Shown here: piece after piece, positions 1 to 64,000 of the stretch
Numbering within the stretch: the stretch's first letter is position 1
How the letters are laid out: every line of letters starts with the position of its first letter
Source: an uncultured Flavobacteriales bacterium
GTDB taxonomy: Bacteria > Bacteroidota > Bacteroidia > Flavobacteriales_D > Crocinitomicaceae
Length of the DNA: 64,000 nt
Direction of reading: 5' to 3'
Assembly (NCBI GenBank): GCA_903945495.1
Contig: CAJAVU010000062.1
Span: forward strand, 1-64,000
The notes under the pieces: generated by a model
Told to the model about the DNA's origin: nothing
The model's database searches: none
Seen by the model: the letters and a program-made list of their open reading frames with translations, nothing else
Program-made: the position numbers and the translations under genes

Positions 1-216
1 CCTAAACCTATGTAAACGACTACTACTTGCTTTTTTGTGGAACAATCGGTAAAACTAGTACTTAGAAAAGCTTCCCTGTTTGTTCTAGTCAAAGATGGGT
101 ATGTTGAGACGAGTACACAAGTAAATCAATAGGTTACAAATAAATTCAGGTACTTACGCAGAGCAAGTACTACGTAGTTCTACTTAGTAAACTATGTTTT
201 TGAAAAATCGCGACAT
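1..216. other. Noncoding window start with short palindromes
   Basis: No open frame here looks like a gene. The stretch is rich in small TACT/AGTA palindromes: CTAGTACTTAG (55-65), a GTACTT/AAGTAC stem with a 9-base loop (150-155 and 165-170), ACTACGTAGT (169-178) and TACTTAGTA (181-189). ACTACTTGC near 20-28 is loosely mirrored by GCAAGTACTACGTAGT at 163-178. I do not recognise it as a known RNA or attachment site. The part to the left is outside the window. Confidence 0.3.
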
Positions 217-220
217 AAAA

Positions 221-248
221 AAAGCCCTTTCTTATTAGAAAGGGCTTT
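221..248 (-). terminator. Rho-independent terminator after HMA lipoprotein
   Basis: A perfect 11-bp stem AAAGCCCTTTC / GAAAGGGCTTT with a 6-base loop (TTATTA). Read on the minus strand it ends in a T run (the A run at 217-223), so it serves the minus-strand gene that stops at 265. Confidence 0.85.
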
Positions 249-264
249 CAAATATGTAAAGAAG

Positions 265-762
265 TTAAATGATATCCGATAGAATACCGATTAGATTTGG
301 CATTTCGATTTGTGCATCAGACATAGAAACTTTCTCTACTGTTTCTTTTGATGGTGCTGCTTCAGTTGGAGTAGAAGAAACATCGTTTACTTCTTCTGAA
401 CTAGTTTTCCCAACAGTAAATTGCTTTTCATTAATTGTAGTAATGATTTTAATCATTTGATCCAGAGTTATTTTGTCTTTATCAAAAGAAACTTTAGCAG
501 TTTGAACATCACGGCCTTCAACAAAATCATATTGAACGCGTGAAACTCCACCTGTGGCTTTTAATTCTTTACGAATTGTTCCACCGCAACCTGCTTCACA
601 GGTCATCCCAGAGATTTCAATTGTTGCCATTCTGTCCGCAATAACTTCTTCCTTAGAAACTTCTTTTTTACCTTTCTCAGTTTTTAATAGAACTGTTTCA
701 GGTTCCGAAGAACAAGCAGCTAAAAAGAATAAAGAACTGGTAGCAATGATAATTGTTTTCAT
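265..762 (-). CDS. Lipoprotein with heavy-metal-associated (HMA) domain
   Basis: Predicted 165-residue lipoprotein: a short signal peptide ends in the lipobox LAAC with lipidated Cys17. Residues about 46-112 resemble an HMA/CopZ-type metal-binding fold, with the motif GMTCEAGC at 52-59. The two cysteines are separated by three residues (CxxxC) rather than the usual CxxC; I recall this spacing from periplasmic HMA proteins of Bacteroidota. The C-terminal third is Ser/Thr/Glu-rich and probably disordered. A role in copper or other soft-metal binding outside the inner membrane is inferred. It has its own promoter-like element (785-792) and a terminator, so it is probably monocistronic. Confidence 0.75.
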   Translation of the reverse strand: MKTIIIATSSLFFLAACSSEPETVLLKTEKGKKEVSKEEVIADRMATIEISGMTCEAGCGGTIRKELKATGGVSRVQYDFVEGRDVQTAKVSFDKDKITLDQMIKIITTINEKQFTVGKTSSEEVNDVSSTPTEAAPSKETVEKVSMSDAQIEMPNLIGILSDII

Positions 763-784
763 GACCTATGACATTTGAGAAAAA

Positions 785-792
785 CAAAGTTA
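785..792 (-). promoter_or_regulatory. -7 promoter element of HMA lipoprotein gene
   Basis: On the minus strand this reads TAACTTTG, a perfect match to the Bacteroidota -7 consensus TAnnTTTG, 22 bases before the ATG. A TTG lies 16 bases upstream, where the -33 element is expected. Confidence 0.55.
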
Positions 793-861
793 ATTTAAAT
801 GTGCTGAACAAGCAGCGAAAAAATGTTAAAATATTGATAAGAAATTCAAGCGAATAAGTAC

Positions 862-2415
862 TTATAATGGTACACTTATTCTAAAAGTTGTTCCCACATC
901 TTGCTGAGATTCAAGAACAAACACTTTTCCTTTGTGGTATTCTGTTACTATTCGTTTCACCAAAGACAATCCCAAGCCCCAACCTCTTTTCTTAGTTGAA
1001 AATCCAGGTTGAAAAATTGTTTTTAATTGTTTTGGATGAATGCCTTTTCCATTGTCTTTAATATCAATATGAGCCCATTCCGGTGTACGATGAACTGTGA
1101 CAACTAATTCGCCTTCATTTTCCATGGCATCAACTGCATTCTTACAAATATTCTCAATAACCCATTCCATTAAAGGAGCATTGTGCAACGCAATAACGGG
1201 TTCAATTGCTTCAAATGAAATCGAAACCTTGTTAGAAATTCTTGGACGTAAATAATCGAGAACTGATTTAACCGTAATCGCAATGTCTGATTCTTCCAGT
1301 TTAGCTCCAGATCCAATTTTGGAGAATCGATCAGTTACTTTTTCAAGTCGATCAACATCTTTTTGCATTTCAAGAGGAATCATTGGGTCAACATTTTGCG
1401 ACTCCAATAATTGTATCCAGGCCATTAAAGAAGACAATGGTGTTCCAAGTTGATGCGCTGTTTCTTTTGCCATACCAGCCCATACCTGATTTTGTTCGGC
1501 TTTTCTAAATGTGCTAAAAATCAAATAGCCTATAAAGACAAACAGTCCAATTATAAAGAAAATGATATAAGGGAAATACTGTAATTGTTTCAATTCCTCG
1601 GAATCATCAAAATACAAGATGTTCTTCGTGCCATTTTTAAAATCGATTACCAAGGGTTCATTCTGAAGTTTTAACTCATTGATTGTTTTACCGAGATTTA
1701 GGCTATCAACTTTTTCATTCGGTAAATTACTCCCCAATACTCGGTTCGTATTGGCGTCTACTAACAAAACAGGAACCATTCCCTGGTTGTCGATTAGTTC
1801 TTGGTTGAACGAATTTATTAATGAATCACGTTCTTGTTCCAAGCGAACAATTTCTTTTGAATCATCATAAACATACGTCATGAACATCCCTTCGTAAACT
1901 TCTATTGTGAAAGATGGATTATCAGTAATCCAATCTTTTGCCAAAATGCGTAAAGAATCCTCAAATAGAGTTGTAATTTCTTTTACGGATAATGAAGGAT
2001 GATCCTTTCTGAATGTACTCGTATCGATCGGAAGATTGATATAACCTGAAATATTTTTATCCTGATCCAACAAAATAACGGGAATATCCTTATTGTCTTT
2101 AATGATTTTTAAAGGAAAGGTAAAATCGGGAATTTGATCTAATGGCGTTTCTTTGGACAACTCTTTGGTCGCATCAATCCACAAAGCCATTTCTTTTCGT
2201 TCCTTATCGCGCAATTGAATAAACGTTCGATCAGTTAAACGAACAAGCTCTAATTTTTTCTTGATGGCATCGGCCCATTGTTCAACGCGTTCACGCTCAC
2301 GTTCCCCCATTTTTGAAACAATGTTATTCGATACAAACAAGGATGCACCGACCATTACCAACGCGAAAAGCATCAGTGCAATTTTCCATTTTTGTTTGTT
2401 TGAGTATAAATTCAT
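862..2415 (-). CDS. Membrane sensor histidine kinase
   Basis: 517 residues. There is one membrane segment at about 12-29, a large extracytoplasmic sensor region (about 35-278) of unknown type, and a second membrane segment at about 281-301. The cytoplasmic kinase core follows: phospho-acceptor His321 in AHQLGTPL, N box around Asn422-Asn426, G1 box DNGKGI (454-459) and G2 box GWGLGL (478-483). No HAMP domain is evident between membrane and His box. No response regulator gene lies beside it, so the partner is unknown. The sensor is rich in charged residues and has no recognisable PAS or Cache motif by eye. It is probably transcribed alone; the neighbouring HMA gene has its own promoter. Confidence 0.85.
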   Translation of the reverse strand: MNLYSNKQKWKIALMLFALVMVGASLFVSNNIVSKMGERERERVEQWADAIKKKLELVRLTDRTFIQLRDKERKEMALWIDATKELSKETPLDQIPDFTFPLKIIKDNKDIPVILLDQDKNISGYINLPIDTSTFRKDHPSLSVKEITTLFEDSLRILAKDWITDNPSFTIEVYEGMFMTYVYDDSKEIVRLEQERDSLINSFNQELIDNQGMVPVLLVDANTNRVLGSNLPNEKVDSLNLGKTINELKLQNEPLVIDFKNGTKNILYFDDSEELKQLQYFPYIIFFIIGLFVFIGYLIFSTFRKAEQNQVWAGMAKETAHQLGTPLSSLMAWIQLLESQNVDPMIPLEMQKDVDRLEKVTDRFSKIGSGAKLEESDIAITVKSVLDYLRPRISNKVSISFEAIEPVIALHNAPLMEWVIENICKNAVDAMENEGELVVTVHRTPEWAHIDIKDNGKGIHPKQLKTIFQPGFSTKKRGWGLGLSLVKRIVTEYHKGKVFVLESQQDVGTTFRISVPL

Positions 2416-2495
2416 TGTTTCCTTGAGCGTTAAATTTAACGAGAAATTTGATGTAAGATTGTTCTGAAATTGAAATCATCTGTGAATTCCTAAAA

Positions 2496-2522
2496 TTGAA
2501 CGATTAGAAAATAGTATTTTTG
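2496..2522 (+). promoter_or_regulatory. Promoter of small membrane protein gene
   Basis: TTG at 2496-2498 and TATTTTTG at 2515-2522 (perfect TAnnTTTG), separated by 16 bases. The final TTG of the -7 box is in frame with the downstream gene and could be mistaken for its start codon. The true start must be downstream, at ATG 2538. Confidence 0.6.
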
Positions 2523-2537
2523 TCTAAAAAAGTTGCA

Positions 2538-2855
2538 ATGCGCAGTCTCTTAAAAAAACCAATTTTCATTTTCTTCGCTTTATCAATTTTGATTGCAGCG
2601 CCATTGTTTTTATTGCCACTTAATTTGTTTGACGGAGAAATAGTTTATCAAAATGGACTTTCAACAATCGTTGAACCACGACCTTTAAGTTTGCATTTTG
2701 TTTCAGGCCTGGAATATTGGGGAGAACCGCTTGAAGGCGTAAAAGATTATCATTTAACTCCCCGCGGCAGAATGTTAGCGGTAGGTTTTATTATTGGGTT
2801 TCCAGCACTCATAGCCTTTCGTGTTTTTTTAAGAAACAGTAAAGATGCTAAATAA
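2538..2855 (+). CDS. Small membrane protein of unknown function
   Basis: 105 residues from ATG 2538. I rejected a TTG at 2520 because it lies inside the -7 promoter element. Two hydrophobic segments are visible, at about 8-28 and 80-96, with an outside-facing loop containing GLEYWGEPLEG between them; the C-terminus is short and basic. I do not recognise the family. It stands alone between a divergent kinase gene and convergent glyS, sharing a bidirectional terminator with glyS. Confidence 0.6.
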   Translation: MRSLLKKPIFIFFALSILIAAPLFLLPLNLFDGEIVYQNGLSTIVEPRPLSLHFVSGLEYWGEPLEGVKDYHLTPRGRMLAVGFIIGFPALIAFRVFLRNSKDAK

Positions 2856-2856
2856 A

Positions 2857-2888
2857 AAAACTCCTACTTATTGCTAAATAGGAGTTTT
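2857..2888. terminator. Bidirectional terminator between convergent genes
   Basis: Stem AAAACTCCTA (2857-2866) pairs with TAGGAGTTTT (2879-2888), and the inner bases TTA/TAA can pair further. A run on the left and T run on the right allow termination both for the plus-strand gene ending at 2855 and for glyS on the minus strand. Confidence 0.8.
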
Positions 2889-2909
2889 GAAAGGGATTGT
2901 TGGAGTGAA

Positions 2910-4445
2910 TTACACCAACAAGGTGCGCATGTTCACTTTCTCATCAATGATTTTGTACAATTCAGGAATTGCAACACGAATTTGCTCCATTGTATCACGG
3001 TCGCGAATTGTAACAGTGTTGTCTTCCATCGTTTGGTGATCAATCATTACGCAATAAGGTGTACCAATTGCATCCTGACGTCTATAGCGTTTCCCTGGCG
3101 AATCTTTTTCGTCATACGTACAGTTATAGTCGTATTTCAATAAATTCAACACCTCATGCGCCTTTTCTGGTAAACCATCTTTTTTCGTTAATGGCATAAC
3201 TGCAACTTTAATTGGAGCCAATGCTGGTGGTAAACTCAAGACCGAACGCTCAGAACCATCTTCCAATTTTTCGTTTTTGTAGGATGCACTCAAAACAGAT
3301 AAGAACATACGATCCAAACCAACTGACGTTTCAACCACATACGGAACATAGTTTTGATTCAATTCTGGATCAAAGTATTGTAATTTTTTTCCTGAGAATT
3401 GCTCGTGTTGTTTTAAATCGAAATCAGTACGCGAATGAATTCCTTCTAACTCTTTGAAGCCCATCGGGAAATCAAACTCAATATCTGCAGCTGCATTCGC
3501 ATAATGTGCCAACTTGATATGATCATGGAAACGATACAAATTGTCTCCTAAACCTAATTTTTTATGCCAATTCGCACGTGTTTCTTTCCAGTACTCGTAC
3601 CATTTCATTTCTTCTCCTGGGCGCACGAAAAATTGCATTTCCATTTGTTCAAACTCACGCATTCTGAAGATAAACTGGCGCGCAACGATTTCATTTCTGA
3701 ACGCTTTACCGATTTGAGCAATCCCAAACGGAATCTTCATACGACCCGATTTTTGAACGTTCAAGAAGTTAACGAAAATTCCTTGAGCCGTTTCTGGGCG
3801 TAAATAAATCGTAGAAGCATCGCCGGCAACAGAACCTAATTCAGTTGAGAACATCAAATTGAATTGACGCACTTCCGTCCAGTTTTTAGAACCTGAAATT
3901 GGACAAGCAATCTCTAAATCAACGATCAATTGATAAACGCCTTCCAAATCATTGTTCTCCAATGTTGTGCGCATTCTATCTTCAATCTCAGTGATTTTTT
4001 GAGCATTGCGCAATACATTTGGATTCGTTGCACGGAATTGTGCTTCATCAAAACTATCGCCAAATTTTTTGAAACCTTTTTCAACTTCTTTGTCAATTTT
4101 TTGACGAATCTTCTCAATGTGTTCTTCAATCAACACATCCGCACGATAACGTTTTTTAGAATCTTTATTGTCAATCAATGGATCATTGAACGCATCAACG
4201 TGACCTGAAGCTTTCCAAGTTGTTGGATGCATGAAAATCGCTGAGTCAATCCCAACAATGTTATCATGCATTTGCACCATTGATTTCCACCAATATGATT
4301 TGATATTGTTTTTAAGTTCAGAACCCAACTGACCGTAGTCATACGTTGCTGCTAAACCGTCATATATTTCTGAAGATGGGAATACAAAACCGTATTCTTT
4401 TGCATGGGAAATTACTTCCTTTAGTTTGTCCTCTTTTTGTTCCAT
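2910..4445 (-). CDS. glyS: Glycyl-tRNA synthetase, class II homodimeric type
   Basis: 511 residues, the usual length for the dimeric GlyQS-type enzyme that charges tRNA-Gly in the cytoplasm. The N-terminal FVFPSSEIYDGL signature is followed by class II motif 2 around GIAQIGKAFRNEI with FRMREFEQMEMQFF, and motif 3 in VETSVGLDRMFL. The C-terminal part (from about residue 400) is the anticodon-binding domain. The start ATG at 4445 is preceded, 4 bases upstream on the minus strand, by TATCTTTA, one base off the -7 consensus; this suggests an mRNA with almost no leader. engB follows upstream at 4534 but has its own promoter. Confidence 0.95.
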   Translation of the reverse strand: MEQKEDKLKEVISHAKEYGFVFPSSEIYDGLAATYDYGQLGSELKNNIKSYWWKSMVQMHDNIVGIDSAIFMHPTTWKASGHVDAFNDPLIDNKDSKKRYRADVLIEEHIEKIRQKIDKEVEKGFKKFGDSFDEAQFRATNPNVLRNAQKITEIEDRMRTTLENNDLEGVYQLIVDLEIACPISGSKNWTEVRQFNLMFSTELGSVAGDASTIYLRPETAQGIFVNFLNVQKSGRMKIPFGIAQIGKAFRNEIVARQFIFRMREFEQMEMQFFVRPGEEMKWYEYWKETRANWHKKLGLGDNLYRFHDHIKLAHYANAAADIEFDFPMGFKELEGIHSRTDFDLKQHEQFSGKKLQYFDPELNQNYVPYVVETSVGLDRMFLSVLSASYKNEKLEDGSERSVLSLPPALAPIKVAVMPLTKKDGLPEKAHEVLNLLKYDYNCTYDEKDSPGKRYRRQDAIGTPYCVMIDHQTMEDNTVTIRDRDTMEQIRVAIPELYKIIDEKVNMRTLLV

Positions 4446-4449
4446 GGCG

Positions 4450-4457
4450 TAAAGATA
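4450..4457 (-). promoter_or_regulatory. Possible -7 element of glyS, 4 bases before ATG
   Basis: Minus strand TATCTTTA (one mismatch to TAnnTTTG), then CGCC, then the glyS ATG. See the finding on leaderless starts. Confidence 0.35.
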
Positions 4458-4533
4458 ATTACAAGTTGTGAATTGTAAGTTACCTGATGCTAGTTAAAAA
4501 CGAGTGATGATGCAAAAATACGTTCAAGTTGAA

Positions 4534-5133
4534 CTATTTCATGCTATCGATGATTTGCTCAATGTAGTTCAGAATTTTCTCCTTCCCGAATGCTGATTCG
4601 CTTGAAGTAGTAAAAACGGGTGGCAATGCATCCCAATATTTCAACATTTCTTTTTTGTATTTCGCCAAGTTTTTTTGAAGAGCGGTTGAAGAAAGTTTAT
4701 CAATTTTGGTAAAAACCATGGAGAATGGAATTTGTTTTTCTCCGCACCAATTCATAAATTCTAAATCAATCTTTTGTGGTTCTAAACGACAATCTAACAA
4801 AACAAAAACATTCAATAATTGCTTTCTTCTCGTAAGGTATTCCACAATGAATTTTTCCCATTTCTCGCGTTGAACTTTCGATGCTTTCGCATAACCGTAA
4901 CCCGGTAAATCGACCAAAAACCAATCATTATTGATGATAAAGTGATTGATTAATTGTGTTTTCCCTGGACGACCAGAAGTTTTTGCTAGGTTTTTGTTGT
5001 TCACCAACATGTTAATCAAAGAAGATTTTCCGACGTTCGAACGACCAATGAAGGCAAATTCTGCGCGTTCATCTGTTGGGCAAAGTTTATAATCCGAATT
5101 GGATATAACGAAGGCTGCTTCTTTAATTTTCAT
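4534..5133 (-). CDS. engB: Ribosome biogenesis GTP-binding protein EngB/YsxC
   Basis: 199 residues, full length for the family. It is an essential GTPase in large-subunit ribosome assembly. G1 is GRSNVGKS (30-37), the G2 region contains TSGRPGKTQ (52-60), G3 is DLPGYG (75-80) and G4 is TKID (142-145), all intact. The start ATG is 13 bases from a perfect -7 element (TATATTTG, 5147-5154, minus strand) that lies in the short gap after the large T9SS gene, so engB is probably transcribed separately from it. Confidence 0.95.
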   Translation of the reverse strand: MKIKEAAFVISNSDYKLCPTDERAEFAFIGRSNVGKSSLINMLVNNKNLAKTSGRPGKTQLINHFIINNDWFLVDLPGYGYAKASKVQREKWEKFIVEYLTRRKQLLNVFVLLDCRLEPQKIDLEFMNWCGEKQIPFSMVFTKIDKLSSTALQKNLAKYKKEMLKYWDALPPVFTTSSESAFGKEKILNYIEQIIDSMK

Positions 5134-5146
5134 CTTTAATTTTTTG

Positions 5147-5154
5147 CAAATATA
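5147..5154 (-). promoter_or_regulatory. -7 promoter element of engB
   Basis: Minus strand TATATTTG, a perfect TAnnTTTG match, 13 bases before the engB ATG and immediately after the stop of the upstream gene. No clear -33 TTG at normal spacing. Confidence 0.5.
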
Positions 5155-5176
5155 CGCAACAAAGCTGATTCAGGAC

Positions 5177-8100
5177 TTACAAGTTCTCTAGATCCACCGT
5201 TCGCATTGCTACAAACGATTTTATAATGCGCTCACCAACACCAGGAACATCCACGTGAATCAAGTAAACACCAGAAGCAACTGGAATATTTTGATTGTTC
5301 GTTAAGTTCCAATCCTGATAGGTAACAGGATTGTCTTTTTTGTACGTTTTAATCAATTTACCTTGAGAATTGTAAATTTTTACGGTACAAACTTCTGGAA
5401 GATTAATGATTTTAACGCGTGTGTCTAATTTGTTTTGTTCATATTCTGAATAAGCATTGTAAGGATTTGGCACAACATTAATCAATTTTAGCGCATCTGC
5501 TAACGCGTCTCTGCTTGATGTTTCGGTATGAACAGCAGCCATGTTCCAAGAATACATTGGATTTCCATTGTTTGCACCTGTAGCAGAGTAATTTTTGTAT
5601 TCTTTGTTCATGCGAACTTTAATTGTTGCATCTGTCGAAAGAAGTGTTTTACCTTCATTTAGCAATGGATTGATTACCCACATTAAACTGCCGTACATTT
5701 CTCTTTTTGCTGATGGGCTGTTGGCCTCAACTTGCAACATTTTCTGGTAAAGATGATTTCCACTCAAGTTTTCGGCTACATTCGGATTGTACTCAGGGAA
5801 ATCGTAGCCATTTGCAAAATTATTAAGTGTTTTAGCCTTAGTTCCGAAAATCCATATTGAATGTCCTCCTCCGAAAATTGGGGAAGTGCCTAATGATGAG
5901 TATTTTCGACTTGTTGGATTCCAGATCATATCGGCGCCATTATCCGCTCCTAAAAAGGAATTTTCACAAAATGCCATGTACAAACGCGCACCTGTTTCTA
6001 AGTCGATAGCGTAACCTGGGAACCAGCTCATGCCCGTTCCTGTTCCGTCGGGTTTACCGTACTTATCAACACTCTGGCTTTTTCGCATCATCCCTGGTTT
6101 ACAAGCACCGACGTTTAAATCTTGGTCGCGACCTAATTCGATGACAGGACAACGGGTCCATTTCGATCGATCGTCGGTTAAAACTATATCAACACTTGGT
6201 AAAAAGGAAATCATTGCATTGGTATGCACTGCGCCAGGGCTAGACAAATTATAATAAGCTAATGGCATAAAATCGCATTGATAACCTGTGAGTCGGTGAG
6301 GGGCAATACCACCTTTTAATAGTTTATCATATTCATGGGAGTCATCAACACCGATTTCGTCGTCATAACACCCCCCTTGATAAAAGGGTTCTTCAACTCC
6401 GTTAAATGGTTCAGCAACATAACCACCTGATCGTATCCAGTTACTTGGGTTAAAACCACTTCCGTCGGATGCGAAGCCTAACCAGTTCTTTGAGGAATCA
6501 GCAAAGGAAATTGAACTACTTAGTACGGACGTTTTTTGTAAGCCACCTGAAAAATCTCCCGCATAATTGTATTGTTTAATCTGCACGGAAATTCCCCATT
6601 GCGGAATGATTTGTTCATTATCACTTGTAATTGTAAGCTCTGATTGAATAGAATCCAATAGTTCTCCTCCTTCTGAGGCATAGCGATAAATTGTCCAACT
6701 AGAGGTGTCAGCTCCGTTTATTGGACTTACAGAATAATCCCTGAACTTACATTCAAAATAACCATCCGCCACATTCAATGGGTCAACTACTTTAATGTTG
6801 ATTGGTCCAAAGTTCTGAGCATAAGTCACCTTTTCTTGCTGACCATTTAGAATAATTTCCACTAAAGAATTACTTGATAACTCTAAAAGATTACTTCCAT
6901 TTCCATAACCATCCAAGCGCGTAATTTCTGGCGATTGACCATATTCCATGTAATGCAAAGTTCCGTTGGCTTCAGGAAGAGGATTGTGCGGTATTACCTC
7001 AATTGCTTTTACTTCGCCAATCGAAGCTTTTCTGCTCACTAAGTATTTTTTTTGCTGTCCATCAAGAGCCAATGGATCATTTGGATTGTAATCCTTAAAA
7101 TTGTTGTAGGCATAGGAAACAGCCAAATAATAATATCTTTTAAAGTTTATTAGTTCGGTATTGCCTTGGGCAAATAAGTCATTTTTCACACTAAAACTGT
7201 GTTTAATACCGTTATTTGATCCATCAACTCGTTCAATTGGAATACTGGCACTTAAATCGTTGTCGAATTCGAAATTGATAATTTTAGACACACCATCTTT
7301 GATATCACATTGTGCTACTAAACGTGCTTTATCAGTATTCAAAATATCAGATAAAGAAACTTGTGGACTCTCAAGTTGAAATATTTGGTATCCCTGAAAA
7401 CGATAATATTTATCAGCATTTGGATTACTTGACACAATAAACGGATCGTATTCCGTATAAAGTTCTTTGTAGTTGTTGGAACTAGAAGAATTCGAAAGTG
7501 TCAGAATAACTTCATTGCTTAATTCTTGTGCGTATAAATCTGGGGCATGCGGTCCTTCCAAGACTTTAAAACAATTTTCAAAAAGTGCCTGTGCTTTGTC
7601 GTCAGCGCGTTGTAATACTTCAACAGAAGCGTATGGATCTCCGCCATTTGAACGTGCCCAAACAACACCAACTGTAATGTTGTTCACTGCGCCTGGTTTT
7701 AGTACAAATGGTCCAGCGGATTCGACAAAGCGTCTGTCATTTGGAGGGTTGTTTGAACCAACTTCAGTCCACGGTTGTTGAGGTAAGCCGCCAGTTCCCC
7801 AACCTAGAGGATCTGTATCTCCTGGGAACATAAAATCACATGGAACAGCTGGATTTGATTCTGCATCTGAGATGTGTCCGCTGCCACCGTATGAAAATTG
7901 AGTACCATCTTTCCAAAATCCTCTTAAATAGTTGTAGTAATCAGATGCATTGATCGGATCCGTTTGGTTTGGATTTGCCCCGTTCGTCGTATTCGAATAA
8001 TACAAAAAACGACGCATTCCAAAACGTTCATTGTCGATAATTCCATCTCCGTAACCAATTCCGTTCAACGCTTCATTGTATCCAATTCCAAAAGCATTAT

Positions 8101-9193
8101 CGACGCCATCATTGTCTTGATATGGTCCTTCAAAGAAATCAACACCGACTGCTGGAGGTGAATAACCATAACCCTTGTAACCAGAGTTTTCGCCGTCAAA
8201 ATTATCACCGTTATAATAATATCCTAAACCTCTATTGACATCACAACCAACATAATCATCATATGGATCACCTAAAGCGCCATCCGTGAAAAAGCCAAAA
8301 TACGTGTTGTACAAGGTTTGCGTTCCGCGATTAATCAATTCATAATTGTAGAACGTCATGTTATTGATTTCATCATTCGAAGCAAAGGAAAATGCTTGCG
8401 CTCTAATTTCCATACCAATCGCATCAGCTCCCGTTTCGGTATGAATGTTTCCTTTGTCATTCATTACCCACCAATAATTCAAATCTCCGAATAAAGAGAC
8501 GCGACGATCGATTTTACACTCTTTCGTTTTGTAGATGTCGTGCCAAGGATAATCGCCTTCCTCCCAATTGTAAACTCCATCATCGTTTCTGTCGAAAAAA
8601 GGTGCGAGGTAATAATCTTGACCCATTGAAATATCTCCATGTGCTGGCCAATCTTTAATGATATCGGGAATCTTATAGTTTGGAAAAAGTTCTGACTGTG
8701 TATTTGTTCCATTTTCTAAATCCGACATTCCTGCATCGTACCAAGCGACAAATTCTCGCACCATGTCTTGCGTTGTTACAAAATGCTTATCGTATTTAGC
8801 ACAATTTTCATAGGTTGTTTCAGCAATCACTTTTGATAATGGTCCAGTCCAATAATCTTGTCCTTCACGGTAACGCAATGCTGCTAATTTCAATTGATTG
8901 TTGACGTCTGTTCCTCCCAACCAAAGTGCTGCCGTAAACAATGCCATGATGCCCGAATTCTTTGGCACTTCATATTGCGAATAATTTTGATTCGGTTTTT
9001 GCCATAGATTTCCTGCCGTATGAACAAGCATACGCACATTGTTTGATTCCATGTAGGTGGAAGTTGTTGGGGGCGTACATTGTGCGGCCTTTGTTGGATT
9101 TTCTTTTATCAAAACTTTGCCAGCTCCAGCATAAGGTTGAGCTTGACTAAAAAAGGCGCAAATACAGAAAAATACAACAAGAGCTGCTTTCAT
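5177..9193 (-). CDS. Very large secreted protein with T9SS-like C-terminal domain
   Basis: 1338 residues from ATG 9193, where a clear signal peptide begins (MKAALVVFF...FSQAQ). A longer reading from TTG 9238 adds 15 non-signal residues and is less likely. The body is rich in Asn, Gly, Asp and Tyr, with acidic turns such as DRNDDGVYNWEEGD that could bind calcium. The last 90 or so residues have the form of a type IX secretion sorting domain: NVVPNPYNAY, a beta-rich stretch with VKIYNSQGKLIKTY, and GVYLIHVDVPG near the end. Export by T9SS and surface display or release is inferred. Substrate and function are unknown. No adjacent gene gives a functional clue. Confidence 0.8.
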   Translation of the reverse strand: MKAALVVFFCICAFFSQAQPYAGAGKVLIKENPTKAAQCTPPTTSTYMESNNVRMLVHTAGNLWQKPNQNYSQYEVPKNSGIMALFTAALWLGGTDVNNQLKLAALRYREGQDYWTGPLSKVIAETTYENCAKYDKHFVTTQDMVREFVAWYDAGMSDLENGTNTQSELFPNYKIPDIIKDWPAHGDISMGQDYYLAPFFDRNDDGVYNWEEGDYPWHDIYKTKECKIDRRVSLFGDLNYWWVMNDKGNIHTETGADAIGMEIRAQAFSFASNDEINNMTFYNYELINRGTQTLYNTYFGFFTDGALGDPYDDYVGCDVNRGLGYYYNGDNFDGENSGYKGYGYSPPAVGVDFFEGPYQDNDGVDNAFGIGYNEALNGIGYGDGIIDNERFGMRRFLYYSNTTNGANPNQTDPINASDYYNYLRGFWKDGTQFSYGGSGHISDAESNPAVPCDFMFPGDTDPLGWGTGGLPQQPWTEVGSNNPPNDRRFVESAGPFVLKPGAVNNITVGVVWARSNGGDPYASVEVLQRADDKAQALFENCFKVLEGPHAPDLYAQELSNEVILTLSNSSSSNNYKELYTEYDPFIVSSNPNADKYYRFQGYQIFQLESPQVSLSDILNTDKARLVAQCDIKDGVSKIINFEFDNDLSASIPIERVDGSNNGIKHSFSVKNDLFAQGNTELINFKRYYYLAVSYAYNNFKDYNPNDPLALDGQQKKYLVSRKASIGEVKAIEVIPHNPLPEANGTLHYMEYGQSPEITRLDGYGNGSNLLELSSNSLVEIILNGQQEKVTYAQNFGPINIKVVDPLNVADGYFECKFRDYSVSPINGADTSSWTIYRYASEGGELLDSIQSELTITSDNEQIIPQWGISVQIKQYNYAGDFSGGLQKTSVLSSSISFADSSKNWLGFASDGSGFNPSNWIRSGGYVAEPFNGVEEPFYQGGCYDDEIGVDDSHEYDKLLKGGIAPHRLTGYQCDFMPLAYYNLSSPGAVHTNAMISFLPSVDIVLTDDRSKWTRCPVIELGRDQDLNVGACKPGMMRKSQSVDKYGKPDGTGTGMSWFPGYAIDLETGARLYMAFCENSFLGADNGADMIWNPTSRKYSSLGTSPIFGGGHSIWIFGTKAKTLNNFANGYDFPEYNPNVAENLSGNHLYQKMLQVEANSPSAKREMYGSLMWVINPLLNEGKTLLSTDATIKVRMNKEYKNYSATGANNGNPMYSWNMAAVHTETSSRDALADALKLINVVPNPYNAYSEYEQNKLDTRVKIINLPEVCTVKIYNSQGKLIKTYKKDNPVTYQDWNLTNNQNIPVASGVYLIHVDVPGVGERIIKSFVAMRTVDLENL

Positions 9194-9298
9194 AAATTGT
9201 AGTTTAAGTGACCAAGATAATGAATATTGTAAATACAACTTAATAGCAATGAGTAAACGACGTTTTTTGAACGGTAAAGTGTTGCGGTCAAAGAATAA

Positions 9299-10597
9299 TT
9301 AACGTTTTAAACGTTTCGTAAATTCCACTAATAGCGTTGTAATATCTTCGTATTCGACAAAACTTAAATTTGCTTGTGTATCAAACACGTCGTGATAATT
9401 TTTATTCGGTCCCATAGTGTAAATGAAAAACGCCGGAACGCCCATTTGTGTAAACCAATAATGATCCGAATTAGCAGCAGGTCCGCGCGATTTAACCTGT
9501 TTCAATAGATTTTTCTCTGTATTTATAGCTTGTAATTCTTTAAATTCTGTATCGAATAAAGTGGCATTCACAACTGTAATTCCATCTTCTCCACTACCCA
9601 TGATATCTAAATTCAAAAGAAAGGCTATCGTATTTAACTTGACCAAAGGATGTTCAACGAAGTATTTGGAACCAACTAAACCAGCTTCTTCTCCAGCAAA
9701 CGCAATGAACAAAATATTATAATCAACAGGATTTTCTTTGAAGTAGTTCGCCATACTCAGCAACATTGCTGTTCCGCTTGCGTTGTCATTCGCACCGGGA
9801 AAATAGGTGTCTGCGCCCATGCGTCCTAAATGATCATAATGCGCTGAATAAATGACGGTTTTCTTCGACTTCTTTTTAGCTGGTAAATAAGCGAAAACAT
9901 TGCGTGAAGTATAATCTTTGATTAAGTTGGCTGTGATGGATAGTGAAAAATTACCTTCTACAGAAAAAACTGAATCTTGAATTTGAATCAATGGATGTTT
10001 CAATTGTTGATCTGCAACGGACCATGTAAATTTTCGATCCATAATCTCAAATACTGGCATCATTCCAGCAAGCTCTTCTGTCAAACCAGCCACTTTTTTA
10101 AATGTATCTGCAGATAGTTTACGAAAATCAAGCGCTATGGCATTGTATTCTTTACCGTTTGAAATAGATTTAATTTCTTCTATCAATTGCTCAACGTTTA
10201 AGGCAGTTTCAATCGAAATTAATTTTGGATGCAATTCTAGTTTTCCTCCAGCACTCGCTGGATCTACCAAATAATGAACTCCAGGTATAAGCGTTCGACC
10301 ATTGTGTTGAACGGTCATTTCATTTGGAAAGGTATTCACATTCAGATTGAAGGACTGGAAATAGGATTTTTTTATAGGCTTTAATCCGATTTTCTTAAAT
10401 TCAGCAACAATAAATTCAGAAGCCAATGAATCTCCTTTGTTCACATAGCCACGGCCATGAAATTCCGGTGAACACAAGGTTTTTGTGATTCTTTCTACTT
10501 CAGATTTTTGACCAAAAGCGACAACGTTTATTAAAACGAAAATCATAAGAAGAAGTAGCATTCTTCCTTTTGTTAGTGCAGAAGGATAAGAAATCAT
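9299..10597 (-). CDS. Secreted M28-family zinc aminopeptidase
   Basis: 432 residues with an N-terminal hydrophobic export signal (about 13-30, ending near VVAFGQ). The metal-binding residues of family M28 are all present: His253 in YSAHYDHLG, Asp271 in GANDNASG, Glu303/Glu304 in AFAGEEAGL (catalytic base and ligand), Asp331 in NLDIMGSG and His402 in YHDVFDT. A co-catalytic two-zinc aminopeptidase acting on peptides outside the inner membrane is well supported; the exact substrate is not. The region about 110-230 between signal and catalytic core may be a PA-like insert. It follows the acidic-protein gene by 12 bases and is probably co-transcribed with it. Confidence 0.9.
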   Translation of the reverse strand: MISYPSALTKGRMLLLLMIFVLINVVAFGQKSEVERITKTLCSPEFHGRGYVNKGDSLASEFIVAEFKKIGLKPIKKSYFQSFNLNVNTFPNEMTVQHNGRTLIPGVHYLVDPASAGGKLELHPKLISIETALNVEQLIEEIKSISNGKEYNAIALDFRKLSADTFKKVAGLTEELAGMMPVFEIMDRKFTWSVADQQLKHPLIQIQDSVFSVEGNFSLSITANLIKDYTSRNVFAYLPAKKKSKKTVIYSAHYDHLGRMGADTYFPGANDNASGTAMLLSMANYFKENPVDYNILFIAFAGEEAGLVGSKYFVEHPLVKLNTIAFLLNLDIMGSGEDGITVVNATLFDTEFKELQAINTEKNLLKQVKSRGPAANSDHYWFTQMGVPAFFIYTMGPNKNYHDVFDTQANLSFVEYEDITTLLVEFTKRLKR

Positions 10598-10609
10598 GAT
10601 TGTTTCGTA

Positions 10610-11425
10610 TTACGCGTATCGACGTTTCAATTTTAAAACAAATTCTTCAACTGTTTCACTTTCCAAATCCCAATTATGGTTGTTTGCATAAGCCGAAGCA
10701 CGAATCAACATTTCATCACGTGAACTTAGGTTATCCAAAACTTTAATTGCCTCAGAAAACGCTTCACTTGATCCGTCGAATAACTCGTTGATGTATTGTA
10801 AACGCTCATTTAATCCAAAAGATCCGATTAATGTGCTCAAAGATGTCATTCCTATTTGAGGTGCTAAATCTGCATTGTCTTTTGAAAAACGTGTGTAGAA
10901 TTTTTGATTGCTTGGTTCTGTTGGTGTTACAATCACTTGTTCCATCGTGATGTGTTCTTCATGAACACCATCTTCTGTACTTTCCGTGCTTGAAACCGAT
11001 AAATGTTCAAATGTGTTGTCTTCCAATACTTCTTCCATAATTTGCTCAGCTGAATCGTCGAACAATGAAAAATCAAATGCAGGTTGCTCTTCAATTTCTT
11101 CAATTGTTTCCTCGACTACCTCTTCTTCTTCATCCAATTCAATTTCCAATTCAGGCATCGAATAACTAGGAGTTTCTTGAATCGGTTCAGCGACTGGTTC
11201 CTCGAAAACCGGCGTTTCAATTACCGGAGCAATTTCAACTGTTCTTTCACCAAATATTTTTTCTTCAAAAGCTTTGTAGCGCAGAATGATTGCACGCTCA
11301 TGCAACTCCTGTGTATTTACGACTAATTCTTCAAGCTCTTCACGTGTTAATTTTCCATGATTAAGTTTTGAAAAAGCTTCCTCAATTGCTTTTAAGCGCG
11401 CTTCGATTGTAGATAAATTTGCCAT
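10610..11425 (-). CDS. Acidic protein of unknown function
   Basis: 271 residues, no signal peptide, so probably cytoplasmic. Three parts are visible. An N-terminal charged helical region (1-60) is likely a coiled coil. A long, very acidic low-complexity linker (about 65-150) is dominated by Glu, Val, Ile and Pro. A compact C-terminal domain (about 170-271) contains IGSFGLNERLQYINELF and ends in basic KLKRRYA. I recall similar C-terminal domains in uncharacterised Bacteroidota proteins but know no function. It is the first gene of a likely two-gene operon with the M28 peptidase. Nothing suggests transfer. Confidence 0.65.
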   Translation of the reverse strand: MANLSTIEARLKAIEEAFSKLNHGKLTREELEELVVNTQELHERAIILRYKAFEEKIFGERTVEIAPVIETPVFEEPVAEPIQETPSYSMPELEIELDEEEEVVEETIEEIEEQPAFDFSLFDDSAEQIMEEVLEDNTFEHLSVSSTESTEDGVHEEHITMEQVIVTPTEPSNQKFYTRFSKDNADLAPQIGMTSLSTLIGSFGLNERLQYINELFDGSSEAFSEAIKVLDNLSSRDEMLIRASAYANNHNWDLESETVEEFVLKLKRRYA

Positions 11426-11606
11426 ACTCTTTTGAATCTCTATTTTTCAACATTTCATTAAAGTTGCTAACGTTGCTTTGGCTATGAACAACAAAATAAC
11501 GACTTTTAAAACGTAAAGTTACCCACGAGGGTGCAATGCAAAATTATCACCTGAAGAAACTTGTCTTCGATGATTTGTTAATAACCTAAAGCGAGAAGTA
11601 GAAACG

Positions 11607-12182
11607 ATGTTTTTAGAACAATTTCCTGGAGAGGGCAGACAAAATGGTTGGATTGAAGTAATCTGTGGTTCAATGTTTTCTGGAAAAACAGAAGAATTAA
11701 TTCGCCGAATGAAACGCGCACAGTTTGCAAATCAAAAATTGGTTTTGTTTAAACCAATCATTGATGATCGTTATCATACGGAGAACGTTGTAAGTCATCA
11801 AGGATCAAGTTTGAAAGCAATTCCGGTAAGTGATTCCAAAGAAATTCTCGATTTATGGAAGAATGAAAAAGTTGTAGCAATCGATGAAGCGCAATTTTTT
11901 GATGAGGGAATCATTGATGTGTGTAACGAATTAGCGAAGAAAGGATCTCGTGTTATTTTGGCTGGTTTAGACATGGATTACAAAGGTGTTCCTTTTGGTC
12001 CAATGCCAAATTTACTTTCGATTGCAGAATATGTTACGAAAGTGCACGCCATTTGCGTTTCTTGTGGTAATTTAGCTCAGTATTCGCACCGTACGGCAAA
12101 CGAAACAGGTCAAGTACTTGTTGGAGCAGTTGAGAAATACCAACCTTTATGTCGTGCGTGCTACAATAAAATAGCACATTGA
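11607..12182 (+). CDS. tdk: Thymidine kinase, type II (TK1-like)
   Basis: 191 residues. It phosphorylates thymidine to dTMP in nucleotide salvage. The P loop is GSMFSGKT (21-28), the catalytic Glu94 lies in DEAQF, and the zinc lasso cysteines are present as CVSC (150-153) and CRAC (182-185). The lid/nucleoside region with AGLDMDYKGVPF is typical. The stop TGA (12180-12182) overlaps the TTG start of murF-alr, so the two are probably translationally coupled. Confidence 0.95.
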   Translation: MFLEQFPGEGRQNGWIEVICGSMFSGKTEELIRRMKRAQFANQKLVLFKPIIDDRYHTENVVSHQGSSLKAIPVSDSKEILDLWKNEKVVAIDEAQFFDEGIIDVCNELAKKGSRVILAGLDMDYKGVPFGPMPNLLSIAEYVTKVHAICVSCGNLAQYSHRTANETGQVLVGAVEKYQPLCRACYNKIAH

Positions 12183-14485
12183 GATTAGGAATTGTCTATA
12201 AAGAGTTTGTTAAACAGATTGAAGGAACGGCTGAAACAAGTAGTTCTACGATTGTTATTGATCAAATTGTATACGATACGCGCAAAATTGTTAGCGCAGA
12301 CAACAGTGCATTTTTCGCCTTGGAAGGTGAGTTTAGAGATGGACATGATTTCATTGAAAATGCTTACAAAAAAGGAATTCGCCTATTTGTTGTTTCTCGA
12401 AAAATAGACCAAATAAATTTTCCGAAAGCACATTTTATACATGTTGCAAATAGTTTGAATGCTTTACAGAAACTAGCATCTTTTCATCGATCACAATTTT
12501 CTTATCCTGTAGTTGCAATTACCGGAAGTGCTGGAAAAACGACCGTGAAAGAATGGTTGTATCATTTGTTAAGCCCAAGCTTACGTGTTGTTAGGAGCCC
12601 GAAAAGCTATAATTCACAGCTGGGTGTTGCTCTTTCGCTCTTGGAATTGCATGCAGATTGTGATTTAGCCTTGATTGAAGTTGGAATTTCAAAACCTGGA
12701 GAAATGCAGCGTTTAAAGGAAATTGTGAAACCGACAATCGGCGTTTTGACTTCTTTCGGTCGTGCGCATGAAGAAAATTTCAAGTCAACCGAAGACCATT
12801 TACAGGAAAAGTTAGAATTGTTTACGCATACTCAGAAAACATTCTTTCCTAACTCAATCCTTTTAGACGCCAATCAATTAAAGGCAATTCATGGTGTAGC
12901 AATCAAGCCTGAAGCGTTTAAGAAAGAACTTGCATTAGTTCCGTTTCAAGACCAAGTTGGACAAACAAATGCTTTGCTGGCTATTGCTTTAGCTAAATTA
13001 TTTTTAGAAGATTCGAAGCATTTAAAAAATACGATTCCGACTTTGCCTCAATTGGCGTTGCGCATGGAAACATTCGAGGGAATCAATGGAAATATGATCA
13101 TCAATGATACGTATAACTTGGATTTGGATGCCCTGACGCATTCCCTGGAATACCAAATGCGTGTAGCTGGTGAACGAAACCGTGTTGTTATCATTGGTTT
13201 GGACGAAGACAACTATTTCCGTAAAAAAGAAGTTGAAAATGTTGTCAAAGGTTTTGCGCCAGATCAAGTGGTGATTATCAAAAACAATGAGAACATCAAA
13301 CAGCGTTTTGAAAATTCTGTGATTCTAATAAAAGGAACACGTAAAGCTGACATGCAGCGTTTTGCTCGTCAATTCCGCTTAAAAAATCACAAAACTTTTG
13401 TCGAAATTGATTTAAGTGCAGTTCGTCACAATATGACTGTTTTCAAACAGCAAATGGCTCCAAAAACCAAATTATTGGCAATGGTGAAGGCCCAATCATA
13501 TGGATCTGGCGTTGAGAAAATGGCGGCATTTCTGGAACAGCAAGGTGTCAATTACCTTGGCGTTGCGTATGCTGATGAAGGCGTTGAATTGCGCAAACAA
13601 GGCATTAAATTGCCAATTTTGGTTATGAATGCCGAAGAAGATGGCTTTGAAGATTGCATCAATTACGAGCTAGAACCAGCGATTTATTCGCTCCAGCAAT
13701 TGGATCAGTTCATCAAAGAATTGATTTTTCAAGGTCAAATAGATTATCCTGTTCATTTGAAATTAGACACGGGAATGAAACGTTTAGGTTTTGAATTAAG
13801 TGATATTCCACGTGTGTGTGAAATCATTAAGTCACAACCAGAAATTAAAATCAAATCAGTTTATTCTCATTTGGCGGATGCTGATAACCGCCGTGATAAA
13901 CGCTTTACGCAACACCAAATTCAGAAATTCAATCAAGCAACGCATGTCTTGAATCAGCAATTGAACTACCATTTTGATCGACACATTCAAAATTCTGAAG
14001 GAATTGCAAATTATCCAGATGCGCAATTTGAAATGGTACGCTTAGGAATTGGAATGTATGGAATAAGTTCAAATCCAATGGTTCAGTTGAAATTGCAACC
14101 TGTAATGAAATGGTTCAGTTCAATTTCTCAAGTTAAAACATTGGCAAAAGGAGAAAGTGTAGGTTATAATCGAACATTCATTGCTGAAAAAGAGATGAAA
14201 ATTGCCATTGTTCCTGTTGGATATGCCGATGGATTCAGACGTTCACTTGGAAATGGAAAAGGCGGCGTTGTCATTCATTCTACTTTTTGTCCAACAGTTG
14301 GTCGCGTTTGCATGGATATGATTATGGTTGATGTGACTAAATTGCATGCAAAAGAAGGCGATAAAGTTGAAATTATTGGTACAAAACAAACCATTCAAAA
14401 GTTCGCCGATGCCATGAATACGATTCCATATGAAGTGATGACAAGCATTTCAAAACGTGTACATCGCGTTTATTTGGAAGACTAA
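12179..14485 (+). CDS. murF-alr: Bifunctional MurF ligase / alanine racemase
   Basis: 768 residues combining two peptidoglycan precursor enzymes. Residues about 1-400 are MurF (UDP-MurNAc-tripeptide:D-Ala-D-Ala ligase), with P loop GSAGKTTVK (116-124) and Lys211 in QEKLELF at the position expected for the carbamylated lysine. Residues about 404-768 are a PLP alanine racemase, with Lys437 in MVKAQSYGSG and the catalytic-Tyr region VGYNRTF; RVCMDMIMVDVT is a further family signature. This fusion is a known Bacteroidota arrangement. The start is TTG at 12179-12181, overlapping the tdk stop; the first in-frame ATG lies about 175 codons inside MurF, so the TTG (or an unseen coupled start) is required. 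Confidence 0.92.
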   Translation: MRLGIVYKEFVKQIEGTAETSSSTIVIDQIVYDTRKIVSADNSAFFALEGEFRDGHDFIENAYKKGIRLFVVSRKIDQINFPKAHFIHVANSLNALQKLASFHRSQFSYPVVAITGSAGKTTVKEWLYHLLSPSLRVVRSPKSYNSQLGVALSLLELHADCDLALIEVGISKPGEMQRLKEIVKPTIGVLTSFGRAHEENFKSTEDHLQEKLELFTHTQKTFFPNSILLDANQLKAIHGVAIKPEAFKKELALVPFQDQVGQTNALLAIALAKLFLEDSKHLKNTIPTLPQLALRMETFEGINGNMIINDTYNLDLDALTHSLEYQMRVAGERNRVVIIGLDEDNYFRKKEVENVVKGFAPDQVVIIKNNENIKQRFENSVILIKGTRKADMQRFARQFRLKNHKTFVEIDLSAVRHNMTVFKQQMAPKTKLLAMVKAQSYGSGVEKMAAFLEQQGVNYLGVAYADEGVELRKQGIKLPILVMNAEEDGFEDCINYELEPAIYSLQQLDQFIKELIFQGQIDYPVHLKLDTGMKRLGFELSDIPRVCEIIKSQPEIKIKSVYSHLADADNRRDKRFTQHQIQKFNQATHVLNQQLNYHFDRHIQNSEGIANYPDAQFEMVRLGIGMYGISSNPMVQLKLQPVMKWFSSISQVKTLAKGESVGYNRTFIAEKEMKIAIVPVGYADGFRRSLGNGKGGVVIHSTFCPTVGRVCMDMIMVDVTKLHAKEGDKVEIIGTKQTIQKFADAMNTIPYEVMTSISKRVHRVYLED

Positions 14486-14497
14486 AAAACTAGCGGA

Positions 14498-14520
14498 TAG
14501 AATTGAGAGCTAGAAGTTAG
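14498..14520. repeat. Dispersed 23-base intergenic repeat, copy 1
   Basis: The reverse complement of these 23 bases matches 41371-41393 at 20 of 23 positions. It lies in the short gap between the convergent murF-alr and transglutaminase-like genes, where no convincing terminator is visible. Confidence 0.5.
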
Positions 14521-14546
14521 ATTGGTTTTCAGAATGGGAGAAATAG

Positions 14547-15113
14547 CTAAGACAATAAACGAATACATTCTTCTCTCTGTGCCCAAATTTCATCAAAACG
14601 TAATCCGAGTTCTGGTTTTCGAGCTACCCATCTTCTCAAATAATCTTGATGAATTTTTTCTTTCCAATCGCTCGTTTGATGAGGTTCAATACGCTGTTCG
14701 CGCACCAATTTGGGTTCAATTAACGCCAAACGATTGTTTTTAGAGGTAAAATCATACCGATCGTGCGTGCTTAAACGAAAGAAACAATGCATTTCAGGTA
14801 AATTGCTGTACGGCTTATCATTGAAAAATTCAGTTAATTCAACATGCGTTTCTGGACTCATCAAGAAAATACCTGCAATCAGTTCAATTTCCTCATGACT
14901 ATTTTCTTCACACAAACGCGCTAAAATTCCGTGCTTTGAAGAACAAGTGCCACGATTTTCCGTCAATACTAAATCCAACTTGTCGCGATCTGAAATTCTG
15001 CCGTAAGGCAAGTTTTGAATGAACTCACACGCTTTTGAAAAGTGTGTTATTCCACGTTCGCGAAATTGTTGTGAAACGATTCCTTCCTGCAGTTCAAAGT
15101 CGGGTAGTGCCAT
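14547..15113 (-). CDS. Transglutaminase-like cysteine protein
   Basis: 188 residues, no signal peptide. I do not recognise a named family, but RGTCSSKHG (54-62) resembles the nucleophile segment of transglutaminase-like enzymes. Cys57, His109 (in EMHCFF) and Asp118 or Asp121 (in HDRYDF) come in the Cys-His-Asp order of that superfamily. The C-terminal 50 residues are helical and charged. It is the last gene of a likely three-gene operon with the LEA-type lipoprotein (5-base gap) and the M20 dipeptidase. A peptidase, amidase or cross-linking role is possible; function is inferred from motif order only. Confidence 0.55.
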   Translation of the reverse strand: MALPDFELQEGIVSQQFRERGITHFSKACEFIQNLPYGRISDRDKLDLVLTENRGTCSSKHGILARLCEENSHEEIELIAGIFLMSPETHVELTEFFNDKPYSNLPEMHCFFRLSTHDRYDFTSKNNRLALIEPKLVREQRIEPHQTSDWKEKIHQDYLRRWVARKPELGLRFDEIWAQREECIRLLS

Positions 15114-15118
15114 TGGTG

Positions 15119-15580
15119 TTATTTTCCAAGATTTAAATCTTTTCCAGAAATGGTTTTGGTTTCATCAATATCCATTTTTTTAGAAACAAAGAAAACACCG
15201 CCTTTCACTTTTCCTTTAATGCGCACTTTCACTTGATCTTTTGTCGCGTATCGAAGTGCTGTGAACATTGCCCCATCTTCCAAAGTAGCCAGAAGCGGAA
15301 GAGAAAGAGAAGTTTCTTGCTTCCCTTTCATCTTCACTTTTTTGGTTAATTCTATTGTTCCCATTAGTTTGTCTTCCAAGTAAACATCAACTGTTGAAGG
15401 TTTAATTTTTAGCGCATACCAATTTGGGTTGTATACTTTTACATTGGCTGATAAAGTAATTTCTTTACCATCCATTTTATCCATTTTCACACCTTCAGAA
15501 CCACGAAATTCAGGTTCTTGAAAAGTTGCACATCCTGTCAAAAGAACAAATGCAGTTAGAATAAACAAGAACTTTTTCAT
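15119..15580 (-). CDS. LEA type 2-like lipoprotein
   Basis: 153 residues with a signal peptide and lipobox LLTGC (lipid Cys about residue 17). The mature part has the beta-sandwich pattern of LEA14/WHy proteins: VKVYNPNWYALKIKPSTVDVYL followed by LMGTIELTKKVKMKGKQ. Such proteins are envelope-associated and of unclear role. It sits 18 bases after the M20 dipeptidase gene and 5 bases before the transglutaminase-like gene, so co-transcription is likely. Confidence 0.75.
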   Translation of the reverse strand: MKKFLFILTAFVLLTGCATFQEPEFRGSEGVKMDKMDGKEITLSANVKVYNPNWYALKIKPSTVDVYLEDKLMGTIELTKKVKMKGKQETSLSLPLLATLEDGAMFTALRYATKDQVKVRIKGKVKGGVFFVSKKMDIDETKTISGKDLNLGK

Positions 15581-15598
15581 GATACTAAGGTTTTTAAA

Positions 15599-16987
15599 TT
15601 ATTTGGATAATTCCGTGAAATGCTTGTAAAAATGAGGAATTGTCTCAATTCCTTTGTAGAAATTGAACAAGCCATAATGTTCATTTGGCGAGTGAATTGC
15701 ATCACTATCTAATCCAAAGCCCATTAAAATTGTTTTTAATCCCAATACTTTTTCAAACATTGCAACAATTGGAATACTTCCACCACTTCGAACCGGAATT
15801 GGTTTTTTACCGAATGTTGCTTCGTATGCCATTGATGCAGCCTTATAACCAATAGAGTCGATTGGGGTTACAGCTGCTTCACCGCCATGATGTGGTTTTA
15901 CTGTTACTTTAACACTTGCAGGTGCAATTGACTCAAAGTGATTTTTAAATAATTCCGTTATTTCATGCGGGTCTTGATCTGGTACCAAACGCATAGAAAT
16001 CTTTGCGTAGGCTTTTGAAGCGATAACCGTTTTTGCTCCTTCACCTGTGTATCCGCCCCAAATTCCATTCACATCCAACGTTGGACGAATTGATCCACGT
16101 TCCATTGTAGAATATCCTGCTTCACCCATCACATCAGCAATGTCCAACGCTTTACAATATTTCTCTAAAGAGAATGGAGCTTTTGCCATTTCAGCACGCT
16201 CTTCATCTGTTAAGTCAACTACTTTATCGTAGAATCCTGGAATTGTAATATGATTATTTTCATCGTGTAATGAAGCAATCATTTTTGCCAATGTATTGAT
16301 TGGGTTCGCAACACAGCCTCCGTATAAACCAGAATGTAAATCTCTGTTTGGACCAGTCACTTCAACTTCAACGTAGCTCAAACCTCTTAAACCAGTTGTA
16401 ATTGACGGAACATCGTTTGCTAACATTCCAGTATCAGAAACCAAAATGATATCTGCTTTTAGTTTTTCTACATTTTGAGTAACGAAGATTCCCAAGTTTT
16501 CACTTCCAACTTCTTCTTCACCTTCAATCATGAACTTCACGTTACATGGCAATTCATTTGATTTCAACATTGCTTCAACTGCTTTCACATGCATGAACAT
16601 TTGACCTTTGTCGTCACAAGCTCCACGTGCAAAAATGGCACCTTCCGGATGAATTTCCGTAGCTTTAATAACAGGTTCAAACGCAGGGCTTGTCCATAAT
16701 TCAATTGGGTCAGCTGGTTGAACATCGTAATGACCATATACTAAAACAGTTGGAAGAGAAGCATCAATCATTTTTTCACCATAAACAATTGGATAACCAG
16801 CTGTTTCGCATACTTCAACTTTGTCAATTCCAATTCGCGCTAAGTCTTCAGCAATTTTGTGTGCAGTAGCATGAACATCTTTGGAATAAGTTGGGTCTGC
16901 TGAAATAGATGGAATTTTCAGTAAATCAATTAGTTCGTTTAAAAAACGCTCTTTGTTTTCGGAAATAAAATTTTGTGTTGAATTCAT
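15599..16987 (-). CDS. M20-family dipeptidase
   Basis: 462 residues, cytoplasmic. Metal-binding signatures of M20 peptidases are intact: VYGHYDVQP with His86 and Asp88, the bridging Asp in GACDDKG (about 125-126), and EGEEEVGS (about 156-163) with the catalytic Glu. The dimerisation (lid) domain lies between about 210 and 370, and FGLDSDAIHSPNEH near the C-terminus supplies the last His ligand. The sequence is of the CNDP/dipeptidase branch of the M20 family; exact substrate cannot be read. First gene of an operon with the LEA-type lipoprotein and transglutaminase-like gene. Confidence 0.88.
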   Translation of the reverse strand: MNSTQNFISENKERFLNELIDLLKIPSISADPTYSKDVHATAHKIAEDLARIGIDKVEVCETAGYPIVYGEKMIDASLPTVLVYGHYDVQPADPIELWTSPAFEPVIKATEIHPEGAIFARGACDDKGQMFMHVKAVEAMLKSNELPCNVKFMIEGEEEVGSENLGIFVTQNVEKLKADIILVSDTGMLANDVPSITTGLRGLSYVEVEVTGPNRDLHSGLYGGCVANPINTLAKMIASLHDENNHITIPGFYDKVVDLTDEERAEMAKAPFSLEKYCKALDIADVMGEAGYSTMERGSIRPTLDVNGIWGGYTGEGAKTVIASKAYAKISMRLVPDQDPHEITELFKNHFESIAPASVKVTVKPHHGGEAAVTPIDSIGYKAASMAYEATFGKKPIPVRSGGSIPIVAMFEKVLGLKTILMGFGLDSDAIHSPNEHYGLFNFYKGIETIPHFYKHFTELSK

Positions 16988-17114
16988 CTTAGATTTCTAT
17001 TGATTGATACGGGTCAAAATTCGCAATAATTCCTTAAAAAATTGGTGGACTTATATTTTTTCTTCAAATTCGTGCAACCAAAAAAGAAAAACGACTGTCT
17101 TAGGACTACATAAA

Positions 17115-17122
17115 TACTTTTG
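17115..17122 (+). promoter_or_regulatory. -7 promoter element 4 bases before ATG
   Basis: TACTTTTG, a perfect TAnnTTTG match, followed by TATA and then ATG at 17127 (a second ATG follows at 17130). Transcription should begin at or next to the start codon. No TTG is visible at the -33 position. Confidence 0.5.
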
Positions 17123-17126
17123 TATA

Positions 17127-19373
17127 ATGATGAAATCTATTTTATTTGCGATTGCTGCCATTACCTTGGGCTTTTCGTCTTCAGCACAAATGACTATTTC
17201 AACAGGAGCGCTAACACCTGCGCAATATGTTAATAATCTTGTTGGACCTGGAATTACTGTTTCAAACGTTACGTATACGGGTACCACGCAACAGATTGGT
17301 TCGTTTGGTGGAACTTCAAATATCGGTTTTCCTTCTGGGGGAGTCGTTTTATCTTCAGGAGCTACCACCGAATTAGTTGGAAATGCTGCATCGACAACGG
17401 CAGGTCAAACGAATGTGAGTGGTATTGATAATACTTTGAATACCACGATTGGCGACTTATTAACCATTGCGAGTGCGAATGCAACTTCATTGGGAATTGG
17501 TTCAATTACATCAACAGAGGATGGTGCAATTCTTGAGTTTGACTTTGTTCCTATTTCAAATATTGTGAGTTTTAACTTCGTCTTTTCTTCAGATGAGTAT
17601 TTAACGTATGTAAATTCTGTCTTTAACGATATTTTTGGATTTTTTGTAGCTGGTCCTGGAATAAGCGGTCCTTATTCGGCACCTGCTGGTTTTCCAAATG
17701 GTTCAACAAATTTAGCTTTGGTACCAGGGACTGCTTCACCAATTACAATTAGTACCATTCATCCTAATTTAAATGCGCAATATTATGTTGATAATAATGG
17801 TGGGAGTACACATGCGATGAATGGTTTTACAACACCAATTCCAATTACATTTAACGTGCAGTGTGGTGAAACATATCACTTTAAATTTGCAGTTGCGGAT
17901 TGTCAAGACAACTATTTAAGTACAGCAGTATTTTTACAAGACGGATCATTTACTTCTCCGCCAGTTGATATCTCTTTGGAAACGGCCAATGGTACAGATA
18001 CTATTCCTGAGGCATGTGTTGATGCAAACGTGTTATTTATTCGTAGTGCTTGTCAATCTAATTTACCTCTAACCGTTAATTATACTGTTTCTGGAACTGC
18101 TATTGATGATGTAGATTTTGTGATTGCGGATAGCCCTATTACATTGGCTGCTGGACAAGATACTGCTGCAATTAATATTATTCCAATTGTTGACGCATTA
18201 GCTGAAGGAACTGAATCAATCACTATTACAGTTACTTACACAGATGCTGGAGGAAATGTTCAAACAATTTCGGGAAACCTATATTTATCAGATATTACGC
18301 CATTAACAATCAATGAAACAGATTTAACTATTCAGTGTTTTGATGATAATATTTTATTGAATGCAGTTGGTCAGGGAGGATCTGGAGTTTATACCTATGA
18401 TTGGGCTTTGAGTGCATCTGATTCAACGCAAGATGTCGTTTCCATTAACCAAAATGGCACCTTTAATTATCCAATTACAATAACTGATATATGTCTAGGT
18501 TCTTTTACTGATACGGTAACTGTGATTATGAATCAAACCCTTGCTATTGATACTTTGATTGCTGGTCCAGCAACGTGCGAACCAACGGGATATGTTTCAG
18601 GAATGGTGATGGGGCAAACTGGAGTTCCATCTTATCAATGGACTGGTCCAGGCCCGAATAATCCGAACTTTATTGATGCATCTGTTTGGCAGAATTTATC
18701 ATCAGGTTGGTACTATTTCAATGTGTTTGATAATGTTTGTGAAGTACATGACAGTGTTTTCGTTGATATTTTGAATCCACCGATAGCACAGTTTTCTGCT
18801 ACGCCAAGTGCTGGTTGTTCTCCTTTAGTTGTCAATTTCACGAATTCAAGTCAGAATGCAAACAATTATAATTGGAACTTTGGTAACGGTAACTCTTTTA
18901 ATGTTCCGACCACAGCAGCTCAAAGTGAAACATTTACTGAGTCAGTTATTGTTCGTTTAATTGCTAGCCAAGGAAACTGTGCTGATACTGCTTATCAGAC
19001 GATTACAGTGAATATTTGTGGTTGTACAGATCCAACAGCAACGAATTACAATCCAGCAGCAGCTATTAATGATGGATCATGCCAATATCCAATTCCATTG
19101 GTTGAAGCACCAAATGTATTTACGCCAAATGCTGATGGTATGAACGATTTCTTCCTTTTATCTACCCAAAATGCTACATCAATTGAATTAACAATTTTGA
19201 ATCGTTGGGGCAATGTTATGTACAACAAAGAGGGATTAAATCCTGCATGGGACGGTAAAACACCAATTGGAATTCCAGCAGAAGAAGGAGTGTACTTTTA
19301 CAAATATTTGGTGAAAGGATACAATGATCAAGAAGTTGAAGGTCATGGTTTCTTAGAATTAGTTAGAGATTAA
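17127..19373 (+). CDS. Secreted choice-of-anchor L protein, T9SS type B
   Basis: 748 residues from ATG 17127; upstream in-frame codons have no signal peptide and lie across the promoter. A signal peptide (about 2-21, ending SSSAQ) is followed by a region matching the choice-of-anchor L domain (GGVVLSSG, FNFVFSSDEYLTYVNS, DIFGFFVAGPG). A Calx-beta-like segment (about 280-400) comes next, then a PKD-like domain (FSATPSAGCSPLVVNFTNSS), and a GCTDPTATNYNP repeat seen in such proteins. The gliding-motility-type C-terminal domain ends the protein: PNVFTPNADGMNDFF, ILNRWGNVMY, EGVYFYKYLVKG. This is the type B T9SS signal. A surface adhesin-like role is inferred. A terminator follows. Confidence 0.88.
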   Translation: MMKSILFAIAAITLGFSSSAQMTISTGALTPAQYVNNLVGPGITVSNVTYTGTTQQIGSFGGTSNIGFPSGGVVLSSGATTELVGNAASTTAGQTNVSGIDNTLNTTIGDLLTIASANATSLGIGSITSTEDGAILEFDFVPISNIVSFNFVFSSDEYLTYVNSVFNDIFGFFVAGPGISGPYSAPAGFPNGSTNLALVPGTASPITISTIHPNLNAQYYVDNNGGSTHAMNGFTTPIPITFNVQCGETYHFKFAVADCQDNYLSTAVFLQDGSFTSPPVDISLETANGTDTIPEACVDANVLFIRSACQSNLPLTVNYTVSGTAIDDVDFVIADSPITLAAGQDTAAINIIPIVDALAEGTESITITVTYTDAGGNVQTISGNLYLSDITPLTINETDLTIQCFDDNILLNAVGQGGSGVYTYDWALSASDSTQDVVSINQNGTFNYPITITDICLGSFTDTVTVIMNQTLAIDTLIAGPATCEPTGYVSGMVMGQTGVPSYQWTGPGPNNPNFIDASVWQNLSSGWYYFNVFDNVCEVHDSVFVDILNPPIAQFSATPSAGCSPLVVNFTNSSQNANNYNWNFGNGNSFNVPTTAAQSETFTESVIVRLIASQGNCADTAYQTITVNICGCTDPTATNYNPAAAINDGSCQYPIPLVEAPNVFTPNADGMNDFFLLSTQNATSIELTILNRWGNVMYNKEGLNPAWDGKTPIGIPAEEGVYFYKYLVKGYNDQEVEGHGFLELVRD

Positions 19374-19390
19374 AAGAATTATACCCTCAT

Positions 19391-19422
19391 AAAAAAGGCG
19401 ACTATCACTAGTCGCCTTTTTT
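19391..19422. terminator. Bidirectional terminator
   Basis: Perfect 12-bp stem AAAAAAGGCGAC / GTCGCCTTTTTT with an 8-base loop, lying between the convergent T9SS type B gene and hflX and suited to both strands. Confidence 0.9.
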
Positions 19423-19441
19423 GTTTAATTTTTCCCAAAAC

Positions 19442-20641
19442 CTAATACAAGAAATTATTATAAGGATAACGAACTTTGAAGATTCGTTTCACCTCTTCAT
19501 AAATCATCGTTTTTAATTCTTCAATGTTTTCTTTGTCGGTTGCAGAAATGAACACACAGTTCGTATTGTTCAGTTTTGACATCCATGAATTTTGCAATTC
19601 TTCTAAAGTAAATTGATCCTCTGTTGGAGGATTAGGGTCGTTTTCTTCACGTTTAGTTGGTACGTAAGCATCAATTTTATTGAAAACGAGAATTGTTGGT
19701 TTCTCTGTTTTATCCAATTCATTCAAGGTTTCATTCACAATGTTGTATTGATCTTCAAATGTCTCGTGTGAAATATCTACCACATGCACCAATAAGTCAG
19801 CTTCTCTTACCTCGTCTAAAGTCGACTTAAACGATTCTACGAGCTGATGAGGTAACTTGCGGATGAATCCAACTGTATCTGTTAATAAGAATGGTAAATT
19901 CTCAATTACAACTTTTCGAACCGTCGTGTCCAAGGTCGCAAACAATTTGTTTTCAGCAAATACTTCTGACTTCGACAAAAGATTCATCAAAGTACTTTTC
20001 CCAACGTTTGTGTATCCAACCAATGCAACGCGCACCAATTGACCACGATTTCCACGTTGAACAGCCATTTGCTTGTCGATTTCTTTCAACTTTTCCTTCA
20101 TCAATGAAATACGTTGTTGAATCACACGACGATCCGATTCAATTTGAGATTCTCCTGGTCCTCTCAATCCGATACCTCCTTTTTGACGTTCCAAGTGTGT
20201 CCACATGCGTGTCAAACGAGGCAACATGTATTGTAATTGTGCTAGCTCAACTTGCGTTTTTGCGTGTGAAGTTCTTGCTCTACTTGCAAAAATGTCCAAG
20301 ATTAAGATGTTGCGATCTAGAATTTTACATTCCAATTCACGTTCAATATTGCGCAATTGAGAGGGTGATAGCTCATCATCAAAAATAACAAGCTCAATTC
20401 CTTCTGCTTTAATGTAATCTTTAATTTCTTGTAGTTTCCCAGTTCCAACAAAGGTTCTAGGATTCGCCATTGGCAACTTTTGAAGGAATTTCTTCTTTGT
20501 GATTGCTCCAGCTGTTTCAGCAAGAAATTCTAATTCTTCTAAATATTCTATTGCCGTTTCTTCTTTAATTTCTGAAGTAATTACACCAACTAAAACGCAT
20601 AATTCTTCAACAGCATCAACGGTAACGTGTCCTTCTTGCAT
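19442..20641 (-). CDS. hflX: GTPase HflX
   Basis: 399 residues. HflX is a ribosome-associated GTPase that splits stalled or stressed 70S ribosomes. The N-terminal HflX domain (about 20-190) includes VGTGKLQEIKDYI and the signature GGIGLRGPGESQIE. The G domain carries P loop GYTNVGKST, DTVGFI (G3) and NKID (G4). Family length is typical. It starts 2 bases after the cytochrome c gene and so is probably the third gene of an operon with the two upstream redox/membrane proteins. Confidence 0.95.
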   Translation of the reverse strand: MQEGHVTVDAVEELCVLVGVITSEIKEETAIEYLEELEFLAETAGAITKKKFLQKLPMANPRTFVGTGKLQEIKDYIKAEGIELVIFDDELSPSQLRNIERELECKILDRNILILDIFASRARTSHAKTQVELAQLQYMLPRLTRMWTHLERQKGGIGLRGPGESQIESDRRVIQQRISLMKEKLKEIDKQMAVQRGNRGQLVRVALVGYTNVGKSTLMNLLSKSEVFAENKLFATLDTTVRKVVIENLPFLLTDTVGFIRKLPHQLVESFKSTLDEVREADLLVHVVDISHETFEDQYNIVNETLNELDKTEKPTILVFNKIDAYVPTKREENDPNPPTEDQFTLEELQNSWMSKLNNTNCVFISATDKENIEELKTMIYEEVKRIFKVRYPYNNFLY

Positions 20642-20643
20642 AG

Positions 20644-21000
20644 TTATTTTCTCATTCCTTTTATGTATTCAGCAACAGCTGATACATTTTCTTTTGTTTC
20701 TAACGCACTTTTCATCGGAGGCATTCCGTTTTTCCCTTCATTAATGCGCTGCAAAACTTCGTTGTCCGAGAGCGTTGATTCGGTTAAATCTTTTGCACCA
20801 GATGCTCCCAATTTCCCATCCTCACCATGACAAACTGCACAGTTTTCAATGTATAATTCTTCCCCACTTAGTGAATGACCCGCGTCAGTTTTTGAAGAAG
20901 CCCCCGGTTTAGAATTACATGCTGTTACGAAAATGCTAAAACTTGCTCCAACGATTGTTAGAACCAAGAATCTACTGAAAGAGCTTCTCTGAAAGGCCAT
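20644..21000 (-). CDS. Lipoprotein cytochrome c, one haem
   Basis: 118 residues from ATG 21000. This start gives a clean lipoprotein signal ending in FVTAC (lipid Cys28), although it overlaps the upstream gene by 43 bases. Residues 40-118 form a small class I cytochrome c: haem motif CAVCH (54-58) and an axial Met candidate in GMPPM (Met93 or Met96). It would be anchored in the envelope and pass electrons to or from a membrane partner. The upstream overlapping gene encodes a small His-bearing membrane protein, a plausible partner; hflX follows 2 bases downstream. Confidence 0.85.
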   Translation of the reverse strand: MAFQRSSFSRFLVLTIVGASFSIFVTACNSKPGASSKTDAGHSLSGEELYIENCAVCHGEDGKLGASGAKDLTESTLSDNEVLQRINEGKNGMPPMKSALETKENVSAVAEYIKGMRK

Positions 21001-21401
21001 GGAATGAAGGCGATAATTAATAATAATCCAATCAAATACCATGTCACAATCTTTTTGTGCTTATCGGCATTTTCAATTGATTTCTCTGCTTTTTTACGAC
21101 CAATTGTTATAACAACAATCGCCAATAACATCCCTATAAAGTGCTCCATTCCGAAGAAACGTAAACTCGGATCACCCATCCAACCAGCGTTGAAACTAAC
21201 TTTAGGCGAAATAAAATATAAGCCCAAACCAATTAATAATTGGGTATGCAAGGAAACCATCGCAAAAAGATTCAGCATTTTATCTTTTTTTACATACGTT
21301 CCTTTTGACCTAGAAACCACGGCATTTACAATCGCTGCTACTAACAAAATTAGCGCAATCCATCTCAACCCTGAATGGGTGTGTAATAATCCATTATACA
21401 T
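20958..21401 (-). CDS. Four-helix membrane protein, possible haem b carrier
   Basis: 147 residues from ATG 21401; a TTG three codons upstream is a less likely start. Four hydrophobic helices lie at about 13-30, 44-64, 84-101 and 118-135. Histidines occur at or near the ends of the first three (His7, His9, His52, His87), as in small cytochrome b-like proteins, but I cannot name the family. The C-terminal coding end overlaps the lipoprotein cytochrome c gene by 43 bases, suggesting tight co-expression. An electron-transfer role is inferred from this context only. Confidence 0.6.
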   Translation of the reverse strand: MYNGLLHTHSGLRWIALILLVAAIVNAVVSRSKGTYVKKDKMLNLFAMVSLHTQLLIGLGLYFISPKVSFNAGWMGDPSLRFFGMEHFIGMLLAIVVITIGRKKAEKSIENADKHKKIVTWYLIGLLLIIAFIPWPFREALSVDSWF

Positions 21402-21418
21402 AACTCTCAAATTTTTAT

Positions 21419-21426
21419 CAAAAATA
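21419..21426 (-). promoter_or_regulatory. -7 element of membrane protein-cytochrome c-hflX operon
   Basis: Minus strand TATTTTTG, a perfect TAnnTTTG match, 17 bases before ATG 21401. No clear -33 TTG at normal spacing. Confidence 0.5.
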
Positions 21427-21503
21427 ACTAAAAAAGAAACAAAAGCGGGTTTTCATTAATCCATCCGTTTTAATTAATTTCACGTTTTTATTACACTTTC
21501 AGG

Positions 21504-24500
21504 ATGAAGATACTTTTAATTGCGTTTTGCTTCTTTTTCAGTTTTGCTTATGGACAACTAAATCCTCAAAATGGAACAGTCGATTCTAAGGCGGCTTATT
21601 ATGCGTTAAAGAATGCAACGATTGTTGTTTCACCGACAAAAACGATTCAGAATGGTACCTTGTTAATTAAGAATGATGAAATTGTTGATGCTGGAATGAT
21701 GGTGATTATTCCTGAAGGAGCAATCGAAATTGATTGCAACGGAAAAACAATTTTACCAGGCTTTATTGAATTGAATAGCTCTGTTGGTTTACCAAATCCA
21801 GTTCACCCTAGTTTTTCATTTCGACCTCAACTTGAGAGTTCAAAAGCAGGAGCTTATTACTGGAATGATGCGGTTCATCCTGAAGTTCAGGCAGATGCAT
21901 TGTATTCAATTGATGTTAAGGCAAACAGTGATTTGAAAAAATATGGCTTTTGTTCTGCAATAACTCATATAAATGACGGTATTTTTCAAGGAACTGGCTC
22001 GCTTGTTGGTCTTGGAAATGAATCAGTACATCAACAAATCATTTCGGCTAAAACGGCACAATTTGTATCGTTCAATAAAGGTGTTTCACATCAAACGTAT
22101 CCATCTTCACAAATGGGTTCAATTGCCTTGATTCGTCAGGTATATTTTGATGCACGTTGGTATGAAACTTCTGATAAATCAACAATTAATCTATCTCTGG
22201 AAGCTTTGATTCAATCTAAAACCTTGCCTACCCTTTTTTATTCAGAAGATAAATGGGAAGTTTTACGTTCAGCGAAAATCGCTAAAGAATTTGGATTGAG
22301 TTATGCTTATTTTGGTTCTGGAAATGAATATATGGCCTTGGATGAATTGAAGAAATTGGGTTCAACGATTATTTTGCCATTGAATTTTCCTGCTGCCTAT
22401 GATGTGAAAGATCCGTATGTGAATCGACAAATTCCACTAAGTGATTTGAAACATTGGGAATTGGCGCCTTCAAATCCTTATTTTTTACAGGAAAATAATA
22501 TTCCTTTTTGTTTCACTTCGACTGGGTTAAAAAGCAATGATGATTTCTGGAAAAACATTCGTAAAGCGATGGAACGCGGTTTAACAATAGACAAAGCTTT
22601 GGAAGCGCTAACGACAAATCCTGCTAAAATCTTGAAAGTTGAGAATACATTGGGGACGCTTGAAAATGGGAAAAAGGCCAGCTTCACAATTTATTCAGAA
22701 AACCCTTTTGAGAAAGAGGCTGTTTTGCTTGAATCATGGATCCTTGGAAATCAGGAAGTGCATCAATCGATTTCCTCTCATGATATTTCAGGACGATACA
22801 ATATCTTGATTGATGGTAAACAATATCCGATTGAAATTTCTCCAGAAGGTCTTGGTTGGACAGGAAAGATTCAGGTGATTAAATCTGCCAATGATCCTAA
22901 AAATCCGGCAAAGAAAGATTCCTTAAGTCCGAAAATGTTTGTGCAGTTGGTTGGAGATGATATTACTCTTCAATTCAATATTAACGATGATAACTTCAAT
23001 GGAAGTGTGAATTTGCACGGAAAAGTCAGAACGAAATTCGGCGTTTTTGAAGGAGATGGAACAATTCCGTCAGGGAAATGGATTCAATGGTCTGCGATTC
23101 GAAACGATAAGCTTGACACCAAGAAAGAAACAGTTGAAGAAAAAATTGACACGACATATTCGAATCGAATTTGGTATCCAAACATGGCCTATGGTTTTGA
23201 AAAAGAACCCACATCGGAAACAATTGTTTTCCGAAATGCAACAGTTTGGACGAACGAATCACAAGGAATTTTGCACGATGCAACGGTGATTGTAAGCAAT
23301 GGTAAAATCAGTTTTGTTGGTACTGGAAATTTCATGATTCCAGCCGGAGCGAAAGTTATTGATGCAAAAGGAAAGCACATTACTTCTGGAATCATCGATG
23401 AACATTCGCATATTGCTATTTCGAAAGGTGTGAATGAAGGCGGACAAGCAATATCAGCTGAAGTAAGTATAGCAGATGTAGTAAATCCAGATGACATTAA
23501 CGTGTATAGACAATTGTCAGGAGGAGTAACTGCTGCTCAATTATTGCATGGTTCAGCGAATCCGATTGGAGGACAATCTGCATTGATCAAACTAAAATGG
23601 GGACACACTCCAGAAGAATTTTTAATTGCCAATGCACCTAAGTTCATTAAATGTGCCTTAGGTGAAAATGTAAAACAAGCGAATTGGGGTGATTTTAACA
23701 CGGTTCGTTTTCCACAAACTAGAATGGGAGTTGAACAAGTGTTTTACGATGGTTTCTTACGCGCGAAAGCCTACGAAGCAGAAATGAACCTTTTCAATTC
23801 TGGAAAAAGTACTTTAACTACTGCTCCAAGAAAAGATCTTGAATTGGAAGTGCTTTTAGAAATTTTAAAAGGTCAACGCTTCATTACATGTCACTCGTAT
23901 GTTCAGTCAGAAATCAATATGTTAATGCATGTTGCAGATTCAATGGGTTTCAAAATCAATACATTTACGCATATTTTGGAAGGGTATAAAGTTGCCGATA
24001 AAATGAAAGAACATGGTGTTGGAGCTTCAACATTCTCTGATTGGTGGGCTTACAAATTTGAGGTAAATGATGCAATTCCTTACAATGCTAAAATGATGGC
24101 GGATCAAGGCTTAACGGTTGCCATTAATTCAGATGACGCAGAAATGGGACGACGTTTGAATCAAGAGGCTGCAAAAGCTGTTAAATACGGTGGAATGTCG
24201 GAAGAAGAGGCATGGAAAATGGTGACCTTAAATCCAGCTAAATTATTGCACTTGGATGATCGAATGGGAAGTTTGAAAGCAGGTAAAGACGCAGACATCG
24301 TTTTGTGGACGAATAATCCACTGAGCATTGATGCAAAAGTCGAAATGACCCTTGTAGATGGTGAAGTTTTATTTGATAGTGTTCGCGATTATCAAATGCG
24401 TTTGGATAATCAACGAGAAAAAGCACGACTTATAAATAAAATGTTGGCTTCAAATGAAAAAGGAGAACCAACGAAACCGTTCTTTAAACGTAAACGTCGC

Positions 24501-24557
24501 CACTTCCATTGTGATACGATTGGGGAAGAAGGATCTGAAGGAGAAAATAGCCATTAA
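21504..24557 (+). CDS. Secreted double amidohydrolase-like protein
   Basis: 1017 residues with a signal peptide (1-18, ending FAYGQ). Two amidohydrolase-superfamily modules are visible. The first (about 30-425) keeps the fold signatures ILPGFIEL and LGTLENGKKASF but has asparagine/serine where the metal-binding HxH should be, so it is probably not a metal enzyme. The second (about 580-1000) has His634 and His636 in DEHSHI, later His residues in FITCHSY and FTHILEGY, and an Asp pair in INSDDAE, consistent with an active metal-dependent hydrolase. The C-terminus is basic and His-rich (KRKRRHFH). It precedes a second amidohydrolase-like gene by 12 bases, forming an operon. Substrate unknown. Confidence 0.82.
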   Translation: MKILLIAFCFFFSFAYGQLNPQNGTVDSKAAYYALKNATIVVSPTKTIQNGTLLIKNDEIVDAGMMVIIPEGAIEIDCNGKTILPGFIELNSSVGLPNPVHPSFSFRPQLESSKAGAYYWNDAVHPEVQADALYSIDVKANSDLKKYGFCSAITHINDGIFQGTGSLVGLGNESVHQQIISAKTAQFVSFNKGVSHQTYPSSQMGSIALIRQVYFDARWYETSDKSTINLSLEALIQSKTLPTLFYSEDKWEVLRSAKIAKEFGLSYAYFGSGNEYMALDELKKLGSTIILPLNFPAAYDVKDPYVNRQIPLSDLKHWELAPSNPYFLQENNIPFCFTSTGLKSNDDFWKNIRKAMERGLTIDKALEALTTNPAKILKVENTLGTLENGKKASFTIYSENPFEKEAVLLESWILGNQEVHQSISSHDISGRYNILIDGKQYPIEISPEGLGWTGKIQVIKSANDPKNPAKKDSLSPKMFVQLVGDDITLQFNINDDNFNGSVNLHGKVRTKFGVFEGDGTIPSGKWIQWSAIRNDKLDTKKETVEEKIDTTYSNRIWYPNMAYGFEKEPTSETIVFRNATVWTNESQGILHDATVIVSNGKISFVGTGNFMIPAGAKVIDAKGKHITSGIIDEHSHIAISKGVNEGGQAISAEVSIADVVNPDDINVYRQLSGGVTAAQLLHGSANPIGGQSALIKLKWGHTPEEFLIANAPKFIKCALGENVKQANWGDFNTVRFPQTRMGVEQVFYDGFLRAKAYEAEMNLFNSGKSTLTTAPRKDLELEVLLEILKGQRFITCHSYVQSEINMLMHVADSMGFKINTFTHILEGYKVADKMKEHGVGASTFSDWWAYKFEVNDAIPYNAKMMADQGLTVAINSDDAEMGRRLNQEAAKAVKYGGMSEEEAWKMVTLNPAKLLHLDDRMGSLKAGKDADIVLWTNNPLSIDAKVEMTLVDGEVLFDSVRDYQMRLDNQREKARLINKMLASNEKGEPTKPFFKRKRRHFHCDTIGEEGSEGENSH

Positions 24558-24569
24558 TATACAACACTT

Positions 24570-25838
24570 ATGAAATTTAAATTGATAATCTTATTTGGTT
24601 TCTTCACAACCTTAGGTTTTAGTCAATCGCCAAAATCAATCTTGTTATTGAATGGTTATCTGCACATCGGTAATGGAGAGGTGATAGAAAGCGCTCTGGT
24701 AGGAATTCGTAACAACAAAATTGATGTAGTTCTTAATTCTTTGGCAACTACCTACAAAAAAGAAGAATGGGATACAATCATTGATTTGCAAGGCAAGCAC
24801 ATTTATCCTGGATTTATCGCGCCAAATTCGACATTGGGATTAACAGAAATTGATGCAGTTCGTGCAACACGCGATTTTAACGAAGTTGGGGCATTTAATC
24901 CTCATGTGCGAACTCAAGTAGCCTATAATGTTGAATCAAAAGTGATCAGCACTGTTCGCACCAACGGTGTATTATTTGTACAAGCAACACCTCGCGGAGG
25001 TGAAATTTCTGGAACATCATCTGTCATGGCAACCGATGGTTGGAATTGGGAAGACGCGACGATCTTAAAAGATGATGGAATCCATTTAAATTGGCCTTCT
25101 AGTGCGGTGAATTACAATGAAGCAGGTAAATCACTTTCAAAGAATGATGAATACGAAAATGCTAAAAAGTCACTGTACGACTTCTTCGCTTTATCAAAAG
25201 CCTATGCAAGAGGAAACAATGAAAAAATGGATTTGCGTTTAGAAGCAATGATTGACTGTTTTAAAGGTGAAAAACGTGTTTACATTCATGCTGATGAGTT
25301 ACAGCAATTGACTGATATCATAGATTTCGCAAAACAGTTTGAATTGAATTTCCCTGTGATTGTTGGAGGTTACGATAGTTACTTAATCACTCGTTTATTG
25401 AAAGATGCTAAAATTCCAGTAATGCTTGGTCGAACACACAGTTTGCCTCGTAATGAAGAAGATCCTGTTGATTTACCTTATCGTTTACCAGCATTGTTGC
25501 AAGAAGGGGGCGTATTGTTTTGTTTGCAAAATGAAGGTGATATGGAAGCGATGAACGCACGAAATCTTCCTTTTCAAGCTGGAACGGGGATGGCATATGG
25601 TTTAACTGAAGAGCAAGCCATCCAATCTATTTCGTTAAATACGTGCAAAATAATGGGGATCGATAAAGAATATGGGACAATTGAAGTTGGTAAATCTGCT
25701 ACATTATTTGTGTCTGAAGGAAATGCCTTGGATATGCGTACGAATCAATTGACCTTGGCACTTATTCGTGGAGAGTTTATGTCAGTGAGTAACTCGCAAA
25801 AAGAACTTTACGAGAAATACCAGAAGAAATATAAATAA
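24570..25838 (+). CDS. Secreted amidohydrolase-like protein, degenerate site
   Basis: 422 residues with a signal peptide (about 1-18, ending LGFSQ). The fold signatures are present (IYPGFIAPNSTLGL, YGTIEVGKSATLFVSEG), but the HxH metal motif after PGFI is replaced by PNS, and later His ligands are not evident. It resembles the first half of the preceding protein. It may be a non-catalytic partner of that protein or bind a ligand only. Co-transcribed with it (12-base gap) and followed by a terminator. Confidence 0.75.
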   Translation: MKFKLIILFGFFTTLGFSQSPKSILLLNGYLHIGNGEVIESALVGIRNNKIDVVLNSLATTYKKEEWDTIIDLQGKHIYPGFIAPNSTLGLTEIDAVRATRDFNEVGAFNPHVRTQVAYNVESKVISTVRTNGVLFVQATPRGGEISGTSSVMATDGWNWEDATILKDDGIHLNWPSSAVNYNEAGKSLSKNDEYENAKKSLYDFFALSKAYARGNNEKMDLRLEAMIDCFKGEKRVYIHADELQQLTDIIDFAKQFELNFPVIVGGYDSYLITRLLKDAKIPVMLGRTHSLPRNEEDPVDLPYRLPALLQEGGVLFCLQNEGDMEAMNARNLPFQAGTGMAYGLTEEQAIQSISLNTCKIMGIDKEYGTIEVGKSATLFVSEGNALDMRTNQLTLALIRGEFMSVSNSQKELYEKYQKKYK

Positions 25839-25860
25839 CAATGCCCTAAAGAATACAAAA

Positions 25861-25896
25861 CAAAAAAGGCTATTTCATTTGAAATAGCCTTTTTTG
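25861..25896. terminator. Bidirectional terminator
   Basis: Long perfect stem AAAAAAGGCTATTTC / GAAATAGCCTTTTTT with a 4-base loop between the convergent amidohydrolase-like and PKD/T9SS genes. Confidence 0.92.
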
Positions 25897-25911
25897 TTTT
25901 CACATAAAGTG

Positions 25912-27651
25912 TTAGTTAATCAATAGTTTCTTCGTCCATTTTTGATTACCGCTGAACATCTGAATAATAAAGTATCCATCTGGTATATCATTGATTTCTA
26001 AATTCATTTTTGAACCGTTAGACCAAGCCCATTCTTTTACAACACGTCCAGTAAGATCTACTAATTGAACAGTTTCAATCGCTATATCTTCACTCAATTC
26101 AATTGTAACGAACTCATCCGCTGGATTAGGATAGACGTTCCATGAAATGAAATTGTTTTCCGTTAAACCTAAGCCAATATTGAATGCTGATGAAGAATGT
26201 ACACATCCGAAAGAATCAACAATTTCAACCGTATATGCCCCAGAAAGCATAGCGTTAATTGTATCGTTCGTTTGTCCGTTGATTGCAAAACCATTTAATA
26301 ACCATTGTATGGTATAGCCGTTTGGTACATCATTGGCAACCAAAATTCCATTTGAGCCTAATGCAACCGTTGGTTCAATTGCTGGGTTGCAATAAACTGC
26401 CGTCATTGTATCAGAAAAAGCAACACATCCCGTTGCGTTAATAGCGATGACGTGATAAACTCCACTTTGTAATACGACGTAATTTGTGTCGGTTGCACCG
26501 TTGATAGGACTATCATTAAAATACCATTGATAAGCGTAACCCAAATTTGGCGTAGTTAACGTGTGTGATACTTGATCATAAGTAATAAGCGGATCATTCG
26601 GATATCCATAAACATGAATTGTGTCTTCGGAAATCACTATTGGATTTGGATAAATAATTTGATGATTTACCACATAATTTACGGTTGAAGTTCCTGCTGT
26701 ACAACCACCACAGCCATTAAGACTCAAAGTAGTTGAACCCATTAAATCGTCTGCACCCAAAATCACCTCTCCAAAACTATCGTCTGCATCATAAACAGTA
26801 ATTGTATAGGTGCTTGCTGGATTCAAAAGAACACTTGTTGTCCAGCTTACGGGTGGATTTTGATCACCAATAATAGTTGATTGGTAAACTGTTGTTCCGT
26901 TTTCTTTGATAATAAAGTAAGCATCGGCATTGTCAAAAGATGGGAAACTATTACCATAATTGCTCATTGCAGAAACACCTACATTTGTTAATGTGTAAAC
27001 ATCAATTGTGTCCAAATTATCCCAAGCCTTGTATTGAACAACATAATCTCCAGGAACAGTATAAACTTGAGGAACGGGGTTTTCTATAGTAGAAATATTC
27101 CCATTTCCAAAATCCCACCAATACGCTAGTTCACCCGGATTGTTATTTGTGAATTCGACGGTAATTGGCGAGCATCCAGCAGCACCGACCATTGAGAAAC
27201 CGTTGTTCGAAACACTTACATTGTTGGGTAAAACTTCCATGTAGATTTGGAACGTAAACGGATAACCACTGATTACTGTAAGATCGGCAATAACCGTTAC
27301 GTCAACACTATATTGTCCTGGCAAAAGTGGAGTTCCACTGATATTTACACAACCATATTGACTCACCTGTGGATTGTAGTCACAATTTGATGCTGCATTG
27401 TTACACTGCCAGCTTAAGCCAACAGGTAAAGAAACAGATAAGATATGAAAATTTGTAAAGTCGTAACCCAACGTGTCTAAGGGCATAAAAAAAGTTATAT
27501 CTTGGCTGTATGCTTGACCAACATAACCAGTTGGTAATGTGTCAGGATAAATTCCAGTCTGCGTTTGTGAATAGTCAATTGTACAAATTTGACTTTGTCC
27601 ATAGAACGAAATCAATACTAGAAAAGTAGTCAATATTTTTTGCATAGTCAT
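25912..27651 (-). CDS. Secreted PKD-domain protein with T9SS type A signal
   Basis: 579 residues. A signal peptide (about 3-20, ending YGQSQ) is followed by a beta-rich N-domain. A PKD domain (about 150-225) contains GCSPITVEFTNN and YWWDFGNG; then Ig-like segments with AYQWYFNDSPINGATD follow. The type A sorting domain closes the protein: WNVYPNPADEFVTIEL, VQLVDLTGRVVKEW and DGYFIIQMFSG. Start could equally be ATG 27645 (two codons in). Export by T9SS is inferred from the C-terminus; the function is unknown, and adhesion or cell-surface binding are possibilities. Confidence 0.85.
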   Translation of the reverse strand: MTMQKILTTFLVLISFYGQSQICTIDYSQTQTGIYPDTLPTGYVGQAYSQDITFFMPLDTLGYDFTNFHILSVSLPVGLSWQCNNAASNCDYNPQVSQYGCVNISGTPLLPGQYSVDVTVIADLTVISGYPFTFQIYMEVLPNNVSVSNNGFSMVGAAGCSPITVEFTNNNPGELAYWWDFGNGNISTIENPVPQVYTVPGDYVVQYKAWDNLDTIDVYTLTNVGVSAMSNYGNSFPSFDNADAYFIIKENGTTVYQSTIIGDQNPPVSWTTSVLLNPASTYTITVYDADDSFGEVILGADDLMGSTTLSLNGCGGCTAGTSTVNYVVNHQIIYPNPIVISEDTIHVYGYPNDPLITYDQVSHTLTTPNLGYAYQWYFNDSPINGATDTNYVVLQSGVYHVIAINATGCVAFSDTMTAVYCNPAIEPTVALGSNGILVANDVPNGYTIQWLLNGFAINGQTNDTINAMLSGAYTVEIVDSFGCVHSSSAFNIGLGLTENNFISWNVYPNPADEFVTIELSEDIAIETVQLVDLTGRVVKEWAWSNGSKMNLEINDIPDGYFIIQMFSGNQKWTKKLLIN

Positions 27652-27763
27652 AAGTTTAACGGGCTAAATGTACAATTTTATTCAGTAAAAATCTAGCTTT
27701 TAAATCCTCGTTTAATAAATGAGAATTATCCAAGAATAATCATTTTTTTTCAATGAATTTTTC

Positions 27764-27771
27764 TAATTTTG
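27764..27771 (+). promoter_or_regulatory. -7 promoter element of superoxide dismutase gene
   Basis: TAATTTTG, a perfect TAnnTTTG match, 42 bases before the ATG. A second weaker candidate is TTTTG (27767-27771) with TATTAATT 19 bases further on. Confidence 0.45.
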
Positions 27772-27813
27772 AATGATTCAAAATAATATGTATTAATTTA
27801 AAATTTATCAAAT

Positions 27814-28413
27814 ATGGCTTTCGAATTACCAAATTTACCATATGCATATGATGCTCTAGAACCGCATATTGATGCGCGAACTATGGAGATCCATCATTCA
27901 AAACACCATCAAGCTTATATCACCAACTTAAATGCTGCAATTGCAGGAACTGATTTGGAAGGACAGACAATTGAAGAAATTCTTAAAGTATGTAAAGATA
28001 AACCAGCCATTCGAAATAATGGAGGTGGATTTTGGAATCATAATTTGTTTTGGGAAGTAATGGCGCCGAATGCAGGTGGCGAACCAACAGGTGAATTAGC
28101 TGAAGCAATTAATAGTGCTTTCGGATCATTTGCTGCATTTAAAGAAGAATTTGCAAAAGCAGGAGCAACACGTTTTGGATCTGGATGGGCATGGTTATGC
28201 GTTGAAGGAGGTAAACTTGTTGTTTGTTCTACACCAAATCAAGATAATCCTTTAATGGGTGAAGGTTGCAACGGAACGCCAATTTTGGCTATGGATGTAT
28301 GGGAACATGCATATTATTTGCATTACCAAAATCGTCGTCCAGATTATATCAATGCATTTTTTAATGTGATTAACTGGGAAGTTGTTGCTGCGAAATACGC
28401 TGCTGCGAAATAA
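27814..28413 (+). CDS. Superoxide dismutase, Fe/Mn type
   Basis: 199 residues, full length. It converts superoxide to oxygen and hydrogen peroxide in the cytoplasm. Metal ligands are His27 in MEIHHSKHH, His76 in FWNHNLFW, and Asp161 and His165 in [11 protein letters not shown]. Whether iron or manganese is used cannot be settled by eye. No signal peptide. It stands alone, with its own promoter candidate and a strong terminator. Confidence 0.95.
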
Positions 28414-28439
28414 GTGAATCTGATTCTTACGAATAAGGA

Positions 28440-28468
28440 AGCCTAGAAATAATTCTAGGCTTTTTTTG
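28440..28468 (+). terminator. Terminator of superoxide dismutase gene
   Basis: Perfect 9-bp stem AGCCTAGAA / TTCTAGGCT with a 4-base loop followed by a T7 run. Confidence 0.92.
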
Positions 28469-28472
28469 TGTT

Positions 28473-28525
28473 CAATTGAACTAACCGATATTACAGTTCA
28501 AGGTATTTTTTTTACAATTGAACTA
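28473..28525 (+). promoter_or_regulatory. TTGAACT repeats upstream of TonB receptor operon
   Basis: The 11-mer CAATTGAACTA occurs at 28473-28483 and 28515-28525, exactly 42 bp apart (about four helical turns), with an inverted AGTTCAA at 28495-28501 between them. They lie just upstream of the promoter for the TonB receptor operon, which also encodes a LytTR regulator. A regulator-binding site is inferred. Confidence 0.4.
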
Positions 28526-28535
28526 GTTTATACGA

Positions 28536-28564
28536 TTGTATTCTATTTGAAGTTCGTAATCTTG
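28536..28564 (+). promoter_or_regulatory. Promoter of TonB receptor operon
   Basis: TTG at 28536-28538 and TAATCTTG at 28557-28564 (one mismatch to TAnnTTTG), separated by 18 bases; ATG 28584 follows 20 bases later. Confidence 0.45.
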
Positions 28565-28583
28565 ATTCATAAAATTTAATCAA

Positions 28584-30947
28584 ATGAACTATTTATTAGC
28601 AATTCTAGTTTCGCTGACTTTCATTTCGAAGGTACAATCGCAACAGGCGGTACAAACCATCCGCGGAACAATTTTCGACAAACAATCACAATTGCCACTT
28701 ATTGGAGCAAAAATGATAATCGTTAATTCAAATCCAATTAAAGGTGCTGAAAGTGATGCCAACGGGAAATTTATTATTTCTGATGTCGCTCCAGGTAGGT
28801 ATGATTTAAAAGCCGAAATGATTGGTTATAAAGAAACAACGCTTTCAAATATAATTGTTACCGCAGGAAAAGAAATTGTACTTGAGGTTTCACTTGAAGA
28901 AAAAGTAACTGCAATTTCGGAAGTAAGTGTTAAGGCGAAGCGCAATACAATGAATAACACGCTAACAACCGTTAGTGGACGCGCATTTACGATGGAGGAA
29001 GTAAATAGATATGCTGGAGGTCGATCTGATCCTGCTCGTATGGCAGCAAATTTTGCAGGGGTTAGTTCACCAGATGATTCACGAAATGATCTTATTATTC
29101 GAGGAAATTCTCCAATAGGCGTGTTGTATAGAATTGAAGGATTGAACATTCCAAATCCGAATCACTTTTCAACGGTGGGAACCACAGGTGGTCCAGTGAG
29201 CGCTATCAATACCAATTTATTGCGAAATTCAGATTTCATGACATCTGCTTTCCCTGCCGAATACGGAAATGCAAATGCGGGGATCTTTGATTTGGGATTG
29301 AGAAATGGAAATACTGAAAAACGTGAGCATACATTTCAAATAGGTGCTTTAACTGGTTTAGAATTAAATACAGAAGGACCAATTCGAAAAGAAAAAGGCT
29401 CATCATATCTGTTTGGTTACCGCTATGCATTTACTGGAGTAGCCCAAGCAATAGGTTTACCAATTGGAACGGCAGCAACCCCATTCTATCAGGATTTAAC
29501 GTTTAAATTCAATGGAGGAATGACAAAAATTGGTCGATTTACCTTGTTTGGGATGGGTGGAAAAAGTCACATTGATTTTTTACATACAGAATTGGATAGC
29601 ACGGATTTGTTTGCTGATCCATCGAAAGACAGTTATTTCACTAGTGATATTGCACTTTTGGGTTTGAAACATTTTATTCGAGTGAATGATAAATCGTATT
29701 TCAATACGGTCATCGGAGGGACATATGCGGGATCGAACTATTTACAAGATAGCATTTCAACTTCCGACATTGCCTCACGTACCGTTGAGAATAAAACGAC
29801 ACGTATAAACTATTCGTTGAATACGTCTTTTAACTCGAAGATCAATTCACATTTATTCATTAAAGCTGGTATTCTTGCTGAATTACTCTATGTGGATTTG
29901 TATTACAGAAATAGAGAAAATACAGCTGATTGGATACAAATTTGGGATCAAGTAAATCAAACGGCGCTCATTCAGGGATACCTTCATGCTAAGTATTCGA
30001 TTAACGACCAATTAACCTTGAATCTTGGGGTACATTCTCAGCATCTAGCCTTAAATTCTTCTAACTCAGTTGAACCACGCGTTGGAATCAAATATCAACT
30101 ATCAAAAAACAGTAGTTTGAATGCTGGATATGGAATGCACAGTCAAATGCAACCTTCTGATCTATATTTTTACCAATATCCTGATAGCAATGGCCAAATG
30201 CAAGTAACAAACAAAGACTTGGATTTCACAAGAAGTCAGCATTTTGTAGTAGGTTACGAATTGTTACCGTTCAAAGATTGGCGTTTCAAAACGGAAGTGT
30301 ATTATCAAATGTTGAATAATGTACCAATTGAACGATTCGCAAGTAGTTTTTCTATGTTAAATGCTGGTGCATCCTTTTATCCAACAGAAAATGGTGACTT
30401 GGTAAACGATGGAAAAGGACGTAATTATGGAATTGAATTAACTGTTGAAAAAAGTTTTAGTAAAGGGTATTATGCATTAATCACTGGATCTTTTTATGAT
30501 TCGAAATATACTGGAAGTGATGGCATCGAGCGTAACACGGCTTTCAACGGTAAATTTGTTTACAATGTTTTGGCAGGAAAAGAAGTGAAAATTGGTAAAG
30601 CAAAACGACATGCTCTTACGTTTGATGTTAAAATGACACATGCAGGCGGACGTTACTACACACCTGTTGATTTGGTTAGTTCGCAATTAGCACAACAGCA
30701 AGTTCTAATGGGTGATGATTATGCTTTTTCAAAACGCTATTCGAACTTTTTCCGCTTGGATTTCAAAGTTGGATTTACCTTGAATAGTTCAAAATATAAA
30801 TTAGCTCAATCATTGATTTTTGATATTCAGAACATTACCAATAACAAAAACATTTTTGCAGAACGTTACAACCCAATTAATAACAGTGTTAACACGGCTT
30901 ATCAAATCGGATTCTTCCCAAATTTTGTGTACCGTGTTCAATTCTAA
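28584..30947 (+). CDS. TonB-dependent outer-membrane receptor
   Basis: 787 residues with a signal peptide (1-20, ending KVQSQ). A carboxypeptidase-like regulatory domain follows (about 25-110: IRGTIFDKQSQLPLIGAKM, GRYDLKAEMIGY). The plug domain (about 115-230) includes NDLIIRGNSPIGVLYRIEG and the rest is a beta barrel ending in an aromatic residue (YRVQF), as expected for outer-membrane insertion by BAM. The ligand cannot be inferred. No SusD partner gene follows. Instead an NAD(P)H oxidoreductase gene starts 5 bases after the stop, then a LytS/LytTR pair, suggesting a co-regulated unit. Confidence 0.88.
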   Translation: MNYLLAILVSLTFISKVQSQQAVQTIRGTIFDKQSQLPLIGAKMIIVNSNPIKGAESDANGKFIISDVAPGRYDLKAEMIGYKETTLSNIIVTAGKEIVLEVSLEEKVTAISEVSVKAKRNTMNNTLTTVSGRAFTMEEVNRYAGGRSDPARMAANFAGVSSPDDSRNDLIIRGNSPIGVLYRIEGLNIPNPNHFSTVGTTGGPVSAINTNLLRNSDFMTSAFPAEYGNANAGIFDLGLRNGNTEKREHTFQIGALTGLELNTEGPIRKEKGSSYLFGYRYAFTGVAQAIGLPIGTAATPFYQDLTFKFNGGMTKIGRFTLFGMGGKSHIDFLHTELDSTDLFADPSKDSYFTSDIALLGLKHFIRVNDKSYFNTVIGGTYAGSNYLQDSISTSDIASRTVENKTTRINYSLNTSFNSKINSHLFIKAGILAELLYVDLYYRNRENTADWIQIWDQVNQTALIQGYLHAKYSINDQLTLNLGVHSQHLALNSSNSVEPRVGIKYQLSKNSSLNAGYGMHSQMQPSDLYFYQYPDSNGQMQVTNKDLDFTRSQHFVVGYELLPFKDWRFKTEVYYQMLNNVPIERFASSFSMLNAGASFYPTENGDLVNDGKGRNYGIELTVEKSFSKGYYALITGSFYDSKYTGSDGIERNTAFNGKFVYNVLAGKEVKIGKAKRHALTFDVKMTHAGGRYYTPVDLVSSQLAQQQVLMGDDYAFSKRYSNFFRLDFKVGFTLNSSKYKLAQSLIFDIQNITNNKNIFAERYNPINNSVNTAYQIGFFPNFVYRVQF

Positions 30948-30952
30948 GAAGT

Positions 30953-31534
30953 ATGAAAAAGATTTTAATCATCAATGGGCATCCGAATCCCGAAAGTTTT
31001 AATGCTACTTTACTTGCGGCATACCAGAATGCTTTGCTGAATGAACAAGTAGAAGTTAAAGTTTTGACTATTCATGAGTTGGTGTTTGAACCTTCATTAA
31101 AATATGGTTTTACAAAACGAATGGAAGTTGAACCGGACATTCTAAAAGCGCAGGAGTTAATTGCTTGGGCAGATCACTTGGTTTGGTTTCATCCAGTTTG
31201 GTGGGGAGGCTTACCTGCATTAACAAAGGGCTTTATTGATCGCGTTTTTACGCCAGGTTTTGCTTTTAAATACCGCGAAAATTCAGTTTGGTGGGATAAA
31301 TTGTTGACAGGTAAAACCGCACGCATTATTACAACGCTCGATCAACCAGCGATTTATTATAGACTAATGTTCGGAAGGCCAAGTGTGAATCAACTCAAAA
31401 AGTCAACGCTACAGTTTTGTGGAGTCAAACCAGTTAAAGTAAATTACTTTGGCCCATTGAGAAATTCACAAATTGAACAACGTTCTAAGATGCTTGTGGA
31501 GGTTGCTAAACTGGCTAAAAAGGATATCAATTAA
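30953..31534 (+). CDS. NAD(P)H oxidoreductase, flavodoxin-like fold
   Basis: 193 residues. The sequence fits the quinone reductase/KefF-like family of FMN or FAD enzymes. ILIINGHPNPESFNATL is the phosphate-binding loop region, and WADHLVWFHPVWWGGLPA with KGFIDRVFTPGFAF forms the flavin site. Two-electron reduction of quinones or other electrophiles with NAD(P)H in the cytoplasm is likely. It begins 5 bases after the TonB receptor gene and ends 23 bases before the LytS-type kinase gene, so it is probably in the same transcript. Confidence 0.85.
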   Translation: MKKILIINGHPNPESFNATLLAAYQNALLNEQVEVKVLTIHELVFEPSLKYGFTKRMEVEPDILKAQELIAWADHLVWFHPVWWGGLPALTKGFIDRVFTPGFAFKYRENSVWWDKLLTGKTARIITTLDQPAIYYRLMFGRPSVNQLKKSTLQFCGVKPVKVNYFGPLRNSQIEQRSKMLVEVAKLAKKDIN

Positions 31535-31557
31535 GGCAAAATATATATATTTAGTCA

Positions 31558-32580
31558 ATGCGCGAAAGTAAGAAAACGTTCATTTATATGGTCATAGTAG
31601 GAATACTAGTGGCCATGATGTTAAAAATATTGATTCCATTTCCTGAAAATGGTTGGCGCGTGCAATTGGGTAGCTTTTTAGAGTCTATATTGATTACAAT
31701 TTTTATTTGGGAAGGGAATCTTATGTTGGATAACTTCTTGGAAAAACGCTATCCTTGGTCATTAAGACCAGCTTTACGCATTCTAGTTCAATTACCTGTT
31801 AGTACTATTTATAGTGCATCTCTGATGTTCGTGACAATGTTGTTGTTTAATGCGTTTGTCTGCGAAATACCCTTTAATGAACGCGGACTATTTTTAAGTA
31901 TTTCAATTACCATTGGTTTGCTGGTTTCGCTGATTTTAATGGCTGTAGAAACCGGACTCTTTTTCTTTCGAGAATGGAAAGAATCATTAGTACAAGTAGA
32001 AAAGTACAAATCAGAAAGTGCTCAGGCAAATTTGGAGAATTTGAAGAATCAGGTGAATCCGCACTTTTTGTTCAATAATTTAAGCGTTTTGTCATCGCTT
32101 GTATACAAAGACCAAGAAAAAGCGGTTGATTTTATCAATCAATTGTCGAAAGTATATCGCTATTTGCTAGACAATAAAAGCAATGAGCTGATTTCATTGG
32201 AAGAGGAATTAAAGTTTATTTCATCGTATGCTTATTTATTGAATATTCGCTATTCACCAAATTTGATTATCGACATGCAAATCAGTGAGGAGAATAAGGA
32301 GCTTTTATTACCGCCTTTAACAATTCAATTGCTATTGGAAAATGCCATTAAACACAATGTGATCTCAAATGAAGCACCCTTGACTATTTCTTTGAAAAGT
32401 GATGGCGATAAATTGGTGATATCGAATAGAGTTAACCAACGATTGTCCAAAGAACCAAGTTCTAAAACAGGTTTGAAAAACATTCAGGTGCGGTATTCCT
32501 ATTTTACGGATCGTGAGGTAATGATTAAAGATCAAGATGAACTATTTGTAGTAACAATTCCTTTATTAACTGTCGCATGA
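31558..32580 (+). CDS. LytS-type membrane histidine kinase
   Basis: 340 residues. Four hydrophobic segments fill the first 130 or so residues (about 10-27, 38-55, 75-96 and 108-130), leading through a short coiled coil to a His_kinase domain. The motif QVNPHFLFNNL (phospho-acceptor His about 168) and an ATPase N box LLENAIKHN (about 259-267) are clear. No separate periplasmic sensor domain. The gene overlaps the LytTR regulator by ATGA, so the two are translationally coupled and form a two-component system. Confidence 0.9.
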   Translation: MRESKKTFIYMVIVGILVAMMLKILIPFPENGWRVQLGSFLESILITIFIWEGNLMLDNFLEKRYPWSLRPALRILVQLPVSTIYSASLMFVTMLLFNAFVCEIPFNERGLFLSISITIGLLVSLILMAVETGLFFFREWKESLVQVEKYKSESAQANLENLKNQVNPHFLFNNLSVLSSLVYKDQEKAVDFINQLSKVYRYLLDNKSNELISLEEELKFISSYAYLLNIRYSPNLIIDMQISEENKELLLPPLTIQLLLENAIKHNVISNEAPLTISLKSDGDKLVISNRVNQRLSKEPSSKTGLKNIQVRYSYFTDREVMIKDQDELFVVTIPLLTVA

Positions 32581-33326
32581 AAGTAATAATTATCGAAGAT
32601 GAGCAACTTTCAGCGGAGCATTTAATCCGTTTAATTGAACGAATTGATGCATCTATTCAAATTGAAGCAAGATTTGATACGGTAAAACAAAGTTTAGAAG
32701 CATTTAAAAATGGTTTAAATGCTGATTTATTGTTTGTTGATATTCATTTGGCAGATGGAAACGCATTTGAGTTATTTTCTAATGTGTCAATTGATATTCC
32801 TGTCATTTTCACTACGGCCTATGACAATTATGCAATACAGTCTTTTCAAACGAATAGTATCGATTATTTATTAAAGCCAATCGGTATTGAAGAGCTGACT
32901 TCATCAATTAATAAGTTCAAACGATTATCGCGGCAGCAACACGAATTACTTTTTCAAAATTTGTTGAATTACCGACCACAGACTAGTTTTAAAACGCGAT
33001 TCATGGTTAAATTGGGAGATTCAATTGTTTCGATAAAAACAGATGAAATTGATCATTTTAAAGCCGAAGATGGAATTGTGTTGTTGATAAATACACAAGG
33101 AAAGCGTTATCCTGTTGATTATACGATGGACCAGTTAGAAGCATTATTGGATACAGCACTTTTTTTCAGAATTAATCGAAAGGCGTTTGTGTGTATAGAC
33201 AGAATTCAAAAAGTCGGACAATTCTTCAATAGCCGATTAAAGGTTACAACAAGCCATTTATCAGGTGATGATGCAGTTGTTAGCCGAGAACGAGTTGGAA
33301 ATTTTAAAGAATGGTTAAACCGTTAA
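32577..33326 (+). CDS. LytTR-family response regulator
   Basis: 249 residues. Receiver domain (1-120) with phospho-acceptor Asp55 in LLFVDIHLADG, acidic pocket EDE (7-9) and Lys in LLKPIG. A LytTR DNA-binding domain follows (about 145-247: MVKLGDSIVSIKTDEIDHFKAEDG). It is the partner of the LytS-type kinase (4-base overlap). Possible targets are its own operon, where TTGAACT repeats precede the TonB receptor gene. Its TAA stop overlaps the TAA stop of the convergent nifU-like gene. Confidence 0.92.
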   Translation: MKVIIIEDEQLSAEHLIRLIERIDASIQIEARFDTVKQSLEAFKNGLNADLLFVDIHLADGNAFELFSNVSIDIPVIFTTAYDNYAIQSFQTNSIDYLLKPIGIEELTSSINKFKRLSRQQHELLFQNLLNYRPQTSFKTRFMVKLGDSIVSIKTDEIDHFKAEDGIVLLINTQGKRYPVDYTMDQLEALLDTALFFRINRKAFVCIDRIQKVGQFFNSRLKVTTSHLSGDDAVVSRERVGNFKEWLNR

Positions 33327-33568
33327 TCAACCGCTTCAACTGATACAATTTCTGGTGCCATTATTTTAACAGCTTCTTCTAATCCTGCTTTCAAGGTCAT
33401 AACACTCATAGTACAATCGCTACAAGCACCAAGTAAACGTACACGTGCAACGGCTTCGTCAGTAATTTCAACCAATTCCATATCGCCACCATCTGCGTGT
33501 AAGAATGGGCGTAATTGCTCGATAGCCTCGTTTACTTTCCCACTAATCTCTTCTTTATTCAATACCAT
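33323..33568 (-). CDS. NifU-like iron-sulfur scaffold protein
   Basis: 81 residues, equal to the NifU C-terminal domain alone (Nfu-like). The cluster-binding motif is Cys49-x2-Cys52 in GACSDC; HADGGDMELVEI is the family signature. It would carry Fe-S clusters to apo-proteins in the cytoplasm. It lies 3 bases downstream of the Mrp ATPase gene, which fits a shared role in Fe-S cluster trafficking. Its stop shares bases with the convergent LytTR gene stop, leaving no room for a terminator. Confidence 0.9.
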   Translation of the reverse strand: MVLNKEEISGKVNEAIEQLRPFLHADGGDMELVEITDEAVARVRLLGACSDCTMSVMTLKAGLEEAVKIMAPEIVSVEAVD

Positions 33569-33571
33569 GAG

Positions 33572-34654
33572 TTATACCTTAGCTGATTTACGTTCTTTTA
33601 TAGACTGAACGTTCGTTACAAAAGTACGAACTAATTCGTCAAATGCATTTCCGGTTGGGGTATTTTCTTGAAAAACAGCTGGTCGACCCGCATCACCTGC
33701 TTCACGAACACTTTGCACAAGAGGAATATGACCTAAAAAAGGAACATTCATTCCTTCAGCTAGGTTTTTCGCACCGTCACGACCGAAAATATAGTATTTA
33801 TTTTCAGGTAATTCTGCCGGTGTGAACCAAGCCATATTTTCAACGATTCCAACAACTGGAACATTCACAGTATCCATTTGGAACATATAAACACCACGAC
33901 GCGCATCTGCCAAAGCTACTTCTTGAGGAGTAGAAACAATTACAGCACCATCCAGAGGCACAGTTTGAACCAAGGATAAATGTATATCACCAGTTCCAGG
34001 AGGAAGGTCAATTAATAAATAATCCAATTCACCCCAATAAGCATCCGTAAACATTTGAGTCATCGCTTTTGCCGCCATTGGTCCGCGCCAAACAACAGCA
34101 TTGTCTTGTTCTGTAAAGAAACCGATTGAAAGCAATTTAATGCCATAAGAAATGACTGGATTAATCATTGGTGTTCCTTCAACATCAATCATTGTTGGAC
34201 GCTCATTGACCACATCAAACATTGTAGGCATTGACGGTCCGTAAATATCTGCATCAACGATACCAACTCGGTAACCAGCTTTGGTTAAACCACCAGCTAA
34301 ATTTGCTGTTACAGTAGATTTTCCAACACCACCTTTTCCTGAAGAAATAGCGATAATGTGTTTTACATCTGGTAAAATTTTGCGTCGTACTTTGTTTGCT
34401 TCAGTTGGAATTGGTTTAACTTGACAGTTTATCGTTATGGAATTTCCAAAAACACGTTTCAAATTAAATTCAACTGCCTCTTGCATGCGTTTTCTTGCAT
34501 GCATAGCTGGATTCGACACATGAACAACCAAAGTTATTTCGTTGCTTGTAATGTGTAAATCATCAACAAGATTCAATGATACAATGTCTTTCTTTAAATC
34601 TGGTTCTTGAATATTTCCCAGAACCTCTAAACAATTTTCACGATTCAATTCCAT
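33572..34654 (-). CDS. mrp: Mrp/ApbC-type P-loop ATPase
   Basis: 360 residues. An N-terminal DUF59/MIP18-like domain (1-80) is fused to a deviant-Walker P-loop ATPase: SSGKGGVGKST (104-114) and LLIDLPPGTGD. These proteins act as Fe-S cluster carriers. The CxxC that normally follows the ENM(S/A) motif near residue 270 and binds the cluster is absent: the segment reads ENMAWFTPAELPENKYYIFG. The adjacent NifU-like protein does have a CxxC. The start ATG is preceded by a perfect -7 element with a 4-base spacer (34659-34666). Confidence 0.92.
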   Translation of the reverse strand: MELNRENCLEVLGNIQEPDLKKDIVSLNLVDDLHITSNEITLVVHVSNPAMHARKRMQEAVEFNLKRVFGNSITINCQVKPIPTEANKVRRKILPDVKHIIAISSGKGGVGKSTVTANLAGGLTKAGYRVGIVDADIYGPSMPTMFDVVNERPTMIDVEGTPMINPVISYGIKLLSIGFFTEQDNAVVWRGPMAAKAMTQMFTDAYWGELDYLLIDLPPGTGDIHLSLVQTVPLDGAVIVSTPQEVALADARRGVYMFQMDTVNVPVVGIVENMAWFTPAELPENKYYIFGRDGAKNLAEGMNVPFLGHIPLVQSVREAGDAGRPAVFQENTPTGNAFDELVRTFVTNVQSIKERKSAKV

Positions 34655-34658
34655 AGCG

Positions 34659-34666
34659 CAAAATTA
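34659..34666 (-). promoter_or_regulatory. -7 promoter element of mrp, 4 bases before ATG
   Basis: Minus strand TAATTTTG (perfect TAnnTTTG), then CGCT, then the mrp ATG at 34654. The upstream -33 region would fall in the T-run and stem of the preceding terminator and shows no TTG. Confidence 0.5.
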
Positions 34667-34677
34667 AGCAAAAAAAA

Positions 34678-34702
34678 AAGGTTGTCACGAATGGACAACC
34701 TT
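34678..34702 (-). terminator. Terminator of 202-residue lipoprotein gene
   Basis: Perfect 9-bp stem AAGGTTGTC / GACAACCTT with a 7-base loop; on the minus strand it runs into a T9 tract (A run at 34671-34679). Confidence 0.9.
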
Positions 34703-34720
34703 AATCTTATTATTTAAAAG

Positions 34721-35329
34721 TTATTTATTTGCTTTAAATGACTTTATTGACTTTGCCATTAACTCAATGATGTTCTTTGCTTCGTAGCCCTCATCACGAC
34801 TTCTCAATTCATAGGTAATTCCATCAATTATTTTCTGACCATATACGTGATAGCTCTTATGTTCAACACCAACAGTTGGAGATGCTTTTTTTGAACCTTT
34901 GACAATCAATTTGCGCTCATAAACGATAAGATCTTTGTCATCGATTAAGTACTTGATATCGAAAACTTCTTGCTCTTTCAGTTCTTTTTTCTTGTATTCA
35001 ACCATGTCGGTATAGTCGCCATAATCTTCTATATGCAGATTGAAATTTGAACCAACATTAATGTCCCAAATAAAATCGCCGTCAGCATGTATAATTTCAG
35101 GTTTCGTTGATGCACCAATATTAGCAGTTTCGTCAGGTAGCATAATTAATGCAGGAATACCATATGACTTCAAATTAATTCCTTTGAATTCATAATAATC
35201 ATCATCTAAAGTTACGGCTTCTTCAGTTGCAGGTTTTTCTTCACCTCCACACGAAGAAATCCCTGTTGCTAATAAAACCACGCTCATCAAACCGAAGGAA
35301 AGAAATTGCTTTAAAGATCTTTTTTTCAT
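34721..35329 (-). CDS. Lipoprotein of unknown function
   Basis: 202 residues. A basic N-terminus (KKRSLKQFL), hydrophobic segment and GISSC lipobox (lipid Cys about 27) mark a lipoprotein; an acidic linker follows. The mature domain (about 45-200) is alpha/beta-like with INVGSNFNLHIEDYGDY and SYHVYGQKIIDGITYELRS, and I do not recognise the family. It has its own -7 element (35370-35377) with a 40-base leader, and its own terminator, so it is probably monocistronic and divergent from the MerR-type gene. Confidence 0.7.
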   Translation of the reverse strand: MKKRSLKQFLSFGLMSVVLLATGISSCGGEEKPATEEAVTLDDDYYEFKGINLKSYGIPALIMLPDETANIGASTKPEIIHADGDFIWDINVGSNFNLHIEDYGDYTDMVEYKKKELKEQEVFDIKYLIDDKDLIVYERKLIVKGSKKASPTVGVEHKSYHVYGQKIIDGITYELRSRDEGYEAKNIIELMAKSIKSFKANK

Positions 35330-35369
35330 TGACTATTTCTTTTTGAAAGAGATTTTTCTTTCAGATATA

Positions 35370-35377
35370 CAAATATA
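35370..35377 (-). promoter_or_regulatory. -7 promoter element of lipoprotein gene
   Basis: Minus strand TATATTTG, perfect TAnnTTTG, 40 bases before ATG 35329. It lies 45 bases from the divergent MerR-gene element, so both promoters could share regulation. Confidence 0.45.
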
Positions 35378-35414
35378 TAAGTTTTTTACTACTGCGCTAA
35401 AAACAATTTGATAC

Positions 35415-35422
35415 TATCTTTG
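35415..35422 (+). promoter_or_regulatory. -7 promoter element of MerR-type regulator gene
   Basis: TATCTTTG, perfect TAnnTTTG. Transcription would start near 35426, 58 bases before the chosen ATG 35484. A ten-codon frame (ATG 35431 to TAG 35463) lies in the leader; I have no evidence that it is translated. Confidence 0.45.
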
Positions 35423-35483
35423 TTTATAGGATGTCAAGGCTAGTTAAATGTATTTTCTCCTAGCTTTTGGCAATCAGAATAAG

Positions 35484-36356
35484 ATGGCAGAATATAAGAT
35501 TAAAGATTTAGAAACCTTAACTGGAATTAAAGCCCATACGATTCGTATATGGGAAAAACGTTATGGTCTTATTTCTCCTGAGCGAACGGAAACCTTGATT
35601 CGGACTTATTCGGATGAGGAACTAACAATGCTCTTGAATATCGCCATGCTCAACAAACATGGCTTAAAGATTTCTAAGATTGCTAAAATGAATCCCGAAC
35701 AAATTTCATCAAAAGTATGGGATTTGATGGGGGAACCATCTGTTGATAGTTGCACTGAAAAATTTATTCTTGCTCTATTAGACTTAAATGAAGCCTTGTT
35801 TAAAGACACACTTCAATTTTTGATTGATGAAAAAGGATTGGAAGCTACCTTCAGAGAAAATCTTATTCCATTTTTGGATCGAATAGGGGTGATGTGGTTG
35901 GTTGGCACCATTAATACTGCACAAGAACATTTTATTTCGAATTTAATTCGTCAAAAAATCATCTCGGCCATTGATAAATTAGAAGTGCCAACTGCCAAGG
36001 AAAACCCAGTTATGCTTTTCTTACCAGAGCATGAATGGCACGAAATAAGTTTGCTTTTTTATCATTATTCAATAAGACGTAGCGGACTTTATACAATGTA
36101 CCTTGGACAGAGTTTGCCATATGATGCGCTGTTAGAATGCATTGAACGATTTAAGCCAAAAGCTATCGTGACTTCTTGGCTAACTGCCGTAGACAACAAT
36201 TACATGAAGAATTTCTTCAAACAATTGTATAAAGACGCAAATGAATTGCCAATTTATGCTGGCGGATATCAAATTAATTCAAATCGAGAACTGATCGCTG
36301 AATTCATTTGTGAAATTAGTTCTATTGAAGAAATGGTACAGACATTAAATAAGTAA
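35484..36356 (+). CDS. MerR-family regulator with B12-binding domain (CarH/LitR-like)
   Basis: 290 residues from ATG 35484, which gives the standard MerR start MAEYKIKDLETLTG; an upstream in-frame ATG (35448) adds 12 residues unlike the family. The N-terminal MerR helix-turn-helix (1-75: HTIRIWEKRYGL) is followed by a helical cobalamin-capping domain. Trp138-x9-Glu148-His149 in WLVGTINTAQEH matches the W-x9-EH motif of CarH. A Rossmann B12-binding domain (about 175-285) follows, with His186 in EWHEIS at the lower axial ligand position. In CarH the Trp is followed by His; here it is Leu139. A B12-dependent, possibly light-responsive repressor is inferred. No carotenoid genes are nearby. Confidence 0.85.
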   Translation: MAEYKIKDLETLTGIKAHTIRIWEKRYGLISPERTETLIRTYSDEELTMLLNIAMLNKHGLKISKIAKMNPEQISSKVWDLMGEPSVDSCTEKFILALLDLNEALFKDTLQFLIDEKGLEATFRENLIPFLDRIGVMWLVGTINTAQEHFISNLIRQKIISAIDKLEVPTAKENPVMLFLPEHEWHEISLLFYHYSIRRSGLYTMYLGQSLPYDALLECIERFKPKAIVTSWLTAVDNNYMKNFFKQLYKDANELPIYAGGYQINSNRELIAEFICEISSIEEMVQTLNK

Positions 36357-36761
36357 AATTCCTTTCACTCCAGGACCTAATTCTGGGATTGCTTTGATTT
36401 TTTCTTTAGAAATTGTTTCAGGTAAAAACACGAATTTTTTATCGTACATGTCGTCATTTACCCAAAAACTGACCCAATATTCATTTGCCAAGCCAAACAC
36501 CTCTTCCATAATTGGTTCAATTTTTCCAGATTCATTTGGAAGTAAAAGCTCTATACATCGTCGTAATGTTGACGTTTTAATGCGTTCACCTGTTGTAACA
36601 TTTTCACCGTAACCTGTACTCGTGATAATAATTCCTTCCATTATGTCATCACGAAGATTCAACAAATATACATTGTAAATATCCGCATTGTCTTCACCTT
36701 TTTCTAGCACAACGGCTACACCTACATTTTCAACCTTTGGTCCTAATAATCCTTCTTTCAT
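36345..36761 (-). CDS. Conserved protein of unknown function
   Basis: 138 residues, no signal peptide or membrane segment. The sequence alternates beta-like strands and charged turns (VGVAVVLEKGEDNADIYNVY, LRDDIMEGIIITSTGYG) and ends VKGILLI. I recall no function. Its 3' end overlaps the convergent MerR-type gene by 12 bases. It starts 6 bases downstream of the serine hydrolase gene stop and so is probably the last gene of the operon that runs from the sugar-phosphate isomerase gene through lipB. Confidence 0.65.
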   Translation of the reverse strand: MKEGLLGPKVENVGVAVVLEKGEDNADIYNVYLLNLRDDIMEGIIITSTGYGENVTTGERIKTSTLRRCIELLLPNESGKIEPIMEEVFGLANEYWVSFWVNDDMYDKKFVFLPETISKEKIKAIPELGPGVKGILLI

Positions 36762-36767
36762 AATTTG

Positions 36768-38030
36768 TTATTCCTTTTGAGCCGCAATTTCTCTGCCCAG
36801 TCGAAGAAAAGTGAAAAAATCCGATGGATGACCAACCTTTGCATTATTAGCCTTGCAATATGCTTTATCTCCTTTTTTCTCTTCTGGGATGACAAAGTTA
36901 TCGTTTCGTTTCATTCCAAGACGCACAATTACCAAATTTTCTGAAGGAATCGATATGATATATTGACCTTTGATCCCTCTACAATAGTATATTGGTGTTT
37001 TATCACCAGTGTAAGTCCAAATATGTAAACCGTAACGCATATTAACGATTCCTTCTTCAGTTGATAATTTTGGTGTTTTTACCATTTCCTTCATATACCA
37101 AAGAGGTACAATTTGCTTGTTTTTCCATTGACCATTTTGCACTATTAATTGACCTAAACGGCCAAAATCACGTGCAGTGGCATAAATACAACAAAAGGAT
37201 TTTTCATCACCATTCTCCTTATCCAAACTCCAATAGGCTTCATGTTCTGTTCCAATCTGTTTCCATATTTTTTCTTGCGTATATTCTGAAACACTCTGTC
37301 CAGTTGCTTTTTCAATAATGAAACCAAGCAATTGTGAGTTCCCACTTTGATAATTGAATTTTTTCCCTGGCTCTTCAATCGCATTTTGTCGCGTAACTAA
37401 TCCAAATAAATCTGTTCCATAATAGGATTCTGCGTTTTCAGACAAGGGGTTCGCACCGCTTTCTTCCCAATCAAGTCCGGATGACATCATCAATAGATGA
37501 CGAATTGTAATCTTTTCTTTTCCAAGTGATTTATAAGCAGCAATGTAGTTCCCAACAGGTTCATCTATACTTTTAATTTTCCCTTCTTCAATTGCGATTC
37601 CAACAAGCAATGCCACAACTGTTTTGGCAGCAGAGAATGAATTGGAAACAGTGGATTCAGTGTGATCACCATAATAATTTTCAAAAACCAAAGAATCATT
37701 TTTGAATACTAAGAAAGCTCTAGATTCTATAGACTTTAAAAAATCTTGATCAGCTTTACTTAATTGAAAAGAATTGTATTTTTTTGATTTTAGCCAATTT
37801 TCTGTGCTATCTGCTTTGGAAAGGGTTCTATAGGGAAATATTGAAAGGTCATAAATTCCAGGCCCAGTTCTTCCCTCAAAATAAGTATGTCGAATTCCTT
37901 TGTAAATATAAAAACGACCTGACAACACAATAAATAAATTGACAAGAATGAAAAGACCAAGAATGAAGTAAAGGAAAAAGCGAAGTGCTTTTTTTATTTT
38001 TCGGGCGATACTATTCGGTTTCTTCGACAT
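36768..38030 (-). CDS. Membrane-anchored serine hydrolase, beta-lactamase family
   Basis: 420 residues with one N-terminal membrane segment (about 17-37) and an extracytoplasmic catalytic domain of the class C beta-lactamase/penicillin-binding type. The SxxK motif is Ser133-Ala-Ala-Lys136 in SFSAAKTV; the second motif is Tyr in FNYQSGNSQ, where the usual YxN reads YQS. Substrates of this group are often esters or peptides rather than beta-lactams. The start overlaps the 3' end of lipB by 20 bases. Confidence 0.85.
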   Translation of the reverse strand: MSKKPNSIARKIKKALRFFLYFILGLFILVNLFIVLSGRFYIYKGIRHTYFEGRTGPGIYDLSIFPYRTLSKADSTENWLKSKKYNSFQLSKADQDFLKSIESRAFLVFKNDSLVFENYYGDHTESTVSNSFSAAKTVVALLVGIAIEEGKIKSIDEPVGNYIAAYKSLGKEKITIRHLLMMSSGLDWEESGANPLSENAESYYGTDLFGLVTRQNAIEEPGKKFNYQSGNSQLLGFIIEKATGQSVSEYTQEKIWKQIGTEHEAYWSLDKENGDEKSFCCIYATARDFGRLGQLIVQNGQWKNKQIVPLWYMKEMVKTPKLSTEEGIVNMRYGLHIWTYTGDKTPIYYCRGIKGQYIISIPSENLVIVRLGMKRNDNFVIPEEKKGDKAYCKANNAKVGHPSDFFTFLRLGREIAAQKE

Positions 38031-38718
38031 ATGTATAGTGGAATTGATCAGCTAATTTTTGTTTCAAGATAGAAGAAACATCAGCCATTGAAAGCGCGTA
38101 ACCCAATTCTTGTTGCATGGAAGTTACAGCTTTGTCATCAATTCCACAAGGAATTATATGAGAAAAATAAGATAAATCAGCATTCACATTGAAACCAATA
38201 CCGTGCATTGTTACCCAACGCGAGCTTTTTACACCCATTGCACAAATTTTTCGAGCATGTGGTGTGTCTCCATCAATCCAAACACCAGTTAGACCGTCTA
38301 CTCGTCCACCTTCGATGCCAAAATGGGCAAGCGTTTGAATTACTGCTTCTTCTAAAAAGCGCATATATTTGTGGATGTCGGTGAAGAAGTAATCCAAATC
38401 AAAAATTGGATAAGCGACTAATTGTCCAGGGCCATGGTAGGTGATATCGCCACCACGATTGATTTTGTAATAGGTAGCATCATTTTCGATTAAACCTTCT
38501 TCGTTCAGTAATAAATTACTTTCACTACCACTTTTACCTAAAGTATAAACGTGAGGATGCTCGCAAAACAATAAGTGATTGAATGTAAAAAGACCTTCTT
38601 CGCCATTGCGAATGCGAATTTTTTTTTGAATTGATTCATTGAAAAGCACTTCTTGTAAATCCCAGGCTTCTTTGTAATCAATAAGACCAAGATTGCGAAA
38701 ATGTACCTCAGGAAGCAT
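38011..38718 (-). CDS. lipB: Octanoyl-[acyl carrier protein]:protein octanoyltransferase LipB
   Basis: 235 residues. LipB transfers octanoyl groups from acyl carrier protein to lipoyl domains, the first step of lipoate synthesis. The signature RGGDITYHGPGQLVAYP is at 88-104; the catalytic Lys157 is in ARKICAMGV and the acyl-carrying Cys191 in IIPCGID. It begins 2 bases after the stop of the isomerase gene and overlaps the serine hydrolase gene by 20 bases. No lipA is in the window. Confidence 0.95.
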   Translation of the reverse strand: MLPEVHFRNLGLIDYKEAWDLQEVLFNESIQKKIRIRNGEEGLFTFNHLLFCEHPHVYTLGKSGSESNLLLNEEGLIENDATYYKINRGGDITYHGPGQLVAYPIFDLDYFFTDIHKYMRFLEEAVIQTLAHFGIEGGRVDGLTGVWIDGDTPHARKICAMGVKSSRWVTMHGIGFNVNADLSYFSHIIPCGIDDKAVTSMQQELGYALSMADVSSILKQKLADQFHYTYVEETE

Positions 38719-38720
38719 TA

Positions 38721-39713
38721 TTAGAATTTAGAAAGTTCGTCTTTTAAGAAATCAATTACCTTGATATCCATAATGTCGACTTTATTCAAATCACATAAAT
38801 AATAAGAAGCCCAATCTACAAGATGAATCAAATAGAATGATTTTTCAATTTGTGTGTTCCCAACAGCATCAATTTCCATGATTCCAGCAGCCTTTTTTGA
38901 AATGATATCTTTTGTGATTTCATAGCGCTTTTGATTGCGAGGATTCATATCGTTTGTATGCAACATCAATACTTTAAAACGATCGTCACCACCGCCCCAA
39001 CCAACAAGCTCATTGTGGTTCATTTCAGGAATCGTATGATGCCAAGAAAGATATTTTGAATTTTCATTGAATTGCTGACGCGCGCGAATGGCAACAGATT
39101 CATATTGAGGGCTAGAATAAATTACTCCAACTTTACCATATAAGAAGTTGGCAATATTCTTTGCAATAGAGTGAATCGATTCCGTTTCATCCTTTAATAA
39201 CCGATAAGATGACTTTATTTCAGAAATAATTGAGGAATCAAGTAAGCCTAGTTGGACAAAGATATTGATTAGTTGAACAATTGAAAATGCAGTTGCCGAG
39301 CGCGGAGGATTTCCACCAGGTACAATCACACAATCATACTTGTTGTCTTCACAAAAGGATTTCATTTCTCCACCCGAAGTGATTCCAATAATATGTGCAC
39401 CACGTTTTTTAGCCTCTTTAACCCCAGCAATTGTTTCTTCAGTATTCCCAGAATAAGATGAGCCAATAACTAAAGAGTTTTCACCAATAAAAGCGGGCAA
39501 ATCATAATCTTGTATTATTACAACTGGTATGTTAACCTTGTTTTCGATCCATTGAGAGACAATTTTTCCTCCAATCCCAGAACCACCCATTCCGCAAATA
39601 ACAATATTTTGGAAAGGATTTGTTGGTTTTTGAAAGTTTTGAGCCTCAGCAATAACTAAAGCGTCTAGTATATTTTGTGGAAATGCAGTGATAAGTTTGT
39701 CCATAATTTTCAT
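38721..39713 (-). CDS. Bifunctional phosphoglucose/phosphomannose isomerase
   Basis: 330 residues, built of two SIS sugar-phosphate-binding domains, typical of the bifunctional PGI/PMI type. The N-terminal signature is VICGMGGSGIGGKIV; SSYSGNTEETI binds phosphate, and a C-terminal His near EMNHNELVGW is the likely catalytic site. It interconverts glucose-6-phosphate or mannose-6-phosphate with fructose-6-phosphate. ATG 39704 is an alternative start. A near-consensus -7 element (minus strand TATCTTTA, 39725-39732) precedes the gene. lipB follows 2 bases after the stop. Confidence 0.88.
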   Translation of the reverse strand: MKIMDKLITAFPQNILDALVIAEAQNFQKPTNPFQNIVICGMGGSGIGGKIVSQWIENKVNIPVVIIQDYDLPAFIGENSLVIGSSYSGNTEETIAGVKEAKKRGAHIIGITSGGEMKSFCEDNKYDCVIVPGGNPPRSATAFSIVQLINIFVQLGLLDSSIISEIKSSYRLLKDETESIHSIAKNIANFLYGKVGVIYSSPQYESVAIRARQQFNENSKYLSWHHTIPEMNHNELVGWGGGDDRFKVLMLHTNDMNPRNQKRYEITKDIISKKAAGIMEIDAVGNTQIEKSFYLIHLVDWASYYLCDLNKVDIMDIKVIDFLKDELSKF

Positions 39714-39835
39714 CTAATCGAATGTAAAGATAATGAATGACATCAGAAATTCAAGCATTTATTGATGTGGCTTCCATTTTTATAAAAAGTTTTAAAATTC
39801 GTTCCTCAATTGGCAGTAATTGTAATGGTTAATCG

Positions 39836-39843
39836 TAATTTTG
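39836..39843 (+). promoter_or_regulatory. -7 promoter element of thioesterase gene
   Basis: TAATTTTG, perfect TAnnTTTG, 16 bases before ATG 39860; a TTG lies at 39810-39812, 23 bases upstream. Confidence 0.5.
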
Positions 39844-39859
39844 CAAAAAAAACAATCGC

Positions 39860-40375
39860 ATGAAATCGAGAAGAGCAGCTGAAACCTTATCAATTACTAC
39901 AAAAGTTGTATTGCCAAATGACACAAACACACTTGGAAATCTATTTGGCGGACAATTGTTAGCATGGATGGATGTCATTGCAAGCGTTTCTGCTCATCGC
40001 CATTCTAAACGCGTTGTAGTTACTGCTTCAGTGAATAATGTGGCTTTTCAAAAACCAATTAATCATGGTTCAATTGTAACATTGGAAGCGAAAGTCTCAC
40101 GTGCTTTTAGCTCATCAATGGAGGTGTTTGTTGATGTTTTCGTTGAGGATCATGTTACCGGCAAACGTGAGAAATGTAATGAAGCAATTTATACGTTTGT
40201 TGCTGTCGACCAAAATGGTGGACCAATCCAAGTGCCAGAATTGATTCCTGAAACGGAAGAAGAAAAAGCACGATTTGAAGGAGCGCTCAGAAGAAAACAG
40301 TTGAGTTTGATTTTAGCAGGTAAAATGAAACCAAGTGACGCAACGGAATTGAGAAAATTGTTCTTGGAAGAATAA
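39860..40375 (+). CDS. Acyl-CoA thioesterase, hotdog fold
   Basis: 171 residues, one hotdog domain. NTLGNLFGGQLLAWMDVIA (24-42) is the hallmark with the catalytic Asp and the long helix; SVNNVAFQKPINHGSIV and AIYTFVAVDQNG follow. It hydrolyses acyl-CoA to free fatty acid and CoA in the cytoplasm. The C-terminus has an extra helical basic region. The stop codon is immediately adjacent to the stop codon of the convergent GT9 gene (TAATTA, 40373-40378). Confidence 0.9.
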   Translation: MKSRRAAETLSITTKVVLPNDTNTLGNLFGGQLLAWMDVIASVSAHRHSKRVVVTASVNNVAFQKPINHGSIVTLEAKVSRAFSSSMEVFVDVFVEDHVTGKREKCNEAIYTFVAVDQNGGPIQVPELIPETEEEKARFEGALRRKQLSLILAGKMKPSDATELRKLFLEE

Positions 40376-41359
40376 TTAAAAACGATTGTTGATGTCTTGT
40401 GCGATGGCAGTTTCATCTTGAAGCTGCATACAATTAAAGTGTTTTTTAGGACATTCGTTGAATCCAATTTTTGAACAAGGGCGACACTTTAAGTCATTCA
40501 CTTCGTGGATTGAATATGTTTCTTTTGATTTTGGAAAGTAGGGATACATACCTAATTCAGGGACCGTATTTCCCCAAACACTAACGGTTGGAATTTCAAA
40601 ACAAGATGCAATATGCATCATTCCAGTATCATTCGTTAAAAGAACAGCTGATTGCTTAACAATACTAGCTGATTGAGCTAAATTAAAATTTCCGCAAGCT
40701 GAGTAAATCGTTTTTCCAGCACAATGATCAACTAATTTTTCAGCCAATGTTTTGTCAGTAGGCCCGCCAACAAGAACAATCGGTTGTTGTATTTTCTGAA
40801 TAATTTCTTCCAATTTATTGAATGGCATTCGTTTGGTAGCGAATTGTGCACCGATAGCGATTGTTACATACGACTTTGGAGCTAAGCCAAAAAACGCATA
40901 TGTATTTACTTCATCTTCTTCCAGGATAAAGAAATCACATGGTAAAGAATCATTCGAAACGCCCAAAGGTTTTACGGTTTCAAAATACCGATCAACAATA
41001 TGTTTGTCAGGCATTGAAGCGCGTTTGAAATTGACCAAAAGCCATTTTTCAATGTTTAATTTAGGGAAAGAATAGGATTTGCAACCTAGTTTTCGCTTGA
41101 GTGATAGCGTTCGTACATTTTTGTGCAAATCAATCACATAGTCGTATTTCTCAGCTTTTAAATCCGAAATGACCTCTTTAATTGATTTTTCAATTGTATA
41201 GATTTTATCAATCGAAGGATTGTTCTCCAAAATCACTTTGAACGGCTTTTTAGTGATGAAATGAAGTTCACAATTTAGTTGATTTTTCAGCGCACGAACA
41301 ACCGGTGTTGTTAACACAACATCACCAATTGAACTAAAACGCACCACTAAAATCTTCAT
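40376..41359 (-). CDS. Glycosyltransferase family 9 (heptosyltransferase-like)
   Basis: 327 residues. MKILVVRFSSIGDVVLTTP at the N-terminus is the GT9 signature for ADP-heptose:LPS heptosyltransferases; TNDTGMMHIAS (about 246-256) is the donor-binding motif. The C-terminal segment has six Cys in DLKCRPCSKIGFNEC and nearby, a feature I recall in related Bacteroidota proteins. It probably adds a sugar to lipopolysaccharide core or another envelope glycan. Last gene of the operon with the GT-C-like protein (31-base gap with a 13-base repeat) and the LTA-synthase-like enzyme. Confidence 0.88.
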   Translation of the reverse strand: MKILVVRFSSIGDVVLTTPVVRALKNQLNCELHFITKKPFKVILENNPSIDKIYTIEKSIKEVISDLKAEKYDYVIDLHKNVRTLSLKRKLGCKSYSFPKLNIEKWLLVNFKRASMPDKHIVDRYFETVKPLGVSNDSLPCDFFILEEDEVNTYAFFGLAPKSYVTIAIGAQFATKRMPFNKLEEIIQKIQQPIVLVGGPTDKTLAEKLVDHCAGKTIYSACGNFNLAQSASIVKQSAVLLTNDTGMMHIASCFEIPTVSVWGNTVPELGMYPYFPKSKETYSIHEVNDLKCRPCSKIGFNECPKKHFNCMQLQDETAIAQDINNRF

Positions 41360-41368
41360 TTATCTATC

Positions 41369-41393
41369 CTCTAAATTCTAACTCTAAATTCTA
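41369..41393. repeat. Tandem 13-base repeat and dispersed-repeat copy 2
   Basis: CTCTAAATTCTAA is followed by a second copy (CTCTAAATTCTA). The 23 bases at 41371-41393 match the reverse complement of 14498-14520 at 20 positions. The last three bases form the TAG stop codon of the GT-C-like gene. Confidence 0.5.
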
Positions 41394-42872
41394 TTTTCTA
41401 GACCTATTTGTTTTCCAAATCTCAATGTACTCATTTGCATTTCTTGGATTCAAATCGCGTAGTAGTTTATCAACCAAACTAGGATCACATTTTTTGTCCA
41501 AAGTCATCTTCGGATAAATAGTTTTGTATTGTGCAATGCGTTTCGATAAATCCTTTTCATCAAAAAAGAAGATATAATCATATTGACTAATCGGATTTAC
41601 TAATAAATGCTGCGATGTGTCAGTTCTCTCAGTAAACGAACAATACCAACTTTTTGCATAGAATTTTGGCATCATCGATGTTCGCTGGTCAGCAGAGCCT
41701 TCAAGTAATATGATTTCCTTGTCAATTGAATTGTTGTACAAATGATACATGGCTTCAACACGTGATTTCTTTGAATACATCGTCATTGAAAAGAAAAGAA
41801 AAGGAATGTTCAAGACCCAAAAAGCAATCATGGAAATCTTCCATAACTTCTCACGTGTTTTGCTTTCTTTAAAAAGTTGGTAACCCATCACGCCAAGAAT
41901 AATAAAGAAGGGTAAAACAGATAAAACAAAACGTTCTTGTCTATTTGGGTACAAGGTATGAAACAATATGAAAGCAATCGTTGGAACGAACAACAAGGCA
42001 TATTTTTTATAACTTTTGAAGAAACCTACCATCACAATTAATCCTAAAGGAACGAACAAGGATCCAATAAGTACAAAGAAATACATGAAATAATTGTGAT
42101 TTGGTAAATAGGTCGTTCCTTCCTTCATATTGTAGGTAACATACCCAATAAACTCAGCAAAAGGATAACCCCAAATAAAGTAATCGACTAATCCCTGTGT
42201 CAAACCGAACACGATTAATACGCCAGCCGAAAAGAGTAAAAATGGTTTGAATTGCCATTTAAAAAAGTAATATGCAGCAATTCCTAAAGCAAAAACACCA
42301 ATTTGATATCGGAAAGAAACAGCCATTCCAATGAACAAGCCGGACAATAAGAAGTTGCGCATTTTTTTATTCTTAATTAGCAACCAAACGCCATAAACAA
42401 GGAAAGGTAAGGCTGCCACTTCAACTAGATTTCGCACCGAAATGAATGGAAGAATCCACAACAGCGCTAAAATCCAACCAACTTTTATTGCAGTTTCTTT
42501 ATTAGATAATTTCTCTGTGATTTTAATTCCATAAATAACAACAACCATTGATGCCAACGCATGAATCAAACGATTGAACAACATTAGAATTTTTGGATCA
42601 ACAACCCCAATAAATTTCATAATGGAGAAGTAAACATAGTTTAGTCCAACATATGTGAAACTATGGCCTTCTGGTGTTCCGCCGCTACCTTCTGTCCATG
42701 GTAGCCAGCGATTGTAATCATAACCATCTACCCAAGAGGCAGAAGCCTCAATGATGAGGTAATGATCATCATGCATTCCGTAACCTTGAGAAAAAATCGT
42801 GGCAATTAATCGAACAAAAAGTGCGACAAATAGGATTAGCTTATACGATTGAAAACGATCAGTTTGAAGCAT
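41391..42872 (-). CDS. Polytopic membrane glycosyltransferase, GT-C-like
   Basis: 493 residues with about 10-12 hydrophobic segments. The first large loop contains GMHDDHYLIIEASASWVDGYD and WLPWTEGSGGTPEGHSF, which has the acidic residues and layout of GT-C enzymes that use polyprenyl-linked sugar donors. Four Gly/Pro-rich membrane hairpins and NRQERFVLSVLPF support this. The C-terminal 100 residues are soluble and may be periplasmic. It lies one base after the LTA-synthase-like gene and precedes the GT9 gene. Family assignment is by layout only. Confidence 0.7.
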   Translation of the reverse strand: MLQTDRFQSYKLILFVALFVRLIATIFSQGYGMHDDHYLIIEASASWVDGYDYNRWLPWTEGSGGTPEGHSFTYVGLNYVYFSIMKFIGVVDPKILMLFNRLIHALASMVVVIYGIKITEKLSNKETAIKVGWILALLWILPFISVRNLVEVAALPFLVYGVWLLIKNKKMRNFLLSGLFIGMAVSFRYQIGVFALGIAAYYFFKWQFKPFLLFSAGVLIVFGLTQGLVDYFIWGYPFAEFIGYVTYNMKEGTTYLPNHNYFMYFFVLIGSLFVPLGLIVMVGFFKSYKKYALLFVPTIAFILFHTLYPNRQERFVLSVLPFFIILGVMGYQLFKESKTREKLWKISMIAFWVLNIPFLFFSMTMYSKKSRVEAMYHLYNNSIDKEIILLEGSADQRTSMMPKFYAKSWYCSFTERTDTSQHLLVNPISQYDYIFFFDEKDLSKRIAQYKTIYPKMTLDKKCDPSLVDKLLRDLNPRNANEYIEIWKTNRSRK

Positions 42873-42873
42873 A

Positions 42874-44772
42874 CTAAAGTTCCTTATATTCTTTGTAAAT
42901 CAGTGACATGTAGGAATGACAACGCTTTTCCTCCTTTTTTAGTGCTTTTTTGCTGTAAGTTTGGTCCGGATAATTCTTTGCATCCATGTGGAAACTAAAA
43001 TTACCTTTCTCTGTAATCCAACCAAAACCGCGGTTGATGGTGTGGAGCGCAAACTGAGGACAATTAGGATTCAATAAGTCTTTTGACCACGTATATCGTT
43101 TGTAATCACCACCCATTTGATACAATAATGTTCGTACAATGTCAGCCTGTGAACCAAGTGTTTCAATGGTTTCTCCACGGTATTCCTTTTTTAATGGTTC
43201 ACCAAAAATCAATAAAGGAACATGGAAGTAAGCGCCAAGATTTGGATCTGTTACGTTCGGAGAAGCATGTCCGTGATCAGCAACCATTACAAATATTGTG
43301 TTTTTATACCATTTCTGTTTTTTACACTTTGCCATGAAATCATCCAAGCATTTGTCTGCATAAAACATCGAACTCATGAAATCGGCTTCTGAACCTTTCC
43401 ATTTTTGAGTCCCTCGATTTGGGTAATCGTAAGGCGAATGTGTACTTCCTGTAAATGCGCAATGCATAAAAGGACCCTTTGTGTTATTAATTTTTTGAAT
43501 CAAAAGATCATATAAATCCTCGTCGTAATAATTGAGTTTACCGCGTTGCAGATTATTTGGGAAATCATTTTCATCTTCTACCACATCAAAACCATGATCA
43601 GTAAAGAAGGATCCAATATTCCCATATTTTAAATCACCACTGAAAATATAATGAGAAGTGTACCCCCATTTTTTCAGATCTTGATTAAACGATGGAATTT
43701 TTCTGTGTTTATCAGGTTGCATTGAAATTGAAATCTCAGGAAGGGCAGGGTAACCACTGAAAATACTTGAATTACCAATCTCAGAAGTCCCACCAGTTGA
43801 ATAAATATTGGTGAATAACAATCCTTTTCGCGCTAAACGATCAAAATAAGGTGTTGCTCCTGGCTGACCAGAAATTGAACTAATCGCATTGGCTGTCCAA
43901 CTTTCCATTATAATGAATACGATGTTTGGGCGATCAGTTGTGAAGATTTTGCGATCATGCTCTAATGGGTAAGAGTAAAAATCGTCCAATTCCTTTTTTG
44001 CTTCTTTTTCATTAACGATGGGAAACATCGCTCCAATTTCACTTCGGTTATACAGCATGAAGCTCTTCGCGAAAAAGTACACTGAATTTACTGAAAGGTC
44101 ATTCGGAACATATCCTTTTGTGTAGTAAGCAGAATCGATGTTAATTGGAATTGGTTGGGTTCCACCGCGTCCAATGATCACAAAACCTATCCCTGATACT
44201 GCCAATGTAACGATGGCTATTGGAATACGCACTAACCAAGAAAACGTTTGAGTAGCTTCCTTGAACTTAAACATAAATCGCATGAGTTTGTAACTCAAAA
44301 ACACCTCAATCGATGCATAAATGACAAACCAGATGGTCATACTGTAATCAGCAGTTCGAACGACTTCATCAGGATTTAATAAATGCGTAAAAACACGGGT
44401 TGTTAGTTTTGTATTCCATTCGGGATAAGCATTGATTTCACCGCCATGAATCATTGCGCAAACGAGAAATTCAATAAATACAATCCAATAAAATGAGCGT
44501 TTGATCCATTTGTTAGGATACACAAAGAAAAGGACTAAAAGCACAAGTGGTAATAAGCTTAAAAGTGCTGCTGTAGCCAAATCCAAACGTAACGAGTATA
44601 CGAATGCTAAGAGCCATTCACCAAACCCAATATCAGAGAACTTACTCCAATTGTGTATTGAAAATAGAATGCGTTCAATATCAAAAATGATTACCCAAAA
44701 TAAGAGTAATTTAAGAATGGAAGCACCGGTCGATTTTAAAAGTCTCACGCGACAAAGATAGCTAGAATTCAT
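42874..44772 (-). CDS. LTA-synthase-family membrane phosphotransferase/sulfatase
   Basis: 632 residues. About five N-terminal membrane helices (to about residue 205) are followed by an extracytoplasmic sulfatase-fold domain. PNIVFIIMESWTANAIS holds the first metal ligands; STGGTSEIGNSS has the Thr that is the nucleophile in lipoteichoic acid synthases; FVMVADHGHAS carries the Asp-His metal pair. In a Gram-negative this enzyme probably moves phosphoglycerol or phosphoethanolamine onto an envelope glycan. ATG 44772 is annotated; GTG 44748 is an alternative start 4 bases after a perfect -7 box, giving VRLLKSTG as first residues. First gene of the envelope operon. Confidence 0.85.
   Translation of the reverse strand: MNSSYLCRVRLLKSTGASILKLLLFWVIIFDIERILFSIHNWSKFSDIGFGEWLLAFVYSLRLDLATAALLSLLPLVLLVLFFVYPNKWIKRSFYWIVFIEFLVCAMIHGGEINAYPEWNTKLTTRVFTHLLNPDEVVRTADYSMTIWFVIYASIEVFLSYKLMRFMFKFKEATQTFSWLVRIPIAIVTLAVSGIGFVIIGRGGTQPIPINIDSAYYTKGYVPNDLSVNSVYFFAKSFMLYNRSEIGAMFPIVNEKEAKKELDDFYSYPLEHDRKIFTTDRPNIVFIIMESWTANAISSISGQPGATPYFDRLARKGLLFTNIYSTGGTSEIGNSSIFSGYPALPEISISMQPDKHRKIPSFNQDLKKWGYTSHYIFSGDLKYGNIGSFFTDHGFDVVEDENDFPNNLQRGKLNYYDEDLYDLLIQKINNTKGPFMHCAFTGSTHSPYDYPNRGTQKWKGSEADFMSSMFYADKCLDDFMAKCKKQKWYKNTIFVMVADHGHASPNVTDPNLGAYFHVPLLIFGEPLKKEYRGETIETLGSQADIVRTLLYQMGGDYKRYTWSKDLLNPNCPQFALHTINRGFGWITEKGNFSFHMDAKNYPDQTYSKKALKKEEKRCHSYMSLIYKEYKEL
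44753..44760 (-). promoter_or_regulatory. -7 promoter element in 5' end of LTA-synthase-like gene
   Basis: Minus strand TATCTTTG (perfect), then TCGC, then an in-frame GTG at 44748. If used, transcription would start at the GTG and the ATG at 44772 would not be transcribed. A further promoter upstream cannot be excluded. Confidence 0.4.
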
Positions 44773-44889
44773 TATTGCTTGTTGTTCTTTTGATTTTTGA
44801 TGTAAAAGGAGGCTGTTAAGTATAGTTGAATGAAACGTTTGTTACATTTTAATTGTTGTTAGAATCTTATCTTCGCAAAAAAAAACACA

Positions 44890-45186
44890 ATGGGTAAATT
44901 CAGTGATATCGTTAAATCAGAAACGCCAACCTTGGTTGATTTTTATGCGACGTGGTGTGGACCATGTAAAATGATGAGTCCAGTTTTAGATCGTTTAAAA
45001 GATGAAATGGGGTCGCAAGTTCGTGTCTTAAAAATTGACGTTGATAAAAATCCTGATGTTTCTGATAAATTTAAAATTCGAGGTGTCCCAACATTTATTC
45101 TCTTTAAAAAAGGCGAAATTGTTTGGAGACAAAGCGGTGGAATGGATATTAACACCTTAAAAAACAAGGTAAAACAAGCATTATAA
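44890..45186 (+). CDS. trxA: Thioredoxin
   Basis: 98 residues, the size of a single thioredoxin domain. The redox motif is WCGPC (about 22-26) in DFYATWCGPCKMM, with the conserved cis-Pro in RGVPTFILF. It reduces disulfides in cytoplasmic proteins. Upstream TATCTTCG (44868-44875) is one base off the -7 consensus. It is divergent from the envelope operon and separate from hppA. Confidence 0.95.
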   Translation: MGKFSDIVKSETPTLVDFYATWCGPCKMMSPVLDRLKDEMGSQVRVLKIDVDKNPDVSDKFKIRGVPTFILFKKGEIVWRQSGGMDINTLKNKVKQAL

Positions 45187-45306
45187 GTTTATTTTAAACC
45201 CAGAATTATCCCATAAAAAAAACGGTTTAGTATTGAAATAGTTCGCAATCTGTAACTTATGGTTAAAAGTTCCGTAGTATAGGCGAATTACAAATTAGCG
45301 TTCAAA

Positions 45307-45338
45307 TTTGCAGAAGTGTGTTAAATCTTCTACTTTTG
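45307..45338 (+). promoter_or_regulatory. Promoter of membrane pyrophosphatase gene
   Basis: TTTG at 45307-45310 and TACTTTTG at 45331-45338 with a 20-base spacer: the best two-part match to the Bacteroidota consensus in this window. ATG 45373 follows 34 bases later. Confidence 0.75.
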
Positions 45339-45372
45339 GCGCGACTAAAAACAATACAAAAATTTAACTTTT

Positions 45373-47913
45373 ATGGGGTCAATGATGATTTATGTGCCAA
45401 TTGTAATGGCAATAATTGGTCTACTTTTTATGTGGATTAAAAGATCTTGGGTTTTAAAACAAGACGCAGGTGATGGAAAAATGAAAGAAATTTCAGATTA
45501 CATCTACGAAGGTGCGCTTGCATTTTTGAAAGCTGAGTATCGCTTATTAGCAATTTTCGTTGTTGGAGCGAGTGCTGTTTTAGCTGGTATTTCGTTTATC
45601 GTACCAACTACGCACATCTTAATTGTAGTTGCATTTATTTTCGGTGCATTCTTTTCAGCGTTGGCTGGAAATATGGGGATGAAAATTGCTACTAAAACAA
45701 ATGTTAGAACAACGCAAGCTGCTCGTACAAGTTTGCCACAAGCATTGAAAGTTTCTTTTGGTGGTGGTACTGTAATGGGATTGGGAGTTGCTGGTTTAGC
45801 AGTTTTAGGTTTAACAGCATTCTTCATTATCTTCTTCCAAATCTTCATGGGAGGTAAATGGGGTCCAGACGGAACAGATAAAATGACAATCGTTCTTGAA
45901 ACATTAGCTGGATTCTCTTTAGGAGCTGAATCAATTGCATTATTTGCACGTGTTGGTGGTGGTATTTATACGAAAGCTGCTGACGTTGGTGCTGACTTAG
46001 TTGGTAAAGTTGAAGCTGGAATTCCAGAGGATGATCCACGTAACCCTGCTACAATTGCAGATAACGTTGGAGATAACGTAGGTGACGTTGCAGGTATGGG
46101 CGCGGATTTATTCGGTTCGTATGTTGCGACAGTATTAGCAGCGATGGTTCTTGGTAACTATGTAATTAAAGACATGGGTGGTAAAATCGAAGACATTTTT
46201 GGTGGAATCGGTCCTATCTTATTACCAATGGCAATTGCTGGTTTCGGAATTTTGTTCTCAATCGTTGGAACAATGTTGGTGAAAATCACGAGCAACGAAG
46301 CGAAAGAAAAACAAGTTCAACGTGCATTAAACATCGGAAACTGGGTTTCTATTATTTTAACAGCAATATCTTGTTTCATTTTGGTTAAATGGATGTTGCC
46401 AGCAAATATGGAAATGAAGTTTTTTGGTGAAAAAGTTTTACAAAACATACCTTCAATGAATGTTTTCTACGCCACGCTAATAGGTTTGTTTGTTGGTGGG
46501 GCAATTTCATCTGTAACTGAATACTACACAGGATTGGGTACAAAACCAGTATTAAAAATCGTTCAAAAATCTTCAACAGGAGCAGGAACAAACGTTATCG
46601 CTGGTTTAGCAACTGGAATGATTTCTACATTCCCTACTGTTCTCTTATTTGCTGCTGCGATTTGGTCTACTTATGCATTAGCAGGATTCTACGGTGTTGC
46701 ATTGGCTGCTTCTGCAATGATGGCTACAACAGCTATGCAATTAGCAATCGATGCTTTCGGACCAATTTCTGATAACGCTGGTGGGATCGCTGAAATGAGT
46801 GAATTACCAAAAGAAGTTCGTACACGTACAGATATTTTGGATTCAGTTGGTAACACAACTGCTGCAACAGGTAAAGGATTCGCAATCGCTTCTGCTGCCT
46901 TGACATCGTTAGCATTGTTTGCTGCTTATGTAACATTTACTGGTATTGATGGAATTAACATCTTTAAAGCGCCAGTATTAGCAATGTTGTTTGTTGGTGG
47001 TATGATTCCAGTTGTATTCTCTGCATTAGCAATGAATTCAGTTGGTAAAGCTGCAATGGACATGGTATATGAGGTTCGTCGTCAGTTCAAAGAAATTCCA
47101 GGTATTATGGAAGGAACTGGTAAACCAGAATACGGTAAATGTGTGGAGATTTCTACGAAAGCAGCGTTACGCGAAATGATGTTGCCTGGAATCTTAACAA
47201 TCGGTTTCCCAATTGCTATTGTTTTGTTAGGTAAATTGGTTTACAGTACAGACAATCAATTGATCGCTGAAATGTTGGGTGGTTATATGGCAGGTGTAAC
47301 AGTATCAGGTGTTCTTTGGGCAGTGTTCCAAAACAATGCAGGTGGTGCTTGGGATAACGCTAAAAAATCATTCGAAGCAGGTGTTGAAATTAATGGTGAA
47401 ATGACGTACAAAGGTTCTGATGCTCACAAAGCTGCAGTAACTGGAGATACAGTTGGAGATCCATTCAAAGATACTTCAGGTCCTTCAATGAACATCTTAA
47501 TCAAATTGACATGTTTAATTGGTTTGGTTATCGCTCCTATCTTAGGAAATGGTCATGGAACTGAAGATAAAGCTAAACCAGCTTGTTGCACAGAAATGAG
47601 TAAAGATGGTAAATCTTGTCATGGAGAAGCTGCTTCTTGTGATCACCACAAAAAAGGCGAAACAATGATCGGGAAATGTGACATGTCAAAATGCGCTACA
47701 ATGTCGAAAGACGAATGTGCTAAGATGTGTGATTCTTTAGGTTGTTCAGCTGAAGAAAAAGAAATGTGTTTAGCACACTACGGAAAAGATGGTAAATTCA
47801 TCGGTGGTGGTAAATGCGAAAAAGAAGGAGCTTGTTGTGCTGATAAAAAAGCATGTAAAGATCCATCAAAATGCAAAGACAAAGCAAAATGTGACGGTGC
47901 CTGCAAGCACTAA
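45373..47913 (+). CDS. hppA: K+-dependent membrane pyrophosphatase with Cys-rich tail
   Basis: 846 residues. Residues 1-725 are a membrane-bound ion-pumping pyrophosphatase with about 16 helices, which uses pyrophosphate to pump cations. Substrate motifs DVGADLVGKVE (about 205-215), EDDPRNPA and ADNVGDNVGD are intact. Ala497 in GNTTAA marks the K+-dependent class. TM6 reads LFGSY (Gly248) where Na+ pumps have Glu, while Glu186 lies in TM5 (GAESIAL), a pattern I recall for flavobacterial H+ pumps; so H+ transport is more likely than Na+. Residues 726-846 form an unusual soluble tail with 17 Cys and 6 His that is not part of the standard enzyme. Start ATG 45373; its own promoter. Confidence 0.93.
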   Translation: MGSMMIYVPIVMAIIGLLFMWIKRSWVLKQDAGDGKMKEISDYIYEGALAFLKAEYRLLAIFVVGASAVLAGISFIVPTTHILIVVAFIFGAFFSALAGNMGMKIATKTNVRTTQAARTSLPQALKVSFGGGTVMGLGVAGLAVLGLTAFFIIFFQIFMGGKWGPDGTDKMTIVLETLAGFSLGAESIALFARVGGGIYTKAADVGADLVGKVEAGIPEDDPRNPATIADNVGDNVGDVAGMGADLFGSYVATVLAAMVLGNYVIKDMGGKIEDIFGGIGPILLPMAIAGFGILFSIVGTMLVKITSNEAKEKQVQRALNIGNWVSIILTAISCFILVKWMLPANMEMKFFGEKVLQNIPSMNVFYATLIGLFVGGAISSVTEYYTGLGTKPVLKIVQKSSTGAGTNVIAGLATGMISTFPTVLLFAAAIWSTYALAGFYGVALAASAMMATTAMQLAIDAFGPISDNAGGIAEMSELPKEVRTRTDILDSVGNTTAATGKGFAIASAALTSLALFAAYVTFTGIDGINIFKAPVLAMLFVGGMIPVVFSALAMNSVGKAAMDMVYEVRRQFKEIPGIMEGTGKPEYGKCVEISTKAALREMMLPGILTIGFPIAIVLLGKLVYSTDNQLIAEMLGGYMAGVTVSGVLWAVFQNNAGGAWDNAKKSFEAGVEINGEMTYKGSDAHKAAVTGDTVGDPFKDTSGPSMNILIKLTCLIGLVIAPILGNGHGTEDKAKPACCTEMSKDGKSCHGEAASCDHHKKGETMIGKCDMSKCATMSKDECAKMCDSLGCSAEEKEMCLAHYGKDGKFIGGGKCEKEGACCADKKACKDPSKCKDKAKCDGACKH

Positions 47914-47931
47914 TACAAAATATAACTTGAA

Positions 47932-47957
47932 AAAAGCCTCGTGAAAACGGGGCTTTT
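47932..47957 (+). terminator. Terminator after hppA
   Basis: Stem AAAAGCCTCG / CGGGGCTTTT (one T-G pair) with a 6-base loop and a T-rich tail. Confidence 0.85.
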
Positions 47958-48000
47958 TTTGTGACTAATTGTAACCAATAATTGACGGTTCGTTTTTTGA

Positions 48001-48008
48001 TATATTTG
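48001..48008 (+). promoter_or_regulatory. -7 promoter element of vWA gene, 5 bases before ATG
   Basis: TATATTTG, perfect TAnnTTTG, then ACCTC and ATG 48014. TTG at 47982-47984 (16-base spacer) can serve as -33. The leader would be 0-2 bases. Confidence 0.55.
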
Positions 48009-48013
48009 ACCTC

Positions 48014-49438
48014 ATGAAAACACTCCTTATCTTTTTTATCGCATTTTTAGGATTCAATGCTGTTTCTCAAATTCAATTTGAAACAACAAAGCACGATTTT
48101 GGCGATTTAGAGCCGTATGACGATCATTTTGTTGACATTGTTGTAAAGAATGTAGGTTCGAAAAAAGAATACCTTTTAAGCGTAAAAAAACCATATGATG
48201 TGGTTTACTTAGTAAATGGTCAATTCATTGATCCAGATAGTTCAATGATTGTGCGTCTACAAGTGAATCCAAAAGCGAAAGGAAGATTCAATTACGAAGT
48301 ACAAATTTTCACGAGTGATAAGAACGAAGCGACAATCGTTAAAATTACGGGCAATATTACAGAATTACCACAGGATAATTTAAGTGCTTTTACGTCTTGC
48401 CCTGATTTCTCTTCTCGTCCAGGAGGAAAAGCAAACAGCTTTGATTTAACTGTTGTCACAGTAGACAAAGATACGAGAAAACCATTGGATCATTCGGAAG
48501 TAACCATGATTCAAAACGGTCAACCTATTTGGGCGAATGAAACCGATAAAAATGGCAAAATCAAAAAGGAATCAACCTTGGGGTTGAGTTATTTCTATGC
48601 AAGGCATGACGGCTACCTTCCAGCTGAATTAGGAGCCTATGTTAATTTTCAGCGCAATTATGTGATTTTGGAATTGGTAAAAGATCCGAAAATTGAAACC
48701 CCGTTACCGAAACCAATTGAACCAGAGCTGGCTCAAAAAGATTCGGTTATTGAACTTGTCGTTGTTGAGCAAGTTGAACAAAATTTGGAAGATCAACTGA
48801 ACAATGAACCAACGACAACAGTGGAAAACTCACCTATTCCGACAGAATTGGCGCAATTGGATAAAAACAATTTTAATGAACAGTATTTCAAACCGATTAA
48901 CGTTGTTTTTGTATTGGATGTTTCTGCCTCGATGAAGCAAGTTGATAAAATTGAATTGATGAAGTTTTCATTGTTTCAATTAACGCAAATGTTGCGACCA
49001 CAAGATAAAATGGGAATTGTAACGTATGCCACAGAAGCAATAGTGTTGCTGCCTCCAACTTCTGGATCAGATAAGGAGAAAATCAATAAAGAAGTTGAAG
49101 AATTGAAAGCTTCAGGATTGACTGCAGGAGGAGCAGGAATAAAATTGGGTTATAAGCAGTGTTTAAAAGGCTATTTGGATGATGGGGTAAATCAAATCAT
49201 CGTAATTACAGATGGGGCATTTAACCGCAGTTCCGATGATTACAAGAAATTTATTAAAAAGTATAAGCGAAAAGGAATTCAAATGTCGGTGGTTGGAATT
49301 AAGAATAAACCAATGGATGAGGATGAAATGAAGGAAGCTGCAGAGTTGGGAGGAGGGCGTTACATTCCAATTTTTAAATTGGCGGATGCGCAGAACAACT
49401 TGAAGGAAGAGATACGTTTTATAACCTTTAGAGAGTAA
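48014..49438 (+). CDS. Secreted protein with vWA domain
   Basis: 474 residues with a signal peptide (1-19, ending FNAVSQ). Residues about 22-120 look like a DUF1573-type beta domain (FETTKHDFGDLEPYDDHF). A middle beta-sandwich (about 145-235) contains VTVDKDTRKPLDHSEVTM, followed by a Glu/Pro-rich linker. A von Willebrand A domain (about 295-474) has the metal-binding DxSxS as Asp302, Ser304, Ser306 in VLDVSASM, a second-site Thr in ASGLTAGGAG, and ITDGAF. It is probably periplasmic or surface-exposed and binds a partner through Mg2+. I see no T9SS C-terminal domain. Confidence 0.82.
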   Translation: MKTLLIFFIAFLGFNAVSQIQFETTKHDFGDLEPYDDHFVDIVVKNVGSKKEYLLSVKKPYDVVYLVNGQFIDPDSSMIVRLQVNPKAKGRFNYEVQIFTSDKNEATIVKITGNITELPQDNLSAFTSCPDFSSRPGGKANSFDLTVVTVDKDTRKPLDHSEVTMIQNGQPIWANETDKNGKIKKESTLGLSYFYARHDGYLPAELGAYVNFQRNYVILELVKDPKIETPLPKPIEPELAQKDSVIELVVVEQVEQNLEDQLNNEPTTTVENSPIPTELAQLDKNNFNEQYFKPINVVFVLDVSASMKQVDKIELMKFSLFQLTQMLRPQDKMGIVTYATEAIVLLPPTSGSDKEKINKEVEELKASGLTAGGAGIKLGYKQCLKGYLDDGVNQIIVITDGAFNRSSDDYKKFIKKYKRKGIQMSVVGIKNKPMDEDEMKEAAELGGGRYIPIFKLADAQNNLKEEIRFITFRE

Positions 49439-49550
49439 ACTCTTACTGTTTTAAGTGTTTTTACTTACTTTTTGCTAGTGGTAAGGAGGTATATCTGATA
49501 CTACAATGAAAATAAAAAAATAGTTCCACTTAAACATAGTTTCTTTGTTA

Positions 49551-49640
49551 TGCAGGCAATAACATTGTCATTGCAATAAGCAATAGTTAGGTGGTTTCGG
49601 GTTAAAAGGCACAGTTCATGCTGTGCCTTTTTAACCAGAA
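49551..49640 (+). ncRNA. Candidate small RNA
   Basis: If TTTCTTTG at 49540-49547 acts as a -7 box, an RNA of about 90 bases would run from near 49551 through small GCAAT/ATTGC stems into the hairpin at 49600-49636. I recognise no known RNA family. Confidence 0.22.
49600..49636. terminator. Long terminator-like hairpin
   Basis: GGTTAAAAGGCACAG pairs with CTGTGCCTTTTTAACC around a 6-base loop, one unpaired T. It may end the vWA transcript or a small RNA, and could work in both directions. Confidence 0.7.
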
Positions 49641-49805
49641 TTTAAAAATATAAAAGGCTATTGATAAAGCTACTCATACAGCTCAGTTATGTTCATAAAA
49701 ATGTTATTATTTTCCGCCAATTTGCTTGGTTTAAAGCTATTTAATGAATAAATTTGAACATCACTCTCTTTAAAGGATAAGTATACTTACTTTATTGGAA
49801 ATGAA

Positions 49806-50210
49806 ATGAATATAATGAAAGCTGTTGTCGTAGAGGATTTCAAATTAATCGCCACTATTTGGGAAACACTTCTCAAGGATTTGGGGTTTGAGGAAGTTCA
49901 TGTTTTTCACCATGCAGATGGAGTTAAAGAGGGCATTTTAGATATTAAGCCAGATATTGTATTCATGGATGTAAATCTTCCTGGTTCAAGGAGCGGTTTA
50001 GATATCACTGAAGAAGTGATTAAAGTAAATTCAGACATCAAAATAATGATGCTTACAATTCACACAGATCCATCATATATTCAACGCGCATTCGCGATTG
50101 GAGCAAAAGGATTTGTGACAAAAAATTCCCCAATATCAGAAATTAAAGATGCTGTTCAAGCAATCATTGAAGGGAAAACGTATATGTGTAAGGAAATTGG
50201 TGAAATCTAA
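49806..50210 (+). CDS. Stand-alone NarL-like receiver protein
   Basis: 134 residues, a CheY-type receiver only. Phospho-acceptor Asp55 is in VFMDVNLPG, acidic pocket Glu10-Asp11, and Lys in GFVTKNSP. The sequence up to IIEGKTYMC is like NarL-family receivers, but the protein then ends where a helix-turn-helix would begin, and no such domain follows in any frame before the next gene. Output by protein contact, or use as a phosphate relay or sink, is inferred. HisKA_3 kinases of the type that normally pair with NarL regulators lie 4-7 kb downstream on the other strand. ATG 49815 is an alternative start. Confidence 0.85.
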   Translation: MNIMKAVVVEDFKLIATIWETLLKDLGFEEVHVFHHADGVKEGILDIKPDIVFMDVNLPGSRSGLDITEEVIKVNSDIKIMMLTIHTDPSYIQRAFAIGAKGFVTKNSPISEIKDAVQAIIEGKTYMCKEIGEI

Positions 50211-50216
50211 TAGCAA

Positions 50217-50624
50217 TTAAGCTACACTTTCAAGAATAGGACGCACAACCTGATACAACTTTTCTTCATCCCAAGGCTTGGAAATAAATTGATCTAGATG
50301 TTTTTCATCACTTAATTCTTGCACAATTAAATCATTCGCTTGCCCCGAAAGCATGACACATTTGATATATGGATATTTTTCTTTAATCGATCGAATTAAT
50401 TGCGCACCATTTAATTTTGGCATTTGGTAATCAACAACAATGATTAAAATTTCAATTTGATTATCCAATAATTCGTTCAAATTTTCAAGAACAGTTGTAG
50501 GATCTGAATAACATTCCAAGAGGGTTGTTTTCGGTTCAATGATTTTATTCAATTGAAACGATAGCATTTGTAGGATGAACGGATCATCATCAACACAAAC
50601 AACGGCATACTTTACATTATCCAT
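50217..50624 (-). CDS. Stand-alone receiver protein
   Basis: 135 residues, receiver only. Acidic pocket VDDDP (11-15), phospho-acceptor Asp65 in VVDYQMPKLNG, and Lys in FISKPWDEEKL. The KPWDEEKL ending is typical of receivers found with HD-GYP proteins or hybrid kinases. The ATG is 4 bases from a perfect -7 element (50629-50636). It lies downstream of the 1038-residue kinase gene on the same strand and may be its target. Confidence 0.88.
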   Translation of the reverse strand: MDNVKYAVVCVDDDPFILQMLSFQLNKIIEPKTTLLECYSDPTTVLENLNELLDNQIEILIIVVDYQMPKLNGAQLIRSIKEKYPYIKCVMLSGQANDLIVQELSDEKHLDQFISKPWDEEKLYQVVRPILESVA

Positions 50625-50628
50625 TTGA

Positions 50629-50636
50629 CAAAAATA
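50629..50636 (-). promoter_or_regulatory. -7 promoter element of receiver gene, 4 bases before ATG
   Basis: Minus strand TATTTTTG (perfect TAnnTTTG), then TCAA, then ATG at 50624. It means the receiver can be expressed apart from the kinase gene upstream. Confidence 0.5.
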
Positions 50637-50712
50637 AGGGAAAAAAATTAGAAAATCTAATAATAATCAGCTTTGTGATGAATCAAACGATTGTGTATCA
50701 ATCGCGTGTATT

Positions 50713-53700
50713 TTATTTATAAAAAGTAATTGTAAAACGCGTTGAATTTGGGATTGAGGTGACATGTATTTTGGCATGGTGATCTTCAATAACATTTTGA
50801 ACAATACTTAATCCTAATCCTGTGCCATTCGACTTCGATTTGGTGGTATAGAATTTAGTGAACATGTTTTGTAAAACATCATCTGGGATAACGTCGCCAT
50901 CATTTTCAATCGAGATTTCATAGCTTTTCTCTGTCTCCTTTGATTCGATAATTAATTTACCATATCCAGAAATTGCTTCAATGGCATTTTTAATCAAATT
51001 CGACCAAAGTTGATAGAGTTTTATTTCGTACCCTTCAATAGTGATTGTTGAATCAACATTGAATTGTAACTCTACTTTCGAATTAATTTCGTAATTAAAG
51101 ACATTCAGTACCGTGGCGATATTATCTTTTAAATTGACAGGACCTTTTGTTGAATGTTGATCAAAACGTACGAAGGTGCGTAGATTTTTAACTACCTGAC
51201 TCGCCTTGTCACTTGCAATTAATATGGTGTCTATAAATGTTCGAGTAGTTTGAATATGATAAATCAAATTCAAGAAATCAAAAGGATTCGGAGATTGAAG
51301 AATTTTATTAATTACCTCTGTCTCATTAATTGATATTCGTGCTTTTACTAAATTGCTTGCAAGTGTTTGAACATCAAAAGTTGTATCGGGATAATTTAAT
51401 CTAATATATTCTTCTATAACTGCAGCTTCTTTGCGTGACTGAATTCCTCCAATGAATAATTCAATATTGTTTTCAACTGCTCGATTACATGCAAAATGCA
51501 ACTGTTCAATTGTCGATTTTTCGATAATCGATTTAAATAAATTTTCGAGGGTGTAACGAATACTTTCTGCACCAACTTTAATAGACCCCAATGGAGTGTT
51601 TAGATCATGTGCAATCCCTGCAGAAATTTCACCAATCATCGCAAGTTTTTCTTGATCGGTTAATAGTCTGGATAGTTCTGTATTTTTTTGTGTTTTCTCA
51701 ATTACTTCTTTTTCAAGATTTAGATTGATTTGACGGATTTGCTCCTTTGAAGATTCAATTTCATGAATATGATCACGTCGAATATAGACATTTACAAGCA
51801 TTTCAGCGAAGATTGTAAGAATGCGCTTATCTTGTTCAGAGTACGTGTAATTGTTGATCACAGAGTCAAATCCAATGAACCCGATACAAATTCCTTCTTT
51901 CATCAAAGGAATGGCTAATAAACTTTTAATGTCTTGTACTTCCAAAAGTTCCCTTAACTGACCAACAGGTAAATCAGCAACTTCAGGAATATCCATTGGC
52001 TCTCCTTTAAAATGCTTTTCTATCCATAACGGCATATCAGAAAAAGGAACGTTTTGGAGATTGTCAATTTGTGGGGTGATGCCTTCTCTTGTCCACTCAT
52101 AAAGATTCGAGCTTGTTTGCTTAATACGAGCATAGTCAAAAATGTATGAACGATCGGCGTTTACAAACTGTCCAATATCTTTTAACGATTGATTGATAGC
52201 ATCTTCAATATCCTCAATTGGCGCATTGATAAATTTGGTTGCAATATTCATAATCAAGTTTTGTAATTTAACTTGATTTTCTAATTGGATTTCATTGTTT
52301 TTTGCCAATGAGATATTTTGCCGAATTGACAAAAATGATTCAATGTCGCCATCCGCATTTAGAATTGGGTAAATTATTGTTTTCACCCAATAGAAGCTTC
52401 CGTCTTTTGCTTTATTTTTTACATCTGCACTCCATATTTTTTTATCCAACATGGTGTCCCAAGCCTCTTGCCAAAATTCTTTGGGATGATAATCTGAAGC
52501 AACAATTTTATGGGTTTTGCCAATTAGCTCTTCTTCACTGAATTGTGAAATTTTACAAAATTGGTCATTTACCATTGTGATAATGCCGTGAGAATCCGTA
52601 AACGAAACTAATGAACTTGCATTAATTGCATTGGTAATTTGTTGGAGATAGCGATTTTTATCCTCCAATTTTCTTTCAGCTTCTTTACGTTCTGATATGT
52701 CACGTGATGATGCAATGACATAACCTTCACCATTAATGGTTTGATAACGTACACTTACCTCAACAGGAATTAGTTGTTTTGTTAGTTGATTAATGTTTTT
52801 CCCTTCAAGAATTAATACACCTTTTTCCTTTATTTCAGTTAAATGATTTAGCCAATCCTCTTCTGTTTTGAATACTGATTCAAAATCGAAAACGGTATAT
52901 TTTTCTATTTCATTTTGTTCTATACCAAGTCGATGGGAAGCAGATTCATTGATGTAAATTAGCTGTCCTTTCTCATTACTCACTTGCATACCATCCGTGG
53001 AATGATTTAAAAAACTTTCAAGTAACCTTAATTTTCTATTTGCTTCTTGAACGTGCTCTTCACTTTTTTTAGCTTTTAATTCTGCTTTTTTAACGGGAGA
53101 GATATCTATCCCATATCCAATAACGTATTTAAGCTCATCATTTTCATCAAAAATTGGTGACATTTTTCTGAAAATTGTCTGATTATCCTCATTCGGAAGT
53201 ATATAATTATCCTCCCATTCAAGAGATCTTTTAGATTGAACTATTTCGTTAAATATCGCTCGTCTTTCATCTGCTATTCTTGTATCAATTTGCTTTAATT
53301 TGCAATAGTCATAATCCGTTTTCCCAAACATAAAATTTCGAATCTCAGCATTTTTTATTCCATGTTTATTCACGAATAAGTAACGATGTTCTGTGTCAAA
53401 AACTGCTAAATCTGAAGGTATATTTTCTAAGATAGATGTGAAAAAATCTTTCTGAAATTCAACTTCTTTACGAATTGCTTTTTCTTTTTTTAGTTCAAAT
53501 TTCAATTGTTGAATGTCCTCATCTGTAACTTTTGACAAATTGAAATAATACAACTTTTCGTTTTGGAAGTATTTTACCTGTCCGGTAAGATCAATCGATT
53601 CATCATTTAGTTGAACACTCAAGTTGTTAAACACAACGAATGACGCGAATTTTTGAGATTTGTGTTCGTTTGAGAATAAGTTGAAAATGGGTTGGTGAAT

Positions 53701-53829
53701 AAATTGCTCTGGATAATTTGAACCGACAGCTAGGATTTTTCCTTCATGATTCGTCACTAAATTGTATGGATACAAATTTTGACATAAGTCATTCAGAATT
53801 TCAATTAATGAGGGTTCGTTTTGTGCCAT
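50713..53829 (-). CDS. Large PAS/GAF histidine kinase with inserted helical region
   Basis: 1038 residues from ATG 53829; a TTG at 53877 would add 16 residues not resembling a protein start. It has no membrane segment. At least three PAS domains follow one another (about 115-245, 255-375, 380-500; for example GYGIDISPVKKAE and SISQFSEEELIGKTH), then a GAF domain (about 530-690: SLLAIPLMKEGICIGFIGFD), a coiled coil, and the kinase core. The phospho-acceptor His is in AGIAHDLNTPLGSIKVG (about 741). About 100 extra residues separate the two dimerisation helices (the second contains SQVVKNLRTFVRFDQ). ATPase boxes NAIEAISG and GTGLGLSIV are intact. Signal unknown, probably cytoplasmic. Confidence 0.88.
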   Translation of the reverse strand: MAQNEPSLIEILNDLCQNLYPYNLVTNHEGKILAVGSNYPEQFIHQPIFNLFSNEHKSQKFASFVVFNNLSVQLNDESIDLTGQVKYFQNEKLYYFNLSKVTDEDIQQLKFELKKEKAIRKEVEFQKDFFTSILENIPSDLAVFDTEHRYLFVNKHGIKNAEIRNFMFGKTDYDYCKLKQIDTRIADERRAIFNEIVQSKRSLEWEDNYILPNEDNQTIFRKMSPIFDENDELKYVIGYGIDISPVKKAELKAKKSEEHVQEANRKLRLLESFLNHSTDGMQVSNEKGQLIYINESASHRLGIEQNEIEKYTVFDFESVFKTEEDWLNHLTEIKEKGVLILEGKNINQLTKQLIPVEVSVRYQTINGEGYVIASSRDISERKEAERKLEDKNRYLQQITNAINASSLVSFTDSHGIITMVNDQFCKISQFSEEELIGKTHKIVASDYHPKEFWQEAWDTMLDKKIWSADVKNKAKDGSFYWVKTIIYPILNADGDIESFLSIRQNISLAKNNEIQLENQVKLQNLIMNIATKFINAPIEDIEDAINQSLKDIGQFVNADRSYIFDYARIKQTSSNLYEWTREGITPQIDNLQNVPFSDMPLWIEKHFKGEPMDIPEVADLPVGQLRELLEVQDIKSLLAIPLMKEGICIGFIGFDSVINNYTYSEQDKRILTIFAEMLVNVYIRRDHIHEIESSKEQIRQINLNLEKEVIEKTQKNTELSRLLTDQEKLAMIGEISAGIAHDLNTPLGSIKVGAESIRYTLENLFKSIIEKSTIEQLHFACNRAVENNIELFIGGIQSRKEAAVIEEYIRLNYPDTTFDVQTLASNLVKARISINETEVINKILQSPNPFDFLNLIYHIQTTRTFIDTILIASDKASQVVKNLRTFVRFDQHSTKGPVNLKDNIATVLNVFNYEINSKVELQFNVDSTITIEGYEIKLYQLWSNLIKNAIEAISGYGKLIIESKETEKSYEISIENDGDVIPDDVLQNMFTKFYTTKSKSNGTGLGLSIVQNVIEDHHAKIHVTSIPNSTRFTITFYK

Positions 53830-53920
53830 TCCAATTAACCAAATTATACAATCAGCGTATTGCTTATTACTAAACAAACAATATATGAAAAATCAATTAA
53901 TTCTAGGCAACAAGTTTCAA

Positions 53921-55291
53921 TTAATTGTTCTTTACTTTATTCATTATAAGTTTCAATTCTGTTCCTTCGCCTTGTTTACTGTCTAATTCTCCAAGAAGTT
54001 TACCCAATTTGATACGATGTTCAAGGTTTTGAATACCTAAACCTTTTTTCGCTTCATTTTTATCGAAACCAACACCGTTATCCTTCACAAGAACAACTAC
54101 CTTGTCATCCTGGCGGGAAACGATGATTTCCATATCTTGAGCTTGTGAATGCTTGAGTGAATTATTGACAAACTCTTGAATGATGCGGTATAAATTAAAT
54201 TTATCGGTAAGGGCAAAATCGTCTTCAACAATATCGTTTTCAATGTTCAGTCTAAAATGCACTTTTTCTAATTGATTAACGCGGTGAACCAAATTTTCCA
54301 ACGCTAACAAGAAACCTTTTTCTAATTCTGGTGGTAAAAGGGAATAAGAAACAGCTTTCAATTCTTTAATTGAATTGTTAATCATATCTGAAAAATTCTT
54401 CCCTAGGTCTTTTTGCTCATCAGAGAAATTGAACATATTGAACCATAAACTCATTAAAACTAGATTTTGAGCCAGACCATCATGTAATTCCATGGCAATC
54501 TTTTTCTTTTCACTTTCTTGAGCTTCGTTAATAACTTTATATTTTTGTTCTTCAAAAGCAATTTCTTCGCTACGGTCAATGATTAAGCAGATGTAGGAAT
54601 CTTTCTTATTGGATAATTTATTACCAATGATTTCAACGTGAATTTGTAAATCACTGGCTGTTTTTTGAATCAAATGACGTGTAAAAGAATGCTTGTTTGT
54701 GTCGATTTTAATCGTTTTTTTCTTGTCATAATTCAAGCTTTGTAATTCTCTACCGATTAATAGACGCTTTTCAAAACCATAAATATCTTTTGCTGCATTA
54801 TTGACCAATTTGATAACCAAATTTGGCCCTTCAACAGAAAACATAGGTAAAGGAGATTGTTCAAATACATCTCGAAATTGTTTTTCCGATTTTTGAATGC
54901 GGTCTAATAAATCTTTACGTTCAAAACTATATTCAATTGTTTTAAGTAAAACCTTATTATTTAAATCGCTTTTTAGGATGTAATCTTGAGCGCCATGTTT
55001 GACAATATCCAAGGCCATGTTTTGATCATCCATACCGGATAAAATAATAATGGCTGATTTAGGGAAAATTTCAATAACGCGTTCAAATGTTTCTTTCCCA
55101 TTTGAATCAACGATGTTTAAGTCGAGTAGGATTACATCAGGTACAAAAAATTTAGAAAATTCTTCCACTTCCATGATTGATCTAGCGTGTTGAACATGGC
55201 TAGAAGAGTAATTGTTGGACGTCAACTGAAAGTAAATCAGCTGGGTGAAAAAATGGTCGTCCTCAACAATTAAAACTTTAATGTTTTTCAT
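53921..55291 (-). CDS. Receiver-PAS-HisKA_3 histidine kinase
   Basis: 456 residues. An N-terminal receiver domain (1-125) has Asp57 in VILLDLNIVDSNG. A PAS domain (about 140-250) has SPLPMFSVEGPNLVIKLVN. The HisKA_3 dimerisation domain carries His270 in AMELHDGLAQNLV, and the ATPase domain has NSLKHSQAQDM and VKDNGVGFD. The receiver at the N-terminus means this kinase can be a target of another kinase. It lies 43 bases upstream of the large kinase gene's non-coding edge and 86 bases downstream of a second HisKA_3 kinase gene, all on the minus strand. Confidence 0.92.
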   Translation of the reverse strand: MKNIKVLIVEDDHFFTQLIYFQLTSNNYSSSHVQHARSIMEVEEFSKFFVPDVILLDLNIVDSNGKETFERVIEIFPKSAIIILSGMDDQNMALDIVKHGAQDYILKSDLNNKVLLKTIEYSFERKDLLDRIQKSEKQFRDVFEQSPLPMFSVEGPNLVIKLVNNAAKDIYGFEKRLLIGRELQSLNYDKKKTIKIDTNKHSFTRHLIQKTASDLQIHVEIIGNKLSNKKDSYICLIIDRSEEIAFEEQKYKVINEAQESEKKKIAMELHDGLAQNLVLMSLWFNMFNFSDEQKDLGKNFSDMINNSIKELKAVSYSLLPPELEKGFLLALENLVHRVNQLEKVHFRLNIENDIVEDDFALTDKFNLYRIIQEFVNNSLKHSQAQDMEIIVSRQDDKVVVLVKDNGVGFDKNEAKKGLGIQNLEHRIKLGKLLGELDSKQGEGTELKLIMNKVKNN

Positions 55292-55377
55292 GATAGTGGT
55301 GAATTATGATATTAAATTATTGATATTATTTGAAGAAAACAAATAAATTTTGAAAATGTTTGTGAGTGGTTGTTTCA

Positions 55378-56799
55378 TTATATTTCTAATTTAAGTGTTG
55401 TTCCTTTCGATAATTCGCTTGAAATTGAAAGATTAACATTGGATATTTTTGCCCGTTTTTGCATATTGTTTAGCCCAAATCCTTGACGAATTAAGTGGGA
55501 ATCAAATCCTTTACCATTATCTGAAACCAGAATGTATATTTTACCCAAACGCGTGCGAATAGAACAATTGATTTCAGAACATTCGGCATGCTTCATTGAA
55601 TTACTGATGAATTCTTGAATAATTCTGAAAACATTGTATGTTTTTTCTGTGTCTAACTTGTACGAAATCTTTTTTGTCATCGCAAGGTTAAACGTGATCG
55701 CCGATAATGAATTCATTTTACTGAACAATACTTCTATTGCTTCTTGCCATCCATTATTTAATTCAGGTGGCGAAAGATTGTAACACAGCATGCGCGTCTG
55801 ATCCAAACTGTCTTTGATCAAGCGTTTGCAATGTCCATAAACAGTTGGGTCAACTTCTTTGTTTTCCTCGATTTGTCCGAGATATAGATTCAGTGCAACT
55901 AAGTATTGCGCTAAACCGTCGTGTAATTCCATTGAAAAACGAGCACGTTCAAAATCAAGTGTTTCGTTGATAAGAACAGCTTTTTGAATGTCATTTAATT
56001 TGCGGGATGTAATATCTTCTAAATGACCATGCCAAAGGTTAGTGTCTCCGGCTTCATACGAATTATCAGCAATGATCTGGAACCATTTAATGGTGTCTGC
56101 AGTGGTCATGAAGCGAAATTCAACTGACCAAATTGTACCTTGTCTACGCGCGTTTTCCATTCCTGATAGGAATCTTCCTAAATCATCAGGATGAATGCGC
56201 GATAAGAAATAAGAAAGACGTTCATCTAATAACTGTCTTCTCAACGGTCGAACCACTTTCTCGAAATTGTCACCAATGTGCTTAAAACGTAAACGACGCT
56301 TTGGTAATAATTCGAAAACAAATGGTACAATAGGAAGCGGAGGAAGATTTAAATTCTCTTGTTGTTGAGGAACGCTGGCAATTTTTTGTTTGATAAACGA
56401 GAAAATATAGCCGTTCGTTTCGTTCGGTTCAACACACAAATGAATTTGATAGTCTTTGGTTGAATAGACATCTTCAATCTCGATGTATTCGTGTTTTAAA
56501 AGCGCTTCACACAGCTGAGCAAACGAAGCAGTGTCTAATAAATCTTTACTAAGATCAATTACACTTTCTTGTTCGCGTCTAACTTTAAAACGCTGTTTAA
56601 AAATCTCTTTAAATGATGAATTGAGATAGAGAATACGAAATTCTTTATCTGCTACAAGTATACCGTCGCTAAGCTTATCAAAAAGCTTGAATAGGTCTAG
56701 GCCGTCCCTCTTGTTTCCCCCTGAAATCTTCAATCGAGTAGAAGTACCTTCTGACGATTGTTCCAAATCAGACTGAAACGGTGATACAAATTTTCGCAT
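55378..56799 (-). CDS. PAS-HisKA_3 histidine kinase
   Basis: 473 residues, cytoplasmic. One PAS domain (about 35-140: DGILVADKEFRILYLNSSF) and a second PAS-like region with PAC segment (about 160-265: SRIHPDDLGRFLSGMENARR, WHGHLEDITSRK). The HisKA_3 domain has His293 in SMELHDGLAQYLV, and the ATPase domain has NSMKHAECSEI and VSDNGKGFDS. The C-terminal 230 residues are closely similar to those of the kinase at 53921-55291, suggesting duplication. No NarL-type regulator with a DNA-binding domain is in the window. Confidence 0.9.
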   Translation of the reverse strand: MRKFVSPFQSDLEQSSEGTSTRLKISGGNKRDGLDLFKLFDKLSDGILVADKEFRILYLNSSFKEIFKQRFKVRREQESVIDLSKDLLDTASFAQLCEALLKHEYIEIEDVYSTKDYQIHLCVEPNETNGYIFSFIKQKIASVPQQQENLNLPPLPIVPFVFELLPKRRLRFKHIGDNFEKVVRPLRRQLLDERLSYFLSRIHPDDLGRFLSGMENARRQGTIWSVEFRFMTTADTIKWFQIIADNSYEAGDTNLWHGHLEDITSRKLNDIQKAVLINETLDFERARFSMELHDGLAQYLVALNLYLGQIEENKEVDPTVYGHCKRLIKDSLDQTRMLCYNLSPPELNNGWQEAIEVLFSKMNSLSAITFNLAMTKKISYKLDTEKTYNVFRIIQEFISNSMKHAECSEINCSIRTRLGKIYILVSDNGKGFDSHLIRQGFGLNNMQKRAKISNVNLSISSELSKGTTLKLEI

Positions 56800-56938
56800 A
56801 GGTAACAGCTTTTAACAATTCTATAGCTGCTAAAAGCGTTCCTATTAGTCAAAATGCTGATAATCAGTAAATAACCACTTTTACGGAAAAATTGAAATCT
56901 CAAAATGGGACAGTATTCCAAAAAGTGGAAAAACTAAA

Positions 56939-57610
56939 TTATCTGTTCTTTGTAATGAAAACCTTGTCTTTATCAAGTTGACTTTCCAAAACAGTGAAGA
57001 ACTCATCTAATTGTTTTTCCTTCAAACAGTCAACCGGAAAAGATAGTTGCAATCCTTTAATGTAATCGAAGAACATGGATTGTTGATGAATTGTTACTTT
57101 ACGTAAACCACTAAAATATACAAGGTTCACATCGCGATCTGCGGTGATAACTGCTTTACTTGTGATTCCAGTTCTAAAGCGTTTTCCGCGGGTGCCTACG
57201 ATTGTAAAAATTAGATTATCCAATGTGCAGAAAGCATAACCGATTGCCGGCATCCAAGCTTCTGGTGAAACAATATACAATGTGATAGCAATGAACAACA
57301 TCACAAAACCTTCCAAGAAATTGTAAGTGCGTACACGTTTAATGCGTTCTTCGCCCATTGGTTGGTTCCATTTGAATTTTTCAATCTGATTCACTAAACG
57401 CATGCCCATCCATCGACGAATACTTCGACGAACATTGACAATTAAAATGAATAATCCCAAACCTAATAAAATCTCAAAACGATACGGCAATTGAGCACCT
57501 GTCGTTCTGATTTTAAACATGTCGATGGAAATGTCAAACCCAATCAATATTGTCATCAACATTGTTGGGAATAACACAAAAAGCAATACTGCGTTAATGA
57601 ATCTATTCAT
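56939..57610 (-). CDS. Membrane protein of unknown function
   Basis: 223 residues. Hydrophobic segments occur at about 5-25, 45-62, 103-121 and possibly 123-140; a soluble C-terminal domain (about 145-223) contains SGLRKVTIHQQSMFFDYIKGL. The family is not recognised. It overlaps the DUF349 gene by 8 bases and is the last gene of the operon with the PfkB kinase and the DUF349 protein. Confidence 0.65.
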   Translation of the reverse strand: MNRFINAVLLFVLFPTMLMTILIGFDISIDMFKIRTTGAQLPYRFEILLGLGLFILIVNVRRSIRRWMGMRLVNQIEKFKWNQPMGEERIKRVRTYNFLEGFVMLFIAITLYIVSPEAWMPAIGYAFCTLDNLIFTIVGTRGKRFRTGITSKAVITADRDVNLVYFSGLRKVTIHQQSMFFDYIKGLQLSFPVDCLKEKQLDEFFTVLESQLDKDKVFITKNR

Positions 57611-59309
57611 TTGGTATCATCTTCAATTTACGGATCAAGGCATCAATTTTTGCTTTTGATGCATTGATTTTTCCTTCTACTTCTTTACGCAACAAATCAG
57701 CTCCTTTTGATTTCGCGAAGAAACCAAGGTTGTTTTCGTATTGTAACATATCGTTTTTCAAGTGTTCAATTTGCTGACGAATATCTGCTTTTTCTTTTGC
57801 AAACGCACGACTCGCATCCGGCGATGAAGCCAACGTTTCCATGCGTGCTTCGAACATCACTTTTTCTTTTTCAGCACCTTCCAATTTCAATTTGCCGTAA
57901 TGCGCATCAATTGCTGTTTTGTATTGATTGTAGATCGCATCTTTGTCTTTCATTGGAACTTTACCAGCAGCATTAAATGAATTCGTAAATTCTCGTAAGT
58001 CAGCCAAAGCTTGTTTTTTGTCTGTCGGAAGAACGTATGTTTCAATTGCAGCAATAATCGTCTGTTTCGCATGCAAATTCGTTTCCAATTGCTTGTCTTG
58101 CTCTTCGAAGTGTTTCGTACGTGCGTTAAAGAATGCATCACACGCTCCACGGAAATCAGACCACAATTTTTGCTCTAATTTTTGCCCTGCGTGACCAACG
58201 GTTTTCCATTGTTTTTGCAATTGCACTAATTTGTCAGCTGTTGTTTTCCAATCAGTTGATTCTTTCAAAGCTACTGCTTGATCGATAATGCGTTGTTTCG
58301 CTTCAGCAATTTTGTTGAATTTCTCTTGAATCGTTCCAAAGAATTCTTTTTTCGAAGCGAAGAATGCATCACAATGTGCTCTGAATTCTTGCCAAACTTC
58401 TTCGTTTTCTTTGCGTGGTCCAAAGCCAATGGTTTTCCATTTTTCTTGTAAAGCCAACAATTTTTCTGTTGCCTCGTCCCACATTTTTACGCTAGAATTT
58501 TCAGTTTTTGTTGCAACAACTGCTGCAGCTTCCGCTAACAATTCTTTTTTCTTTGCAAGATTTTCAAGTAGGGTTGAACGGCGCTCATCGTAAAATGCGT
58601 TGATACGATCGTAAACCGTGCGCACATTTTCCCAATATTTCGCTTTCAGGTTTTCCCATTCATCATTGATAACTGGTCCAATTCCTTCCCACTCGTTTTG
58701 AAGTGTTTTCAACGCTGCTTCAACTTCACGAATTGATTCAGTGTTTTTCAACGCTTCCAATTGTGTAATCACATCCAATTTTAATTGGTAGTTGCGCTTC
58801 AAATCGTGCTCTTTCAATTCACGGTAAATCTTCATGTTGTAGAAGAAATCTTCCAACAAACGCGAATATTCGTGTTGAATTTCGTCGCGTTTATCGCGTG
58901 CAATATCACCTACTTTTTTCCATGCTTCATGGATTTCTTTGTAAGTCGTAAATGCCGCGCCAATATTCTCTTCTTTCTCAATCACGTCTTTCAAGCGATT
59001 GATCAAGTTGCGTTTTTGTTTTAAATTTTCTGATTCTATGGCGTTACGCGCATCCACTTGTTCTTTGCGACGCTCACGGTAAATGTTGTACAATTCAAAA
59101 AACGCATCTTTCACAGGCTTAAAGTCTTTCGGCTCATATTCTTCACCTTGCACTTGTGCTTCCAAAGCAGCCACTTGGTCTTTGCGTTCTTCTTCTAAAA
59201 TATAATCGTCGAAACGTACTTTCAATTCGTTCACTTCACGATTTACCGCTAATGCATCTTCGTTTTGCGCTAACGTTTTTAATTCTTCAATTAAAGCATT
59301 GTTCTCCAT
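57603..59309 (-). CDS. DUF349 repeat protein
   Basis: 568 residues, highly charged and almost all helical. At least five DUF349-type repeats of about 70 residues are visible, each with a W-x2-(I/V)G core: EAWKKVGDI, NEWEGIGPV, EKWKTIGFGPRKENEEVW, KQWKTVGHAGQKLEQKLW and a weaker fifth. The C-terminus (about 490-568) has a coiled coil. DUF349 proteins are of unknown function. It lies 18 bases after the PfkB kinase gene and overlaps the next gene by 8 bases. Confidence 0.85.
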   Translation of the reverse strand: MENNALIEELKTLAQNEDALAVNREVNELKVRFDDYILEEERKDQVAALEAQVQGEEYEPKDFKPVKDAFFELYNIYRERRKEQVDARNAIESENLKQKRNLINRLKDVIEKEENIGAAFTTYKEIHEAWKKVGDIARDKRDEIQHEYSRLLEDFFYNMKIYRELKEHDLKRNYQLKLDVITQLEALKNTESIREVEAALKTLQNEWEGIGPVINDEWENLKAKYWENVRTVYDRINAFYDERRSTLLENLAKKKELLAEAAAVVATKTENSSVKMWDEATEKLLALQEKWKTIGFGPRKENEEVWQEFRAHCDAFFASKKEFFGTIQEKFNKIAEAKQRIIDQAVALKESTDWKTTADKLVQLQKQWKTVGHAGQKLEQKLWSDFRGACDAFFNARTKHFEEQDKQLETNLHAKQTIIAAIETYVLPTDKKQALADLREFTNSFNAAGKVPMKDKDAIYNQYKTAIDAHYGKLKLEGAEKEKVMFEARMETLASSPDASRAFAKEKADIRQQIEHLKNDMLQYENNLGFFAKSKGADLLRKEVEGKINASKAKIDALIRKLKMIPNE

Positions 59310-59327
59310 AACCCAGAAATAAGGAAT

Positions 59328-60257
59328 TTATCCTACAGTTTGTACCATTTCAAAATTTGTCAACGCAACGAACTCTTCAATTCGTGCATCAACTTCTTCA
59401 CGTGTAATATCCGTTAAGCGTTCTGTACCAAATTTCTCAACACAGAAAGACGCTAATGCTGAACCAGCGATGATTGCACGTTTCATATTGTCAAAAGAAG
59501 CGTCATCCGTCGCAGCAATGTAACCCATGAATCCACCAGCAAATGTATCACCTGCTCCAGTTGGATCAAACACTTCTTCCAACGGTAAAGCTGGAGCGAA
59601 GAATACATTTTCTCCGTGGAACAATAACGCTCCGTGCTCACCTTTTTTGATGATCAAATATTTTGGTCCCATCGCACGAATCACTTTCGACGCTTTCACC
59701 AATGAATATTCTCCTGATAATTGACGCGCTTCTTCATCGTTGATGATTAACACATCAACTAGTGCCATTGTTTTCTTTAATTCTTCTAAAGCGATTTCCA
59801 TCCAGAAATTCATCGTGTCCATTGCGATTAATTTAGGACGCGTTTCCAAACGTTCGATTACACTTCTTTGAACCTGTGGGCTTAAATTCCCCAACATTAA
59901 ATACTCAACTCCTTGATAGCTTGCAGGAATAATTGGATCAAAATGTTCCAATACGTTCAATTCCGTAACTAAGGTATCGCGTGAATTCATATCGTTGTGG
60001 TAACGACCTGACCAGAAGAATGTTTTTTCTCCTTGTTTGATCTGAAGTCCTTCCAAATCAACTCCTTTCGAAGCTAAGGTATCCAACATTTCTTGTGGAA
60101 AATCTTCTCCCACAACTGCAACGATTTTTTGGTCTTTTGTATAAAATGACGAAGATAAAGCGATGTATGTACCAGCTCCACCAATAATTTTATCGGTTTT
60201 ACCAAATGGCGTCTCAATCGCATCAAAGGCAACACTGCCCACAGTAAGTAAACTCAT
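59328..60257 (-). CDS. PfkB-family sugar or nucleoside kinase
   Basis: 309 residues from ATG 60257; an upstream in-frame start at 60332 adds a Cys-rich stretch unlike the family. The N-terminal motif is KIIGGAGTYIA and the C-terminal PfkB signature DPTGAGDTFAGGF contains the catalytic Asp. Substrate cannot be read from sequence (ribokinase, adenosine kinase or sugar kinase are possible). A perfect -7 element (60277-60284) precedes it. First gene of the operon with DUF349 and membrane protein genes. Confidence 0.9.
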   Translation of the reverse strand: MSLLTVGSVAFDAIETPFGKTDKIIGGAGTYIALSSSFYTKDQKIVAVVGEDFPQEMLDTLASKGVDLEGLQIKQGEKTFFWSGRYHNDMNSRDTLVTELNVLEHFDPIIPASYQGVEYLMLGNLSPQVQRSVIERLETRPKLIAMDTMNFWMEIALEELKKTMALVDVLIINDEEARQLSGEYSLVKASKVIRAMGPKYLIIKKGEHGALLFHGENVFFAPALPLEEVFDPTGAGDTFAGGFMGYIAATDDASFDNMKRAIIAGSALASFCVEKFGTERLTDITREEVDARIEEFVALTNFEMVQTVG

Positions 60258-60276
60258 TGTATGATTTTTAAGAGAA

Positions 60277-60284
60277 CAAAGATA
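60277..60284 (-). promoter_or_regulatory. -7 promoter element of PfkB operon
   Basis: Minus strand TATCTTTG, perfect TAnnTTTG, 19 bases before ATG 60257. It confirms that the start is 60257, since an upstream start at 60332 would lie before this promoter. Confidence 0.55.
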
Positions 60285-60374
60285 ACACAAAGAACACGCA
60301 ACACCGAAGTAGCATGCGTGATTTTTACACATTTTAAGTGAAAATAGTCGATTGATTATTCTATTTACTTGAAA

Positions 60375-60409
60375 TCTCGTTTCTCGTTTCTCGATTCTCG
60401 CTTCTCACA
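60375..60409. repeat. Five tandem 7-base repeats
   Basis: TCTCGTT, TCTCGTT, TCTCGAT, TCTCGCT and TCTCACA in direct succession, between the divergent PfkB and AsmA-like promoters. Confidence 0.7.
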
Positions 60410-60469
60410 TGTAACATTTCCCGGTTAATAAGTTTACATTTTCTACGTTAGAAAGGGAGCTTTCGAATT

Positions 60470-60477
60470 TAACTTTG
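60470..60477 (+). promoter_or_regulatory. -7 promoter element of AsmA-like gene
   Basis: TAACTTTG, perfect TAnnTTTG. Its TTG (60475-60477) is in frame with the gene and could be misread as its start; the ATG at 60487, 9 bases after the box, is the real one. Confidence 0.55.
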
Positions 60478-60486
60478 TATGTTAAG

Positions 60487-63150
60487 ATGAAAAAACGCTT
60501 AGTAAAAATTGCAAAATGGTTCTTCGGAATTGTTCTGGGTATTTTCTTACTCATCAGCGGCGTTTTGTACTTTTTTAAGGATGAAATCTGTGGGATTGTT
60601 GTTACAGAAGTGAACAAGCACTTAAAAGCAAAAGTTACCGTTTCCGATGTTGATTTAACGTTTTGGTCCACTTTCCCGAATGTTTCCGTCGATTTTAATC
60701 ATGTTTTTATTCCAGATACTTACGCGAATGCAACCAAGTTCGATACCTTGTTGTATTCAGACCGAATTCGTTTGAAATTCAATCCAGTTGATTTGTGGAA
60801 CGAGGATTATCACGTTGAAGCAATTGAAGTACAACCAGGAACCGTTCAGCTGAAGGTGAACGAAAAAGGAGAAATTAATTACGATATTTTCAAGCCTTCT
60901 GAAGATACAACCAGCACGAAATTTGAACTTAAACTAGAGCAAGTTACCTTTGAAGATGTACGCTTTGCTTACAACAATGATGCTACACAGCAACATTATG
61001 AAACTGCTTTGCATCAGATGGAGTTGGAAGGAAATTTTACGGAGAAGATTTTCACCTTACACGCAAAAAGTAATTTAAAGGTTAAAAAAGCGAAAAGTGG
61101 ACAAGTAACCTTGATTTCAAACAAAGAAGCGGCTTTCGATTTGGATATTGAAGTCAATCAAGAAACATCTGTTTTTGAAATTCCGAATGCAATAGTTTAC
61201 TTGGCAAACTTGCCGTTCCAACTAAAAGGAAAAGTAACTCCGAAAGAGTTGAATTTCGAAATTCATTCGAAAGATATTCAGTTGGCTGATGTGGCCAATA
61301 ATTTTTCCATGTCGCAAGTCGACGATATCAAAAAGTTTGAAGGAACAGGAAAAGTCTTTCTGGATTTATTCATCAATGGATTAATTGAATCTACAACGCC
61401 AGTTACAGTCAATTGCGATTTTGGGGTTCTGAATGGAAGTTTGACAGAACCGGTGAAACATCTTAAAGTGAAGAATATTGATCTTCTTGGTAAATACAGC
61501 AATGAAGGAGGTGAAGAAGAGGAATTCTTGAAATTGAGCAAGATTAAGTTTACAACGCCTGGAGGACCATTTTCTGGAAATCTCCTTTTGACAAAGTTCC
61601 GCGAACCAAACTATAAAGGAAATGCGAATGGTGTGATTAATCTGGACTTTTTACATTCCTTATTTCACCTGCCGCATGTCGAGGATATCACTGGAAATGT
61701 CGCTTTGCAAACAGATTTCAATGTGCAAACGAAGATTCAACCAAGCTTAATTCCCGATTACGAAGTAGTCAAATGTGAAGGTTCTATCGATATGCGAAAT
61801 GTTGCCTTGAAGTTGTTGGAAGACAAACGCTATTTCCGTCATGTAAATGGTTCCATGTATCTGCGCAACGATGAAGCTGGAGTGGACAACGTGACGCTGA
61901 ATGTCGGAGCAACTGATTTAGCATTTAACGGTGTTTTTAGGAACATCATTAATTACTTAAAGCACGATGGACAATTAGACGCTGATATTGAAGTCAAAAG
62001 TAATTATATCGATGTTGAAGATTTAGGAACGACTTCGAAAGAGGAAAAAATACAAGACGGAAGAGATTTTGTTTTGCCAGATAACATTGACGGTAAAGTA
62101 TTCATGGATGTTGGGCGTATCAAGTACGAAAAACATGAATTTAAGCAAGTAACAGGAACGATGAATGTTGGGAATCGACGCATTGATTTTCCAGATATCT
62201 CCTTGCGAAATTCAGATGCCAATATTCATGGAAATTTGATCATTGAGGAACGGTATGCCGAAATTTTCCACATTACAACACAAGTAGAAACGGAAAGTGT
62301 TCAGTTTAAATCGCTTTTCAGAGAATGGGATAATTTCCACCAAGATGTCATCAATGAAAACAATATTTTCGGTAAAGTTCAAGCACGTGTTTACTTTGAA
62401 GCACCGTTTGATTTACGCTCAGGAATTGTTTCCGAAAGTATTAAATCACAAGTGTATTTGCGCATTGATGACGGGCGTTTGAAAAATGTGGATGCTTTTA
62501 AATCGATTACTGAAAGTTTAAAAACATCATCAGCAAAATTGGTGATTGGAAAAGACAATATCGTTGGTTTAGAGAAAAAGCTCTTAGATCTGAAGTTCGA
62601 AACATTGGAAAATACGTTTGTCATTCAAAATGGACGTTTGGAAATTCCAGCAATGGTCATTCATACTTCTGCCTTGGATGTTGAGATGTCTGGAACACAC
62701 ACTTTCAGCAATTTGATAGATTACCGTTTTGCCTTCCGTTTCCGCGAGTTGAAAGATAAAAATCGCATTACAGAATTTGGAGAAGAATTGGATGATGGAA
62801 CCGGAATGCGTGTGTACATGCGTATGACCGGATCTATTGACAATCCGATTATTGTCTGGGATAAAACATCCAAAAAAGAACAAGCGAAAGAAAACCGAGA
62901 AATTGAAAAACAAACGGTAAAATCGATGTTGAAATCTGAATTTGGTTTGTTTAGCAAAGACTCAACAGTGAACGATTATCAAAAGAAAGCTGGTCCAAAA
63001 GAAGAATTGAAAATTGAGTTCGGACCAATCAAAGAAGAAGATCCAATCGACACGAAAAAACCGAAAAAGGATTCGAAAATCAAGAACACGTTGAAAGGTT
63101 GGAAAGAACAATCCGAAAAAGAGAAAGCCGAAGAGATTGGTTTTGATTAA
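60487..63150 (+). CDS. AsmA-like envelope protein
   Basis: 887 residues from ATG 60487. One N-terminal membrane segment (about 9-29) is preceded by basic residues (KKRLVKIAKW), leaving the rest in the periplasm. The body has the repeated beta-strand pattern of AsmA-like proteins, with VTVSDVDLTFWSTFPNVSV early and LEIPAMVIHTSALDVEMSG late. The last 80 residues are very rich in Lys and Glu and probably unstructured. AsmA-like proteins span the periplasm and are linked to lipid transport to the outer membrane; function here is inferred. Confidence 0.85.
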   Translation: MKKRLVKIAKWFFGIVLGIFLLISGVLYFFKDEICGIVVTEVNKHLKAKVTVSDVDLTFWSTFPNVSVDFNHVFIPDTYANATKFDTLLYSDRIRLKFNPVDLWNEDYHVEAIEVQPGTVQLKVNEKGEINYDIFKPSEDTTSTKFELKLEQVTFEDVRFAYNNDATQQHYETALHQMELEGNFTEKIFTLHAKSNLKVKKAKSGQVTLISNKEAAFDLDIEVNQETSVFEIPNAIVYLANLPFQLKGKVTPKELNFEIHSKDIQLADVANNFSMSQVDDIKKFEGTGKVFLDLFINGLIESTTPVTVNCDFGVLNGSLTEPVKHLKVKNIDLLGKYSNEGGEEEEFLKLSKIKFTTPGGPFSGNLLLTKFREPNYKGNANGVINLDFLHSLFHLPHVEDITGNVALQTDFNVQTKIQPSLIPDYEVVKCEGSIDMRNVALKLLEDKRYFRHVNGSMYLRNDEAGVDNVTLNVGATDLAFNGVFRNIINYLKHDGQLDADIEVKSNYIDVEDLGTTSKEEKIQDGRDFVLPDNIDGKVFMDVGRIKYEKHEFKQVTGTMNVGNRRIDFPDISLRNSDANIHGNLIIEERYAEIFHITTQVETESVQFKSLFREWDNFHQDVINENNIFGKVQARVYFEAPFDLRSGIVSESIKSQVYLRIDDGRLKNVDAFKSITESLKTSSAKLVIGKDNIVGLEKKLLDLKFETLENTFVIQNGRLEIPAMVIHTSALDVEMSGTHTFSNLIDYRFAFRFRELKDKNRITEFGEELDDGTGMRVYMRMTGSIDNPIIVWDKTSKKEQAKENREIEKQTVKSMLKSEFGLFSKDSTVNDYQKKAGPKEELKIEFGPIKEEDPIDTKKPKKDSKIKNTLKGWKEQSEKEKAEEIGFD

Positions 63151-63222
63151 AGGCTGAACAATCCGTAAAAGATTTTGTTTCTTGAGTAACTTTTGTTCAT
63201 TCGACAACAATTTGAAATCACC

Positions 63223-63230
63223 TATTTTTA
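63223..63230 (+). promoter_or_regulatory. Possible -7 element of DUF255 gene, 4 bases before ATG
   Basis: TATTTTTA (one mismatch to TAnnTTTG), then TTCC, then ATG 63235. Confidence 0.3.
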
Positions 63231-63234
63231 TTCC

Positions 63235-64000
63235 ATGGAAAAATTCACCAATGCTTTAATCAAAGAGACATCACCGTATTTATTGCAACATGCGCATAAT
63301 CCTGTAAACTGGGTTCCGTGGTCGGACGATGTGTTTGAACGCGCACAACAAGAAAACAAATTGGTGTTGGTGAGTGTTGGCTATTCCGCTTGTCACTGGT
63401 GTCACGTAATGGAACACGAATGCTTCGAAGATGAAGAAGTAGCTGCTTTGATGAACAAGTTTTTTATCAGTGTGAAAGTGGATCGTGAAGAACGTCCAGA
63501 TGTAGATCAAGTGTACATGACTGCTGTTCAGTTGATGACGCAAAAAGGTGGTTGGCCACTGAATTGTTTCACGCTTCCTGACGGTCGACCAATTTACGGT
63601 GGAACGTATTTCCCGAAAGAACAATGGATGCATATTTTGCGTTCCTTGGAACATACCTGGCAAAACGATCGCGAGAAAGCGGTGGAATATGCTGAGAATT
63701 TGCACGAAGGAATTATCCGTAGTGAATTGATTGACGAAGCAAAGAAAGTTGAATCCTTTTCAGAAGAACGTTTACATGAATTGGTGTTGCGTTGGTCGCG
63801 CAGTTTTGACAGTATGGAAGGTGGAGATGCGCGTGCTCCAAAATTTCCCTTGCCTTCGAATCTTGAATTTTTATTGGAATACGGCGTTCGCTATGAGCAT
63901 GAAAAAGTGTTGAAGCACGTTGAGTTGACGTTGGATAAAATGGCAATGGGCGGAATCTACGATCAAGTTGGTGGTGGTTTTACGCGCTATTCGGTGGACA
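63235..64000 (+). CDS. DUF255/YyaL-type thioredoxin-fold protein (partial, 3' end cut)
   Basis: The frame is open from ATG 63235 to the window edge, giving the first 255 residues of a protein usually near 650-700. The N-terminus [22 protein letters not shown] is the hallmark of the DUF255/SSP411 family, followed by a thioredoxin-like motif CHWCH (in [11 protein letters not shown]) and [13 protein letters not shown] (alpha/alpha)6 barrel is expected after residue 200 ([16 protein letters not shown]). Function of the family is poorly known. No signal peptide, so probably cytoplasmic. Confidence 0.92.

Follow-up and report, generated by a model that had tools for sequence, protein, structure and literature searches.

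A candidate branched two-component network with its NarL-type regulator in trans in an uncultured Crocinitomicaceae bacterium

A cluster of five signalling genes in an uncultured Flavobacteriales bacterium of the family Crocinitomicaceae may represent half of a branched two-component network that has its NarL-type output encoded in trans and the stand-alone receiver RecA as a competing receiver, a reading to which we give about even chances. The cluster lies in a 64,000-nucleotide stretch of contig CAJAVU010000062.1, hereafter designated as the window.

Such a network would involve three steps. First, the HisKA_3 kinases RecPasHK3, PasPasHK3 and C95HK, the last encoded on another contig (C95), would control one single-copy, DNA-binding regulator of the NarL type. 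Second, RecA and another HTH-less receiver, C95rec, would dock on the same kinases and accept phosphate without binding DNA, and would in this way create a threshold, draw phosphate off the kinases or restrain them; precedents are found in PMC4214558, PMC10368727 and PMC3338549. Third, BigHK would phosphorylate RecB and the N-terminal receiver of RecPasHK3, tuning the HisKA_3 branch from above like BphP1 with AgR and ExsG. In its most complete form, with several HisKA_3 kinases feeding both NarL and a vertically inherited, HTH-less decoy twin that fixes the threshold of NarL output, and a BigHK tier tuning them through the RecPasHK3 receiver, we regard the proposal as rather unlikely.

Gene content and conservation of the island

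Table 1. Features of the signalling island and its boundaries (positions in the window).
Feature	Position	Strand	Description
HppA-like protein	45373-47913	+	846 aa, presumed HppA-like; left boundary of the island
DUF1573-VWA protein	48014-49438	+	left boundary of the island
RecA (name used here)	49806-50210	+	134 aa, stand-alone NarL-type receiver; HTH-less paralogue of the C95 NarL
RecB (name used here)	50217-50624	-	135 aa, stand-alone receiver of a different class
BigHK	50713-53829	-	soluble PAS/GAF-HisKA-HATPase kinase (1038 aa with the ATG start)
RecPasHK3	53921-55291	-	N-terminal receiver-PAS-HisKA_3-HATPase kinase, 456 aa
PasPasHK3	55378-56799	-	PAS-PAS-HisKA_3-HATPase kinase, 473 aa
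W569	56939-57610	-	223-aa membrane protein, no Pfam match; upstream of the kinases, same strand
DUF349 protein	57603-59309	-	part of the conserved right boundary
PfkB-family kinase	59328-60332	-	part of the conserved right boundary

ORF and Pfam analyses (E ≤ 0.01) agreed with a first-pass annotation, made from sequence alone, in identifying two HisKA_3 kinases, one PAS/GAF kinase and two lone receivers, all five proteins being devoid of GerE and other DNA-binding domains. Response_reg was the only domain detected in RecA (75.8 bits) and in RecB. RecPasHK3 has the architecture Response_reg-PAS-HisKA_3-HATPase_c, and is thus the kinase that had been noted to carry its own receiver, while PasPasHK3 reads PAS-PAS-HisKA_3-HATPase_c. 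Both belong to the HisKA_3 family, with domain scores of 26.2 and 33.3 bits, respectively, against a cut-off of 24, an intact H box (ELHDG) and a HATPase_c domain. BigHK matches PAS in three stretches, GAF, HisKA and HATPase_c. Its HisKA match covers 27 residues and is barely above the cut-off; the H box (AHDLNTP) is intact, and the H, N and G boxes were aligned across 31 relatives, with the H box found in 31/31 kinases. The ORF extends to a TTG at 53877 (50713-53877, 1054 aa), a possible alternative start; the ATG at 53829 lines up with the start of the sister-species gene. The same-strand run has the order W569-PasPasHK3-RecPasHK3-BigHK-RecB, with RecB last. An AlphaFold2 model of W569 (pLDDT 77) matched nothing in the PDB at E ≤ 0.001, the best match having an E of 1.2.

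The site of the island is variable, being empty in G014, occupied by just one BigHK-like gene in each of G013 and G018, and rearranged in others. Taken alone, this pattern would suit an unremarkable gathering of kinases and receivers from unrelated pathways, which we consider very unlikely: throughout the genus, these families are found together time and again, and NarL tracks the kinases in gain, loss and move to a new site. Conservation as a unit in related genomes, proposed earlier as a check, was borne out, and the cluster is a real signalling unit. The motility or T9SS output suggested at the same time found no support, as no such gene occurs among the island's flanking genes (HppA, VWA, an unnamed membrane protein, DUF349, PfkB and AsmA-like; of the left-boundary proteins, only the VWA protein was included in the Pfam scan).

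A probable NarL-type regulator in trans

A full-length NarL is encoded in the same genome (G000) at G000:C95:25415-26053, where it is adjoined by C95HK, a third related HisKA_3 kinase, and by C95rec, a second HTH-less receiver that is the sister of RecA. A full-length NarL is thus found beside the C95 kinase and is missing beside the kinases of the window. In the window species and its sister, NarL occupies this different stretch of the chromosome, while in most relatives it lies inside the island. Within the genome, a GerE match occurs within about 2 kb of 5/8 HisKA_3 matches, the exceptions being both matches of the window and a single match on contig C59.

Across the genus, a NarL orthologue was detected in 23 of 26 genomes, with one good copy each. 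Full-length HisKA_3 relatives of RecPasHK3 or PasPasHK3 occur in 22/23 genomes with NarL vs 0/3 without it (Fisher p 0.0015, kinship ignored); in the latter (G013, G014 and G018), no HisKA_3 kinase of this kind could be detected, such absences being soft in genomes that are mostly drafts of many contigs. The remaining genome, G023, has NarL and no such kinase at the thresholds used, and is 88% complete. PasPasHK3 itself has full-length relatives in 20/26 genomes. The same tendency was seen among 149 relatives, where, at E ≤ 1e-40 for both proteins, a NarL match accompanied the RecPasHK3-like kinase in 20/21 genomes vs 17/128 without this kinase. In 18/23 NarL genomes, the gene maps show no more than 6 kb between NarL and a HisKA_3 kinase of the RecPasHK3/PasPasHK3 kind; NarL sits directly between the two types in G017, G001 and G019, and stands alone in G002, G011 and G012. 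In five genomes (G024, G007, G015, G003 and G010), NarL and RecA are encoded on one strand, 39-40 bp apart. In other genera, RecPasHK3 orthologues lie directly after W569, an old neighbour of this kinase, and the stretch read contains no relative of NarL (L204, L206-L209, all Flavobacteriales), so that RecPasHK3 may be older than its link with NarL. A search of promoters for a NarL-binding motif in the form of a perfect five-base dyad returned only A/T runs in common and thus yielded no regulon. Judging from these sequence comparisons, RecPasHK3, PasPasHK3 and C95HK probably control the C95 NarL.

The first-pass annotation had proposed a possible phosphorelay whose output, for want of a DNA-binding regulator, would be protein contact, and had named as contrary evidence a full-length NarL elsewhere in the genome to which these kinases preferentially pass phosphate; a full-length NarL is indeed present, next to C95HK and C95rec. 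The inference from a missing DNA-binding domain is further weakened because, in sister species, a full-length NarL usually lies in the same syntenic island, close to the kinases. A closed phosphorelay acting through RecA and/or RecB, with no DNA-binding output, therefore appears improbable to us, despite several points in its favour. Besides the five genes themselves, the C59 cluster has a receiver-HisKA_3 kinase together with a 140-aa receiver and two further kinase-like ORFs, with no adjoining GerE gene; the single-domain regulator EpsW is described as activating EpsZ in PMC12802240, and ExsF/AgR clusters have no DNA-binding member in PMC3899027. Against these stand the ties of NarL to the kinases, by neighbourhood and co-occurrence in relatives, its presence in the genome itself, and an island with no conserved candidate target protein for motility, T9SS or polysaccharide. 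What survives of the earlier proposal is a multi-kinase, multi-receiver network, which is plausible and has a branched published counterpart in BphP1-AgR-ExsG-ExsF; the RecB branch may have a protein-contact output.

RecA, an HTH-less relative of NarL

As had been remarked earlier, RecA ends before the HTH: in an alignment of RecA, 18 other HTH-less relatives and six NarL sequences, it stops where NarL runs on into the linker and HTH. RecA thus has the receiver of the NarL/FixJ family and lacks its C-terminal GerE/LuxR HTH. An AlphaFold2 model based on a two-sequence alignment gave a complete five-strand receiver (pLDDT 89), and the nearest NCBIfam entries are UvrY/SirA/GacA- and MctR-type regulators, far under their whole-protein cut-offs. 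The positions ED, D55, T84 and K106 are conserved in the alignment, and we take them to be the acid pair, Asp, Thr/Ser and Lys of a receiver. Nineteen HTH-less RecA relatives with a common end point were found, in 16/26 genus genomes and in G034. The family forms one clade (100/99), nested in a clade with NarL and one receiver from G066 (98/99); on sequence grounds, RecA and NarL are of common origin. RecA is under purifying selection, with a dN/dS of 0.067 against the sister species (the values for BigHK, C95HK and C95rec are unusable, dS being saturated). The common end in 19 relatives, purifying selection and the complete fold rule out a pseudogene or truncation, and a NarL remnant with its HTH left downstream is discounted by the RecB stop, which lies 6 bp away and fills the space. 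As 7/23 NarL genomes have no RecA match, RecA appears to be dispensable.

According to PMC5231405, the HisKA_3 kinase DesK holds DesR at helix α1 of its receiver and at the β5α5 loop. We compared α1 among all 1081 pairs of the 47 receivers of the genome, a test chosen after the sequences had been seen. RecA and NarL share an α1 identity of 0.64, tied in the top 5 pairs, the rest of the domain ranking 159; for RecB and the RecPasHK3 receiver, α1 identity is 0.45, tied in the top 23, with the rest ranking 1007. As a control, an 11-column segment was slid along both pairs, and identity peaked at α1 in each. Averaged over relatives, RecA-NarL α1 identity is 0.35, whereas RecA and the other NarL-type receivers share 0.10-0.12. 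In the G024 group, the α1 of NarL has changed and that of RecA has not, so that the likeness looks retained rather than co-evolving.

RecA might instead be a partner of NarL, forming a receiver-receiver heterodimer that blocks or tunes NarL dimerisation on DNA. Their common origin and their same-strand genes 39-40 bp apart in five genomes would fit this possibility, as would the interference of an N-terminal DevR piece with DevR discussed, with Spo0A cited likewise, in PMC3338549. We nevertheless find it unlikely. RecA and NarL are not neighbours in the window species, and they have diverged outside α1, the catalytic β3 region and β5 (identity of α4 0.16, α5 0.27, α1 0.35), a pattern more in keeping with shared docking than with a common dimer face. 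Shared docking would make RecA and C95rec phosphate-accepting, HTH-less twins of NarL on the same kinases, which the sequences suggest with a probability that we place somewhat short of even.

BigHK, RecB and the H-NOX-linked paralogues

RecB neighbours BigHK in relatives, and paralogues of both genes lie directly behind an H-NOX gene in 12 genus genomes (G007, G017, G024, G002, G011, G015, G010, G003, G004, G020, G019 and G021). BigHK and RecB could thus be a separate pair, a relic of an H-NOX gas-sensing module unrelated to the HisKA_3-NarL branch, and we take this to be a real, if minority, possibility. It gains from G013 and G018, which keep a BigHK-like gene without a HisKA_3 kinase of the RecPasHK3/PasPasHK3 kind; in G013, this gene lies inside the island, with a relative of RecB at another site. 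On the other side, the RecB tree, rooted for drawing only, joins the window RecB to island copies, apart from most H-NOX-linked ones (95/91, with one H-NOX-linked row inside the island group). BigHK also directly adjoins RecPasHK3 in nine genomes (G000, G008, G021, G006, G009, G022, G020, G017 and G002), and the α1 of RecB resembles that of the RecPasHK3 receiver. Lastly, the only H-NOX match of the genome, on contig C4, is associated with a different kinase (L100).

Two related candidates were rejected. No H-NOX gene adjoins BigHK or occurs elsewhere in the island, which, given the pairing of the genome's own H-NOX with another kinase, argues against H-NOX as a local sensor for BigHK; the placement of RecB among island copies likewise argues against an H-NOX-type copy moved into the island.

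For the third step of the proposed network, the FQL end of α1 is common to RecB and the RecPasHK3 receiver in 11/12 near orthologues. The motif is also kept by RecB in most H-NOX-linked paralogues and occurs in three RecPasHK3 orthologues without an adjoining BigHK (L204, L206 and L207). The step from BigHK to the RecPasHK3 receiver is weak, as FQL is not confined to island RecB or to BigHK-linked RecPasHK3. By analogy with BphP1, phosphorylation of RecB and of this receiver by BigHK is conceivable, and we hold it tentatively, at a little under even chances.

Comparison with known systems

One close likeness is to the branched four-protein cluster of NT-26 and Agrobacterium, in which, according to PMC3899027, BphP1 phosphorylates AgR and the receiver of ExsG, and ExsG phosphorylates ExsF. 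In both assemblages, a large, soluble sensor kinase is found with a kinase that begins with a receiver and with two stand-alone receivers, and neither includes a DNA-binding member, so that the part lists agree. They differ in that ExsG is a HWE kinase without PAS, whereas RecPasHK3 has PAS and is HisKA_3 by Pfam; in that BigHK has PAS/GAF and no phytochrome-specific Pfam domain at E ≤ 0.01, and thus does not qualify as a bacteriophytochrome; and in the second HisKA_3 kinase of the window and the linked NarL of relatives.

The island resembles DesK-DesR and NarX-NarL in its HisKA_3 kinases and in the full-length NarL that lies nearby in most relatives. Unlike these pairs, it involves three or more kinases from a single subfamily, together with one NarL encoded in trans and one or two NarL-type receivers that lack the HTH. 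The H-NOX-associated modules resemble it through their close BigHK/RecB paralogues, and differ in having the H-NOX gene that the island lacks. In the chemotaxis system of S. meliloti, CheY1 is the sink. CheA-CheY2-CheY1 is presented in PMC4214558 as a one kinase-two regulator phosphate-sink motif. As proposed here, two receivers would likewise compete for one kinase with output from one only; both are chemotaxis CheY proteins in S. meliloti, whereas the putative sink here is an HTH-less twin of a transcription factor. In the literature searched, which included few subscription journals, we found no account of this cluster or of an HTH-less twin beside its NarL, and none combining Crocinitomicaceae, two-component and response regulator.

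Implications

These observations illustrate how the reading of a single locus can make a system seem output-less; in this species pair, the regulator has been split off and is still traceable. Known two-component biology is not overturned. If RecA truly competes with NarL, the genus would offer a natural series for the threshold effects of decoy receivers, with genomes that have RecA, genomes that lack it, and twins in the same operon or at a distance. A decoy derived from regulator duplication, genus-wide and sometimes in one operon with its regulator, would then be a clean natural case of evolved threshold control.

Organization of the signalling island

Five ORFs, whose domains matched the first-pass annotation of the window, were recovered by ORF calling and domain search in the window, which covers positions 1-64000 of contig C62 of G000. 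The G000 assembly is a draft of 3.64 Mb spread over 114 contigs. Short names such as RecA (unrelated to the recombinase) and RecB, used for two stand-alone receivers, were coined in this analysis. Five successive genes, W569, PasPasHK3, RecPasHK3, BigHK and RecB, form a minus-strand run faced by RecA, a NarL-type receiver devoid of a helix-turn-helix (HTH). In BigHK (50713-53829), the HisKA match is limited to 27 residues, and about 175 residues separate it from the start of the ATPase domain, so that the phosphoacceptor region seems to carry a long insert, as in BigHK relatives.

Coordinates of the signalling genes and related loci (C, contig; L, stretch of DNA read)
Feature	Position	Strand	Remark
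W569	57610-56939	-	139 bp before PasPasHK3
PasPasHK3	56799-55378	-	86 bp before RecPasHK3
RecPasHK3	55291-53921	-	43 or 91 bp before BigHK, depending on BigHK start
BigHK	53829 or 53877 to 50713	-	88 bp before RecB
RecB	50624-50217	-	last of minus-strand run
RecA	49806-50210	+	points towards RecB; stop codons 6 bp apart
W569 relatives	L204:9325-9990; L206:5883-6542; L207:5623-6282; L208:9342-10010; L209:928-1596		
Second HTH-less receiver of G000	C95:24457-24840		51% identical to RecA
H-NOX genes followed by kinase and stand-alone receiver	L100:3518-8985 (G000:C4); L295, L296, L298, L307, L308, L335-L339, L343, L346		
Second kinase cluster of G000 (C59)	L088:8219-14606		receiver-PAS-HisKA_3 kinase, 140-aa receiver, two more kinase-like ORFs
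HTH-less receiver and receiver-first kinase of G066 (C25)	L099:9158-10884		the two genes adjoin

Gene maps revealed the same boundaries in relatives and in the window: HppA-like and VWA genes at one end, W569-DUF349-PfkB-AsmA at the other. The window protein at 45373-47913, which we take to be HppA-like, has a C-terminal tail rich in Cys and His, and its relatives (841-886 aa) are alike over most of their length. W569 is a conserved membrane protein with no match in Pfam or PDB, and lies directly before a receiver-HisKA_3 kinase in other Flavobacteriales, the two genes touching or overlapping in L207-L209. The RecPasHK3 orthologue directly follows PfkB-DUF349-W569 in L204 and L206-L208, and DUF349-W569 at a contig end in L209; neither NarL nor BigHK was found around it in the stretches read of these five loci. 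The W569 side is a still older neighbour of RecPasHK3.

A NarL regulator beyond the window

The first-pass annotation had suggested, in view of the lack of an HTH in the cluster, that the output could be protein contact. The conclusion that a DNA output is missing was not supported, and the output of the system is most likely a NarL regulator lying beyond the window. A RecA search of 149 relatives identified a second HTH-less receiver in G000, flanked by a 1030-aa PAS-HisKA_3 kinase and a 213-aa NarL regulator (Response_reg and GerE domains). Of the 26 genus genomes, 23 carry an orthologue of this regulator, as a single good copy each, with a second match of 36% in G023. In many species, NarL lies between or beside the island boundaries. 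The order is RecPasHK3-NarL-PasPasHK3-W569 in G017, RecPasHK3-NarL-PasPasHK3 in G001 and G019, where contigs break, VWA-NarL-RecB-BigHK-RecPasHK3 in G009, G022 and G020, and W569-PasPasHK3-RecA-NarL in G024, G007 and G015. By hand tally, NarL is in or at the island in 15 of the 23 genomes and elsewhere in eight (G000, G008, G025, G016, G005, G002, G011 and G012), contig ends softening the placing in G021, G004, G019 and G001. In 18 of 23 genomes, it is no further than 6 kb from a HisKA_3 kinase of this type, some placings being again softened by contig ends.

The distribution of NarL follows that of the kinases. A full-length kinase was found in 22 of the 23 NarL genomes, the exception being G023, where NarL adjoins W569; G013, G014 and G018 gave no match to NarL (E <= 1e-30), RecPasHK3 (E <= 1e-25) or PasPasHK3 (E <= 1e-20). 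Within the genus, this co-occurrence reached a Fisher p of 0.0015, shared descent being ignored. With the best 11 or 20 candidates per genome scored across 149 genomes, and shared descent again ignored, NarL was detected in 20 of the 21 with a RecPasHK3-like kinase match vs 17 of the 128 without. Of these 21 genomes, G039 has no NarL match, and the kinase match of G034 is confined to the core. A variable insertion site lies between the VWA gene and W569. It is empty in G014 (L198) and reduced to a single BigHK-like gene (1262 aa) in G013 (L197) and G018 (L196); G013 has a RecB relative elsewhere.

Genome-wide domain searches of G000 yielded eight HisKA_3 matches (seven above cut-off), 47 receiver matches and 12 GerE matches. 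Since GerE occurs within about 2 kb of five of the eight HisKA_3 matches, kinases without a local NarL are a minority in G000, and a DNA-binding output is to be had in trans. No GerE match lies within this distance of the other three, namely both window kinases and one on C59. The C59 cluster likewise has no GerE gene beside it.

Origin of RecA and RecB

The RecA search returned 19 HTH-less relatives: two apiece from G000 and G008, and one from each of 14 other genus genomes and from G034. All end where NarL proceeds to its linker or at most a few residues further on. They fall into one clade (100/99), to which a single G066 receiver is joined (98/98), and together with this receiver and the 26 NarL receivers used they make up a single clade (98/99) in which positions of RecA inside or beside NarL are not separated. 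RecA thus represents an ancient duplicate of this same NarL regulator, minus its HTH. RecA had no match in 7 of the 23 NarL genomes, and RecA without NarL was seen in no genome (Fisher p 0.046 for RecA vs NarL presence). In five genomes, the two genes share a strand with 39-40 bp between them. In G066, from another genus of the family, C25 carries the HTH-less receiver that groups as sister of the RecA clade, and NarL is on a separate contig, C23.

Nineteen of the 26 genus genomes carry H-NOX, and in 12 genus genomes paralogues of BigHK and RecB lie directly behind an H-NOX gene. The window pair has no adjoining H-NOX and falls in the island branch of the RecB tree. The G000 H-NOX, on C4, has its own 1034-aa kinase and receivers; the kinase and receiver behind H-NOX in G000 and G008 are of another type than BigHK/RecB.

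Receiver docking surfaces and proposed wiring

In the HisKA_3-NarL pair DesK-DesR, the receiver is bound through two elements, its helix α1 and its β5α5 loop (PMC5231405). Helix α1 spans residues 13-25 in the predicted structure of RecA. For this segment, picked after the sequences had been seen, RecA-NarL identity (0.64) tied in the top five of 1081 pairs among the 47 G000 receivers, the remaining domain ranking 159th, and identity between RecB and the RecPasHK3 receiver (0.45) tied within the top 23, the remaining domain ranking 1007th. When, as a control, an 11-column segment was shifted through the domain three columns at a time, the best rank fell at α1 in both pairs (7 and 24, respectively). 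Other good RecA-NarL segments occurred at β3 (ranks 27-29) and β5 (34), and no segment of the RecB pair ranked better than 132 outside the α1 peak. Two observations, however, speak against this: in the G024 group, α1 is altered in NarL and unaltered in RecA, and the FQL motif common to RecB and RecPasHK3 also occurs where the two are not neighbours.

The BphP1-AgR-ExsG-ExsF system may serve as a model: there, the sensor kinase phosphorylates one stand-alone receiver as well as the receiver of a second kinase, and this second kinase phosphorylates another stand-alone receiver (PMC3899027). By analogy, BigHK would act on RecB and on the receiver of RecPasHK3, and the HisKA_3 kinases would act both on NarL, giving a DNA output in trans, and on RecA, a putative competitor without output. 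Thresholds produced by sink or sequestering receivers have been described (PMC4214558, PMC10368727). The arrangement is a variation on already known kinds, and the part that specialists might find worth testing is the regulator's conserved HTH-less twin.
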